Origin: Lobosporangium transversale
Lineage: Eukaryota; Mortierellomycota; Mortierellomycetes; Mortierellales; Mortierellaceae
Direction: 5' to 3'
NCBI RefSeq assembly: GCF_002105155.1
Contig: NW_019029027.1
Coordinates: 1 to 64,000 of the forward strand
DNA length: 64,000 nucleotides
Numbering within the stretch: position 1 is the first letter of the stretch; every line of letters begins with the position of its first letter. The translations under genes were made by a program, and so were the position numbers. The notes beneath the pieces were generated by a model. That model saw only the letters and a program-made list of their open reading frames with translations, was not told where the DNA came from and ran no database searches. This document shows, one piece after another, positions 1 to 64,000 of this stretch.

Positions 1-1754
1 GGCTGTTGTTGCTGTTATTGGTTTAGGACTTCCTTCTTTTGGTACTGGGCACAACTCAGTTGGGTATTCGATTACAGTGGACCTGTCGACCTTCTCACGC
101 AAAATAAACTCATGTACGCCTGCGTTGTAGTCTTCCATGTACCTATGCCAATCTATGCCTCTTCGGAGGCCACTCTTGAGCTCTGTGGGGGCTGCATCAT
201 CGAGAGCCAATGTATTGGTCACATCAAAAAACCACTGATACAGTGCAAACGTTTTGAAGGTCATAGGTATGGCCATTGCCTTGGAGATACGAATTTTAAG
301 TCTCTTGCCATCTTTGTGTTGAGCTAAAGTTCGGACCTGCTCTCCAAAGCGGGCGTCAAATCGACGTTTGAATTCTGCAGTAGGGTAAATGTCGAATCGA
401 ATATCATCTGAGACTCGCCGACGTGGTCGTTCAACTGTACGCCAGTATGCGGCCAAATATATACCGAAGAGGCCCCAGGTAATGGGATTACGCAACTAGT
501 GCCGACATGATATATGGGTGGCTCTACGAGTGTGCGATCAGCAGTCGTGGCGGATAGTAGGATCGTTTTGACTACAATATCAACAGGAATAAGATCTGTT
601 TTAGCGGTCTAGAGAGTTATTTTACAAATAAAGAAACGTTAATCAATATTCTATATAGTTTTGATGAAGAGCTCCTTTTCCTATGTACGGATTATTTACC
701 TCGCAGCCAATCCATTCTTGAACTTGACCAAGGGCACAAGCGATGATCGCTTTGTTAGCTGCAGCAGGGCCTTCTACCCATCCAGGCACTGGTTCCTGGC
801 AAGCAGCGGTGACAATGGAAGGACGGACAATAACAATAGGGAGAGCCATATCCTTGTACCGCCTTTTAATCAAGTGCTCTGTCAAGGATTTGGAGAATGT
901 GTATGTGTTCGGGTAGGTCTTGAGGACAACGGATCTTTCATAGTCTCTTATCTCTTCGTAGGACATCTTGGTGGTCAGCATCTCATAAATGGCCTCTGGA
1001 TCATCTCCAAATGGATGAGGATAGATGACTTCATCAATATGTTGGCCAACCATGGGTGCGTTGACATAGCAAGTTGAGATATGAATAGCGGCAGCTAAGT
1101 TTTTGCAGCCTTTAGCAACCTCGAATGTACGGAGAGGGCCCTTTGTATTCATCTAAAAAAAAATAAGAAAAAAAAGGTTAGCTCTGTCCTGTATATTATT
1201 TGTCGAGGATAGTTGCTAATGTGTTTTGTGTATTTTACCTCAAGAGCATTGTTCAATGGATCATCAAAACTGACAGAGGCAGCACTATTGATGAAAACTG
1301 TGGCATCTGCTTGGACCATGGCCATATCCTTGTCTGAGAGGCCCAAGTGATTGACAGTAATATCTCCCTTCACAGGCACAATCTTGCTGACAATCTTTTC
1401 TTGAAATTCTTGAGCACTTGAGAACTGAGCTTTTAAGACATCAAAGATGCTGTTGCTAAATAGATCCTCAATACGGCCCTGCAATGTCCTGTCCTCCGAG
1501 ATCCTAATCAACAAGTAGATCCTGATGTTTCCAAAAAAAAATTATTGGCACTTGTTTTACAGTCGAAAGCTTTATGTACTTTGAAATGATAATAAAGCTA
1601 GAAACACCTACTTTGTGATCTGAGGGAAAGAACGCAACAACTTCTCTAAGATGGCCTTTCCAACAAACCCTGTGGAGCCTGTCAAGAAGATGACTGTGTT
1701 TTTATTGTAGAATTCTACGGCTTTCGCAGGCCCGTACTTGTATTGTGGAGGTGA

Positions 1755-1757
<3 letters not shown>
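1..1757 (-). pseudogene. Fatty acyl-CoA reductase, left-arm copy, frameshifted and cut by window edge
   Basis: This is the mirror copy of the reductase at 6028-7815, with the same start codon (CAT at 1755-1757), the same intron positions and the same Rossmann motif. It is read out to the window edge, about 24 bp short of the partner's stop codon. Near 489-494 the left copy lacks one base relative to the right copy (GTTGCGTAATCCC against GTTGCGTTAGTCCC). This shifts the frame just before the C-terminal domain, so the C-terminal third would be lost. A 3-bp in-frame deletion lies near 324. Several exon patches differ from the right copy at about 15 percent of positions, while intron 3 is identical. 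It is most likely a pseudogene kept alive by conversion with its partner. A sequencing error at the frameshift is possible. Confidence 0.8.
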
Positions 1758-1789
<32 letters not shown>

Positions 1790-3438
1790 TTATGAAGTGG
1801 AATTAGAGTAACGAAGTGATTATCGATTGTTTCGATAGTAAGGTGGAATAAGAAGGAGTGGTGATCGAGTATATAAGAGCACTGCTTTTGCTGCGTGTCA
1901 ATGAGCGGGGATCTACCCTCCTTTTATTGCCTTCATGTTTTTATAAAGGGTTATTTTTATTTTATTTATTCTCACTTGTGTCTACAGTAGGTAGAGGCGC
2001 TTTACTCTTAAAGAGATTCGGAACCATTGTTCGTTCTTCCCATAATGCACACATAGTCACGTAATCGAACACATATTCAGAATATAAAGGCTAATTGCTG
2101 TTTGTAAAGCGATCAAGCAGGTGGATATTAAAGTAGTTTCTCTCTAAGACTTTTTCATGATGGCTTGAGGTGTTTGAGTAGGCCGAGGGAGCTTATAATA
2201 ATAGGTTTATCTCCTAGTTCCTGAGTTACATAATATCGCTATAAACTGGTTCCATGATTTATGCCCCTTGAAAGGGCCAAGCCACAGCAAAAGCTTAAAA
2301 GCTCAGGTGCAGGGGTGCCGTTTTCAATGCATGATGCCCTGATATCCTCTGACACTATGAAATACCTTCTCGATAATGCGTAAGCAAGAAGAGCGAGCTT
2401 AGGAGTCGGGATGCGAAGAAGAGAAAGGAGCTGTCCAGACAATGATGGCATTAAATGTGAAGTTTCGTTGACTTGTTTTTATCTTTAAAAATAAAGAAAT
2501 ATCAACCTATTTTTCGTTCTTTGGATCTTTGGATACTAATCGCCGTAAGATTGAACGAAAAAATATGACACTTGAAGACAGCACTGATTGCATAATATAT
2601 ATATCTTTAATGATATTTTAATAATCCCTGCAGGGTGTGCGACTTAAAATTAAAGTTTGACCTCAAGATGTCAGTGAGCACTCATGCACTACACAAAAAC
2701 TAGAGACGAGCCTACTCCAATCGGCCGTTTGCTGGGTTCAATTCTAATGGTTGAAACCCTGTTTGAAGATAGTACTCTCGTATGTTCCATCAATTGCGCT
2801 GTCGTTTGTGATTGCTGCAGCAATGGATGTCCATGAATTCTCCTGGTGAAATGCTTCGTTCTTCAGTTGGATGAAGTTCCGGTTTTCAGTCGTGTAGGAA
2901 GGACCGTTGCTGTCATGGTTAGAGCTTTGCCTATGAATACTGTCAAGACACTCAGCGTGTCTTCTCCTTTGTTCATCATCGTGGATTTTGTTCTTGGATA
3001 CCGACAACGTCATGCGATTGTCGACCATAAATCCTAGATGTTCGATAGTCTACTTCGCCTTTAAGTACGACCTTTTGGCTCTTTTATCTTGAACCTTAGG
3101 GATGCTAATCGTCGAAGCACCATTTTGGGGTTTATCTATGCTAGCTGTTGTGGTGAGATGGCCATTAATATGTCGTCTAGATATACTGATATTCCTATAC
3201 CTTTCCTTTTGGTCTATTTCAGTAGCACTGGGGAGTTTTACCATCTTGAACACGTATGGAACGGGTGAGAAGCCCTTCTGATGAAACTAGACATTATCGA
3301 TATGTAGGGGAGTGTATTAGAACATGCAAAAAAGCATCTTCTAGGTAGAGAGTTGTATCTGTCACTCTTTGCTGAGATCCTTTCAAATAGAGACTCCTCT
3401 TTTAGAGAGGCTTTTGTCAATTATAAGCCTATTATAGG

Positions 3439-3610
3439 TTTCATTTGGTCGCGATACCTTATATTTTATGAATACTTTCGAGTGTATTGGTAGCCAATTA
3501 GCTCACTTGTTGCGAGTATTGTTGCAAGTCCGTCACGTAGTGAGATGCCACCAGAACAATTCAATCATCGTTTTTAGATTAAAAATATAAGGTATCGTGA
3601 CCAAATAAAA
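3439..3610 (+). mobile_element. TIR element (MITE), copy M1 in left arm
   Basis: About 172 bp bounded by near-perfect inverted ends of about 29 bp. The core is ATTTGGTCGCGATACCTTAT at the left, and the right end reads inward as ATTTGGTCACGATACCTTAT. The interior contains GTATTGGTAGCCAATTAG and CCGTCACGTAGTGAGATGCC. The last block recurs almost unchanged at 54729-54748, identifying this as a dispersed family rather than chance symmetry. It has no coding capacity. A clear target duplication was not found. Confidence 0.75.
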
Positions 3611-3823
3611 TTGGCGATACTCAATAAACCTTGGTAATTGACCAAAAATGGCATCCAATGAGTTTGCTTTGCAATTGCCAAAAGGAGTAAGCATATTTGA
3701 TGAAGTAAGCAATTCACTGGATTCAAAAATAGTTGAGTTAAGGTTTTTTTTTCCCACCACAGACAATCTGTACTGGAAGTGGAAATGGAGTATACATGTA
3801 TATATTATATATCCTCCAACTCG

Positions 3824-3960
3824 TTTGGTCAGTGATTCATATATTTTTTGAATTTGATTGGTTGGGAGCCAATTATATTCCTTGGCACCAGTTCGTCACG
3901 GGGCGAAATGTCAAAATCAGCCACCAAATCAATCAAAAAATATATGAATCACTGACCAAA
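3824..3960. mobile_element. TIR element (MITE), copy M2, at the palindrome axis
   Basis: 137 bp with perfect 28-bp inverted ends (3824-3851 and 3933-3960, beginning TTTGGTCAGTGATTCATATA). The ends alone could be just the innermost palindrome arms. However, the unique centre resembles M1/M3 in order: GGGAGCCAATTATATTCC matches their GGTAGCCAATTAGCTCAC, and TCGTCACGGGGCGAAATG matches their CCGTCACGTAGTGAGATG. It is therefore read as a diverged member of the same family sitting exactly at the axis of the large repeat. Confidence 0.65.
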
Positions 3961-4173
3961 CGAGTTGGAGGATATATAATATATACATGTATACTCCATT
4001 TCCACTTCCAGTACAGATTGTCTGTGGTGGGAAAAAAAAACCTTAACTCAACTATTTTTGAATCCAGTGAATTGCTTACTTCATCAAATATGCTTACTCC
4101 TTTTGGCAATTGCAAAGCAAACTCATTGGATGCCATTTTTGGTCAATTACCAAGGTTTATTGAGTATCGCCAA

Positions 4174-4345
4174 TTTTATTTGGTCACGATACCTTATATT
4201 TTTAATCTAAAAACGATGATTGAATTGTTCTGGTGGCATCTCACTACGTGACGGACTTGCAACAATACTCGCAACAAGTGAGCTAATTGGCTACCAATAC
4301 ACTCGAAAGTATTCATAAAATATAAGGTATCGCGACCAAATGAAA
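4174..4345 (-). mobile_element. TIR element (MITE), copy M3 in right arm
   Basis: Mirror image of the copy at 3439-3610, so it represents one insertion duplicated with the arm rather than an independent event. The ends and interior are the same. It lies just upstream of the short open frames at 4364-5040. Confidence 0.75.
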
Positions 4346-4530
4346 CCTATAATAGGCTTATAATTGACAAAAGCCTCTCTAAAAGAGGAGTCTCTATTTG
4401 AAAGGATCTCAGCAAAGAGTGACAGATACAACTCTCTACCTAGAAGATGCTTTTTTGCATGTTCTAATACACTCCCCTACATATCGATAATGTCTAGTTT
4501 CATCAGAAGGGCTTCTCACCCGTTCCATAC

Positions 4531-5040
4531 GTGTTCAAGATGGTAAAACTCCCCAGTGCTACTGAAATAGACCAAAAGGAAAGGTATAGGAATATCAGTA
4601 TATCTAGACGACATATTAATGGCCATCTCACCACAACAGCTAGCATAGATAAACCCCAAAATGGTGCTTCGACGATTAGCATCCCTAAGGTTCAAGATAA
4701 AAGAGCCAAAAGGTCGTACTTAAAGGCGAAGTAGACTATCGAACATCTAGGATTTATGGTCGACAATCGCATGACGTTGTCGGTATCCAAGAACAAAATC
4801 CACGATGATGAACAAAGGAGAAGACACGCTGAGTGTCTTGACAGTATTCATAGGCAAAGCTCTAACCATGACAGCAACGGTCCTTCCTACACGACTGAAA
4901 ACCGGAACTTCATCCAACTGAAGAACGAAGCATTTCACCAGGAGAATTCATGGACATCCATTGCTGCAGCAATCACAAACGACAGCGCAATTGATGGAAC
5001 ATACGAGAGTACTATCTTCAAACAGGGTTTCAACCATTAG
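4531..5040 (+). other. Open frame interrupted by one stop, mirrored at 2744-3253
   Basis: One reading frame of 169 codons is interrupted by a single TAG at 4732-4734 (pieces of 67 and about 101 codons). The composition is Ser/Thr/Asn/Lys rich with no domain I recognise. The identical frame exists on the minus strand of the left arm. It could be a decayed gene, an exon with an unrecognised intron, or chance. The overlapping 60-codon frame at 4364-4546 has no better support. It lies in the 4.3-kb spacer between the two reductase starts. Confidence 0.2.
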
Positions 5041-5332
5041 AATTGAACCCAGCAAACGGCCGATTGGAGTAGGCTCGTCTCTAGTTTTTGTGTAGTGCAT
5101 GAGTGCTCACTGACATCTTGAGGTCAAACTTTAATTTTAAGTCGCACACCCTGCAGGGATTATTAAAATATCATTAAAGATATATATATTATGCAATCAG
5201 TGCTGTCTTCAAGTGTCATATTTTTTCGTTCAATCTTACGGCGATTAGTATCCAAAGATCCAAAGAACGAAAAATAGGTTGATATTTCTTTATTTTTAAA
5301 GATAAAAACAAGTCAACGAAACTTCACATTTA

Positions 5333-5545
5333 ATGCCATCATTGTCTGGACAGCTCCTTTCTCTTCTTCGCATCCCGACTCCTAAGCTCGCTCTTCTTGC
5401 TTACGCATTATCGAGAAGGTATTTCATAGTGTCAGAGGATATCAGGGCATCATGCATTGAAAACGGCACCCCTGCACCTGAGCTTTTAAGCTTTTGCTGT
5501 GGCTTGGCCCTTTCAAGGGGCATAAATCATGGAACCAGTTTATAG
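5333..5545 (+). other. 70-codon open frame between palindromic reductase genes, mirrored at 2239-2451
   Basis: A short, Leu/Ser-rich frame of 70 codons, identical in both arms. No domain, signal peptide or homologue is recognised. The spacer from 5546 to 6027 that follows shows no gene and presumably holds the reductase promoter, ending in the 32-nt A run. Confidence 0.15.
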
Positions 5546-5994
5546 CGATATTATGTAACTCAGGAACTAGGAGATAAACCTATTATTATAAGCTCCCTCG
5601 GCCTACTCAAACACCTCAAGCCATCATGAAAAAGTCTTAGAGAGAAACTACTTTAATATCCACCTGCTTGATCGCTTTACAAACAGCAATTAGCCTTTAT
5701 ATTCTGAATATGTGTTCGATTACGTGACTATGTGTGCATTATGGGAAGAACGAACAATGGTTCCGAATCTCTTTAAGAGTAAAGCGCCTCTACCTACTGT
5801 AGACACAAGTGAGAATAAATAAAATAAAAATAACCCTTTATAAAAACATGAAGGCAATAAAAGGAGGGTAGATCCCCGCTCATTGACACGCAGCAAAAGC
5901 AGTGCTCTTATATACTCGATCACCACTCCTTCTTATTCCACCTTACTATCGAAACAATCGATAATCACTTCGTTACTCTAATTCCACTTCATAA

Positions 5995-6027
<33 letters not shown>

Positions 6028-6030
<3 letters not shown>

Positions 6031-7815
6031 TCACCTCCACAATACAAGTACGGGCCTGCGAAAGCCGTAGAATTCTACAATAAAAACACAGTCATCTTCT
6101 TGACAGGCTCCACAGGGTTTGTTGGAAAGGCCATCTTAGAGAAGTTGTTGCGTTCTTTCCCTCAGATCACAAAGTAGGTGTTTCTAGCTTTATTATCATT
6201 TCAAAGTACATAAAGCTTTCGACTGTAAAACAAGTGCCAATAATTTTTTTTTGGAAACATCAGGATCTACTTGTTGATTAGGATCTCGGAGGACAGGACA
6301 TTGCAGGGCCGTATTGAGGATCTATTTAGCAACAGCATCTTTGATGTCTTAAAAGCTCAGTTCTCAAGTGCTCAAGAATTTCAAGAAAAGATTGTCAGCA
6401 AGATTGTGCCTGTGAAGGGAGATATTACTGTCAATCACTTGGGCCTCTCAGACAAGGATATGGCCATGGTCCAAGCAGATGCTACAGTTTTCATCAATAG
6501 TGCTGCCTCTGTCAGTTTTGATGATTCATTGGACAGTGCCCTTGAGGTAAAATACACGAAACACATCAGCAACTATCCTCGACAAACAAGATGCAGTAAG
6601 TAACTTGATCATTATTTTTAATATTATTTTTTTAGATGAACACAAAGGGCCCTTTCCGCACATTTAAGATTGCCAAAGGCTGCAAAAACTTAGCTGGCAT
6701 TGTTCACATCTCGACTTGTTATGTTAACACACCCATGGTTGGCCAACATATTGATGAAGTCATCTATCCTCATCCATTTGGAGATGATCCAGAGGCCATT
6801 TATGAGATGCTGACCACCAAGATGTCCTACGAAGAGATAAGAGACTATGAAAGATCCGTTGTCCTCAAGACCTACCCGAACACATACACATTCTCCAAAT
6901 CCTTGACAGAGCACTTGATTAAAAGGCGGTACAAGGATATGGCTCTCCCTATTGTTATTGTCCGTCCTTCCATTGTCACCGCTGCTTGCCAGGAACCAGT
7001 GCCTGGATGGGTAGAAGGTGCTACTGCAGCTAACAAAGTGATCATGTCTTGCGCTCTTGGTCAAGTTCAAGAATGGATTGGCTACGAGGTAAATAATCCG
7101 TACATAGGAAAAGGAGCTCTTCATCAAAACTATATAGAATATTGATTAACGTTTCTTTATTTGTAAAATAACTCTCTAGACCGCTAAAACAGATCTTATT
7201 CCTGTTGATATTGTGGCCAAAACAACCTTACTCTCTGCAACGACTGCTGATCGCACACTCGCGGAGCCGCTTATATACCATGTCGGCACTAGTTGCGTTA
7301 GTCCCATTACCTGGCGTGTCTTTGGTATGTATTTGACTGCATACTGGCGCACAGTTGAACGACCACGTCAGTGGGCCTCAGACGATATCCGATTCGAGCT
7401 TTACCCTACTGCAGAATTCAAACGTCGATTTGACGCCCGCTTTGGAGAGCAGGTCCGAACTTTTTTAGCCCAACACAAAGATGGTGAAAAGCTTAAAGTC
7501 CATATCTCCAAGGCAATGGCCGTGCCCATGACCTTAAAAACCTTTGGCCTGTATCAGTGGTTTTTTGATGTGACCAATACATTGGCTCTCGATGATGCAG
7601 CCCCCACAGAGCTCAAGAGTGGCCTCCGAAGAGGCATAGATTGGCATAGGTACATGGAAGACTACAACGCAGGCGTACATGAGTTTATTTTGCGTGAGAA
7701 GGTCGACAGGTCCACTGTAATCGAATACCCAACTGAGTTGTGCCCAGTACCAAAAGAAGGAAGTCCTAAACCAATAACAGCAACAACAGCCATGGAGATC
7801 ACAGCCAAGCTTTAG
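6028..7815 (+). CDS. Fatty acyl-CoA reductase (alcohol-forming)
   Basis: It is predicted to reduce long-chain fatty acyl-CoA to fatty alcohol with NADPH, feeding wax or ether lipid synthesis, probably at peroxisomal or ER membranes. Four exons are read: 6028-6173, 6264-6546, 6636-7088 and 7180-7815. Together they give 505 codons plus a stop with frame kept at every junction. TGSTGFVG at residues 26-33 is the Rossmann NADPH motif. Tyr227 and Lys231 in YTFSK form the YxxxK active pair of the extended SDR family. IPVDIV opens the C-terminal region typical of the family. Length matches the usual 500 residues. The ATG is preceded directly by a run of 32 A. It is tail-to-tail with VID27, 208 bp away. 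The second copy sits head-to-head in the left palindrome arm. Confidence 0.9.
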
Positions 7816-8023
7816 ATTTCCTATTTTTTTTTTTATTGACACATCGTACATGTATAAAAAGCATCTCTACTGAAATTAGAGCTATTTCTTTGGCTATGGA
7901 AGAAGCTGTTTTGTAACTTATTTCTCTCTCTTGATCGTCTAAACACAAGGTGATGCAAAGAAACAGTTGGTTACCAACTCATAGATAAAGAATAAACAAA
8001 CAAGCGTTCGAATGCGCTCTTCA

Positions 8024-11000
8024 TCAGATAAACCACACTACCTTAAAAGCGTCTGTTGGGTTACTCATGTTACGTTTAGACAGTGCAGTCACATCATCTG
8101 GCAAGGCAACGATGATGGAACGGTCCTGACCATACTTAAAGTTATCCGCAACCACATTATCTGAGTAGTGCTTGATCTGATATTCGTTGTAGTGTCCATT
8201 CTTAACACGACGGAAGTTCCAAGTAATGACATATGGCCCTGTACTGGTCACAATCGTCTTCTCTTCCTCATTCTTGCCTGTGTTAAAGCGTGCAGGCGTA
8301 AATGAGACAGCCTCCTTCATTGTTGCCACATGTTCTGGTCTAAGGTGTAACTTAATACATCTTGGCTATAATTCCATATCCATATAATGGACGATATGGA
8401 GAGTACGATTATGAGTACAAGAATATATGCATCTGGAAGCAATGAATAAGGAGAAAAATTGAATATACCTTATCCTTGGCTGGGAAGCTAGCATCAAAGC
8501 CCAGTTTCTTATTGCCTGGGTTGAGCACATCGATCAACATGATATAGGTCTTGCATGTGGCAATAATATACCGTCCATTGCCCGTCACATCGATACCAAT
8601 AATAGGATCTCCCAACCCAGGCAATGCTGTCTTTGCATTCTTGCCAATGGAATTGAATAGCTTGATTTCACCTTTAGACCCTGCCATAGCGATTGAGCCA
8701 TTATCCGTAGTTGAAAGACACGTGAAGTCGTTGCCTTTAGCGTATTGCTTAAATTCGGAAGTGGCGATCTTTGATCCGGAGAGACGGGGATCAATTCGAA
8801 ACATGGCATTTTGGGAATGTCCAACCATAGTCTTTTTATCTGTAAGATGAGAATACTTCGAGTCTCCAACCAAGTTCAATACACCTGAGGTTCCAGGCAT
8901 TTGCCATTCTTCCACGATCTTTCCATACTCTAAATCCATCTTGTAGGCTGTGTCTAAATTTCTAGAATCCATCATCACCATAGCAGTGTCTTGCTCATGC
9001 AGTACAACCTAGTGTTATAGGGAAAAGTCCATAAAAGTATCACTTAATATCAAGTATAACATCATGTACCTAGGCAAAAAAAAAAAAAAAAAAAAAAAAA
9101 AAGCCAGCTACTTACGCGATGTGGATTGATTGCTTTGCCCTTGGAGTCACTGACGTTCTTGATGGTGGCTGAGAATTCAAGGCCATCGCGATCATCGTGT
9201 TTGAACACGCCAATCTTGTTGCCCCGAACGACAAACGAGCGATCTTTGTAACCAACCGCCAGTTGACTATTTTTGGCAGCGTCCTTTTGAAAAACTTCTT
9301 TTTCAACGTCCTCTTCCTCTCCTTCTTCATTGTCGTGCTCTTCATCGTTATCGCTTTCTCCGTCATTCGAGTAAACATCCTCTTCGTTCTCTTCCTCATC
9401 TTCTAGAGTCTCGGCTTCGTCCTGGTATGTTTTGATCATGTAATCCTGGTCAGCCTCCTAAATTGTTAAAAGTGCAGATATTGTCAATTCTCATCAAGCA
9501 TTGTGCGATCAGCTATTTGAGTAAGTAAAGTTATTCTGTACTCACAGGAACCTTGTCCCAGGATGATTGATTGAGTGTCTCGTACATACACTCGCCAAAT
9601 ACATCTTGGAACTCTTTGAGTGCGGCTTCAGTTGGGAAGCGAATCAGCCATGAGAAGACGTTATGTTGCTCGTCAAAGTAATTCCAGATGAAGGAACGAT
9701 TGCTCTAGAAAGCGAAAAGGGATGTGTTAAAACAGAGTATCTTCCCAGAATTATGGTGGGCATAAATGTATTTTATACACCGTTTGTATTACTGGGCTAA
9801 ACACTGGATTCATCCTTGGCTCCACAGGCTGAGCAAGATGCTGGTTGTCATCTCTACCTAAAACTACAAGCCAGTCTATTGCATGAAAAGGATATGTGTT
9901 AATATCAGCCGTCATTTCATAACGAGCCTCTTCCCCAGCTCTTTTTAGACTCACAGCTTACAGTTGTACTTGGCTGTTCTGAGAAGTTGGCAGCGGACAC
10001 TATCGGCCTGGGTCATAAAATGGTTGGTCCTAGGGTCAAAGAGATGCAATTCGCCCACAGCCTCGACAACGCCATCATACTGCGTAGGCACATTGCGAAG
10101 GGCTGGTTTGTCAATATCCTGAACTTGAACAGAGGGTTGTTCCTTTTTAATATTTGGCAGCTTTTCTTTTTTTCTTGGTGTCTGTGGTGATGCCGTTGGG
10201 CTGGATGCAGCAGGTCTGAAAAAGGTAAATAAATGTATTAGATATTCGAAAGACTCCAGTGTAATTGATAGTACGGAGTTTTGGCATAAAAAAACAATTA
10301 TTTGACTTACAGGAGTTGGAATTCCATGATAGCCTCCTCACTTGCGGAAAAATGTGATTTTTGGTGTTTACGCTCGTACATACACTGGTATATGGTAATT
10401 TCAAAATTGTTGGCAGTAAAAGCAGTGGTTTCATCATCGCAAACAAACTCATACTCCATTCCAGCATCATCCTAATAGCACCAAAATAATCATGGTCGTC
10501 AGCAATGACGATGGTAAATATTTTTTTCAGAGTAACTTTAAATTCCGTGGCAGATTAAAAACTATAAATTACAACAGACATACGAGTGTCATCCCCTGCC
10601 AGGTAAATGCGGTCGCACCGGCAGACATGCCTTTTCTAAATTTCATGCTTTGATCAATTAAAAAAACCTTCTCTTCATCCACTATTTACAAAGGGGATCG
10701 GTCAAAAAGTGCTGAGTACTGTTAGTAGGATTATAATGACATATTATAAACATTGCCATCAAATAAATATATTTACAAAGTTCTTGGCCATCATCTTGGA
10801 GCTCTTCCTCTCCTTCCTCGAAGACGCGAGTGAGGGCAAGTGTATACTGAAAAGGCTGGGTGGTTCTCCGGATAGTAGCCTTGCAGTCGATGTAACTCAA
10901 GAAAAAAAAAAGGTAATGTTGGTTTGCTGAATGCGTGGGACATTTACAGAGTCATGACAAGGACGACAAAAAAGACTTACATGCACTCTCTTATACGCTG

Positions 11001-11111
11001 TTGTGAGGAAGCAGTTTTATAGACATAAAACTGTCCTGAAGAGATCTGCACGAGCTCAGGGTTAGATCCGTCGCCCCAAATGAACTTTCCCAGTGATTTA
11101 AAAACGTTCAT
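8024..11111 (-). CDS. VID27: VID27 family protein (vacuolar import and degradation)
   Basis: This is a cytoplasmic protein of the VID27/cytoplasmic family, linked in yeast to vacuolar import and degradation of fructose-1,6-bisphosphatase. The N-terminus, from CAT at 11109-11111, carries the family hallmark FIWGDGSNPELV in exon 1 (10981-11111). An acidic Glu/Asp-rich stretch is encoded near 9300-9410. The C-terminal WD-like beta-propeller is encoded in 8470-9000 and 8024-8329, with motifs MAGSKGEIKLF, GNGRYIIATCKTYIMLIDV, TSTGPYVITWNF and VVADNF. The stop is at 8024-8026. About eight exons are present. The intron near 9070-9113 carries a 27-nt T tract on the sense strand. It is tail-to-tail with the reductase and head-to-head with the gene at 11381. 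Confidence 0.9.
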
Positions 11112-11380
11112 GGTAGATAGAATTGCGAATAATGAAAGTAATGAAAGTAGTGAAAGTAATGTCGAGGAACTGAAACTGGTTTTATAACTTCCACAGTGCA
11201 CGTGCAAAGTTTTGCTTCGGAGCTCCTGACCTTGACCCCATGCGATCATATCGTGCCTAGTCTTTTTTCCACCTTCGTTCTCGTACATTCATTCCTCATT
11301 CTTTTCCTCCCTCTCACTCCTTTCTCTACAGGCTCAGTTTGTGTTATTTAGTCCGTGTCATTACTCATTTGTACTTCGCC
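11112..11380. promoter_or_regulatory. Divergent promoter region between VID27 and the gene at 11381
   Basis: Only 269 bp separate two start codons that point away from each other, so the promoters must share this space. A short repeated GAAAGTAATG/GAAAGTAGTG block lies at about 11132-11162, in the VID27 leader. CT-rich sequence at about 11283-11330 precedes the plus-strand gene. No confident TATA box was picked. Confidence 0.45.
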
Positions 11381-12939
11381 ATGATTCTAGAGTCACCACC
11401 CCTTGTCAATCTTGCACCATTGAGAGATATACACGAAGGTATAGTCTAATATATGGGTCTTTTGTGTCATTATTTGTGTTTCTATTAGGCTATCTACCGT
11501 TTGCTTGCCTAGATGTTAGCTAAGCAGTGCTCGTCTCACAGGCTGGAGCCGAGAAATCCTCGTTCAATTGGATCCTGATTCAGCAAATCTCCACCCTCAA
11601 TATATTCTCCCATCCGATAAAGAGAGTCAAAACAATGACACCAAGAAACTAATGCTCATCCTCCTGATACCTGTTTAGTCCCCATTCACATCCACAACCC
11701 CATTCATCCCAATTCTACGAACAAGCATAAGCGACTAGGCCTTCAAATGTTGAACGAGCTCAGTCGCGTGGAGATGCTTGTCAGCAAAATCGAGGCTATG
11801 AGCAAGGTAAAAGGCGTATTTTACAAAATTAATCGAGCCAATAAAAGGTAGAGAGTGCCCAATCAATAGATCCTTCACAAAACATGTGGCTAACTGTATC
11901 ACTGTGGATGAGTAAGTGCAGCACGAGGAGACCACTGCAGAATTGGCCAAAACAGTTGCCCACCTGGAGCAGACACTATATGCATACGAAGTAGAAAATG
12001 ACCAAGGCGCTAGGCTTGAAAATACAACAGCCCATATGATGTTACAGGTAAAAGATAAATACTCTGCATTTCAACATCCCATAGGCTGGCGAACAGAAAT
12101 ATAGCGTGATAGTTGATAAAAAAAAAGCCGTCTAATTCTGTGCGTTGGCTCTTTGGTATGCAGCGGTACATGATTAGAACTGGGCTTGCGGAAATGTTCC
12201 CCAAGTCATCTGAATACCTGGGCATCGAGCTGATTTTACCACGTGGTAGTCTCATTGAAGGTTTGTTAGGAAATTCTATTTGTTCCTTCATCAAAGATGA
12301 TAAAATGTGTTCTATCAATGGGTATGGTCCTACCCACAGTGACCTCACCCCTAACGACCGACACAGCCCATTTTCGTCAGATGTCGGTTATCAACCAATT
12401 GGTATCTATTGCAATGCAGCTCCAAAATGACCTTCGACTATCGAATCACAAGTTTATGGCTCATCAAGTGGCACTTCTTTACGTAAGATTGATATTAGTC
12501 CCTGCCTAGATTCTGATCGACATTTTGTATCACGTTTCCTAACCTTGGGGCCTACAGCAATGTATCAATCAGGCAGGACCTCGGTTTTCCACAAAATACA
12601 AAAATCGTGTCGAAGAGAACTTTAACGAACTTAAAGAAACCGCAAATACCACTGATGAGCCTCGTCTACCCATTGAACTCCAGGCTTGGTTAGTGTTTTC
12701 TCACATATTTTTACATGTTTTACATGCTTTATAGGGATGGTTTTAAGACTGAAGATGGTTTGTTCACTTTTTTTAGGCTGACTAACCTCACAACAGATAT
12801 TGTGTCCGAAGCACTTTTCAGTGGTTTGTCTGTTTGTCAACAGACATCAGAGGCAACCCATTTGTCCGATTATATCAACCGCGTCTCATCTGGTGGAACG
12901 TTGGATGAAGACACCTGCACAAGCACAGTGACGCTGTAA
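11381..12939 (+). CDS. Unidentified helical/coiled-coil protein, about 290 residues
   Basis: I do not recognise this protein. The model is built from frame continuity over about eight exons. ATG 11381 opens MILESPPLVNLAPLRDIHEG. Later exons start near 11541, 11673, 11921, 12086, 12173, 12367, 12560 and 12778. All have GT-AG introns of 37-100 bp; several contain CTAAT-like branch points. The product is mostly helical. A heptad-like stretch around LNELSRVEMLVSKIEAMSK is followed by TAELAKTVAHLEQTLYAYE, then NQLVSIAMQLQNDLRLSNH, and it ends DEDTCTSTVTL. No signal peptide or membrane segment is evident. It is 105 bp upstream of XPF on the same strand and shares a promoter region with VID27. It could be a subunit of a larger complex. 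Confidence 0.55.
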
Positions 12940-13043
12940 TTTTTTATATTCGGTCATATTTGCCACCAAAGTAGAGGCAGTTTAGTAAATAAATGAAATA
13001 GAGTTGCTGTCAGAATCATTGTTTGCTTCATTCATTCATAATC

Positions 13044-16000
13044 ATGTCAACCTTGTCTTTAGCATTTCAGAAGGAAATAGTCGCGGAGCTCGTAGCCGAA
13101 GATGCATTACTCATCATGGCCAAAGGCCTTGGGCTCCGAAGTATCATTGGCGCATTTCTAAAAATTTACTCACAGCCTCAAAACCTTGTCCTTCTTATCA
13201 ACACCAATGCTGAAGAAGAGGCCGAGCTCAGAGACGACCTTGCACGGTCCACGGATGTTGGTAAAGGAGGTGCATATTTCAGGACCATTACCAGTGAGCA
13301 GAGCCTTGCTGAACGTAACGATTTATATCGTTATGGAGGCATTATGGCTGTTACCTCACGTATTCTTGTTATGGATCTTTTGACCGCCAGAATACCTATT
13401 CATCTTATAACCGGCATACTAGTCGCTAATGCTCATAGGCAAGTCTTCAGCTATGTCATCATTTCCCATATTACACTGACGTTCATATATTCATTGGTGC
13501 TGATGTTTTAGGCGTTTTTTTTTTTTTTTTTTTTTTTTTTTAGAGTGACAGCAACAAGCACTGAGGCATTTATTTTGAGGCTACTCCGTCAGAGCAACTC
13601 AGAAGCTTTCATCAAGGCTTTCAGTGATCAGCCAGAATCATTCACAGTAGGATTTGCTACGCTGGAAAAAACACTTAAACTTCTCTATCTTCGAAAAGTA
13701 AATCTCTGGCCGAGGTAATGTATTGAAAATATTTTAGATTGGCAAGTGATTCTGAAAACAAACGTTGTTTGCAATAGTTTTAGGCTTTGCTGATTGCTGG
13801 GATGTATCATTGAATGTGAGTTGTTTAGATTCCATGTTACGGTGACAGAAAGTTTGGAATCCCATTCAACTGATGTGATAGAGATCCGACAGCCGATGAC
13901 AAAGGCAATGAAGACTATCCAGGCAGCTATAATAGACTGTATGGATATTTGTTTACAAGAACTTCGCCGGTCCAGTTCAGCAGTATGTTCAAGCTCTAGT
14001 TTACCGTTGTCCCCAGCAGCTTTACTAATGATTTTGGACAATGATAAACGACTTGACATGTTTTAATTATTCATATGTCCTCATTATAGATTGAACTCGA
14101 TATTGATGATTTCACTGTAGAAAAGGCATTGTTCAAGTCATTCGATGTGATTATTCGGAAACAGCTGGACCCTATTTGGCATCGCGTCACGTCTAAAACA
14201 AAGCAACTTGTTGGGGACTTGAAGACGCTGCGAAACCTTCTAAGTTACCTTGTGTCGTACGACAGCGTGAACTTTAACTTATACCTAGAAACTATTCTTG
14301 CAACGCACAATGCCTCATCGGGGAACTATTGGCTCTTGACGGACCCCGCGGATAAAATTTATACAGTATGCATGAGAGGGAATGAATTTGTATTATCAAT
14401 TAGTCCTATTAATAATAATATCCCGTCGACATTATTCTGACCATCATCTTCTGGCCTTTATCAATTGGTAGACAGCGAAATCAAGAGTATTTCTACATCA
14501 AATGGGTTACCAGGATCCCGATGATCCTAGTATGCTCCCTAACACAAGACCTATAGTGGAAGAGCTGCCAAAATGGAATGTGTTATCTGAAATTATGGAT
14601 GAAATCGAGCTCGAGATGCATCACGCGCCACATAAAGAAGGTTTGCCCGTCTTGATTATGCGGATCGGAATTTCATAATCTCGTGACAACTTCTCGACTC
14701 TAAATTGTCTAACAAGTTATACATATATAATATAGGGCAGGACACGGTTCTTATCATGACACAGGACCAAAGGACATGCACACAACTGAAGCGGTACCTT
14801 TCAACGCCAAAATCTAACGCATCGACCAGAGGGAAGCCACTTATGAGGAATCTATTGCAAGGATACTTACGCTGGAAAGCTAACATGAAAAACTTTAAAG
14901 ATATGGTCAATAAAAGTACTGCTACATCTGCAGTATCTTCATCATCCATTGGTAAATTTTATTTATATTCCTTCAACAACGCACTGCACTTAAAATATAT
15001 TACTCTTTCTCTTTACTAACTGAGTCAAGTGAAAATCATCATTAGGAAACCACCCTATTGGACGCGGTCCACCACCAAATAAGCGACGACGTGTACGAGG
15101 AGGTGGAAACATGGTTGCATTGACGACCAAGCCAACGACCGCATCATTTGATAAAGAAGTAGAAAGTATTGCAACATTGTAAGTGCAGATCTTAGAAGGT
15201 TTTTAGTGCATCAAATATAATCTGTTGTTCTACTGATACAAATCATTGATTGCAGTATTCATGCAACTCAAGGCGATCCTAGCCCGACAGCATCTGTACA
15301 TGACCATGACTTGGAAGAGATCGACGATCCTACGGACTACTTTGGTTTGGTTGAGCCTAGTACCCTTGTGATTGTCCACAGTTACACCGGGGAATCTGAT
15401 GCGCGATTGCTGGAGAACATTAAGCCTCGTTTTATTGTAATGTATGATCCAGACCCGACGTTTGTTCGATGTATTGAGGTCTACAAAGCAACCCAGCCTG
15501 GAAAGCAAGTCCGCGTTTACTTTACTGTTTATGATAACTCGGTTGAAGAGCAGTTATATTTGAGTGCGCTTCGTCGAGAGAAGGATGCCTTTACGAAATT
15601 GATCCATGACAAAGCGGTAAATATAGCATTATGGGGTTTCCAAAGCTTTAAGTCTCTCAGAAATTATTTACTCACTTTTCTTATGTGTTTAGAAAATGGT
15701 ACTACCCATTGGAGACACACAGACGAAACAGGTTCAAGACCAGTCATTGCTCAGAAACATCCATACACGAATAGCTGGCGGCGGAAAGACAGGCGAGGAT
15801 CACCCGTTACCTAGGATTGTAGTTGATTCAAGAGAATTTAGAAGCTCTTTACCGTCAATTTTGCACTCACAAGGGATGGTTTTAGATCCTTGCACAATCA
15901 CTGTCGGGGATTATGTCCTTTCGCCTAATATTTGTGTCGAAAGGAAAAGTATATCGGATCTTATCAGCTCGTTTGCTTCTGGAAGATTGTAAGCACCAAT

Positions 16001-16775
16001 TATGTTTTCATGTATGTAATCCTAAATACAGTGTCATTATTGTAAGACAAGTTAGCTCATGCACTACTTCTTATATTGCCTTTGAATATAGATATACCCA
16101 AGTCGAAGCAATGACCGTTCATTACAGCCAACCAGTACTCTTAATTGAGTTCGATCAAGAAAAATCGTTTTCACTACAGGTACTAACTAATCTCTTACTT
16201 TTTACATGTGCTATGGAGATATATGAATATAAATACTGAGTACAATGGCTAAATGGATGGCATGAAGGATAAGTCAGAAATTAGGTCAGATATTTCAGTC
16301 ACAGAGCTTTCTTCAAAGCTTGTGCTTCTGACTATCGCATTCCCAACTCTCAAGCTGATCTGGTCATCATCTGTACATGCCACCGTAGAAATTTTTGAAG
16401 ATTTGAAGGTAATAAATATCATATAATAGAATGAGTATTGGTGATGTTCTGGGATTTTGACTACTGTTTAATAATGCATGCTTTGCAAATCCACAATAGA
16501 GATCCGAGAACGAGCCAGACGTATTGCAGGCGCAGGCTGTGGGTGTGGACCAGGATCAAGAGATTGAGAGCGCGTTTAACCTGACACCGCAGGATATCCT
16601 TCGGAGTATGCCTGGCATCACTTCCAAGAACTACAAGCATATTATGAATAATGTGGAAAGCATTCGTGAATTAGTCGAGATGGAAATGCCAAAGCTGGTG
16701 GCGCTGTTGGGGGAAGGACCAGCACAAACGCTCTGGAACTTTTTGCATAAGGATTCAAGATTAGACATGGTTTAA
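13044..16775 (+). CDS. RAD1: XPF/Rad1/ERCC4 structure-specific DNA repair endonuclease
   Basis: Catalytic subunit of the XPF-ERCC1 (Rad1-Rad10) nuclease that makes the 5' incision in nucleotide excision repair and acts in crosslink repair. The start at 13044 gives the typical helicase-like N-terminus (KGLGLRSIIGAF, then GGIMAVTSRILVMDLLT, with the family's HLITGILVANAHR). The central part is encoded at 14100-15620, with TLVIVHSYTGESDARLLENI. The nuclease core at about 15815-15990 carries VVDSREF, GDYVLSP and VERKS, the GDXnERKX3D active-site signature. The C-terminal tandem helix-hairpin-helix is at 16524-16775 (LRSMPGITSKNY). The protein is split by about ten short introns. The one ending at 13543 consists largely of a 27-nt T run abutting the AG. 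XPF is tail-to-tail with CAND1. Confidence 0.95.
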
Positions 16776-16803
16776 ATAAAGTGCCCATTTTTTTCTCTCC
16801 ATA

Positions 16804-17177
16804 ATGAAGAGAAAGAGTGTGCAGCTAACTGCGCTCGTGCTACGTAGTGCGAAATTGAGAAACTTTTTCTCATGTATTCATGCAACAGCTGAAAATGGAC
16901 ACCAGCTTTTGTTCTTGGGGCTGCACATCAGTTAAGGGCTCTTACAAAGACTGCCGAGTCATTTGGTGGGGAAATTATCATATACATTGCTTCCGGTCCT
17001 GAACATTGTGCATGCTTCTTGTTGAAAGAAGTCAGCGACCTTAGGACATGTAAGAATATTAAGACCCACTTTGAGCGTGAGGATCTTACGGATCTCAAAT
17101 TCAAAGATTCAAGCCATGTCGATTATTTGCGTCAAGTAAGAAACGGCAGCATAATGGAGATTGGCCCTGAAGACTAA
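16804..17177 (+). other. Orphan coding-like segment with a frame switch
   Basis: Two overlapping frames look protein-like. ATG 16804 opens about 43 codons. A second frame from about 16894 runs 90-odd codons to TAA 17175-17177 (contains AAHQLRALTKTAESFGGE). Joining them needs a frameshift or an unseen intron. It sits between the XPF stop and the CAND1 stop and could be a small gene, a pseudogene, or XPF 3' flank. I assign no family. Confidence 0.25.
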
Positions 17178-17347
17178 TTTATCAAGCTTCCTGGACAAAG
17201 TATCTTCACAAATAAATGAACCTCAAGAGGCGACTTGCCAACAATACATGTACCATTTATTCAGGACAAATCAAAGACAACCAACTATTCTCTCTTCATA
17301 ACACGCGTTGGATATGGTATTCTTAATTATTATTATTTTTTTTTTTT

Positions 17348-20300
17348 TTAGCTAAGATCCATGGCTTCGCCCCTAAAGTGGCTAGAGTATAAGTCATCAC
17401 GGCTCTCGCTCTCTGCAATGTATTGGTTAAGGTCATAAGCATTGGGCCCCATTCGGACCTCGTGTACAAATTGCTCAAATTTGGGGGTCAGCGCAGGATC
17501 TGCAAGCTTGGATAAAAACGCGATTGCACGAAGAGCAGACCGTACCAGCTCCTGATTCTTTTCCAACTCTTGCTTCACTGCCGTAGGCTTAAGCTTGAAG
17601 TTTAGAGTTGCATGCAATGGCTCCACCATGTCATCTAGCCCTATGAGATAACAAAAAACAAAAAAGTGTGATTGTGTTAAATAAATATAGACGTATAAAT
17701 AAAAATAATTGTAGATACAGCAGATAAACATACTTTGTGCAACCGCAGTAGGCGCGACAATTGAGAGACGGACGAGTGTTAAATGACAGAGCATTTTGAT
17801 ATCTGGCTGATCAACGAGACCAACAAGGATACGATCGATAAATGCAAAGATTTCAACCTTATCTCTGCATTTCTCCAAAAGCGTGTACATGCACTCGAAT
17901 GCAGACTTGCGGATCTCGAGACCATCATCTACTCTGTGCTTGAATGGTCCCATCTCTACTATATGAATGAGCTCTTCTACGATATTTGTTTCCTGGTAAA
18001 GCAAAGGCAGCAATTGTCCGAGGACATCCCGGATCAAGTATGGCTTGTTATGTGCTGCCGAGTCCAATGTTGATAGCGATAGACGACGGACGTTGAGATC
18101 CTTATCCTTCATAAGCGACAAGAACTCTACAATTAGAGGACGAAGGAGCTCATCATAACTGCGAGTATTATCCGTAAACGTGTATTTGAATGCCGAAACA
18201 ACTGTGCCGCGGATCTGAGCGGATTCTGACTTCAGACGAGCCTGAAGCTCAGGTAAGAACTTGTAGGGGTTGGTCAGGGTAAGCTTTCCAAGACATTCTG
18301 CAACAACATTTCGTGTACCCTCTTCTTGACTCTCGCAGTTGTCGAACAAGAGCGTCCATATCTCTGAAGCATGAGCCTCCAATTCCTGGCCACCCTGCTT
18401 GTGAGTATAGCGAGTAATGACCTCTTTGAGGGCATGCAAAAGTAGGTATCGTTTCTTAGGATCCGCTTTGATCTCCTGCATGATGATAGGGACATATACT
18501 TCAACATTGCCTGCACTGACATTGCCAATGGCAAATGCAGCAGCTGATCGGACCTCTTCCGAATGGACGTCGAACATCGCCAAGATCGATGTATGAAGGG
18601 TCTTATGATCGCTCAAAGAGGCACGACGACCAATTTCGCCCAATGCAACCAAAGACAAATACTTGAGCGAGTCCGTCGTATGTGGATCCTCAATCTTGCG
18701 CACAAATTCAGCCACGGTCATCTCCTGGTTCTTGTCCGAATTAACGCAAAGGATTGCAATACACTGAGCAATTGTAGAGAATGCCTGTTTAGGCAGGGCA
18801 AGTTGGCCTTCAGGCGTAGAGACCGCCACTGGCTCAACTAGGCCACTGATTAAGGTTGGAAATTCTTTGTCATTGGTCCGAACAAGGGCTGCAAACAATG
18901 CCAACAGGCTATCCAAAGCCTGTCCCTGGATCAGTGGTGAGCGGACAAGCTTGAGAACAGATGACATAATTTCTTGCTTGACAACATTGATACTGGCCGG
19001 GTTAGCGTGAAGAATCGATACAACAGAGGTCAACCCGAGAGGTAGAAGATGAAGATCTTCATCTGTGATCAATGGTTTCAGTTCGTTTAGTAGTTCGTCA
19101 TAAGTCTGGACAGGCAATACCTTTCCGAAGCTATCGACAAAAAAAAAGGTGGATGAGAGGAATGGAGTAGATATTAGTATTTGTGCAAAGAGCATCTTGT
19201 TAAAATCGATAAGATTTCAAAGCCAGTAAATATACTAAATGCTTACCGACGAATGGCGACATCCAGGAAATGGAGACTTGCTACCTTGAGAGGACGGTTG
19301 CTCTTTCGCAAGAGTGAAGCGACTTCGGGAATGGCCTTCAGGATGTAGGGCTTAATATCAGCCTCAGCACAGACAGGACTCTCAACGATTTGCGTCAATG
19401 TCTTGACAGCCATCAAGCGTGTGAGCTCATTCTGAAGCTTCTCCAATAAAAGGGGTAGGCAGGTGGTTAGTTCCTGCTTGAGCTCATCGCCAACACGTGA
19501 CAAAAGAACACCTAAACAAAGGATGCTGCGTTCCTTGACTTCCTGGTCGGCATCGGCCGTAGAAACCCGCTGCAAAATAACGTTGTATATCTGAAGGACA
19601 TAGGGCCTGGCTTCAGGGTCCAAGTCGGTGTACGAATAGCGCTGCGCATCTCCATCAAAGCCCATGTGGCGAACGACCTTGATCAATTCAATACAACAAA
19701 CCAACGCCTCTGAAGAGATTTTGTAGAATTTGTCCTGAATTGCAGCAATGACTGGTGGACATAACTGGCCGAGATGCTTTTGAAAAACATCAGAAGAGTG
19801 TGTGCGGAAAAGGCTGCGAAGGAATCCGAGTGCCTCAATTTTCAAGTTGGAGTTGGTGCCCAAGTGATGGTGATCTGTATGCGAGGCCGTGGAAAGTGAT
19901 TGCTGGATAGATGGAATAAAGAGCATGAAAGTGTTCTCTAAGCCTCCTTTCAGAACTGTGACTAACTCCTTAAGCAGAATATACCCTAAAACACGCGTCT
20001 GCACAGACTTTGTCAACATCTGCTTTGCCAAATTTTTAGTCAAACGAGGCACTTGGTTACGCAATAGAGCCTTGGGACTCTGGTCAGTCTCGATGGGCGT
20101 TCCAGGGCGGCTTCCCTTTCGTTTCTTGGCGAGACTCTCGAGGCCTGCATCAATCTCATACTCTGCACCCCCATATGTGTTGGTCTGGCGAAGCAAGGTA
20201 ATAAAAGTTTGCAGAATCTCTACACGGACAGTCTCTTCACGCTCTTTGAAGCGACTGATTAGCGAAGGTGCAATGTTTGCGTAAAGCTGTCCAAGTAGAT

Positions 20301-21898
20301 CCTGGCGAGTACCAATGATAGCTGAAAGCAGCTTGGCAGATGTGCGACGAACCTTCCATGACATGTCATCATCGTCCGAGTAATCACTATTTCATAAAGC
20401 GCCAATCATTAGTAAGAGATAGCGAAACCATCTAGAGGGAATTGTCCCTAAATGTATTGAGAGCATCTAAGCTTACCCATCATCCTCGTCTTCCTCATCA
20501 TCTCCGTCATCGCTACCCATGTTTTCATCCTCATCGTCTTCATCATCATCACCATCATCATAGTTGGGATCATGACGAAGGAATTTCAATCCAAGATCAA
20601 TAATAGTGTCAATATAAGGGGTGATCTCAGTGGGGCATCGGAGAACAAATGCCTCAAGAGCCTGTAAGGAATTCTCACGCAGCTCGTCATCGTCTAGTTC
20701 AGAATATTTGATTACAGACGGAGCAACCCCCGACAAGAACTTGCCAAATCGCGGAGCATTGGACCGACTAATAAAATTTAAAAGAGTAAAGATTTACGTT
20801 AGCAAGAGCGCAGCATGACAATTTAACCCAAGACATGACTCGTCGTACCTGATAGTGCCAGTGGCCTGAATATATGTGCGCAAACGGTCAGGTGAGTTCT
20901 TTGATGTTTCCAATCCATTTAAAATTTTCTTTAAGAGGTCCTCAAAAATGTCATCAGGAACATGTACGACGAGATGCCCAATGGCAAGGGTTGCACGTTT
21001 GCGTAATGCTGGACGGGAGTGGCCCAAGAGTATGAAAAGAGTGTTGGCAGTCTGTTTCTGAAGGTTTGTAGTCGCAAGAATGTTTCCAAATCTGAGAAGC
21101 ACCTCACTAAGGATGTCAAGCGCATCCATTTGCGCATCATAACTGGCGTTGGGCTATTTGCAGGCATAAGATATTACTTGATAAATTATCAGCCACATTC
21201 AATAATCACTTTAATAAAAAACAAAGTAAAAAAAAGAAGCATACATTCTCCAATTGTGACAATAACCGCGGCACAAGTCGCTTGCAAACATTGACTGCAA
21301 CCACCGAATTGACAGGTACTTGGACAATGACTGTTTTGAGACCAATACTCGCAATTTCTCTTAGATCTTCCTTGTCTTGTGACACGAATGCACACAGATT
21401 ATCGACAATCTGTTGCAGTTGAGCTTCCTGTACTTTCTTTACAAGCGATCCAAGACTATATGCAGCGAAGAGTTGAATAAGGTATTTTTTAATATCAGCT
21501 TGCTAACTTTTTCAACTCTTAACTGACTTTATCAAAACAATAGATCATGGTCATAGAGCAAGAATGAGACATACCATTTTACAGCTTGATTCTGTACTTC
21601 ACCATTCTTGTCCTTCATCAGCAAGAGAACTTTGTCCACAACTTTTTTTTCTGTTGATTCCTCCAATTGAAAGTTGGGACTTTGAAGCTCTGTAATGAGA
21701 TCATTCAGAGCCATGAAACGGAAGTCATTGTCGTCGGAGCCCATCTGGCATTTGATAACATAATCAAGTCATGAGTAAATGAGCATTGTTATGTTTTGTC
21801 ATATAAGATATTTCCTCAAAAAGAATTAGGAACATGACAAACATTTATACCTTCTCCAGTAACGACGCGACCAGGTAGGCACTTGTGTTTGCAAGCAT
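17348..21898 (-). CDS. CAND1: CAND1, cullin-associated and neddylation-dissociated protein 1
   Basis: A HEAT-repeat exchange factor that strips substrate receptors from unneddylated cullins and so recycles SCF-type ubiquitin ligases. Exon 1 starts at CAT 21896-21898 and ends in LLEK. Exon 2 (about 21588-21744) continues MGSDDNDFRFMALNDL, matching the conserved CAND1 N-terminus. Later exons carry NGEVQNQAVKW, IASIGLKTVIVQVP, RKRATLAIGHLVVHVP, then an acidic loop rich in Asp/Glu (20473-20570) followed by SWKVRRTSAKLLSA. The C-terminal HEAT region is in the long exons 19243-20364 and 17348-19140, ending DLYSSHFRGEAMDLS. One intron at about 17641-17733 separates PTAVAQ from LDDMVEPLHATLN. The reconstructed size is about 1,200 residues, as expected. 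Confidence 0.95.
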
Positions 21899-22737
21899 GA
21901 TGAGGAATGATAAGGTGTATAAAGATGGAAAGACAGAGAGGAAGAATTACTGTGAGAATGGAGAAATAAGTTTTTTTTTTTAAAAAAAAAAGTCAAGCCT
22001 AAGATGGTGGCGAGGGATTACGCGTCATGAATGGTAGTTTGGCAGTTAAGTTAAAATCTTTGTATAAACTAACAATAAATTCCATGAGTTGGTGCTAGGA
22101 GCCGGTGCTGGCAAACTCGCAGCTTTCGTGATAGCTGAGCGCAAAGGAAGAGAGGCTTTTATTTAAACAGACCTGAAACTACCTTTTGTATTCTGACTTC
22201 TTTTCTAGGCTATGATGTGTCATGTCTTCCACTTTTGTGGGCTCCATAATTATGGCTTCCTCATCTCAACATGCATAGCAATAAGCATTCTGATTAGACC
22301 AGACGGGAGAATGACCCTTTAAATATCTGGAGCCTACAGTTTGCAATATCTGCTATTTCCTACTTCAAGGGTACCCTTCATGGCACAACCTTTGGTTCAT
22401 TCAATCACCAAACATTGTTGGATGTTTAGAAGCATACACTAGCCAGGGCAATCCAGATTGGCTTTCTGCATGGAGTGCTTAGGTTGATGTGTCAAGCAGT
22501 CACATCCCACTTCTCTTTCAAAATCTTTTCTCCGTCCTTTTTATCCTCATTCAATTCCACACTATTTGCTTAAACAACGTTCATTTCCAAATTGCCAAAT
22601 TGGTACATTCAACTTCGCCCAAGTGTTAGAAGCAAGCAGGACATTTAAATAAAATGAATTCATTTACTAACGAATATCTATCATATTTCATGACAGCCGC
22701 AACAGCTACTCTCGCACTTTAACACTCAATAAAAAGA
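21899..22737. other. Intergenic, divergent promoters of CAND1 and UBP2-like gene
   Basis: 839 bp without a recognisable gene, repeat or RNA. It must hold the promoters of two divergent genes. A GC-poor T9A9 block lies at 21971-21990. Confidence 0.5.
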
Positions 22738-23329
22738 ATGGAGTCCGAAGTCTGCGCACTTGATCTAAATCCTATAGGGGTAACACCACCAAGGTGGATC
22801 GTTGACCTAGCCTCTCATGAAATCGGCTTGATGCCTCACCCACACGTCTTCTTTGTAAACCCAGATGAAGGCATTGGCGCCAGTGATCAAGGTCCTTTCA
22901 ACATTTGCTGTCAAACCTGTTACAAGCAATACACTATCCATATCACTCATGGAACTAAGTCGTGTAGTGGACTCCTGCATCATCTTCACTCTCAATTCAG
23001 AGAGAGTTCAATGGATGCAGAATGTTGTCACTGTGGCACCGCAGTTAATGGGACGCTTGAACAGCCAGCCATACCTCAGAGTCTGCTCTATCGCATGCGT
23101 AAATCCAGAAAACCACAATCAGCTGTATTGACTGCCCCAAATATCTATGACACCCTCACAACCCTGATCAGGATTCTAAATAATGCGATCAAGCCAGACT
23201 CTCGACCTCTTAATGTCGAATCAAATGTATTCAAAGATAAGATAAGACTGGACAATGAAAGGTAAGGAAAAGATTGAGGACCACCTCAATTTACATATTT
23301 CTAAGAACTGACTTTAGAAACTAACAGAC

Positions 23330-23368
<39 letters not shown>

Positions 23369-24562
23369 GATAGCAAGCAGTTCTTTACTCATACCAAGTT
23401 CTCACTGATTGATAAGCACTTTCATGCTCCGGATCCTACTTCAGACAATATCCGCTTCTTAAATCGATGCCGCTTCCAGCTAGAGCTTATACTGATGCAA
23501 GAGAAACCAGAATTACTCTCAGGTACTCGATCCAAGCTACGTGATATATACCCATGCTAACCATTGGATTATTGTGATATGTATTCTTTAACAAATATTT
23601 ATTTAATGACTATAGCTACTGTTAAACCAGCGTACCCGCTCATCCTCCAGGAACTTGGGTGCTCAACATGTGAGTTAAATAACATTGTACTTCCGCGTCC
23701 TAACATCAGTCTACGCAAATGTTCATTGCAAGCAGTTTCATCTGAACATAATAAACTGATTGATCTTTTCCTGAAATAGACAAGCGTGATCTAAAAGAAA
23801 AACCTCTCAATCTCTCGGACAAGGCAACTCTTATTGCAGAGCAACACTCTACTCTATCAAAGCTGGGCTGTGTTACTGATATGAACGATAACATTGTGAT
23901 CGACGCCTTTCAAACTCAACTTTTGCACGACACAACTGCGTCGCATTCATTAATTGATGCACTTGTAGAAATTCAAAAGAGGCGGGAGAGCGAAAAGCTC
24001 GAGATTGAGATCGCATGTAAGAAGTGTGAGAGCTTCGTGACAACTGCAGAGCTTAAGGCAGCCTATCGCCAATTTGAGATCCCAGATGATGGTGAGGGTA
24101 TTGATAATGAGGTTTTAATAGGACTCATCCGTGCTTCGCTCAACCCCACCACTATGGAGAGCCTTAGGATCATTGCAAAAGCCAGGAATGATGTCGCCAT
24201 CAACACATTACTCGAACAACCTGACTCAAATACAATAGGCTTGGATCAAGATGATCCTACTATGGACCTATTTTATGCTCAGAATCCAGTAGGTCTAACC
24301 AACATTGGCAACACCTGTTATGTCAACTCCCTGCTGCAGTACATCTACACTATCAAGGAGCTGCGAGAGACTGTACTGAATATGGAGGCATATGTCGAAA
24401 ATACAGATGCAGCAGATTGGCAAGGAAAAGTTATTGATGGCCAGCGTCTGAGCAGACAGCAGGTTATCGAAGCCAAAGATAGTATGTATTATGATCCATA
24501 ACCGATGAATTAGGGATAACGCAAAGCTTCGCTTTTATTTTTATTTAATTTTCTTTTTGCTT

Positions 24563-24596
<34 letters not shown>

Positions 24597-26311
24597 CAAT
24601 GATTGTAATATATGAATCGTTTTATTAAATGAATAGCTGTTAGAGAACTCAAGGACCTATTTTCACAGATGGAGTGGTCAAAGACAAGAGCTGTTGTCCC
24701 TTCAAGCAGACTAGTGGATTTACTGCGTCCTACTACTGCAAGTAGTACGTCAATAAATTCAGTCATTACAGCCTCAGAAGGGCAACCATATGAAATGCAA
24801 GATGTATCAGGTATGTTATACTTAATATCAAGCATCAAGTAAGCCATATTCATATCATTTCGATCACTAACAATAACTATGCTTTATACTAATATTCTGA
24901 ATCAAATCAATATAGAGGCAATGTTACTTCTTATGTCTCGACTTAATGCTGCGTTCGTACCTCTCACGCCGGACAATGGCGGCCCTCCAGTCGATCGCTT
25001 CAATAGGTATGCAAGCTCAAATGACTTATTTGACTTCTTGAACTCAGCTCTCACGAACAGGCATAAAACAATGACGGATTATAACTCCTTAATTGTGTGT
25101 TTTCATTTAGCCTGTTCTATATCAGAGCATTCAAGAAAGGGATGGAAATGGATGATGTCACTGGTGCGACAAAAGAACGACGTATTCCAGAAGATAGTAG
25201 TACACTAATTTTAAATGCAGACGAAGATGTGGCTATGCAAGAACTCATTGACAACTACTTTTATGAGAGCCGAAACGCAGACTCAAGAATATCGTCGCCC
25301 CTCACTTCTATTGATGGTATCGGCGGCGACGCTTCTATTGTGGCTGAGCGTGATATTAGGGTGACAGAACTCCCTCCAATTCTACAGATCTATCTGAACA
25401 GGACCCAATATAATCGAAAGGACAATTCTTCTTACAAATCCTCTGCTACTATTTCTATTCCTAAACGGCTCTATATGGACCAATATTTGGAATCTAATCA
25501 AGAAGAGAACGCAGAGCGGTTCAAGCGGATCAAATTGTGGAAGATGGATAGACTCGAGTCTCGGAGAGCGCTGGAACGCATCCAGATGAAGCGCAAGGTA
25601 AAAAAAAAAAAAAAAAAAAAAAAAGAACTATACTTAGATAATTTTCGCCGAGAGTTAACGAGAATATTACTATTCGCTATTTGTCGTTATTTCAATCAAG
25701 GAGCTTGCGTCAAATAAGCAGACAGATAACGGCCTTATTGATAGGAAATATAATGTTGAGACAATTAATACGGCATCTTCAGTGGATGCACCTGTTGTGG
25801 ATACATATTCAAGTGGCATTGAGGCAGAGTCAAAGGAGTTTCCAGCATTCTGTGATATGACCACTACTGACATTATTGTCTCAGAATCAGACTTAGATGA
25901 AAAAGAAGCTGAACACCTTGGCAAAATCGTTGAGCTGAATGCAAGGCTCGAAGGTGAAGTGGCGGGCATGACTAGAGCTGAATACAAGCTCCATGCAGTT
26001 TTCCATCATGAAGGCGATATCAACTTTGGCCACTATTGGGTTGACATCCTGGATGATCAGTCTCAGCCACCACGATGGTTCAAATACAGTGACGAAAGAG
26101 TGAATGAAGTTGGAATGGTAGGTCATTCATTCAAACCAAGTCTATATAAATATACCACGTATTTATTCTATTTATTCTTTGTTCCGAACTCAAATAGGCC
26201 CAAGAAGACGACATTCTCGACGGAAAGCAAGGGCCTACGGCCTGTTTCTGCGTATATGTACGCTCTGATGCGGATGTTGTTCAAACTGTATGGAGGTCTA
26301 TTTCAACATAA
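22738..26311 (+). CDS. Ubiquitin-specific protease, UBP2-like
   Basis: A cysteine deubiquitinase of the USP/UBP family. The N-terminal part (22738-23262) has a Cys/His-rich region typical of fungal Ubp2 (CCQTCYKQYTIHITHGTKSC, ECCHCGT). The Cys box GLTNIGNTCYVNSLLQYIYT is at about 24290-24350, with the catalytic Cys in GNTCY. The His box YKLHAVFHHEG...FGHYWVDI is at about 25984-26050. The last exon (from about 26199) ends CFCVYVR... with TAA 26309-26311. About nine exons. The introns at 23333-23365, 24564-24596 and 25600-25624 contain T or A runs of 25-33 nt. The closest named family I recognise is yeast Ubp2, which trims K63-linked chains with Rsp5/Rup1, but the assignment rests on motif context only. 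Confidence 0.88.
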
Positions 26312-26578
26312 CTAATAAATATACACCACTTCTCAACCCACTCTCATGAAACTTACGCTTTTTTTTTACGTTTTTATGTTCCTGTAAAAATATAAAAATA
26401 CCGTCCTCGTCATTTGGTTATGAGCAACGATGGATATTCAACTCAATTAATATAAGGATAGAAAATGCTCATGACCAAATTGGACAATACAAAGTCCCAG
26501 CTAGACGCTGCAACTAAAAAATAAAATATACACTCAATTCTATTTTTTTTTTCTTTTCTTTTTTTTTATTAATATACT

Positions 26579-29500
26579 CTAGGCACTTCCAATGCTCCCA
26601 TTTAATGTAAACCACTGGCTCCTGCACTCCACTGCTTCTCGTCTAACCATCCTCTTGCGATCATCAAGCGACTTTTCCAGCTCTTTTAATACATGTGTTT
26701 TGTAAGGCCTGAGCGCAGTGAAGGGCAACGATTTTGGTTGAGCGCCCAAACACTTCAACGCTGCCGTCCTCACTTTCATTGTATTTGCAGGATCCGAAGC
26801 GTTTGTGAGGTCGAGTAACAGTGGCGTCAATGTGGAAAGGTGATCAGCCATAAGATTAGGTGCATCCTTGGTAATGACTTGAAAAGTTTCGATAGTTGAG
26901 GCTTTAAGTTCTGGATCTGGGAAAGACAGCGAGTGCACCAACATTGGTACCAGCTAAAAATAAGGGTAATAAATAAAAACAACGAGCATTAATGAGTTAT
27001 TCACAGATGAAGTTAAGCATAATAATGATTTACTCAGACCAAGACAAAATAAACAAAAAAAAAAAAAAAAGAAAAAAAAAATTACAGGCGGGAGCTCCGT
27101 GAGTAAGACTTGCTTGGGGATATTGCGAAGGACATGCGAGAGTGCGATCAGAAAGTTATGCCGCACTTCATCCGATGAATTCTCGAAGCCTTTAACTAAT
27201 ACTGGGATGCAATAGTTAAAGAAACGTTGTTTATACAGGAGCTATTAAAGAGTTCCCAAAAAAAAAAAAAAAAAAAAAAACAGGTTAAATTTCTTTTTTT
27301 TTTTTTTTTTTTGTATTTTTTTTAACGTGCTTATTCGTACCCTGATGACAGCAAAGGTCTCTTTAGTCAAAACATCATGTTGCTCTCCAATCACCAGATT
27401 GAATCCATCTGCAGCAACCTTCCCAAGACGTGGTATAGAAAATATATTCATCAATTCTCCTCCCATGTCGTATCCGATTGCATTGGTACTCAGGACCATG
27501 GCCTTTGTCACCCAGATATACATGATCAACGCAGCTTCTCTTTCTTCAAACAATGCTTGCTCCTGATGGATCCTAGTATGCAACAATGGGATCAATTGTT
27601 GTACGATGAAAGGTTGAAGAGCATCTCGTTTGTTAAACTTGTTAAGGATTGTTGCGACAGTCTTTGACAATGCCATGCGTTGGATTGGATTTGCAGTTTG
27701 AATAGCTACTTCGACTAGGGATCCTGTAAACTGCTGCAAGTCTTCGACAGGCAAGACAGTCTAGTTGCAAATGTAAAACGTATGCGTTTGTATTTAATAG
27801 TTCAAATATACATAATACAAATATACCAATGGCGCTTGCATACTGACTGAAGGCTTTTACCTGTTGACGACAGCCATCAATAACAGTGGCAAACAAGATA
27901 CTAGTGTTCTGTTGGGAAACCCTTGAATTTGCAAGAAGAGGAGTGAAGGGTACTTGCTGGGCATATTGGGTAGTACTGGGCAGCGCTGAGAGGTCTCCAT
28001 TCATGAAAATGCCGAAAATAGTTTTGACAAAATCGTTTTGGGCACTAAATCATGACATTAAAATATATCAAAATAAAAAATTAGAAGACATTTTTCATTT
28101 TTCTGCTTATCGTACCCTTTAGTTCTTTAGATACCTAGCATCAACTCGAATCATGATAACACGAGTGATTCCTGCAACGACATCCAAGATCTCTGCATTT
28201 TTCATGATGTGATTGCCATCATCAGATGAAACAGTTGGTAAGACACACATGCCAATAAGGTGAGGCACCAACTGATTGAGATACTGAGGAAGGTCAGAGT
28301 GGTCGTTCTCAGCCTTTGCACGTAGTAGAGTTAGGAGAGTTGTGAGTAAGCTTATAGGATATGTAGTGTTTGCACCAGCAAAATCACGCAAGATAAGTTC
28401 AATTTTCTCCAGAATCTGAGGCACAACATCAGCAAATAATGTAGGCTCCTGCCCTATCTTGGTGACAGCGCTCAAAATATACTCTGGGCTCTTTTTCTGA
28501 ATAATTGTATCCACATCCATGTCATTTTGCGACGTTGGAAGCATTTCGAAGAAGGCTGGTAAAGCAATTGATCGAACAACTCCAGGCATGATTGATGCGA
28601 GTGACGCCAGCGACTTCAATGCAGTTTCCTGAAGCTCAGTGTCGGGATCCTCGAGTACTATGCGGACAAAATACTGAACAGCATAGGAAATCTCTGTTTC
28701 TGATAAAAACTCACGGAGCAAAATCATTCCATGAAGACCCTTAACTCCAGCTAGTCTCAAAGCGTTGTATTCGTTGGATGACATGATAGCGCCGGTAAAA
28801 AGCTCAAAGAAACGGTCCTTGAAGGTAAGCAGAGGTGTTACAAAGTCTGTGTCGTGTTCTGATGGTTTTCCTGCGGAACCGTAAAGCACCCTGCTAGCTT
28901 CTAAAAAGTCAAGAAGAACATCCAGAAGTGCTTTTTTTCTTGTTGACTGCTCGCTAGCAGCATATTGAGAGAGAAGGGTTGGAATAGTGGCAAGGGTGAT
29001 GGAAGTGCACGCGGGATCTAAGTCAATGAAGATAAAAAAAATGAGAAGTCGTGTTGATAAATGAAGAGATCATTAAGAAAATGGTTGAAAGGTTCTTGCG
29101 ACCTCTGAGACACTGCTTACCTGAAGCCATAGCACAGGCTTTCAAAATTTTTCCACTGGGCTTAGCAAGTTTAAGCTCTGGCTGCTGAAGCTGAGTCATG
29201 CAATCAGTAATGATGGGCCTTAGGAACTTTTCAACAGGATCGTTCGATCCACCCAAGCTCACTCCCATGGATAACTCAGCTGTAATAACCTGTAATGTGT
29301 TGAGCGCAACCTGCTCAAGCTCATCCCCTGTGGCATGAAAGATCTAATTTTTTAAAAAAAAAAAAAAAAAAAAAAAATAGTGCAATTAGCTGTTATGTTC
29401 AATATTCTGTTGATAAATATAGTAGGTATTGGCTTACCTCGTTTTGTAGTCCACTCCAGAGTTCCTCTGCATATGGTGTAAGCGCAGATGACCCATAAAC

Positions 29501-29898
29501 AGGCGCGCACGCCGCAATTGTCTCCATAGAGTCTTTCTATTGAGATCGGAGGTAAAAAAAGATATGGTTTAGACTTCACAAAGAATGGATCGGGACTGAC
29601 AATCAATATTAACTCATAAAAATAAGAGCAACCTTGTTTATAATTGCTCAGTTCAGCCTGACAGTACCTTCGCACCACCTGAACTGGAAGAAAGCTTTTC
29701 AAGGAGTAATGGCAACGCAAATTTTGCAAAGTATGGGGTGGCTGCGAGGCAATCGCGCAAGCCGATCTTCAAATGCTCCGAAGTAATGCCATATGGATCG
29801 TCAGGAGGGGGTCTGAATGTGATCGGGAAATAGCAAAATGTGACCTCGAACAGATCCTAAGGATGATGGGTTTGCGGTTATTATCCTGGTCAAGCAAA

Positions 29899-29935
<37 letters not shown>

Positions 29936-31136
29936 GAAGGAGGGATGTGGACAAGATGATAGAGAAGGTTATAGCCTCATAAATACTCATTGGTATCATT
30001 AAGCGACAGCAACTGACCTCCACATGCTGAGCAATGTCAAATTCCTGAATAATCTTTTTTATCAGAGTAAATGCTAAGAGCAAATTACGAGGATCCTTCT
30101 CTCCGTCCAAGCATTGAATGAACCCAAACACAAAATCCGAAGACATGGTCTTGAGACCTAAACACGAAAAAAAAAAAAAAAAAAAAAAACAATATTAATA
30201 ACATAACGATGAAGTTCAGTTCAGATTCATCACCAATAGGCGCTTGATCCAAAGTTTTTATTGATACTTACTCTGTGTATGTCGGTTAAGTACAGATTCG
30301 AAAAACAAAAATACGAAGTGTCGCGCTGTCTGTTGATATGTTTGCACGTTGACCAATGCGAGGATACTATACAAAATACCATAAAGAAATAAATTGGGTT
30401 TGCATTAATTCAAATATCCATCTTTTTTCTACGATGCTCAATTCAATAAGTCACATAGGATACCAACGTACGCCTTGGCTGCTTTGATACAGTCGACGCT
30501 TGTGAACTTGTCAAACTTGGATAAGGCGAGTAGACCCTTCAAGAGCTCTGGTACACACGCCTGATCTGTGAGACGATCACAATAAAACTCAACAAGGACA
30601 TTTACTGTTGGAGGATAAAGGAGAATAAATGAAATACGCATTTGTTAAGTAATAGACTTATTTATATCATCAAGACTTCTTTTTTTTCAGGGAAATCATC
30701 CTACCTGCACTGCCAGTGACTTTAGATTGATCAAGGGTTGCAAGCGTTGTAGATAGTAGCGCCGTTGCTATAATAGGAGCCATCGTTGTGATGTCAGCAA
30801 AATATGTCCAATTCGATTAAGCCATAATATTGTGTTAAACTTGTTTTTTACCCTTTGAGCGGACAAAGGCCTCGTCACTTGTGAGATATTCCCCAAGACC
30901 TTGCACAAGGCTGAGTAACTTTGCAGGGTTAGTGCCAACGTCTAGATAAAAATGACAAAACAATTGCGTACATAGAAGAATTATCAGAACTGACAATCAA
31001 TAGCAAAGATACGTGTGTGAGAGTTAGTGCATCTATTTAAATTTTTAGTACCCTTGACAATGTCCTGAATGGCAGCATCGGCCTGCTCCTGTGAATCAGT
31101 CTGAGCAAGAATGTAGGTCGAAATCAACCTGTCCAT
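26579..31136 (-). CDS. MET18: MMS19, cytosolic iron-sulfur targeting HEAT-repeat protein
   Basis: Subunit of the CIA targeting complex that delivers Fe-S clusters to DNA enzymes such as XPD and DNA polymerases. The N-terminal exon reads MDRLISTYILAQTDSQEQ from CAT 31134-31136. A perfect 3' splice signal just upstream (TTAG near 31159) leaves open an extra 5' exon or a leader intron. The conserved block VNVLVEFYCDRLTDQACVPE is at about 30555-30610, matching the MMS19 N-terminal domain. HEAT repeats follow through 27245-30146. The C-terminus (26579-26944) has the hallmark RRMVRREAVECRSQW order, seen here as KRMVRREAVECRSQWF. At least twelve exons are present, and five introns hold homopolymer T/A tracts. 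It is tail-to-tail with the UBP2-like gene. Confidence 0.92.
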
Positions 31137-31348
31137 GTCGTCTGGTTTTGTTCCCAGCTAAGATCCGGTAGAAGAAGGCAAAAGAAGAAGTTCAAAGAAA
31201 AAAACCTCCTCTCGAAATGCAATAATGGTAATGATATCATGTGATGTTATCAGATCTGAAAGCACGCGATGAAATGTGGCTGTTGCAAAAAATAAAAAAG
31301 GCTGTAATTTATTGTCTAGATTGTAGAGACAAATATGGTAGACTTTCT

Positions 31349-33171
31349 TCATGGCGTTGTTTCTGACCTCGGAGCGGCCTCCTGCTCTTGTTGAGTCAAC
31401 GAATCACCATCAACATCATTTTGCACCACTGTTGTCCCCTGTACCGAAACGGGCTTTTCAGACTCAGAGTTGAAACGTAAGGCATTGTCTATTGCGTACT
31501 TCTCAAAATCGAGGTCATTCGTTGTCTGATTATAGAGTTCGTCTTCTACTGGGGCTTCTGCTGCTTCTGTTGAAGACTGAATGTCATGAATGGCATCATT
31601 AGATGATTCCGGGCGATGACTTGCTTGTATAGGCTCTTTAGAGAAGGATGCGGTCGCCTCATCCAAGAACTCTGATGTCATCTCTGCGGTGTCTGTGCTA
31701 ATATGACCTTCAGTGGATGTCTTTTGGGGCTCCTCAGCTGGTGTAATCAACGTTTGCTCCTCAGATGCCTTGTCTGTCTGCTGTGGCTCTTGCTCCTCCA
31801 AAATAGTCGAAGCAGGCTGTGGTTCTGGTTCAGGAGACAATGCTGACGCTGGAACGATTGGCTGGCCTCCATGACCATGTTCTACATCTGAAGAAGCTTC
31901 ATTCGTATTATCCTTCATATTATCCTCCTCTTTTGAGCCTTCCTCCTCCTCCTCCTCTTCCTCCTCCTCCAAAGGATTCCTTGCTTGCTCATGTCGCTCA
32001 TTTTCGTCATTGTTAATGTCATCCTCTTGCTGTTGTTCACCTTCGATGTTTTCGATACCCTTCAGTGAATCTTTGGATGCAGTGATGTCCCAATCCAAGG
32101 AGCTTTCGTTCTTATCGCTAATTCCTCCATCGTGTAGATGCTCATGTCCATGTTCATGCCTAGGATGCTGTTCTTCTTCTAATGATGCATGACTATGTGT
32201 CTCACTTGATTCTTCCTCTTCTTTTTGATACTGAACATTGTCAGCCCTCGGTGCTGTTTCCTTAAGCACTTTCTTCACGTCTTCAAGTTTCTCCTGGGCC
32301 TCATTCAGTTTGTCTGTAATATCATTCTTCACCGCGTCGATCGGGCTATCTACTTGATCCACCAGTTGCTGGGGTATTTCCACAGGCTCGTCAGGCTTGT
32401 CAACATATATTGGTTGTTCTGATGCACTATCTGCATCCTTATTATCATCTTTCTGATAACCAATTTGTTTCTCGTTTATTTGATTTGGCTCCGTGGAAGC
32501 CCCTGCTTTTGGTTTAAAAGGTTTAGGCAAAATGGAGATCACCTAAAGAAAAAGAGAAAAGAAAAAAAAAGTTTGCAAAAGAAAAAGCGGCTTACAACTA
32601 TTTTTGAGCTTGTAAAAAGAAGGTGCATGTACCTGGCCTTTCGCTGAATCTACGTGCTTCTTAGCTGCGGATCTGTATACTGATCCCACTGCAGAGATGG
32701 CTCTTTGAACGACAGGATTGGCCACTTTAAGGTAAATGCGATGGGTCTGACGGGCTACAGGCTTGACGTATTTATCAATATGAGGGCCAAGGTAGGCATT
32801 ATAGTGGGGTGCAACAAAGGGTTTCGCAAGTCCACCAAGACCATTAGTCGCCTTGCAGTAGAGTCCCTTGACGCCTGTTGTTCCTGGTGCACAGTCAAAA
32901 ACCGCAGTGTATCCTAGATATAAAAGACCTCCACGGATCACCCACGTCTTGAGCGTCTTGAGCAAGTTGGGGGTTGAACGTAAAGGCTGTGTCTTTGGTC
33001 ATTATAAGTCAGTGCCGAAAGTAATAAATAAAGGAAAAGAGTGTTCAAATGACAATGAAGCTTCATATGACCCGTTGCAATCACCCTACCTTTCGACCAG
33101 ATACGCTCAGAATAGCGGGACCCTTCTGGCCATGCAACTTTGGTGATGGGGGCGTCTAGTTGATTTGACAT
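31349..33171 (-). CDS. Membrane-anchored protein with long acidic C-terminus, function unknown
   Basis: I do not recognise a named family with certainty. Three exons are read: MSNQLDAPITKVAWPEGSRY from 33171; then LKTLKTWVIRGGLLYLGYTA, a likely N-terminal membrane anchor, followed by proline/tyrosine-spaced segments (APHYNAYLGPHIDKYVKPVA) at about 32640-32990; then a 400-residue Glu/Gln/Asp-rich tail from about 32540 to the stop at 31349-31351. The tail includes an uninterrupted Glu run near 31950 and His-rich spots. The xPHxxxYxxPHxxKY-like spacing recalls proteins anchored in fungal ER or outer-spore-wall (She10-like) membranes, but this is a weak impression. It lies 67 bp downstream of the next minus-strand gene. 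Confidence 0.65.
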
Positions 33172-33238
33172 AGTAGCAAATATTCATCAGAACCTAGTAA
33201 ATATACAACTCTTTCATATCACGACATTTTATATTAAT

Positions 33239-35728
33239 TCAAATTTCACTTACGTCCAGTTTGGCGTCTGAAGCAGGCGTAGATTTGGTAACACTGTTTA
33301 CGCCTGCAACAGTACGCTTCTGCAGTCCGCCCTCACGAAGTCGCACACTGCTCGAGGCTGCCTCAGCTCCTTGAGGCACCATAGATGCCGCCAGAGATGA
33401 CTTGTCAGTCGCTTGAGCTTTGTCGTCTTGCTGTGGGAAAGGTTGTGAGAGCGCAAGCTGGCCTGTTTCACTACTGTACATGAGAGGAGCCTGGGAGGGT
33501 CTCTCCGGTGGACGATAAGGGGTGAAAGGTTTGTTTCCCGGTGGGGGCCGTACACGAGGCCGCAGTTGTGCTGATTGTGGAAAGGCACTATCTGGAGGGG
33601 ATGAAGGGTTATTGGATGGGGGTAGGATACGAGTGGGTCCAACTCCAGCAGTGGCTACGGCCTTTTTAGGTGGGCCACGGGGAGGCCCTGAAGGAGGCCC
33701 ACCTGCAATCGTAGGAGGAGGAGGAGGCCCAGGTCGGTCAGCAGATGTATGAGCAGCGGATGGTTTGGGCGCTGGATTGTCGCCTCCTTCGATGTCGTCT
33801 TCATTAAATGCATCCTTATTTTCGATAGGGGGTGACACATCGGACTCTTCTAATTGTGTAGACGCAACCGGCTGAGAAGGGTGCTGAGAAGACTGTTGGG
33901 GAGGTTGCTGAAGGGGTTGCTGAAGGGGTTGCTGAAGGGTATGTTGAGGTTTGTGTGATTGCTGATTATAATGCTGCTGGGGAAGGCTACCCGTTGTAGG
34001 GCCTGAAGCCTTGATCTCTGTTACTCCTACTGGTCTCTGACCTGGCCTATCTGGCGCCATGTTAAATCTCGATGCAGGAAGGACATAGCTCTGTTGCGAT
34101 TGACCAGCTTCCACTCCGGTAAAATGTTGAGGGTTGGCAGAACGGTTTGGCACAAAGGTATGTTGCTGTTGCGGTGGCGATCTGTCATGCCGTCCGAGCC
34201 CATCATTTAATGGTCTGGGATCTGTGAATACTTGAGGATTCATCGGAGGCAGTTGCCGTGATGCTTGACTTTGAACTGACGGTGGTCGCTGAGTTGGTCG
34301 CTGAGTTGGTCGCTGAGTTGGGTTCGGATTAATAGGAATATGGTTATGCCCTTGGCTGGTAGTTTGTGCCTGTTGAGTATGTTGATGCATTTGATCCAGG
34401 ATAGGTCGTGTGCCAGGGGACTGCTGCTGAAGTTGTTGAGGCTGCTGTAGCTGGGTCTGAAGAGCACTTGTCGGGTCCAAATCGCCAGATTGACTGTCGT
34501 TGAGTGATGACATATCCAAATGCAGCGATTTCTCAGAAGCTGGCTGGTGAGATGAAGCATTTACATGTGGAGTTACCTGAGGGGGACGTGGCCGAAATGA
34601 TGGTTGTTGTTGCTGTATCATAGAAGGCCGCATCGCTGGTGGTTGGTTGCCCTGAGTAGGAGACCCATGACCAGGGAGTAAGGGGCGTGCACCGGACTGA
34701 TGACTATGATGTGCCTGTGTAGACAATGGCCGCATTGCTAGTTGCTGTTGTTGAGACTGCTGTATCCCCACAAGGCTTCCTTGGCTTCCATGGCTCTGTG
34801 AAGAGTTTTGAAGGGGTCTGATCTGTGGTGATCCGATGGCCATACTAGGTGAAGGTGGCGTGAAGCGACTGCCTTGGGTACCAGACCCTCCACTTATCAA
34901 ATTTGAATGTGATCCTGATGGACGAATGTTTGATCCGTTCGGAAGTGTCTGATGGATTTGGGGCGATGTTTGATGCTGTTGATTATGTTGCACTGGAGAC
35001 CGTGCTACCTGCAAAGGTTGGGGCTGTGGAGATCCTGCAACTGGACCTATTGGATTACGACTTCCAGCAACAGCCTGGCTTTGGCCTGGACTTGGCATAG
35101 GTCTTCCTGGATTCACTAACGGAGTAGGTTGTTGACCAGCAGGAGGGAGGTGAGGCCGCAGATGCTGTTGCTGTTGCTGTTGTCGTTGCCCCGAAAAGTT
35201 ACCGGGTGGTCGCACAGGATTGGGTGGAGCTTGATGCAAGTTTTGTTGGCCTGATTGATGAATGGGTCTAATTAAGGGTTGTTGCTGTTGCTGGACCGAT
35301 GCATTTGAATCCTGCTTTTGAAATGGAGACAGGATGGGCGAACGTCCACCGGGAGACCCACCATGTGTAGGAGGCTGAAATTGGTGATTCAGAGATTGTT
35401 GCTGTTGCTGTGGCCTCTGGTTTAAATATGGTGGTCGTGCATGTAAATTCATGCTGCTATTTCCAGGCGAAGGTGGGGGTCGCATTTGGCTCTGGTTCTG
35501 GTTCTGGTTCTGATTGTTAGCTGGCTGTAAAGGAGCGCCATCCCTAGGAAAAGGCGCGCCTATAGTATTAAAGAGAAATAATGGAAATAGCGAAAAGGCC
35601 TTAGATGGGATCTAAAGGGATTGATGGATCATTTTATGTAAAGCGATGCATCCCACAGTGGATGCGTCGCGCCACATTTACGAACAATCAGCTCAAAGTC
35701 CTGATATACCTGCACTGTTAGGGTCCAT
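33239..35728 (-). CDS. Large Pro/Gln-rich low-complexity protein
   Basis: A main exon of about 770 codons (33239-about 35560) is dominated by Gln, Pro, Ser and Asn, with tandem units such as QQPLQQPLQQP (near 33910) and RPTQRPTQRP (near 34300). An NQNQNQNQ stretch is near the start. A short first exon MDPNSA at about 35728 joins in frame across an intron ending TATAG near 35561. The PP-rich C-terminal third (GPPPPPTIAGGPPSGPPRGP) could bind SH3 or profilin. The stop used (33239) follows a GTAAGT that may be a real donor, so a further exon is possible. Function not assigned. Codon repeats suggest recent expansion. Confidence 0.6.
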
Positions 35729-35954
35729 GTCACGTCAATTTTTGGTGCAATGATGCACCGGATAAGGGTAGTGTTTTGAACGTTAGATTGAGCTGAAGTA
35801 AAGAAAAGACCTGTTGATGGAAAATGATGCACATGCAAGAATACGAATAAACACACACAAGGAAATAAAAGTGAAGAAAAAACAGAATGGAACACTTTTA
35901 ATTCCACGATTCCAGCGCGAGCATGCCACGTCACAATATCAAAATTATAAAATC

Positions 35955-37475
35955 TTATCCGAGGACTAGTTGAGGCCTCTGTTGTCGAAAGTAGCGGTAC
36001 CATGGTGTAGGTAACGACCCAGACTCAAACCGTGCTCGCTTCAACTTGGGCCATGCGTCAATCAGCCATCGAATTTCATCTTCGCCTAGCTCTGTCTGAA
36101 GATGTTTGATTCGGAATGATTCCAGGTTACTCAATTTTGCCATCTGAGGCAGACCAGCTTCTAGCTGCAGAATCAAGCTAGCACCACCTATGGCAAGATC
36201 CTGCAGCGCCGCTAGCCGACTCAACTGGCTGAACATCATTGTATGATTTGTCTGGACGGACAAATTTGGGCGAGTCATATTGATACCAATCATGATCAAC
36301 GTTTCCAGCTGTGTGCATACCCATGGCAGCTCAGGTGAGAAAATACCGGCTGAGATGATATCTATTGTTGAAATATCCAAAAAGATCAGTCTAGGACATG
36401 TGCTTAGTAATCGCTGGAGAGCTCGGTCTGTGAATAGAGAGCACCAGGCCAAGTTCAGACTGGTCACTTTTGGGCAATGCGTCGCCAATGCCTCTAAACC
36501 CGTATCATTAATGTTGGTCCCACTTAAATTGACTCGTTCGAGCCCTGGACAAGTGTGGATAAGAGCAACAAGGCTCTCACTACTGATTCCCTTGCAAGAT
36601 TCGAGATTAAGACGAGATAGGTGCTCGTACGTATCCACGATTGGCAGCAAGTCTTCTTTTGATAGTACTGAATGTACATTCCTCGCTAGTGAGAGATCTT
36701 TGATCAGAGGTGCATTGCGTAAAAGGCTTCTTACAAGGTTGCCAGTTGGTGAAGAACGAGTCAAAGCTATGGATGTAATCTGTAATAATGTAGATCCTAA
36801 GCTGTCTAGAGCAATTCCATCGAGGCGAACATCCTCCAATGTCAAATGTTCAAGCAAAGGACAAGATCGGAATATTGTTGCAAGCGACGCTTTGTCAATA
36901 TTAACCATGTTCTTGAGTTCAAGTCGTCTGAGCTCTGTGAGAGCAGCGATATGTGCGAGCGATCGAGTTGTGAGAGTCCTGCAGCTGTAGAGAAATAAGC
37001 GTGAAATCTTGGGAGAACTCTTGAGGATACTCGCCAATTTTTCATCTGTCGCTTGTGTCCAGTTTAGGCGCAATTCTCGTAGGTTGGTACAGTAACACGC
37101 AATTTTGTCGAGGTCCGCGTTGTAGCTCTCGTGCAACTCGATCGTAAGGTGTCCGTATCGCTCAAACTCCGAAATAAAAGAGTCTGTCCAAGTATAATTC
37201 CTCCATTGGACTGAGGTCCAGAGCATACGGACACTAGCACGGTAAAATATCCTTGAGACTAAGATGCAATTATGAAGTGATTGTTTATCAAGATAGGATA
37301 CAATCACAAAAAGAACTTCTTCGATATCCAAAGGAGACTGAGGACCAGCCGTAAAAGTTGTCAAGAGCGACTGGGGTTTGACAAATGAGTCATTGATATT
37401 TGTTGACTCGGATGCCGAAGGACGTTGAGTCTCTGGCGACAGAGAGTTTTTTTTAGAGAATTGAGTGGTTGTCAT
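35955..37475 (-). CDS. F-box and leucine-rich repeat protein
   Basis: A single exon of 506 codons. An F-box-like helix pair is at about residues 50-90 (LDIEEVLFVIVSYLDKQSLH, CILVSRIFYRAS). Regular LRR units of the RNI/AMN1 type follow (LRELRLNWTQATDEKLASIL, HLTLEDVRL, LERVNLSGTNINDTGLEAL, VTSLNLAWCSLFTDRALQRL). Proteins of this layout act as substrate receptors of SCF ubiquitin ligases, a setting related to the CAND1 gene in this window, but no specific substrate can be inferred. Confidence 0.85.
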   Translation of the reverse strand: MTTTQFSKKNSLSPETQRPSASESTNINDSFVKPQSLLTTFTAGPQSPLDIEEVLFVIVSYLDKQSLHNCILVSRIFYRASVRMLWTSVQWRNYTWTDSFISEFERYGHLTIELHESYNADLDKIACYCTNLRELRLNWTQATDEKLASILKSSPKISRLFLYSCRTLTTRSLAHIAALTELRRLELKNMVNIDKASLATIFRSCPLLEHLTLEDVRLDGIALDSLGSTLLQITSIALTRSSPTGNLVRSLLRNAPLIKDLSLARNVHSVLSKEDLLPIVDTYEHLSRLNLESCKGISSESLVALIHTCPGLERVNLSGTNINDTGLEALATHCPKVTSLNLAWCSLFTDRALQRLLSTCPRLIFLDISTIDIISAGIFSPELPWVCTQLETLIMIGINMTRPNLSVQTNHTMMFSQLSRLAALQDLAIGGASLILQLEAGLPQMAKLSNLESFRIKHLQTELGEDEIRWLIDAWPKLKRARFESGSLPTPWYRYFRQQRPQLVLG

Positions 37476-37855
37476 GAGATGAATGAGGAAAGCATGAATG
37501 AGGAAAAGTCTTCATATTTATGTACAGAATGTGGGTAAATGACAATTTGGATAGATCGGATTTTATTTGTCTTTGGTCGCACAGACATCACACACTTCCT
37601 TTCTTGAACCAAAAGCTCTTCCACTAATCAATTCTCAACAGCCACCAGCACTATTGGTACTTCTCTTTTCCTGAATAAAAAACCTGAATCTTGTAAAAAG
37701 AATTGTTATGAACTGCAACCGCAGTCACGCTCTGGGTCACTGTGTGTCCTCGTCATGGGAGCTTTGGATCTACTTCATCACCCCGCTTCGTTCGAACAAG
37801 TGATTCTTTGCTTGATTGGAACCAGTAGTCTGTTTTTTAACAGTCTACGTTGCTG
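37476..37855. other. Intergenic upstream of F-box gene
   Basis: About 380 bp. Presumed F-box gene promoter. No gene, repeat or RNA recognised before the transposon debris begins at about 37.86 kb. Confidence 0.4.
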
Positions 37856-38124
37856 CTGATGCTGATACGATGCTAGGGCCTATATGTAGTCGTAGCTGCC
37901 TTTGACCAAATATATCATCCTGCTTCGTCAACAGCGTGGAGGTACTGCGGTTATTCTTGCTGCACGATATAGCCGCAAACAACATTTGTGGTGTTGTGGG
38001 CTCCAGGCATGTTGCAGTACACATAGGCCTTGCAGTGAGGGCAAAATAGATGCCGCAAGTCGACACTGCCCATGAAGTTGCGACAGACTGGGCACTTCTT
38101 GCTCATATAGTATTGAATACAACA
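37856..38124 (-). pseudogene. Fanzor/TnpB-like C-terminal fragment (zinc ribbon), locus 1
   Basis: Reading down from about 38118, the minus strand gives YYMSKKCPVC, then a second CPHC pair 15 residues on, then AHNTTNVV and, past stops, YLHAVDEAG and YIW. The order [Y-x-T/M-S-x-x-C-P-x-C]...[C-x-x-C]...[A-x-N-x-x-N] is that of the zinc ribbon and last RuvC motif in TnpB and eukaryotic Fanzor nucleases. The usual catalytic Asp (HRD context) is replaced by YCN, and in-frame stops follow, so this is dead. The upstream RuvC parts on this strand are not found adjacent; the next 1.3 kb reads better on the other strand. Confidence 0.5.
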
Positions 38125-38344
38125 TAGCTATGGGACTGAAGTTTGTTCACGAAAAACGAGATGAATCTTGTTCGAAGGGATGGCAGCCCGCAGTTGATGG
38201 GAAACCTGCCAAAGCGTACTGTGAGGGTCTCGTTGGCATCCAATGATTCCCTATCACTCGGGGCAGCTGATCGCAGATCATGCCATACTCACCTTGAATG
38301 GCCTTCTCGGCATCCTCGATACAGCTATAGAGAACGCTCGCTTT

Positions 38345-38641
38345 AGAAGCAGAAGCAACATGAGGCCCCTGTAACTTTCAAGCTGTTTAAATACAGGCCG
38401 TACAAAGCACCAAAACATGACGGCACTGAAACAGTAACTCCATGCCTGCGGCCACGGCCTCCACCGTTACCATCGCCTCCTGTAGACGTAAATCAGTTCA
38501 GCAAAGCATCCGCTCTGCGTAACCTGACCAGTGCTCCTATTCGAATAGATATCTAAATTCAAATGCTATTCGAACCATTCGAACCATTGGCACAATAGGA
38601 AATGATAATATTAAACTTGTGTTTGTAGTGATTTCATAGAT

Positions 38642-38682
<41 letters not shown>

Positions 38683-39412
38683 ATTGGGTGTAATAATACA
38701 ATGACCGTCCTTACGCTACGCGAAACAATGCTTCCTTTCAACAGTGCTCCTATTCGAACCATTTGATACTCGAGCCATTCGATTCATTCGAACCATTTGC
38801 GTCATTCGAATCGATCCAGGATAGGGCTTATTCGAATTCGATCCGTTCGAATCGAACAGGAGCACTGAACCTGACCAAAGAGTATCCAACCGTGACCATG
38901 GATGTTGGAACTTTGCATGCAAAATTCTAAAAGCAATGGAAAGTGTGCGACGAGACCCAAACCGCTTTAAAAGAGGTTAATAGCGCTGCTGCGTATACGG
39001 AAAGAAAGTACCAGTGCCTAGTCGGACCCTTCATCGGGAAACGCGATTAATGGTTCTGACAGGGCATTTCTTGACATGATCTGTAAAAGGGCCTCCATAC
39101 ATGACCAAACTGCACAAGGCAATAGCCCTATAGCAAAGGACGATTAACACAAGGGGAATGAGAGCGATATCAGCATGGCAACCACACAGTTTCTGATGAG
39201 TCTGTTGAGGTTTCTATACACAGGAGATCTCCCGACCATAGCAGGCATAGGAGCCGACGTCTTGTGTTTCATCAAACGATTGAAGGGTTTGGGCCTTCTA
39301 AGGGAAACAGATAGAGGATGTTTGAGAACTAGATCGCAATATCCTGTCCTTAAATTCGACAGTATCACAGTTGGAGTCAGAATTCCGTCGCTATTATTCT
39401 TCAAGAGGTGAT
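38345..39412 (+). pseudogene. Decayed coding segment, possible N-terminal/middle region of the locus 1 element, inverted
   Basis: From about 38347 the plus strand is open as a proline-rich linker (KYRPYKAPKH, PRPPPLPSPP). It leads to RNLT, is broken by the element at 38529-38867, and resumes in the same frame as KEYPTVTMDVGTLHAKF. After frameshifts, a 78-codon frame at 39175-39411 contains LLRFLYTGDLPTIAGIGADV. I associate this style (Pro/Lys linker, then a 'TxDVGTL' helix) with the region before the RuvC core in mucoromycete Fanzor-like proteins, but that is from memory and weak. Orientation is opposite to the flanking fragments. Confidence 0.3.
38529..38867. mobile_element. hAT-like non-autonomous element with 8-bp target duplication
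   Basis: 339 bp with inverted ends CAGTGCTCCT (38529-38538) and AGGAGCACTG (38858-38867). It is flanked by the direct repeat AACCTGAC (38521-38528 and 38868-38875). An 8-bp duplication and ends starting CAGTG fit the hAT superfamily. The interior has many TTCGAA/ATTCGAACCATT units and a 38-nt T run (38644-38681). A second copy of the terminal sequence at 38742 makes 38742-38867 a nested 126-bp unit. Removing the element and one repeat restores an open reading frame across the site. Confidence 0.85.
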
Positions 39413-39819
39413 TGCCCGATACTCCCAACATCCCTATTGATGCTAATCTGTCCGCCGTAGAAGATAAAATAGCACCCATGAGAAAAGTACTCTTAATTCC
39501 ATTAGCTGAGCAGCAGCTGGTTCAAGTCATGTAGAATAACGTCACGGTCCGACATTACCAACCGAAGCTCGCTCGAAACAACCATCCAACTACAAGCTCC
39601 CAGAATGATATAACTAGTGGCTGGCTGTCAATGAAGCCCACTCGGTTCCTTATAACCAGGCTGCCTTCAGACGTTGGCCGAGGCAAACATAGCAACTGCA
39701 GATCAAAGATTACAATGGTTATCAAAAAGACACTAAAGCTCCAGAGCTATGAGTGACGGAACTTCATATCAACAATAGTAAAGCAGACGATTTGATCCCA
39801 AAAACGTATAGCGATGAGT

Positions 39820-40200
39820 ACTACCAAGAGCTACTATAAGGATGGATGAGTTTCATCTCCAACTCCATATGTTCAAGCTCCACAAACAGACGAGATCACT
39901 GCCAGTGCGATGAGGCGGTTGTTGCTGGGCAGCTTGAGGATCGTACAGACATCGTTCCGAACATATTCCATGGCCCCATGATATCCTACCTGCCTTCAGA
40001 CCTTTCCGATGTTGGCATAGGGAAGAGTGTCGCTGTCAGTGGTGAGGGCCACGTCATCGGAGCCGCAGTCCCATGCAATCTGAACGTCCGCTTCTACTTC
40101 TTTATGCACCATGACCCATTCTAGCTGCCGTAAATACCCCACCGGAGAAGTACGTGCTTGAAGAGGAAACCGTAACGTCTTTTGTATGTTTTTTCTCACT
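39820..40200 (-). pseudogene. XPG/FEN-like nuclease fragment, locus 1
   Basis: The 67-codon minus frame at 39996-40199 reads VHKEVEADVQIAWDC then DDVALTTDSDTLPYANIGKV. This is the XPG internal-domain pattern: Glu/Asp in an E-A-D core, then T/G-D-S-D. Past a frame change (39960-39830) come YVRNDVCTIL and ALAVIS. It lies about 1.7 kb upstream of the Fanzor-like zinc ribbon on the same strand, the same order as at 54.9-58.3 kb. Confidence 0.55.
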
Positions 40201-41674
40201 GTAGCATGCTGTTATTTTGTTGTCGACCGCTGTTGAGCAACACAACTCTTAAGGATATCCAGAACCGCAGCAGCAGCAGCAGCTCTTGACTCTTCATGCG
40301 TGTTTCTCTAACACATTGCCACCGCCAAGATAGATCATCTGCCAGACCTTCGAGATGATTGAGGGAAGTCTCTTGCTAACAATTCTATTGGCGATGTCGG
40401 TGGGCATCGTGCTTGCTCATCGGAGTAAAGGGCAGACCCATACTTGCAGATCAACTTGAATTTTGCCAGAAGGGTGAGATGGCACTAATAAGTATATTCC
40501 TAGAGGTTATGCCCTTGCTTCCGCACCACTAATTAGAGGCCCCTTTATTGTCATGGATACTAAACAATGTTTTTTTATGGTGCAAGGCGGAGTCAAATGT
40601 AGGAGGGTTGTAATAAGTAGAGAAAAAAAAATTATACAGTGTACTGTAACAATGCGCTCGAAGACGCTACATATTTCTCAAGGACGAAAGGAAGATGTGT
40701 TTCTAGCTGGCCAAGCTACTCCAGCCTGTCTGCTATGGTTCAGGGCTTTAAAGAAGCTTATTCTGGATAACAAAAAGTTATTCCGGTCGTTTCTGTCTTT
40801 GATTTTCTAAAAGGTGTCTTTGAATGTATACTTCATGTCAAGGAAGGCGTACGACCCGCGGCTTCCTCACAACATGAAAAGAATAGGAAAGTGGGGGCTC
40901 TGGCACTTAATTCAGATGCAGCAAAAGCTATAGTCTGAGAGAACAAAGCTCAAAGAAAGACATGTACAAAAATTAATGGTTTGCCAGCTAAGATTTATAA
41001 GAGCTATTCTATCGATTGCTTTCTCTTCAATTGGTAATCAGCCCGTTTCCTATACTAAGAGAATACTCTGTTGTTATGGGCATAGGAAACACTATCCTTC
41101 CGTCCTGTCCATGCCCTTACCATGACAAACACATACACATATTTGGTGTCAAGAGTCTATGACGGCTTTATCTTCAATATGGCGCCAGCAATGATTTTAA
41201 ATCAGTAAATGTTGACCGCCAGCTGTTTCCTGATATAGTTTTAACCGTTTAAAGCTGAGTAAAGCTCATTAAAGCCGGTTAAAGCCGGTGAAATGGCTAA
41301 AACAGGCGACAGCTGGTCAACCGGTGACGGCGCGGTCAATTTTACTCTTTGATGCCGCCAGTAAAAAAGAAATTCGCTAGTTAAAAACGCCTCCTGACGC
41401 GTTGAACGTAAGTACATTGAGTCTGAGCACGTTGATTTCGATTTAAACCTCCTCTCAGGAGCATTATCTTGTCAGGTTTACTGCACCAGCTGGACGAGCT
41501 GAGAGTTTAAGAGAGAGGAGAAGAGGAAAAGAAAGAAAGAAGAGGCCAACACTCGAGCATTCGAAGTGTGTTAAGATTTTGTGGACAATTCAGCTGTATG
41601 CATGACCCTCTTTGTTTTTGAGCCAAAAAAAAATGCTGCATCCATTGTTACATATTTCATCATAAAAGAGTAGT
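40201..41674. other. Decayed intergenic DNA
   Basis: About 1.5 kb with no supportable gene. An 85-codon frame at 40553-40810 is unrecognised. A cluster of TTAAAGC-type units (GTTAAAGCCG and variants) lies at 41239-41295. It is probably remnant mobile DNA upstream of the 41.7-kb convergent end. Confidence 0.4.
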
Positions 41675-44564
41675 TCATGGTATTGGTTTAGAAGATAGTG
41701 CTAAAATAAGTCCATCCAAGTAGTTCGAATCGCCTTCCCCACCCCCAACTCCTCTTCTTTCACCACTTCGCACATAATCCTGTCTTTGACAATTGGCATT
41801 TCCGCGCGCCGCATTCGAACGGACAATAATCCTCAAGCTCTCGGCCAGAAACTCTCGACATCGGTCAAACTCATGTTCGATAACCTCTAGCTGGTCTTTA
41901 TAAGATGATGATGGTATGAGGAGATTCCATTGAGGATCTTGAGGTTCAGAAGCCTCGACTGATCCAGTCTTCTGCTTTTTCCCAGCATGGCTCACTTTCC
42001 TTGGCGGATAAGCAGGAATAGGGGCAGGAATAAGAGTAGAAGCAAGAGCCATCGCAATAACTTCATCCCCAACGCCATATTTGTCATGACCATCAATACT
42101 ATCGTAGTCATTATCGCCAGAGGAAAGCTTCTTGCGTTTGTCGGCCTGTTCTGCTGGAACACCCAAGAATTCGCTTTCACCCTCATAACTGTCATTATCT
42201 TCCTCATCTTCAAGGCCAGTACTAAGCTCATCTTCATCTACTCTAACCCCTCCCCTTCCTCCTCGCCCAATCCAATTTGTCTGATCCATCCTTTTGTTGG
42301 CTGCTGAAGCTGCCGCTAAAACAGTCTGTTGCTGGCGTATTGAACCCACCTCTTGGTCGCAAATAAACGATGAGAGTAAAGCGGAAAATTTGACTGCAAG
42401 ATTTAACATGGTTAACAATGACCGGTGTAATGGCGCTGTACGCTCTTTCAAGAAACACCGCTCAAAGCAGACCGTAATGAATCGCTGCGATCGATAAATC
42501 ATGTCGTCTACATCACCCTGACCCTCGATTTCTGACATAAACTTTTTGATCTGAGCGTCTAGAACCTGGTTTATAGTAAAAACAAATGACATCCATGAAG
42601 ATAAGAGTAAAGATTAGTTTCCATCCAGTGATCTAGGATATTGTGAGTACCATGATCCAATAAAAAAAATTGCTTACAGTCATCATAAGGTAGCTCCAAA
42701 TATCGTTCACGGTGCTCAAGAAGCGTAACCTCAACTTCCAGAATAAATTCAGTTCTGGACTCGGTTTTGAATTAGATTTGAAAAACGATATCAGTTCCAT
42801 TGTATGCTTCGCTGTCTTGACCTGCAACAACAAACAAGTGATCCGACCATACATGCGCTTTGCATCTTCAGCTGAATATATAATTCCCGCCAGTGGCCAC
42901 GGCAGTTGATATTCAAACATAATTTGATCAAGAATTTGGAGTTGCAGTGCCGATAGATGAGTCCTTGTCACCTTTTGATTCCCTGGTCGGCCGTTATTGA
43001 TTCTAATTTTGACGAACTCGGTATGCTTCCAACCACACTGTGACGCGACGTGATCAAAAGTCTGCTCTAGGATATAGCTATCGTACCATGGCCGCCTACT
43101 TATCATCTTTTTTTTTTTTTTTTTTTTTTTTTTACAAGTATTAAATAAGTGATCTTATACGATCAAGAAGCAAAAAAAGGAGACCATCAATATTTGCCAT
43201 CCTACCTTGCGGGAGATGATCGTACTAAATGAATGCATAACCTCCCCTTGCACCATAAAGTAAAAGTCTACCATACCCTTCAGGTGCCACATCAGCCGCG
43301 AATGTGTAAACAGCGTCGATTTCAATATGGAATTTGTGGACTGATATTGTTCTTCAATAAAGTCTGCCAGTTTACGTTGCATTCTCCACTGAAAATCGAT
43401 GTCAGGAGCAGGGGATTTAGTGTCTAAAACCGTTCGGTTGCTGCTTTGAGCTGGAGAATCGAGAGAGGCATCGTCTGTAAGTCGATACTGGAGAGCCAGT
43501 ATGGCATGATAATACGGAAATTGGCTATTCATGCTGACGGTTACTGAATTTTGCCCTTGTTTTTTGGTGCCAATGGGGCTCTGTACCCCGAATATGCTTT
43601 GATAAACCTTCGAGGCTAATCCCATGGCGGCAGGAGCAATAAATGTCTAGAGAAGTTATTTCAGGTTATTTTAATCCACTGGTTTCTTTTTTTTAAATAA
43701 AAAATTAAAGCGCCTTACCTCTTCAGCCATCAATGCTTGAACAATTCGGATAGCCTTCCCTGTGTATACTATCTGATTGATGGATTCTTCACTCAAAAAA
43801 CAAGGCACTATGCGATAGGTTACTGTTTTTCCAATACTGATACTATTGCTGGAGCCCATAACCTCCGACTGAACATAACAACCATTAGACCAAAACTCAT
43901 TTGAAAACAGATCAACATTAGATGCCCTTGGCAGATAAGATAAAACAGAACGTTATATTTGTCGTTGATGATTAGCCCTGTGTATACTCCCTAAAACAAT
44001 GGAAGATGGAAATATAAAAAATAATTACCTTACATTTGCACTAGAAACTCAGGTTTTGAGTCAAGAGGCTCTCCTGAAAGCCAGCATCCCAGGTTGATGA
44101 AGAATGGTCGGATACTTTGCTGAAATAGCCGAAAGAGCAGTGTAGATGCCATGTTATCGCCACACAGTTCAAATGTGCAAATATTATCGTACAGGCTTGA
44201 TAACACGTCGGTTGCGTATGTACACACGCTCTTGCTTATATCACTTGACGACAATGCTAAGGTGTGGAAGGCAGCATAAATAGATGATAATCGACGCGAT
44301 AAGGTCACCAAGTACGTTTTCTTTCTCTGACATGCGCTCTGGTGCGGCTACGAAGCTATATCTATAAACTGTACTTACCGTAAAATTGACGATCTTTCAA
44401 AAATTGCAATAAAAAACGAACTGCAGCCAACTTGCCTGACATTGTCGCGTGTAGCTCAATTAGAGACGCGGTGCGTTGTTTATAAGCTGAGACCATAACC
44501 AGTTGTATAACAATGATTATAAAAAGATGCTGGTATCAGGGAAAAAGTCTTGGTCATATATTTG

Positions 44565-44596
<32 letters not shown>

Positions 44597-46109
44597 CAGT
44601 TAACAAATTATCTTTACATTTACGGTGCCGCTGGTATTGTTTCTGCTTGTCTGCAAGATACGCTTTGAGGTCCAGCAGCTCAAAATGAATGGCAGAAGCC
44701 AGAGTTTGGATGACTTTCCCATACTCTTGCACAGGCGCGGAACATATTTTGTCGACGGCTGCCCGTAGCTCCATAATCTCTTTCGCGCTTTCCATGAATG
44801 GCTCTAGAATTGCGCCTAAGGCTCCCAATGATAGATGAGAAACAGCGACCTTGGTAGAGTACTAAATGGATGAGAAGTAGGCTATCAGGAAGTGAATAAA
44901 ATACACATTTGAAACACATAGAGATGTGTACACCTACATTAATTTTTTGACCTTGAACCTGAAATAAAACAGTAGGAAGCCCAAGAAGGAGCAAAAGGAC
45001 TTCATTGATAATATCGATTTCATCCATTATGGGTATCCGTTTGGAGAGGATGTACCCCATAGAGCTCTGTTGAGTAGAGTATAAATATGTTGAATCCTGT
45101 ATGTCAAATTCCGCTTCGTTGAGACCCAGGTTTTCCACTGGTATCTTATTCCCTGATATAATGCTGTTTTCATCCCAGTATTGATGACTCCTCAGCACAT
45201 TGAGCAATTCTGCTATTTTTTCTTCTACTTCATGAGCTGTTGTTCGGACCCGCTGCTCTTTCGGAAGATTCATGTCGCGTCCCTCAATGGTTAGGATCCG
45301 ACTGTGATCTGAAGATTCATGGTTGTCACCTTCAGACATTAATAGGACTCCCTGAGCTTTTGGTACAATTCGCGACCTGACATCCATATCCTCGTAATCG
45401 CTTCCATCACTCTCCATCCCACCTTGTTCTTGTGTCTGCCAGTGAGGACCCACCAGCGGATCTTCTTTCAATATTGACTTCCATAGTTCTCTGTTGATCT
45501 CTTCCTGAGTTTTTTGTTTGGACTTTGTTTCCTGTAATGCTTTTGGGATAACATACATACTCTCGCCTTTCTTCAATTCTGTAGGTGACTCGGACAGCTC
45601 AAGAAAAAGAAAAAGCACCGAGGACATCGTATTCTGAGCAGCGTCTTCTAAATCCATTTCATTGGTTGCAGCGATCACCCTTGCAGTATCCCCGCCTCCC
45701 AAGAACCGAGTGAACTGCCTTAATTGCTGCAAGTACCTCTTGATCGCATCTGCCTTTGTATCCTGACCCCTTATTGAGAACTTTTCCGCCAGACCCACAA
45801 ATCGACTATCAATGGCTTTGCTATCCATGACCTTATTACGACTCCAACACCCTCCGCCTGAACCATTGACATCGAAGAGGTGGTGGGCCACATAAGTCTC
45901 ATAGGTCTCAAAGTACTCATGACCAGCCTAAGTCACGAAAATGATCTTTTTCTGTTAAGCACCATTCAAGTAACAATTCCTTTCTTCAGCCATTGACAAT
46001 CAATTAAACATTCCATTCGTCCTTTTCTTACTTGAAGTCCTGTCACACAACTAATGAGCCGTCGCGCTGGTTCAGGTAAAGTTATCCGCTGTCTTCGTGT
46101 CAGCGACAT
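41675..46109 (-). CDS. Gamma-tubulin complex component 5 (Spc97/Spc98 family)
   Basis: A subunit of the gamma-tubulin ring complex that templates microtubule nucleation at spindle pole bodies. Exon 1 (46109 to about 46034) reads RRLISCVTGLQ and joins AGHEYFETYETYVAHHLFDV, matching the GCP5 N-terminus. Next come RYLQQLRQFTRFLGGGD, LFLFLELSESP and DPLVGPHW. GRIP1-type sequence is near 44300-45100. The GRIP2 half is in 42633-43625 (FYFMVQGEVMHSFSTII, PWPLAGIIYSAEDAKRMYGR), and the last exon (41675-42592) holds an acidic insert ending at the stop 41675-41677. About eight exons. The introns near 43108-43134 and 44568-44597 carry T runs, which are A runs on the sense strand. Confidence 0.9.
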
Positions 46110-46248
46110 TCTCAGAAGGCTGCTCTTTGTCGTGTTACAATGGATCTGTCAGTATGTGTTAGGGAGAAGCGTGTTAAACAATAGTCAAGCAATTTATTAT
46201 TGGCAATATAAATACAAGTTTATAATTTTATTATACTGATACATTCTA

Positions 46249-46773
46249 TTATTTAATGAGCGCTGGTTTCGGCTTGAACGTTTTCCTCTTGTTCCCTGTC
46301 TGAGGCTTGCCATACATCAACTCAACATAATCTGGTCGAGGCTTTGTCTTGTCCAGCTCCTTCTTGTCACCATTATTGTTGATATTAACCTTGTCTGCCA
46401 CCACAGTCTTATTGTCTCTGATTTCCATATCTTCATCTTCTGACATCAGATCATCATCACCACCGTCGTTCTTGTGCAACAGCTTCATATCTTTTATGGC
46501 CTGTTTGACACCACCATTAAGCTGTATCTTGTATGCGAGTGAGGATTTTGAGGGTTGTGCTCCTAGCTCCCCTGCTGATCCTGCTCCCTTCTTAATAATA
46601 GTAGGATTAGCTGTAGTAGACAGGACACCTTTTTTCTTATTAACCTCCACACTTTCGTTGTGATGGTTGCTAACAGCGTCGAATAAGCTGCTTGCGGCAG
46701 ATCCTTTTGTCAAGGATAACACAGCCTTTTCCTTGCGTGTAGGTCGTTTGAAGAATTTTGCAGACTTTCCCAT
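46249..46773 (-). CDS. Small basic protein of unknown function, nuclear/nucleolar type
   Basis: 174 codons, single exon, starting MGKSAKFFKRPTRKEKAVL and ending KRKTFKPKPALIK. Basic ends flank an acidic centre (DDDLMSEDEDME). This layout is common in small fungal nucleolar proteins, but no domain is identified. A 27-nt T run (A run in the sense strand, about 46833-46858) lies 60-85 nt before the ATG. It sits between GCP5 and chitin synthase on the same strand. Confidence 0.7.
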   Translation of the reverse strand: MGKSAKFFKRPTRKEKAVLSLTKGSAASSLFDAVSNHHNESVEVNKKKGVLSTTANPTIIKKGAGSAGELGAQPSKSSLAYKIQLNGGVKQAIKDMKLLHKNDGGDDDLMSEDEDMEIRDNKTVVADKVNINNNGDKKELDKTKPRPDYVELMYGKPQTGNKRKTFKPKPALIK

Positions 46774-46909
46774 CGTTGTTGCAATGAATTAGGTTAATTA
46801 AGTATACAATTAATGATTTCGAATAAAGCGAAATTCTTTTTTTTTTTTTTTTTTTTTTGAGGCTTGGCATTTTAAAAAATGTAAATAATATGGCCTTGTT
46901 TTATCACGT

Positions 46910-49900
46910 CTATACAATGCGGCTATTAAAGAGCCGAAGAATCATATAAGTTACGCTTCCAAAGAACCTGAACAGCGCAAGGCCGGCCACAGACCAGAGA
47001 ATTATTCCAAGATAGATGGTACTCGTTGTCCTGAAGTCTCCTAACACAGACGAGGTAATTAACGCCACTAATATCGCATTGCTCATGATCCATGAAAGAA
47101 GAACACGTGTTCGGATCTCACGGTAATAATCCTCTTGTTTCGTCTTCGCATCTCGGCGTTTCTTGACCTCGACAGTCTTCGTCGATAGCGCTGCAACTGC
47201 TTCATCATATGCATTGTTGATATCGTGGCTATCGGTCGGCACCGACACTTCGACACCCCCTTCAGAAGTTTTTTTGGCTACTCCTAGATCTGTTGCAACG
47301 GATGTATCTCCCTTGGTACCCCATGAGATATCATGGATGTTGCAAAACGCATAAACGTTCAAGATATTGACATAGGACGGTAGCATGAACAGGTACTGAA
47401 TGAACGAATGGAACATATGCCATGGCTCTAGGAATAAAAAGCTAGCAACGAAGTACAGTCCATAGGTTGATGTCAGGGAGATAGCAGTATTTCGGAAAAT
47501 GGCATCTTGGAAGTAGAGTGATACCAGAGATTGATGATCCATTTCCCGCAACACTGCATCTCGATGTGCCTTATTGACTCCACTAATTGTTGTATATCCG
47601 GCTCCAAAGAGCATGTATCCCATCAATAATGCGAAGAACCACATGGAGGTCTTATATGCCCAGTTTGACCCTTGTGGACGGTTACCCATGCTCATGATGA
47701 ATTGAACGATGATCAAAAGAATGTATATGTAACGTGTGACCGTGAAGACCCAAAATCCAACATCGTTGGCGCCAAATGGGCTAGGCTGTGCCACAGTACC
47801 ATCTTCATTAAGTGTGTATACCATGGCACTACCGAGAATATAGAAAGTTAGATAAAAATTGCCCTTTTGCGTCAAATATGGGGAAGATAGAGAAAGATAT
47901 ATAGTTAGAAGTGTTCATTCGGCAAGCGTCTAATCCGAGAAAATGTCGCCCGATGCTAAGAGTTGGTCGAGCCCTCTTACCAAAGCGAACCACGAAAAGA
48001 CCAAAGAAACAAAGCTGTAAAAAAACTCGAGATGAAAGAATAACTTGCGTGTTGTTGAATGGTCTGAGCGCCAGATATTCATACTATGGGTCAATGCGTA
48101 AACTGAGGCAAAGAATGATCCGTTTAACCATCGCCGGCGCTGTGAAATAAACTCTGCGACGGTTCCTGGAACATCTGTCTCCCCATAAGCAGACTTGACA
48201 TATTGTAGCACCCAAGCGCTATTACGCTTGGCAACCAGTTCAAAACATAGAATTCGATCTTCTGCCAGATACATATTAGCTGTAAAAATATTGGCTTCTG
48301 AACCGTGAAATTTTTCACCCAAAAAATACTTCTCGAGAGGTCCTTGACCGGTAGCATCGTTCAGCAAGGCACGGTAGCGGTATGCAGAAAAAGCCCCTGG
48401 CAAAACTGAAATGTATCCAAAAACGGATTCTAATGGTTTGTCGAGTATGTTGGACATTTTATATTCGAAATTTTGAGATGCAACCAAAGGCGAGAGCAAT
48501 TGACTGCCTCCACGGCCCAACATGGCACAAATCTCTCCACAGGCGCCCCCTACGTTCGAATTAAGATCAAATGCCTTCCAGAGGTGATAAATCGAGGTTG
48601 ACCCAGGTCGCGTCCCTACATCTAGTAGCACACAAACGTTGGGCTTCAATATTTTCCCAAATGCATTAAAGAACCATCTAAGGAGCATTGTAGATAAAAA
48701 TCACTTAGAATATTAGTGCTAAATCAACTCTATCTCTCCATCATCTCTTAGGTTTTTTACAGTGCTTTTACCGATGTGAATTCAGCTTTTTGGCATTCTT
48801 TTCTTTAAGGCAAAACAGAATCTGAACTGGAACAAAGCCTTTATCATGACCTGAACGGTCCATATGGGAGTCAATGGTTACTTGTGTAGTATACTGGAAT
48901 ACAAAAAAAGGAGAGTGTTGTTAATGCAGAAATGTCATCACTCCTCTATATGTACCCTTGTCGTTACTATATCAGCAAAAGCAACAATATTAATAACAAT
49001 ACTTCATATATGTGTGCATTAACAGGCTTGTCATTCACAATGTTTTTGGCTACACCGTCCTGATAGACTCCCATGGCTGCAAGCACATTCAAAGTCTTTG
49101 GATTGACCTTTGAGCGTCCATCAGATACAATACAGACTACCACTTTCTTCCATGAATCAGATCCCCATGTTCGTGACCGATCACGTGTTGATAGATGGCG
49201 GATATTCTTCATTACGCCATGCATGGTCCGCGTAAACAATACTTCATCCTCCTATATTAGAAAAAAATACATGTCAAATGAGGAAAATTTGTTGGTTTGC
49301 TATAATGAACCATATATTCTATTTTCCTCTTTCTTTCAAGAGCTTGATTACATTATACATGGTCATGACAATAAATAGTTCTGTTTCGCGCGGCAGACCA
49401 TCTATGATTAAAGGCCGTAATGTGTAGTTCTCCGCTGCAAAATCATCCGGATCGCAGGTAGCGGCCGTATACCGCATATGAGTAAATTCCTCTCCTTCTT
49501 GATACTTCAGCGTCTTTAAGAACATAGATGGCACTGGACAGTCTAAAACCAAGTTGCCAGATGTCAACTTGACCCTCTTGGTAGTATGAAATCGACGGCG
49601 TTGAGTAATAGGAGCTGGTCCATAATGTCGCTTGCCTGGAGCTGGTGATGCTGCCGATAAATTTGTTGGGACGAATCCTCCTGGACCTAATGTTAGATTT
49701 GAAGCGGGAACGATATATTGCGTACGAGAATGGGCTGGGTCCAGCATGGAGTTATGGTGTTGTAAAGGCATAGGCATAGGCATAGGCATAGGTATAGACA
49801 TGGGCATGGGTATGGGCATGGGTATGGGCATGGGTATGGGCATGGGCATACTTGATTGGGAATGAAAATATGGACTAGATATGTATTTATCGCTGCTATT

Positions 49901-50044
49901 GCTGTTCATGATATCGGCATTGTAACCAGACGCGAGCAGAGGCGTGGGTCGACGTGGGGATGTGTCACCGGTAGGATTGTATTGGATTGTCACATCTTCT
50001 TGCGGATAGTTTGAGGATGGCGGGCTCCCTGAGTATCGAGACAT
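46910..50044 (-). CDS. Chitin synthase, division 1 (class I-III type)
   Basis: A plasma membrane enzyme polymerising N-acetylglucosamine from UDP-GlcNAc into chitin. The start is at CAT 50042-50044. The N-terminal tail contains a Met-Pro repeat tract (about 49755-49855). The Chs1 N-terminal domain follows ([36 protein letters not shown]). The catalytic domain lies across introns: FIVMTMYN then [41 protein letters not shown]; and the signature [10 protein letters not shown]. The junction WFAL to [10 protein letters not shown] removes the intron at about 47862-47973. The last exon (46910-47862) holds the terminal membrane helices. The essential EDR and QRRRW motifs are intact. Confidence 0.94.
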
Positions 50045-50590
50045 TTTTTTGATCCGGTCTTTGAAGGTCTATGTGTATTTGTATTTACGACTAGAAGGAA
50101 TGCGAAAGAAAGAAAAACATGCAAAATGGACGTTGAATGTCATTGTCGTTGTAGCTACTAATTTACATCCTATACTTTATATGTAACCACTAATTGCCAT
50201 CGGGAGCAACAAAAATAGGAGAGAGGAATCATCCGGCATTGTATGACCCCTTGAGCATTCACATGACTCAAGTGGTCACCCATTATTATTTATTACCCCT
50301 ATTCCAATGTTTGCGCTCCATCTCCGTCAAAACATTAATAACAGCAATAAAGCCTATCTTACACAGAAGGTTGAGATGCATAACGTGTTTATACTTTTTC
50401 CTAGCGAGATCCCGTTTACTACGAGAAAATTATTCTCACTTACAAATGTCTTTTCAACAGCAACGAAAAGGACGATACTGGTACATACGTTGCAGTCTCA
50501 CCCATTACCTTTCACTCTGGCATTTGTCTGTCTATCAATTGACACTAAAACAACAAAAAACTTTTCCAATAATTGATGCTACTATGGGCA
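50045..50590. other. Chitin synthase upstream region
   Basis: About 545 bp. Presumed promoter of the minus-strand chitin synthase. No gene recognised. Confidence 0.4.
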
Positions 50591-50599
50591 CTCAAGTGT

Positions 50600-51230
50600 C
50601 CAGATGACCTATCCCTTTGAGACACAGCTCTTCCCTTTATTAAACCATTCTTCTTATTTCCATCGTCCTTCCCACTCACTTTGAAGTAGTAACTCTTGCA
50701 ACAACTCTGTCCAAACATCTTTAAAAAGCAAATTAGCAAACGTAAAATACAAAAATTAATTGATACAGGAATAATACCATATAGCATTGCAGTAAGAGCT
50801 ACATGCCATTCCATCGACATCAGCTACCACGACTATTGCTCCTTTACCCCTTGAATCTATCATTGCCGTCAACTGGAACTCTTAATGCTGAGCCAAGGAC
50901 TCGATATTTCAATACCGATCACTCAAACTGCGATATTTAATAGCAGTAATAGTGTAACCCTTTGCCAACCCTTGATCCACTCAATTGGTCCCAAATTCGA
51001 GAGCAACGGTAGTGAAAGTCGCCACTGTCAAATCTCTGTCATCCGCCTCACCCCCTTCCAAAGTAACAACATGAAAGTTTGGACCGAATGATCTCCACAA
51101 GCGTAAACATTAATTAGCAATACCACGTCCTCATGAGTTTACTTACCATCAGGAGTTGATGAAACCTGAATCCTACTCGCCAAACGGCGCGAGAGCCAAT
51201 GCGTGTCAATCAAACGAGTAGCTTAGTGCA
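50600..51230 (-). pseudogene. Decayed gene fragment of unknown family
   Basis: Coding-like runs are seen on the minus strand: LIDTHWLSRRLASRIQVSST (near 51150-51210), then FHVVTLEGGEADDRDLTVAT, KGYTITAIKYRSLSDRY, FQLTAMIDSRGKGAIVV, and DVWTELLQELLLQ near 50680-50720. Frames are broken by stops (for example inside FGTN*VDQ) and no start or intact splice pattern holds it together. Family not recognised. Decay rather than an intron-rich live gene is favoured because stops interrupt conserved-looking runs. Confidence 0.4.
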
Positions 51231-52230
51231 AAGCCCAAATCTACTCTTTAAGTAAACCTACAAAGACACTGTATTTGCGCACGGTTTATTTTCATTAACG
51301 CTTCACAAATTATAACTCTGCAAATTCACAAAACATTCTGCCTTGGAGGTAAAAACCTTCTAGAAATAGAGAAATTGATGTACATTGCCACTCTATTGCA
51401 CAAACCACCTCTTTTGATTTGAATATCCGTGCCTTTAGACATCAAATAAATAATTTCAGGACGCCCTTGTCTCGATGAACGCATCTATAAAAATCAATGT
51501 CGTTGGAAAAACTTCAGATATTCAAAATATTTTGGGATTCGCCTAATGACAAAAGACACGCGCCCTAAATAAAACTTTTACGAGCCTCAATGATATCAAT
51601 GATCACTATCCAGCACTTAGACAATAACCGACATGGGAAAAGGAAAGCTTCTGTCTAAATGCACCACCCACATGACTACGTTTCCAAACTTTAACAAGAC
51701 TTGAGGATAAACGTATTACTATTTGCTTTGTAAAAAAAGATATTTAAATTGTTAAAAAGGTTGTCGGTTGGTGAAGTATCCAAGTCAACATAAAGCTATA
51801 CACATGCTATATCGCATGCTCCCACTGCCATCCGTTATTTAAAAATGTCTGCCCCCTGATCATGAGGGCCAGAATTAGTCCTTCAAGTAAAAATTCACTT
51901 TTAACTGATGAAATTCCTCCAAATAAAGCACGGCAATAGCCGGAAAGTAGTGTGACCCTAGGTTATCGCTGCCACTGAATTGATCAAAAATCAATATTGA
52001 CCTTAGATAAAAAACAAAACGTTCAGGCAGAGAAGAATGATGCAAATATACAGGGACAAGGGGCTGCGGTAACAACGTCGATAAAGAGATGGAACCAAAG
52101 AGCAAGCGAGCGAGCGAGAAAGTAGGAAGACAGTGCTTTCAATTTATATCGTGGGTTGATGATGGATTTAAACATTGACACTTTGCTTCACAGGCCATAT
52201 CAGTGTTTTTTTCAGTTTCTTTAGGGGTGA
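51231..52230. other. Intergenic DNA without recognised genes
   Basis: 1.0 kb of AT-rich sequence. A 76-codon minus frame at 51875-52105 is unsupported. No RNA gene or repeat seen. Confidence 0.35.
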
Positions 52231-53201
52231 ATCTATTTGACAACCCAGGTTGTCACTCTTATTTGACAACCCCCCTAATTTAGCAGTCACACCGGCTTAT
52301 TTGGCAACCCAGGTCTTCAATTTTCTCTTTTTTGTTATTTGACAACCGGGTTGTCAAAAAAGAAGAAAAATTGTCTTTTTCAACCTGTCACATGACAAGT
52401 CTTCACTCTCTTGCACTAATGGAGGGCCTTTCTCAGCTGGATTTCTAAAATGGTGGCAACACTCCATTATCATGACTGTGGTTATAGCTTCTTCTGTCTC
52501 TCTTTTTTTTTCCTTTTCTTCGTCTATGCTTTACACTCGTCCTTGCCAAGACATCCTTTAAAAATGTCGCCATATCTTACAGACCATTGAATACTCCAAA
52601 TGATAATGAACAATAGACAATTAGAGGGAGAAGCGGGAGACAAGCGGAGGCAGAAGAGGGCTATCATGATAAGTTTTTTTTGTTAACAAGGACCCTAAGG
52701 GAAGGGGCCGCCATGATGAGAGAAGTGCAAAGCAATTGTAATTATATATGGGCGATGACACCAGCAGAGCGCAAAGAAGCTCAGGAGTGTATTGCAACAG
52801 GAACCAAATAAGGAACAATGTAAGATTATTTTCGCATAACCACTCCGAATTTATGCATGCTTATCCAAAAAAAACCCTTAGTGCATGTTACCCGTATAGG
52901 CACATTTTCTATAAAAGCAAACCCTTGTTTTAGAAATCAGTTGTAATAAAAAACAACACCTCGTAACCAAAAAAAAAAAAAAAAAAAAAAAAAAGTTTGT
53001 TATTTGATGGAAGCTTTTAGATTGCTGGAGGGATTTCGTGTTGCTGAGGGATAGCAATAGAAACGATTTTCACATAATAAATCTTGCCAATAAAAAAAGG
53101 GTTATCAAATAACAGTGAGCTTGGGGTTGTCACGCAAAGAAAAAAAATTGAGAAGGGAGGGGTTGTCAAATAAGAGTGACAACCCGGGTTGTCAAATAGA
53201 T
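52231..53201. mobile_element. 971-bp TIR element with TTGACAACC-rich ends
   Basis: The ends are a 44-bp inverted repeat with one mismatch. Both start ATCTATTTGACAACCC, continue GGTTGTCACTC, and end TTATTTGACAACCCC (52231-52275 and 53157-53201 inverted). Further TTGACAACC or GGTTGTCAA units lie inside the left end (to about 52357) and the right end (from about 53100). The core has a 24-nt A run at 52971-52994 and no recognised transposase, so it is probably non-autonomous. No unambiguous target duplication was found. It sits upstream of CFD1. Confidence 0.8.
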
Positions 53202-53344
53202 TAATTCATTTAATTCAAATGTAAAATTAGTGGCGGACCAGACCGTAGTCACGTGAATACTATTGTCTATTACTGTTTACTCAGCAAGCATCAGCTTTGG
53301 TTTCTCATTCCCTCAGCTTCATTACATGAACAAACCACAACAGC

Positions 53345-54611
53345 ATGCAACAACCACCACAACTCGACAAAGTCAAGCATATCCTCCTTGTCATGTCTGG
53401 AAAAGGCGGTGTAGGTAAATCATCCGTTACCACCCAACTGGCTCTGTCGCTTGTCGCTCGAGGAAAGACGGTGGGTGTGCTTGATATCGATCTTTGTGGA
53501 CCTTCAATCCCTCGCATGCTCGGACTTGATGGCAAGGGTATCCACCAGTCATCAGCAGGGTAATGTGCACTCATGTGGCCTACACCTTCTTTTACTTCAT
53601 ATTGAACCTCATTTTCCCGAGAAATAATAGTCAGAATTAACCATTCAATCCTCGATCTGTCCAGATGGATCCCAGTGTTTGCAGATGAAAAGAAGCAGCT
53701 CTGCTGTATGTCGATTGGATTCATGCTTGAAAACAAGGACGACTCCGTAGTTTGGCGTGGGCCCAAGAAGACAGGTATAATAACAAAAGGAAATTGTGAT
53801 ATCAGTGGAAAATGCTTAACTGCGCAGTACTTTAAGAATCTCATTTCGGTTTTTATCTTCTTTATTTTATAGCCATGATCCGCCAATTTTTAACAGACAC
53901 CTGCTGGGGTGAGCTGGACTACCTGATTGTCGACACGCCGCCAGGTAAAATGGCTGACTGTAACTCGATCGATTAATTCATCGGATGGCGAATCTTTAAT
54001 ACGGCCTATTAAACATCTCCTATTGACCATTTCTGAATCATTGCAAAACTCAAATGCAGGCACTTCGGATGAAAACATTTCGATTGTAGAGCATGTCAAA
54101 GCATATAATCCAGATGGCGTAGTTCTGGTGACAACTCCACAGGCAGTCGCATTGTCGGATGTGCGAAAGCAGGTCAGCTTCTGTCGACAAGTCGGTATCC
54201 CTATCGTCGGTTTGATCGAGAATATGAGTGGATTCATTTGCCCTCACTGCTCTGTAATGCTATTACTCTTGTTACTTAGATTTGCATAGTCATGGAATGC
54301 ACTCATTTGTAAGCATTTATCAGTTTGGCTACTAAAAGTTTGCTAACCAAACCTTGCATTTGCATTACTCTAAATTCACCCCGCCTGATGAAACGATAAT
54401 TCGACAGGAGTGCAATAACTTATTTTCTGCCGGAGGCGGGGAGGCCATGTCGGAAGAATTTGCACTCAATTTTTTAGGTAGAGTGCCAATTGACCCCACC
54501 TTGACAGCAATGGATACCGACCTAGTCCAACAGTTCCCTAAATCTTCCTTGTTTCCTGTATTTGAGAAGATTACAGAGAAAGTGGAAGAATACTCGAGCC
54601 GCCCGGAGTAA
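53345..54611 (+). CDS. CFD1: Cytosolic Fe-S cluster assembly ATPase CFD1/NUBP2
   Basis: A P-loop scaffold ATPase of the cytosolic iron-sulfur assembly (CIA) machinery; with Nbp35 it builds 4Fe-4S clusters for cytosolic and nuclear proteins. Five exons. ATG 53345 gives a short N-terminus, without the four-Cys motif of Nbp35, and then the deviant Walker [10 protein letters not shown] at residues 19-27. [12 protein letters not shown] follows. Exon 3 gives [10 protein letters not shown], and exon 4 ends GFICPHCS, the cluster-binding CxxC. The last exon has [10 protein letters not shown] and the stop at 54609-54611. It is partnered functionally with MMS19 (26.6-31.1 kb). A TIR element lies 38 bp downstream. 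Confidence 0.94.
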
Positions 54612-54649
54612 AATCCTTTTTTTCTGTTCTCTCCCAACTGTATAGTCCG

Positions 54650-54787
54650 TTTCATTTGCTCGCGATTCCTTATATTTTTTGAATACTCTTGAGTGTATTA
54701 GCAGCGACCCGCTTGTTGTTACAAACCCGTTACGTAGTGAGATGCCATCAAACCAATTCGATCGTGGTTTTTAGATTAAAAATATAT
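54650..54787 (+). mobile_element. TIR element (MITE), copy M4, right end lost
   Basis: Starts TTTCATTTGCTCGCGATTCC and follows the palindrome copies through TTGAGTGTATTAGCAGC, CCGTTACGTAGTGAGATGCC and TTTTTAGATTAAAAATATA. It then stops abruptly at a run of G (54787-54794) where the right terminal repeat should be. It is a diverged, 3'-truncated copy lying between the CFD1 stop and the Fanzor-like pseudogene. Confidence 0.75.
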
Positions 54788-54894
54788 GGGGGGGTCTACA
54801 TATAGCCTTTATAGTCCTCCCCATTAAAAAACATCATCTAGACCAAGGATATTGTAAAAAGAACAAGAAATTCATTAGGCATAGAAATAAATAA

Positions 54895-57150
54895 ATTAAT
54901 TACAATTTCGACAGTACTTGGATCGATAATGAACATTCTCCAATAAAGCATCACAGTGAGGCCATGGACACTTGGCAGATGTGTAATGTTCGTAACAACC
55001 TGCAATGGGGTAGTCTAAAGGTTTTGCCCAATTTAATACCCATGTTAAAAAAGACCCAAAATTAGATGTCATTGATCAGAAGATGTTTTTTTCCTTTTCA
55101 ACAAGCTTTTTCGTCAATATCCCATGCTTCGATGCTTACCTTGAATGATCTATGTCCAATACAGACCACCACATTCGTATTGGCACCTCTTCTTCCTCCA
55201 TTACTTCCGCCTGCAAGCTTTAGAATTGCGTTGATCACATAATCAATGCATCCATTCTGTGCTTTTCTACTGTCCCAGATATTTCGAACAAACCAACTAT
55301 CATTATAGAAATCGACAAGCGCTCTATATATAGTCCCCTATTATTGCCACTGACTTCACTGACTCCAGCTCCACTGCTACTATCGGCTCCAACTCCAGTA
55401 CTAGTGAAATTACCTCCGGTACTTGATGAAGCTTGATTTGGTGGCGAGCTCATATAAGAGGAATACTGTGTTACAAAAGACCTTGAGAATAGTGGAATGT
55501 TGCTTTCAACTACTGTAATTCCTCTTCCAAGCTTCCGCCTTTCTAGCTCTCCCCAGAACTTCTTGGATGATTTGTAAAAATACGCTCTAGAATTCCGAAG
55601 GATCTTGCATTCGTTAGGCTTTCTTGGATCCAATCTCGCAACTGGCATCGAATGCCTCTCGCTTGGATCGATCCCAATAATAACGGTATTTCCGGGGGGA
55701 GTGCACGCTGTCTGGTGTCATATTTAACTTCTACATTGTCGAGAAGACGGCAACCAGTTGATCTCGTGCCGAGGGTTGGGGCTCACTGGAGACAGCGGAT
55801 TTGTACTCAATATACCTCCTTCAGCTGCTTCTTCTCTGTCACCATCTAAGAATGGTCCATCAACTTCCAGCAAGTCAATATCGTTGACACCCAGCAAGGT
55901 ATCATCATCCTCATCTTCGCCATCGTCTCCGTCTCATTGCCATCGCCTGCGCCATGACTAGGTCCCCGCTGAGCACTTGAAGTAGTCTGGGCTGCCCGAT
56001 ATGTTTAAATTTTCGAAGGTTGAGCAGCTTGTGATTCTCTACCTCTTTTTTGCTTTGGTGCATCATAAGCAAGAAGAGTAAGGATAAGGCTATTTGTAAA
56101 GAATGATGTTCGTAGCTTCCTCCTAGGGCCAGCCCTTCATCCTTTCAGGGAAAACAGTTCTTATAACAATATTCCTTTTTGATTAAGGACCTTGATTTCT
56201 GCGGCTCCTTGATACCCTCCCTTAATCCCAGCACCAGGACTATTTCCTCTCGTACTGTGGAATTAAACCATAATATGTCCAGAAGGCAGTCATCAGTTAA
56301 GTATGAGGAAGCGGATCTAGGGAAATCCAGATATTTTTGGCAGTAGCATTTTGCTCAAAAAAGGATTGGGTGGGACTCCTCCCATCGCCTGGGGAATCAT
56401 TTCTATGAATGTATTATAAGACAACTTCAAAATATTATATTCACCTGTGCATCTCGATAACGAGATTTAGTGTTGCTTGGCCATTTGGGTTGATTTACTG
56501 ATCGCAAAATTGGGATAGATCTTGTTTAAAGGACCAAATTCTATTTTTGTATAAAGTATCCGTATGCTTTGAGCTGGGACGGCTCGACTACATTTTCTTC
56601 GCCTTTTTTCTTCACATTCTTATATACTTGGATAATGGAATCATCACCCCATAATACAGCAACCGTAAATAAAGTCCCTGCTACCAAGAACTTCATCCAG
56701 GAATTGTGGGGGATCAGCTGGATTAGGTGGCCCGGTGGTAAGTAGGTTATCAATCCACAAGTCGTAGGTCCAGGAAGCTCGAACTCGTGCCTCATTCAAC
56801 ATTTTGATAAAGGGGCTGAATGAGCCCTTGGGTTGTAGCAGCAAGTGGCTTGGGATTGAGATTGGGATCGAAATTGGAGTTCAGCTTGGCACCTATACAC
56901 GTCTTAAGCGTACCCAGAGCTAATGCAACAGTAAGGTCGATTCTTGGCAGTAGCTTTCATCTTCCTAGGTTTATCAGTCTTTCTGATGTACTTGACCTTC
57001 CTTTTGTTCTTCTTTTTCTTCTTTTTCTCCTTTGCCCTCTCTTTTTTCTCATCTTTCTTTTTTTTTTTTTTTGGACTTTCTTTGATGACCGGAGCTGACA
57101 GAACGGTCGTGTTGTTTACAGTTGATCGGGTCATATTTTTTGGGAGAGAG
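54895..57150 (-). pseudogene. Fanzor-like RNA-guided nuclease, decayed, locus 2
   Basis: Read on the minus strand. A Lys-rich linker (56950-57130) leads to IDLTVALALGTLKTC (near 56870-56945) and an acidic segment (DDTLLGVNDIDLLEVDG, about 55840-55900). The RuvC-I-like VIIGIDPSERHS follows at about 55660-55700 with ARLDPRKPNECKILRNSRAY after it. Then SWFVRNIWDSRKAQ (about 55245-55290), VVVCIGHRSF (about 55150-55180), and a zinc ribbon YEHYTSAKCP...CDALLENV...CRNC (54900-55005). This order (D-P-[GS]-E, helical region, E-x-Y-T-S-x-x-CP, Cys ribbon) fits Fanzor/TnpB nucleases. Frameshifts (near 55715 and 55300), stops and loss of the last Asp motif show it is dead. Confidence in the family is moderate because residues were matched by eye. 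Confidence 0.55.
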
Positions 57151-57301
57151 TCCCCTTTTCTCAGTAGGGAAAATAGGTCAATAGCGGTTCGGCTCTATGC
57201 GTTTAGGCTTAAAGTATCTAATTATGAAACGACAGTGTCAAGGGTTAGATGACTTTTTTTTACGTATATGCTTTGTAAAATGTTCATTTGAAGCAGCTTA
57301 C

Positions 57302-58321
57302 CTGAGTCGAAGTTGATTATTTTTGATTTAGTACCTAGCGGATACCGCGCCCTCATTCCGCCATAGTAATGAAGGAAATTTTCAGCGGTTGGTTGTTGCA
57401 AAAACTGGGTTTGAGCCCCACCAAAGAAAACATTGATTGAATGGTCAAATCGGCCTTCTGAAGGAGTTCCACGGCTAAGGGCATGGACCTCATGAACATA
57501 TGATACCGTCAAATTTTCGACATTGGTGTCAGTGAGCGCTGAGATAAACTCAGCGTTTGTGGTAAGAGCAAAGGTAGGGATATTTAGGGTGTAATCGTTA
57601 TCGTATATAACGCCATAGGGCAGGAGTTGAATGTCGCTTGAAAACTCGAGGGCTTGCAGGGCCCCTTGTTTCTCATAGAGCGCATAAATGTAATGGCGAT
57701 GAGGGATTGGACGAAAAACTCATTGTACAGAAGGATAGATGAGAATGCCAGAGTCTCCAGGTACAGCGATACTGGCTGATGTGCATTTGGCGGCAATATA
57801 TACATCAGCATCTTTGCTACAGTGGCAGATTACAAAGTTATTGTACCGGCCAAATGACGCTGTGAGTTCCCTCTTCCCGCTATGACTAAATGTGAAGAGA
57901 TATCGAAGATTCTTTTTAATGACAATCATATGGCTTCGAGATTCCCATTTCCTTTCAGTGGACTTGGTTTTCATGTTGGCTATGAGTGTATCGAGTTTTC
58001 CATCAGCTGTTGTACGCTTAGTACCTTAGCCCCTATAAGCGTGCGCTTTTTCATTGCAGCGAAGCTCACCAATGTATATCGTTACTGTGGCAAGAGGGCC
58101 AAAGATCTTTAGAATGATACTATTCATAACATGGCCGCAAGCAGTGAAAGAACTCTGCCGGTTGAATTTCCTTGGGATGATATTGTGTATATCGCTGTGC
58201 AGAGAACCAAGCAGATCCAACTCAAAAAATGAATCGGGTCAGCAGCAAGCTTATGTACATCAATCTCCTTTGGTGGCAGACCTCTCCTTGAAAGCTATGA
58301 ATAGAACCCTTTTATACCCAT
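57302..58321 (-). pseudogene. XPG/FEN-like structure-specific nuclease, decayed, directly upstream of Fanzor-like sequence
   Basis: The start at CAT 58319-58321 gives MGIKGF, the canonical XPG/FEN N-terminus. RGLPPKEIDVHKLAADPIHF follows, and after a frame slip (about 58230) LDLLGSLHSDIHNI. The internal domain reads KDADVYIAAKC, then VPGDSGILIYPSV, where the usual GDSD has become GDSG. Then VFRPIPHRHYIYALY, DNDYTLNIPTFALTTNAEFI and VSYVHEV follow to a GTAAG donor at 57301. Stops TAG (about 58297), TAA (about 58029) and TGA (57720-57722, a possible CGA to TGA change) break it. The long conserved runs suggest fairly recent death. It could be the N-terminal half of one polypeptide with the Fanzor-like part. 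Confidence 0.6.
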
Positions 58322-58973
58322 CTAGGGAAAGCATATATAAAACAATGCAAGCAATGCTAGCTTAAGCAGCTATAGACTGAAGTTGAAGTTGTTAGGGTAG
58401 ACATGATTTATGTGAGGGGGTGAGAGATAAATGTCGCTATATCAGTATGAAATGAGAGAGAGAGGCGGCGTATTTGAAGGTGTATGAAAAAGAGTGAAAC
58501 AAAAGGCTGTTGAATTTACCACAAATTTGCTTTCATTGTGGAGCAGCAATGCAACTCGAAACAAAAGGATCATATTTAAAAAACAACAAGGGAGAAACAA
58601 ATTGTTTTTTTTATTTCGAGCTGTTTACAGCTCTTCATATGCCAAATCCAGCCTTCGCCATGACTATCAACAACAAATGAAAAAACGGTAAAAGCTGCTA
58701 GATGCGCAAAGAAGTGGGGGTAAGTGAATGGTAGACATAGCGCATTGTGATTATATGGCTTGATATATGCTGATTTTTCTGTCGATTGATTTTTTCTTTC
58801 TTACCATACAATAGACGATTGTTTTCTGCTTAGAGAACTGTGATCTGAGCTGGCCATGAATTGATGAAAGCTAAATAGGCAACTATTTCCCGTTTTACGG
58901 TCCAAGGGGTAAACAAAGTGATTAAGGCCAAAGAAGTACCAAGACCTTTGCCTTGCGTCACCGGCTCGTGTTT

Positions 58974-59007
<34 letters not shown>

Positions 59008-59087
59008 TTTGAAACGCATAGACGGATTGGGTTCATGAACAATTTAGAAGAAACCCATCAATTATATATAATATATTAGCACTACCA

Positions 59088-59122
<35 letters not shown>

Positions 59123-59809
59123 GCGTACGAAATTTCAATTTCTTAATAGCCATGTTTCTCAACACCATGGCACAAAAATACTCTACGCCTTTAAGTGTCC
59201 AATCAATTTAACTATGCACGTGTATCAATGGTCGGAGAAACCCATCATTGAAGCCTGATTATATCATGGAGGCCATGGACGATGAAAGGATTCACCATTG
59301 GATTCTGGTCATTTTTGAACAGACATAAAACACATTTGTGATATCTCATGACCATAATCTTACTTAGCACACAGCCACGAATCCCTACGACGCGTAGGCT
59401 CGCCATCAGCCTGTGTGGCTTATGTGTGGTTTATGTGTGTTGCAAATGCTCACTAACAGGCTGGGTCCAAACTCGAGATACCGAAAGAACCTTTGTTGAG
59501 TCCAGGAGGAGGAGAGACATCAAGCCGGCAGCAACAATAGGATTTGGTCTACTACAAATATAACCAGGTCCTGAAAGGCCTTTCTTTTAAAAATTGTGAG
59601 TATTGGTTTGACAATACTTTTTTGGGTTAATTTATTTTGATGGACTGTAACAGAGCAGATCTGGTGGATATTTCGTCTCGTGACATGTATAATTCGTAGA
59701 TTGAGCGACATTTGTATTACTTTTGGAATGGTTTGATCTATCAGTCCTGATTCCTGGAACACCCATTACCTCTTATCCCTACAGGTTCATTACATCTTCA
59801 TATACCGCA
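58322..59809. other. Intergenic, two long homopolymer runs
   Basis: 1.5 kb without a supportable gene. It holds a T run at about 58975-59002 and an A run at about 59091-59120, inverted relative to each other and 90 bp apart. The 3' part (59.5-59.8 kb) presumably contains the SmD3 promoter. Possibly the 5' end of the element encoding the XPG-like gene lies here, but no terminal repeat was found. Confidence 0.4.
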
Positions 59810-60537
59810 ATGTCTATCGGTGTCCCCATCAAACTGCTTCATGAGGCTCAGGGTCATATTATTACTATCGAGCTGAAGACTGGATCTGTCTACCGCGGCA
59901 CTCTCTTTGAGGGTAAATACGGGAGGAATAACGAATCATGAAATGCATCCTTTGACCACGGCTATTATGAGGCGATAATCCCATTTTTAACCTCTTAATT
60001 CTCTATCACTCCACTGTTGTTCTTTTTTGACTAAATAATCTTAAATAGCTGAGGACAATATGAATATTCAGCTCAAAGACATTACTATGACTGCAAGGGA
60101 TGGGCGTATGACACAGCTGGATCAAGTCTACATTCGTGGATCCCATATTCGCTTCTTCATTGTACCAGACATGCTCAAGAATGCGCCCATGTTCAAGCAA
60201 CAAGGTGCAGCATCAATGAAGGGCAAGGGTATTGGACTGGGCAGAGGCAAGGCGACAGTAGCAAGAGCACAAGGCAGGTCATTTTTAACCACTCACCAAT
60301 ACTACATATTATACTCGTCATACCATACGACATGACACTGGGCTATTTAAGTTAGCTTTTTACATCTTGCGAGTATGACGGGCTCCGATCAAGGCTACTA
60401 ATTTTTTTTTTTTTGTTTTTTTTTTTTCGCTTTTACTTTTGTGTCCCTTAGCTCGAGGAGGTGGAAGGGGAGGTAGAGGAGGCTTTGGTCGTGGTGACAG
60501 AGGCGACTTCCGTGGACGCGGTCGTGGTAGAGATTAA
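59810..60537 (+). CDS. SMD3: Small nuclear ribonucleoprotein SmD3
   Basis: Core Sm-ring protein of spliceosomal U snRNPs. Exon 1 (59810-59912) reads [20 protein letters not shown] and [10 protein letters not shown]. Exon 2 (60049-60273) reads [20 protein letters not shown] and [20 protein letters not shown], which are the Sm1 and Sm2 motifs. Exon 3 (60452-60537) adds an Arg-Gly tail ([20 protein letters not shown]), the usual site of symmetric dimethylarginine. Frame requires intron 2 to begin GC (CAAG/GCAGGT at 60274) and end TTAG. The nearby GT would place a stop in the tail. Total about 137 residues, normal for SmD3. Confidence 0.95.
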
Positions 60538-61172
60538 ACAGGAATAAAGATATACATCAGCAAGGACTACAATAAACACTTAACGTACCGATTATTTCTA
60601 GATATTTTTTATTTTTATTTTTCAAATGATCAATCGACACAGCTCAATTTTTCTTCAACCTGACTTTCCAAATTTCCCCACTCATAACCTATTTGTAAAT
60701 CGCCTCACAGGATTCCCCTCTTTTTTTTATTTGCGCTTTAAGTGCCAAGATTATAAACGCCAAATCATGTTGATGCATATGAGATTTGGAACGGGATTAA
60801 AACTCGAACATCGGACATACATTATAATATTAACGAAGAGAGACAGCGGTTATTGGCACTGATAAACCTCTAGTGCAAGAATTAATCTATACTAAGTCGA
60901 TCTGTAGATATCAGCTTATGTTGGCATTCAAGCATAAAAGAGGAATCTTAATTGCAATGCTATAAACCCTGATTTAATATGCTAATATAATACATTCTAT
61001 GGCTGATTTTATATTGAGCCAAATGCCGCGTCTTGAGATGATATCGTGGATAAAAGAAGATAAAATGGCAACTATGTAGTTCCTGAAAGACCGCACTCCG
61101 TTTATACTGTCGCTGTTTATTCTGCTGACTTTTTGTCATTGCTGCTGTTGCATGCTTTATAAGTAATCCATA
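60538..61172. other. Intergenic between SMD3 and PET191
   Basis: 635 bp, the 3' flanks of two convergent genes. AT-rich. No gene or repeat recognised. Confidence 0.4.
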
Positions 61173-61490
61173 TTATGATTTGTTGCCTCTGAACCTTGTT
61201 CTCATATCCAGCTGCACGATAAGAAAAAAAAACCGGGTCAGGTTGTGTAGAAAAAAAAAAAATGTATGCGAGTCAAATGCTGATTATGATGAAAATAAAA
61301 ATAAAAAAAATACCATTCCTCGCTTGCACTCAAAAAAGCTTCTCTTTATGGCTACGCATTCAGCCGGCACTCTATATTCATTCTCGGAACGAAGACACTC
61401 TTTTGGGGATAATGCATCTTTGATAACACAATCAGACTTGAGGATGCATTCAACCAGCTCGGTCCTAATTTCCTTGCAGCTGGATGGCAT
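61173..61490 (-). CDS. PET191: Cytochrome c oxidase assembly factor PET191/COA5
   Basis: A mitochondrial intermembrane-space twin CX9C protein needed for complex IV assembly. Exon 1 (61490 down to about 61312) reads MPSSCKEIRTELVECILKSD, then ECVAIKRSFFECKRGM. Both CX9C pairs are present (CKEIRTELVEC and CVAIKRSFFEC), with two more Cys between. A GTATTT donor follows CKRGM, and the acceptor GTGCAG leads to LDMRTRFRGNKS and TAA at 61173-61175, the expected family C-terminus (about 72 residues). It is easily missed because the last 13 codons lie in a second exon. Confidence 0.93.
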
Positions 61491-61552
61491 CCTGAGAGTG
61501 CAATGGCGCTTAAGTTTCGTATTGCCTTCTACTGTTTTTTCTTTTAAGGGTC

Positions 61553-61588
<36 letters not shown>

Positions 61589-61682
61589 CAATGATACTTA
61601 GTTCAGAAAACCATGTCCTTTTTGATTTGTATTGTTTAAGCCTACAGCTGTGACTGCCTAATACTATGTCAATGTAAAATAG

Positions 61683-64000
61683 GCTGTGACATTCCTCTCC
61701 AGCATCAACAGTACTTCAAGAATGTCATTGACACACCGATCAAGAGCGGGAAGCGTGGCACTACGTGTTAAGGTAGATTGGCTGGTTTTTATTTAATCAA
61801 TTGATGGATGCTCGCTACTATTTACTTGCTGAAAGTTTATTATCGAAATACAATGAAGGTCTAACGTCTTACTTTAGATTGATCTTGAAGCGGCTCTTTT
61901 ATCATGCTATATAAACCAAAACGATATCCAAGAGCGGTCGAGGCATGTTTTTAAAATCCTCGGATGCCTGTATTGGGCACAAAAAGACTATGTTGCTAAC
62001 CATGTTCAATTTTGGCGGATCAAAAATAGGATGACTGGCAGACTTCTAGCACGACTGAAACTTGTTCTGTCGATTAAAGGAGCGGAAAGCGAATCGTTGA
62101 AGAAACTTGTTCATGGATACATGTTTGACGCCTGGTCTTCAAGTATGTGAACTATTCTATAGGTATCAAACTGTCACTGGTATTATGCACGCTACTGAAT
62201 AACACAATATTCAAATCACTATACCTCTTGTACATTTTTTTAGGAAGATGTGAAGATGAATTTTTAACTCTTAACGTAGCATGGCCACTAAGCACGGATT
62301 CATACCTTAAGCTTGTTCAGGGGCTGAATCTTCATGACGAGCTCCTCTCGGATTTATTAACAGTAACGGCTATGGAGAGGGCTCGTCTTATAACTCTCAT
62401 ATTGGAATCACAACATCTATCTGTCAAATTAGCCGCTGACCTGCTTATATGGACTGTGGATCAGCTCATTGCTGAGAGTATCCGCCTCGAAAGGGATGGC
62501 GGTATTAAACAGAGAACCCAAGGACCATCGGTACTAGCAGACCGTTGGATGGAACATATCACAGAACAGGAGCGTTTCAGGCAGCTTTTACTAGTTTCCC
62601 TTCATAACATCATGGATCGATTGTTCTTGAGGTTGACAAGAGCATATACTTTAAAGATGCACCTGGCAGAACAGACCAACCTAGAGGCAAAGGTGGATAA
62701 TCAAGTCTCTATAGGCCATATGACTCATAAACTACTGAAAGACATAATGGAAACTTTGATTGAACATTGTGGTGACCACGATAGCTTCATCCAGGAGTAC
62801 TGGGATGACTTTAAACGTATGGATGATTTGATTCCTGGGTTCCTAGATCTACTTCTAAGACGACAAGGTACTTTAGGTGCATCAAAACGAAGGCGGGTTC
62901 ACTCTCTGGAAGATCAGACGCCGGTAAATTCACGATTAAACAGATTTTATTCAAAGTTGAAACAAGACTTAAGCTTCGCAGACCAATCCCTTGCCACAAC
63001 TTGGAAGACGCCATGTACTCCTGCTATACCTATAAAGCCTCTTGATGATCATCAAAGAGCATTTATCTCTATCTGTAATACTCTTCGGCGTCGTCAAATG
63101 TTCCATAGCCATCCGCCGGGCTTCATTAGCAGGCTTGCTTTAGATGGCTCACTTTATAGTCCACAAGAACAAATTGTGTTGAAAGGCCACATTGAATGGG
63201 TTGACCATACAATTGGCAATCGAGAAGTCGGATGGAAATCATGTGTCAAATTGAAACTTCAATTCTTTGCCATATTTGCTGAAAGGTGTGTGTGTCTACC
63301 TACTTTCCATACATTCATTTTAATAAAAAGGATGGCTGTTATATTAGTCCCTCCGTTAACTTACTCCTTATATTCTTTATAATGTCTCACTTAGATCTAT
63401 CAATGAAACCTTTGCTGATCTTATTTGCACATGCGGCCTACATTGGGACCTATGTGATGTTCTTTGCAAGTACTTAAAAAGACATCGAGCGGATCCTTTA
63501 AGAGTCTCATTTGAGACTTTCCAGCTAGGTTGTGAACTATTGTTATCAGTGTTCTCAAAATCTGAACCACTGCGGTGCCAGCTCAGGGACCATTTATTCA
63601 GTACCTCCAGGTAACAAAGCAGCTATGATTCATTTAAAATTACACTAGAAGGCATAACAACATGCTCACACCGTACCTTTGTGGCTTCATATGTATATTT
63701 AGTCTTATTTGTAACGATGCAACAGGTCCGTTGTTCGGCTCTTGGGATTTTTGGCGTATTAACATTGATGTCCAGCTCATTGCTGCACTCAACCAACTCA
63801 TCGTCACTGAACAATCATCCAAGTCACTCGCACCATCACATACGGTCGAATCGCTGATTAAGGTATACCCTATGTTCTCTACTCTCTTCGTAAATCTTAT
63901 GGTATGATTTACGTATGCTCTCCTTATTGATATTCATTTTACTGACAACCTCTGTTTTGTGCAACTCCTGAATTCAGATCTCTTTAATAGCCCCCTATCA
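61683..64000 (+). CDS. Large unidentified helical protein, 5' end unsure, runs off window
   Basis: Plus-strand coding exons are clear from codon continuity: about 61878-62145 (IDLEAALLSCYINQNDIQER, QFWRIKNRMTGRLLARLKL), about 62245-63280 (RARLITLILESQHLSVKLAA, RLFLRLTRAYTLKMHLAEQ), about 63394-63610 (CDVLCKYLKRHRADPLRVSF) and about 63726-63862, with more beyond the edge. Introns are short GT-AG. The product is helix-rich with a Lys/Arg patch (SKRRRVHS). An upstream exon at about 61683-61775 is probable. I do not recognise the family. Large helical scaffold subunits (for example of Mediator) look like this, but no signature was found. Confidence 0.65.

Follow-up and report, generated by a model that had tools for sequence, protein, structure and literature searches.

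Eukaryotic genomes encode RNA-guided DNA nucleases called Fanzors, whose role for their transposons is, to our knowledge, unsettled. Fanzor1 proteins, which include SpuFz1 of Spizellomyces punctatus, PpFz1 of Parasitella and GtFz1, are encoded in eukaryotic transposons and, in the passages of PMC10711439 and PMC3627910 on which we draw, have a RuvC domain with a DPG motif, an alternative glutamate and a final RD; a passage of PMC11423790 puts most of them at 600–700 aa. DPG together with a Glu six residues before the zinc ribbon is given as a Fanzor signature in a section of PMC10711439, and part of PMC3627910 is the source of the longer motif D-X(125,275)-[TS][TS]-X-X-[C4]-X(5,50)-RD. PMC3627910 also describes Fanzor elements of Mucorales with MuDR-like repeats (ROr-4, PBl-3 and MCi-4), which have terminal inverted repeats and 9-bp duplications and carry no MuDR transposase of their own.

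Here we show by sequence comparison that a fungal transposon family is predicted to encode one large protein in which a FEN1/EXO1/XPG-type nuclease stands ahead of a Fanzor-type (TnpB-related) RuvC nuclease. The fusions resemble Fanzor1 in their transposon setting, in the alternative Glu and RD, and in the DPG of most members, whereas they differ in an added N-terminal FEN/XPG nuclease of ~340 aa, in length (about 1135–1291 aa in complete models) and, in some members, in a DLG motif and an altered zinc ribbon. With the Rad2 family (FEN1/EXO1/XPG) they share the N-terminal MG, the seven metal-binding acids (one Glu being Asp in the fusions) and the fold; unlike that family they are transposon-encoded, multi-copy and joined to a predicted RNA-guided nuclease. 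The element has in common with ROr-4, PBl-3 and MCi-4 its fungal host, terminal inverted repeats, a Fanzor and the lack of its own MuDR transposase, but shows TATAG..CTATA ends where 9-bp duplications are reported for those elements.

Within the set of papers covered by a full-text literature search, none names both Fanzor and XPG, and neither ‘XPG’ nor ‘flap’ occurs in the main text of the three main Fanzor papers, PMC3627910 included, or of the Cell 2024 structure paper. The sole phrase found in print that joins both names is ‘Fanzor flap endonuclease homologs (Fendons)’, applied to two viral contigs in a passage of PMC11071296; it stands in one sentence without domain architecture and may merely name Fanzor-like or FEN-like viral proteins. 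None of 198 pattern stretches in viral contigs was a relative. In the portion of PMC12719977 consulted, ‘Fanzor’ and ‘flap endonuclease’ meet in the reference list only, and TnpB and XPG were found together in PMC7286691 only, the relevant part of which treats XPG on R-loops and describes no fusion. In the texts covered we found no clear earlier description of an XPG-Fanzor fusion, the new part of which is a putative DNA end-processing nuclease added to a Fanzor.

RESULTS

A decayed XPG-Fanzor copy on the minus strand

The window analyzed here is a 64,000-nucleotide stretch of Lobosporangium transversale DNA, a fungus placed in Mucoromycota by a preliminary description of the window and in Mortierellomycota by the current NCBI scheme. 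From 58321 down to 54902 its minus strand spells, across three reading frames, an XPG-like start, an acidic core, a Lys-rich stretch, RuvC-I and a zinc ribbon, with MGIKGF at 58321, NDY at 57599, GIDPSE at 55675 and the YTS zinc ribbon (EHYTSAKCPWPHC...CRNC) at ~54991–54902. This copy is a pseudogene with shifted frames, many stops and no frame open end to end, so that some of the residues first recorded for it are decayed versions (GIDPSE in place of GIDPGE). Deletion of the coding 3′ end has removed the last RuvC motif (RD). Searched against the window by tblastn, the single annotated Podila protein P0006 matched the XPG half at 58085–57378 (E 7.7e-22) and the RuvC/zinc-ribbon half at 55717–54902 (E 7.4e-23), and Benniella P0003 matched 58238–57393 (E 2.7e-35) and a stretch within 55708–55143 (E 5.1e-26); one shuffled and one reversed control window gave no tblastn match at E ≤ 1e-3. 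Chance motifs were ruled out, given that one protein from another species matches both halves at E below 1e-21 and the controls were blank. With the motifs in place and P0006 matching both halves, the XPG and Fanzor domain calls of the preliminary description were borne out, and a Fanzor signal is present by tblastn in 54.9–56 kb. Taken alone, the 137-aa ORF of the window gave a Pfam match at chance level only (E 0.13) because it sits between RuvC-I and the zinc ribbon.

Aligned with the predicted protein of the genomic copy L038, the minus strand reads as an XPG/FEN-like nuclease part with stops and a frameshift, equivalent to exon 1 of other copies (57342–58321; residues 1–331, 73–83% identity); the start of exon 2, towards the Lys-rich linker (57091–57219; residues 341–383, 70%); a Lys-rich/helical middle comprising exon 2, intron 2 and the start of exon 3 (56014–56990; residues 422–761 in two frames, 32–36% over stretches that include intron); an acidic stretch with the Fanzor RuvC-I (55430–55867; residues 814–963, 65%); the middle of the RuvC domain (55137–55334; residues 1009–1074, 82%); and the alternative-glutamate motif with the zinc ribbon (54902–55132; residues 1080–1134, 60%). 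The whole decayed element occupies 54641–59649 on the minus strand, more than the 54895–58321 originally assigned, its limits being inferred from the ends of other copies, with 59649 the less certain. On the same grounds its right end (54641–54900) consists of an inner terminal repeat at 54810–54900 and an outer repeat at 54641–54724. The left terminal repeat (59480–59649) is an inverted copy of the right-end sequence, 81% identical over 59480–59637 and with its last bases placed by eye, and TATAG at 54641 (+ strand) is the left-end type of the two copies A and B described below.

Elsewhere in the window, a second and more decayed XPG-Fanzor relic lies in the same order at 37945–40223 on the minus strand, with an XPG core (EADV...TTDSD) at ~40.2–39.9 kb and a zinc ribbon (YYMSKKCPVCRNF...FCPHC) at ~38.1–37.9 kb; judged by eye it is closest to the second family described below. 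Two inverted stretches at 3438–3511 and 4273–4346 match the left end of the 6.4 kb element described below at 85% identity, and this pair is perhaps a ~0.9 kb non-autonomous element with the same ends.

Gene structure and a single fused protein

Across the 42.7 Mb L. transversale genome, the DNA of 54850–58400 has 67 matches, the window's own counted in; ten of the others are near full length (3.5–3.8 kb, 78–79% identity). The four copies displayed have long open stretches in succession. Exon joints are GT...AG, with introns of 65–104 bases in the ten copies spliced, and intron phases are consistent in L038, L039 and L044, joining the XPG and Fanzor parts. L038, in which exons 1–3 run stop-free into exon 4 to give 1209 aa, is the only one of the ten without a stop before exon 4, and its C-terminal tail past the RD motif is in a frame that differs from that of the other copies. 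The other nine carry 1–59 stops before exon 4, many of them after changes in A-run length. Of the 17 copies examined, 14 have an open exon 1, which encodes the XPG part; it is not open in the window copy or in the old relic L056, and in L047 an insertion splits it. Among ten copies this exon has 32 variable sites and a pN/pS of 0.37, and in-frame comparison of L038 with L056 gave a dN/dS of 0.50. The insertion in L047 (contig C58) is ~1.3 kb long, at about 143877–145205, and contains a DDE_3 transposase match; the exon seems to have been the landing site of a Tc1/mariner-like element.

A protein search with residues 1–345 of the L038 protein, in which long candidates were allowed, returned six proteins. 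These include P0003 of Benniella (1160 aa), P0006 of Podila verticillata (1260 aa) and P0007 of Mortierella alpina (1135 aa), the latter two with PF07282. The matches listed in a profile search included two further M. alpina proteins that carry PF07282, P0008 (1216 aa) and P0010 (1291 aa), together with at least three cut models; P0003 and P0006, although part of the alignment behind the profile, were not among the matches listed. Both halves are kept in P0006, P0007 and P0010. The models P0003, P0004, P0009, P0011 and P0012 are truncated or carry internal deletions; in P0008 parts of the XPG core and of its active site are gone, and in P0009 a Lys replaces the first acid of the EAD motif. Single fused gene models are present in three other genera, and both nucleases retain their acids in different genera at about 20–50% identity. 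Past the exon 1–2 joint lie the conserved motifs YRP(V/I)F and HPT, with no Met before them in L038, and a separate Fanzor gene would therefore have to start beyond conserved coding sequence. The window had been read as holding either one fused protein or a two-gene unit; the consistent intron phases and the fused models support the former over the latter as the predicted product.

Families and the order of the two parts

In a second family (L006 and L071), XPG_I and zinc-ribbon matches lie ~3 kb apart on contig C13. The XPG piece of this family, used as a query, had 94 genome matches; zinc ribbons that probably represent a third family, known by coordinates only, lie ~2.4 kb downstream of many of these. 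Same-strand XPG was detected within 6 kb upstream of 38 of the 69 zinc-ribbon matches and downstream of none, with the two opposite-strand arrangements occurring once each; conversely, a zinc ribbon follows 41 of the 94 XPG matches. The two parts are thus kept in one order in relatives, and the idea that they are unrelated neighbors was not borne out. No upstream XPG was detected for 31 of the 69 zinc ribbons, 16 of which, in our reading, adjoin truncated copies of the first family, and no downstream zinc ribbon for 53 of the 94 XPG matches. L072 (contig C62), a candidate XPG-free sister, has no XPG in the 2.7 kb upstream, but the expected place falls at the locus edge. In trees of the XPG and RuvC parts of five sequences, the M. 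alpina pair agrees and family 2 changes place: it joins L038 in the XPG tree and M. alpina in the RuvC tree, with local supports of 0.94 and 0.99. The shift may be noise of five divergent sequences or domain exchange between families.

Active sites of the two halves

In the XPG/FEN-like half, seven acids (D33, D85, E170, D172, D195, D197 and D247 in P0006 numbering) are invariant in six of six aligned sequences, a set from which P0008 and P0009, both departing, stand apart; we take these acids to match the metal-binding positions of FEN/XPG. Sequence-profile and fold tests place this half closest to DNA flap/exonucleases (FEN/XPG, Rad2), at a low 12–18% identity to solved FEN/XPG structures. 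Pfam listed no XPG model for L038 at E ≤ 10 and named XPG weakly or not at all on the fusions, and the assignment was made on the profile and fold tests instead. The structure model of the fusion has a mean pLDDT of 53 and is good for most of residues 1–330 and parts of RuvC.

In the Fanzor half, PF07282 exceeded its cut-off of 26.3 bits in L038 (30.4), P0006 (33.2) and P0007 (38.0); the cut models P0001, an L. transversale protein, and P0004 scored 13.8 and 14.2 bits, and P0003 had no match. The RuvC-I Asp, GxGxF, TS and the Glu before it, the shared Cys residues and RD are invariant in all five aligned sequences; this Glu (E219) is the alternative glutamate, six residues before the zinc ribbon (e.g. 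HEYYTSAKC). DPG occurs in L038, P0006 and P0010, and DLG in the remaining two of the five, P0007 and family 2. The aligned sequences fit the long Fanzor motif; the window copy lacks its RD. The first zinc pair of M. alpina P0007, P0008 and P0010 is CPR(G/D/S)H, not a Cys pair, and departs from C4. A profile of the aligned Fanzor halves matched TnpB-like L79 (3.1e-7), TnpB/Cas12f (about 2e-5) and SpuFz1 (2.2e-5, positions 46–215). Two of the 17 profile rows up to E 0.1 are esterases and were set aside as chance matches. Foldseek of the fusion model found Cas12j at E 2e-4, with other Cas12 chains below it and the matched model residues not given, and the VIA structure list, its rows taken up by the XPG half, had no Cas12 or Fanzor row. 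A conserved RNA 3′ of the unit, named as a check in the preliminary description, was not demonstrated: the fold of the element's 3′ end lay near those of shuffles (z −1.27, 24 of 200 as good), and Rfam gave no match at gathering scores in 54000–60000.

Element ends and candidate transposases

Copies A and B share 6.44 kb at 97% identity between unrelated flanks. The element ends, TATAGCCCGTTCCATT and AATGGGACGGACTATA, form an imperfect inverted repeat, and an inner inverted repeat extends over 99 bases at 83%. Left ends are TATAG in 10 of 11 copies and TACAG in L045; right ends, located in nine of these 11, are all CTATA with differing flanks. L045 has CTATC, L049 has CTACA and L041 is without the usual end. 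A G, mostly as AG, directly precedes the left end in 11 of 11 copies (L073–L081, A and B), with no matching constraint in the right flank; it could reflect an asymmetric insertion preference or a TAM-like signature.

In copies A and B, the 2 kb ahead of the gene hold no ORF of at least 100 aa. The genome is rich in DDE_3 and DDE_1 transposases (154 and 44 matches, respectively), and TATA at both ends with a TA-like duplication suggests that a DDE transposase may act in trans. DDE_1 fragments are found antisense to, and no more than 8 kb 5′ of, an XPG match (C82:22235 and C101:103058) or a zinc-ribbon match (C39:533287). These neighbors are perhaps the autonomous partner of another XPG-Fanzor family, the adjacency being suggestive only; on C86 and C73, DDE_1 is on the same strand.

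DISCUSSION

The explanation that we favor, with confidence somewhat short of even, is that, in the element whose dead copy lies in the window, a guided Fanzor cut coupled to FEN/EXO1-like end processing would lead to copying-in or retention of the element, with a transposase acting in trans. An RNA made from the 3′ end of the element would guide the Fanzor half to empty target sites, which it would cut. The FEN/EXO1-like half, kept in place at the R-loop and the break, would remove the 5′ flap or overhang or resect the 5′ strand, and repair of the processed break would copy from the chromosome that carries the element. In this way the element would home or be retained, and a DDE transposase in trans would move it to new sites. 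Such a cut-then-process-ends function, predicted from sequence, agrees with the conservation of the active sites. According to a passage of PMC10432273, cleavage by the fungal Fanzor SpuFz1 leaves 5′ overhangs, and FEN/EXO1-type enzymes could remove these or extend them into resection, which would favor repair from the element-bearing copy. PMC7286691 relays earlier findings that human XPG, when purified, cut an R-loop at its 3′ flank, and the XPG half might therefore also act on the R-loop itself. More tentatively, a single protein may cut and resect for homing: the guide RNA would find the empty site, RuvC would cut, and the fused EXO1/FEN-like nuclease would resect the 5′ strand at once, forcing homologous copying of the element.

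Against the favored explanation we count the zinc ribbons and XPG matches without a detected partner, the conflicting placement of family 2, the weak or absent naming of XPG by Pfam, the stops in nine spliced copies, the frame of the L038 tail, the departures of P0008 and P0009 in the XPG part, and the 3′ end that folds near shuffles and is blank in Rfam.

It is unlikely, though worth weighing first, that the XPG-like part works in excision or integration of the transposon itself, as a structure-specific module that binds or nicks DNA, for instance to resolve branched ends, with the Fanzor as an accessory. The fusion protein is indeed the only large product of copies A and B, but the TATA ends and TA-like duplication suggest that a DDE transposase may serve this role in trans, and such transposases are abundant in the genome. 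We regard as rather improbable a role in which the XPG-like part trims the guide RNA, such as the 5′ end of the transcript, in a PIN-like RNase use of the FEN fold and with no action on DNA. XPG/FEN and PIN domains have a common fold, and an XPG domain adjoining a predicted RNA-guided nuclease would meet its transcript; however, the nearest folds and profiles are those of DNA flap/exonucleases, all seven acids are kept in the six aligned sequences, and processing of their own RNA has been reported for TnpB-type nucleases. That the fusion is a decaying passenger, without present function and spread by an unrelated transposase, is very improbable: the dead window copy and the stops in nine of ten spliced copies would agree with it, yet members from different genera retain the acids of both nucleases, pN/pS is below 1, and a second family, read in sequence, has the same architecture, as probably does a third known from coordinates. 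Very improbable too is the proposal that XPG and Fanzor are neighboring, separately expressed genes of one transposon and the fused models annotation artefacts, since, although the XPG ORF is the best preserved part, has a stop right after the donor site, and fungal gene models can join genes, the intron phases fit in three copies, no Met precedes the conserved exon 2 motifs in L038, and in models from four genera the two parts are joined, in one case across the joint described above.

The fusion is a natural precedent for nuclease-resection fusions in genome editing. For Fanzors and the transposons that carry them, a natural fusion with a predicted end-processing nuclease that several genera and families retain points to the events after the cut.
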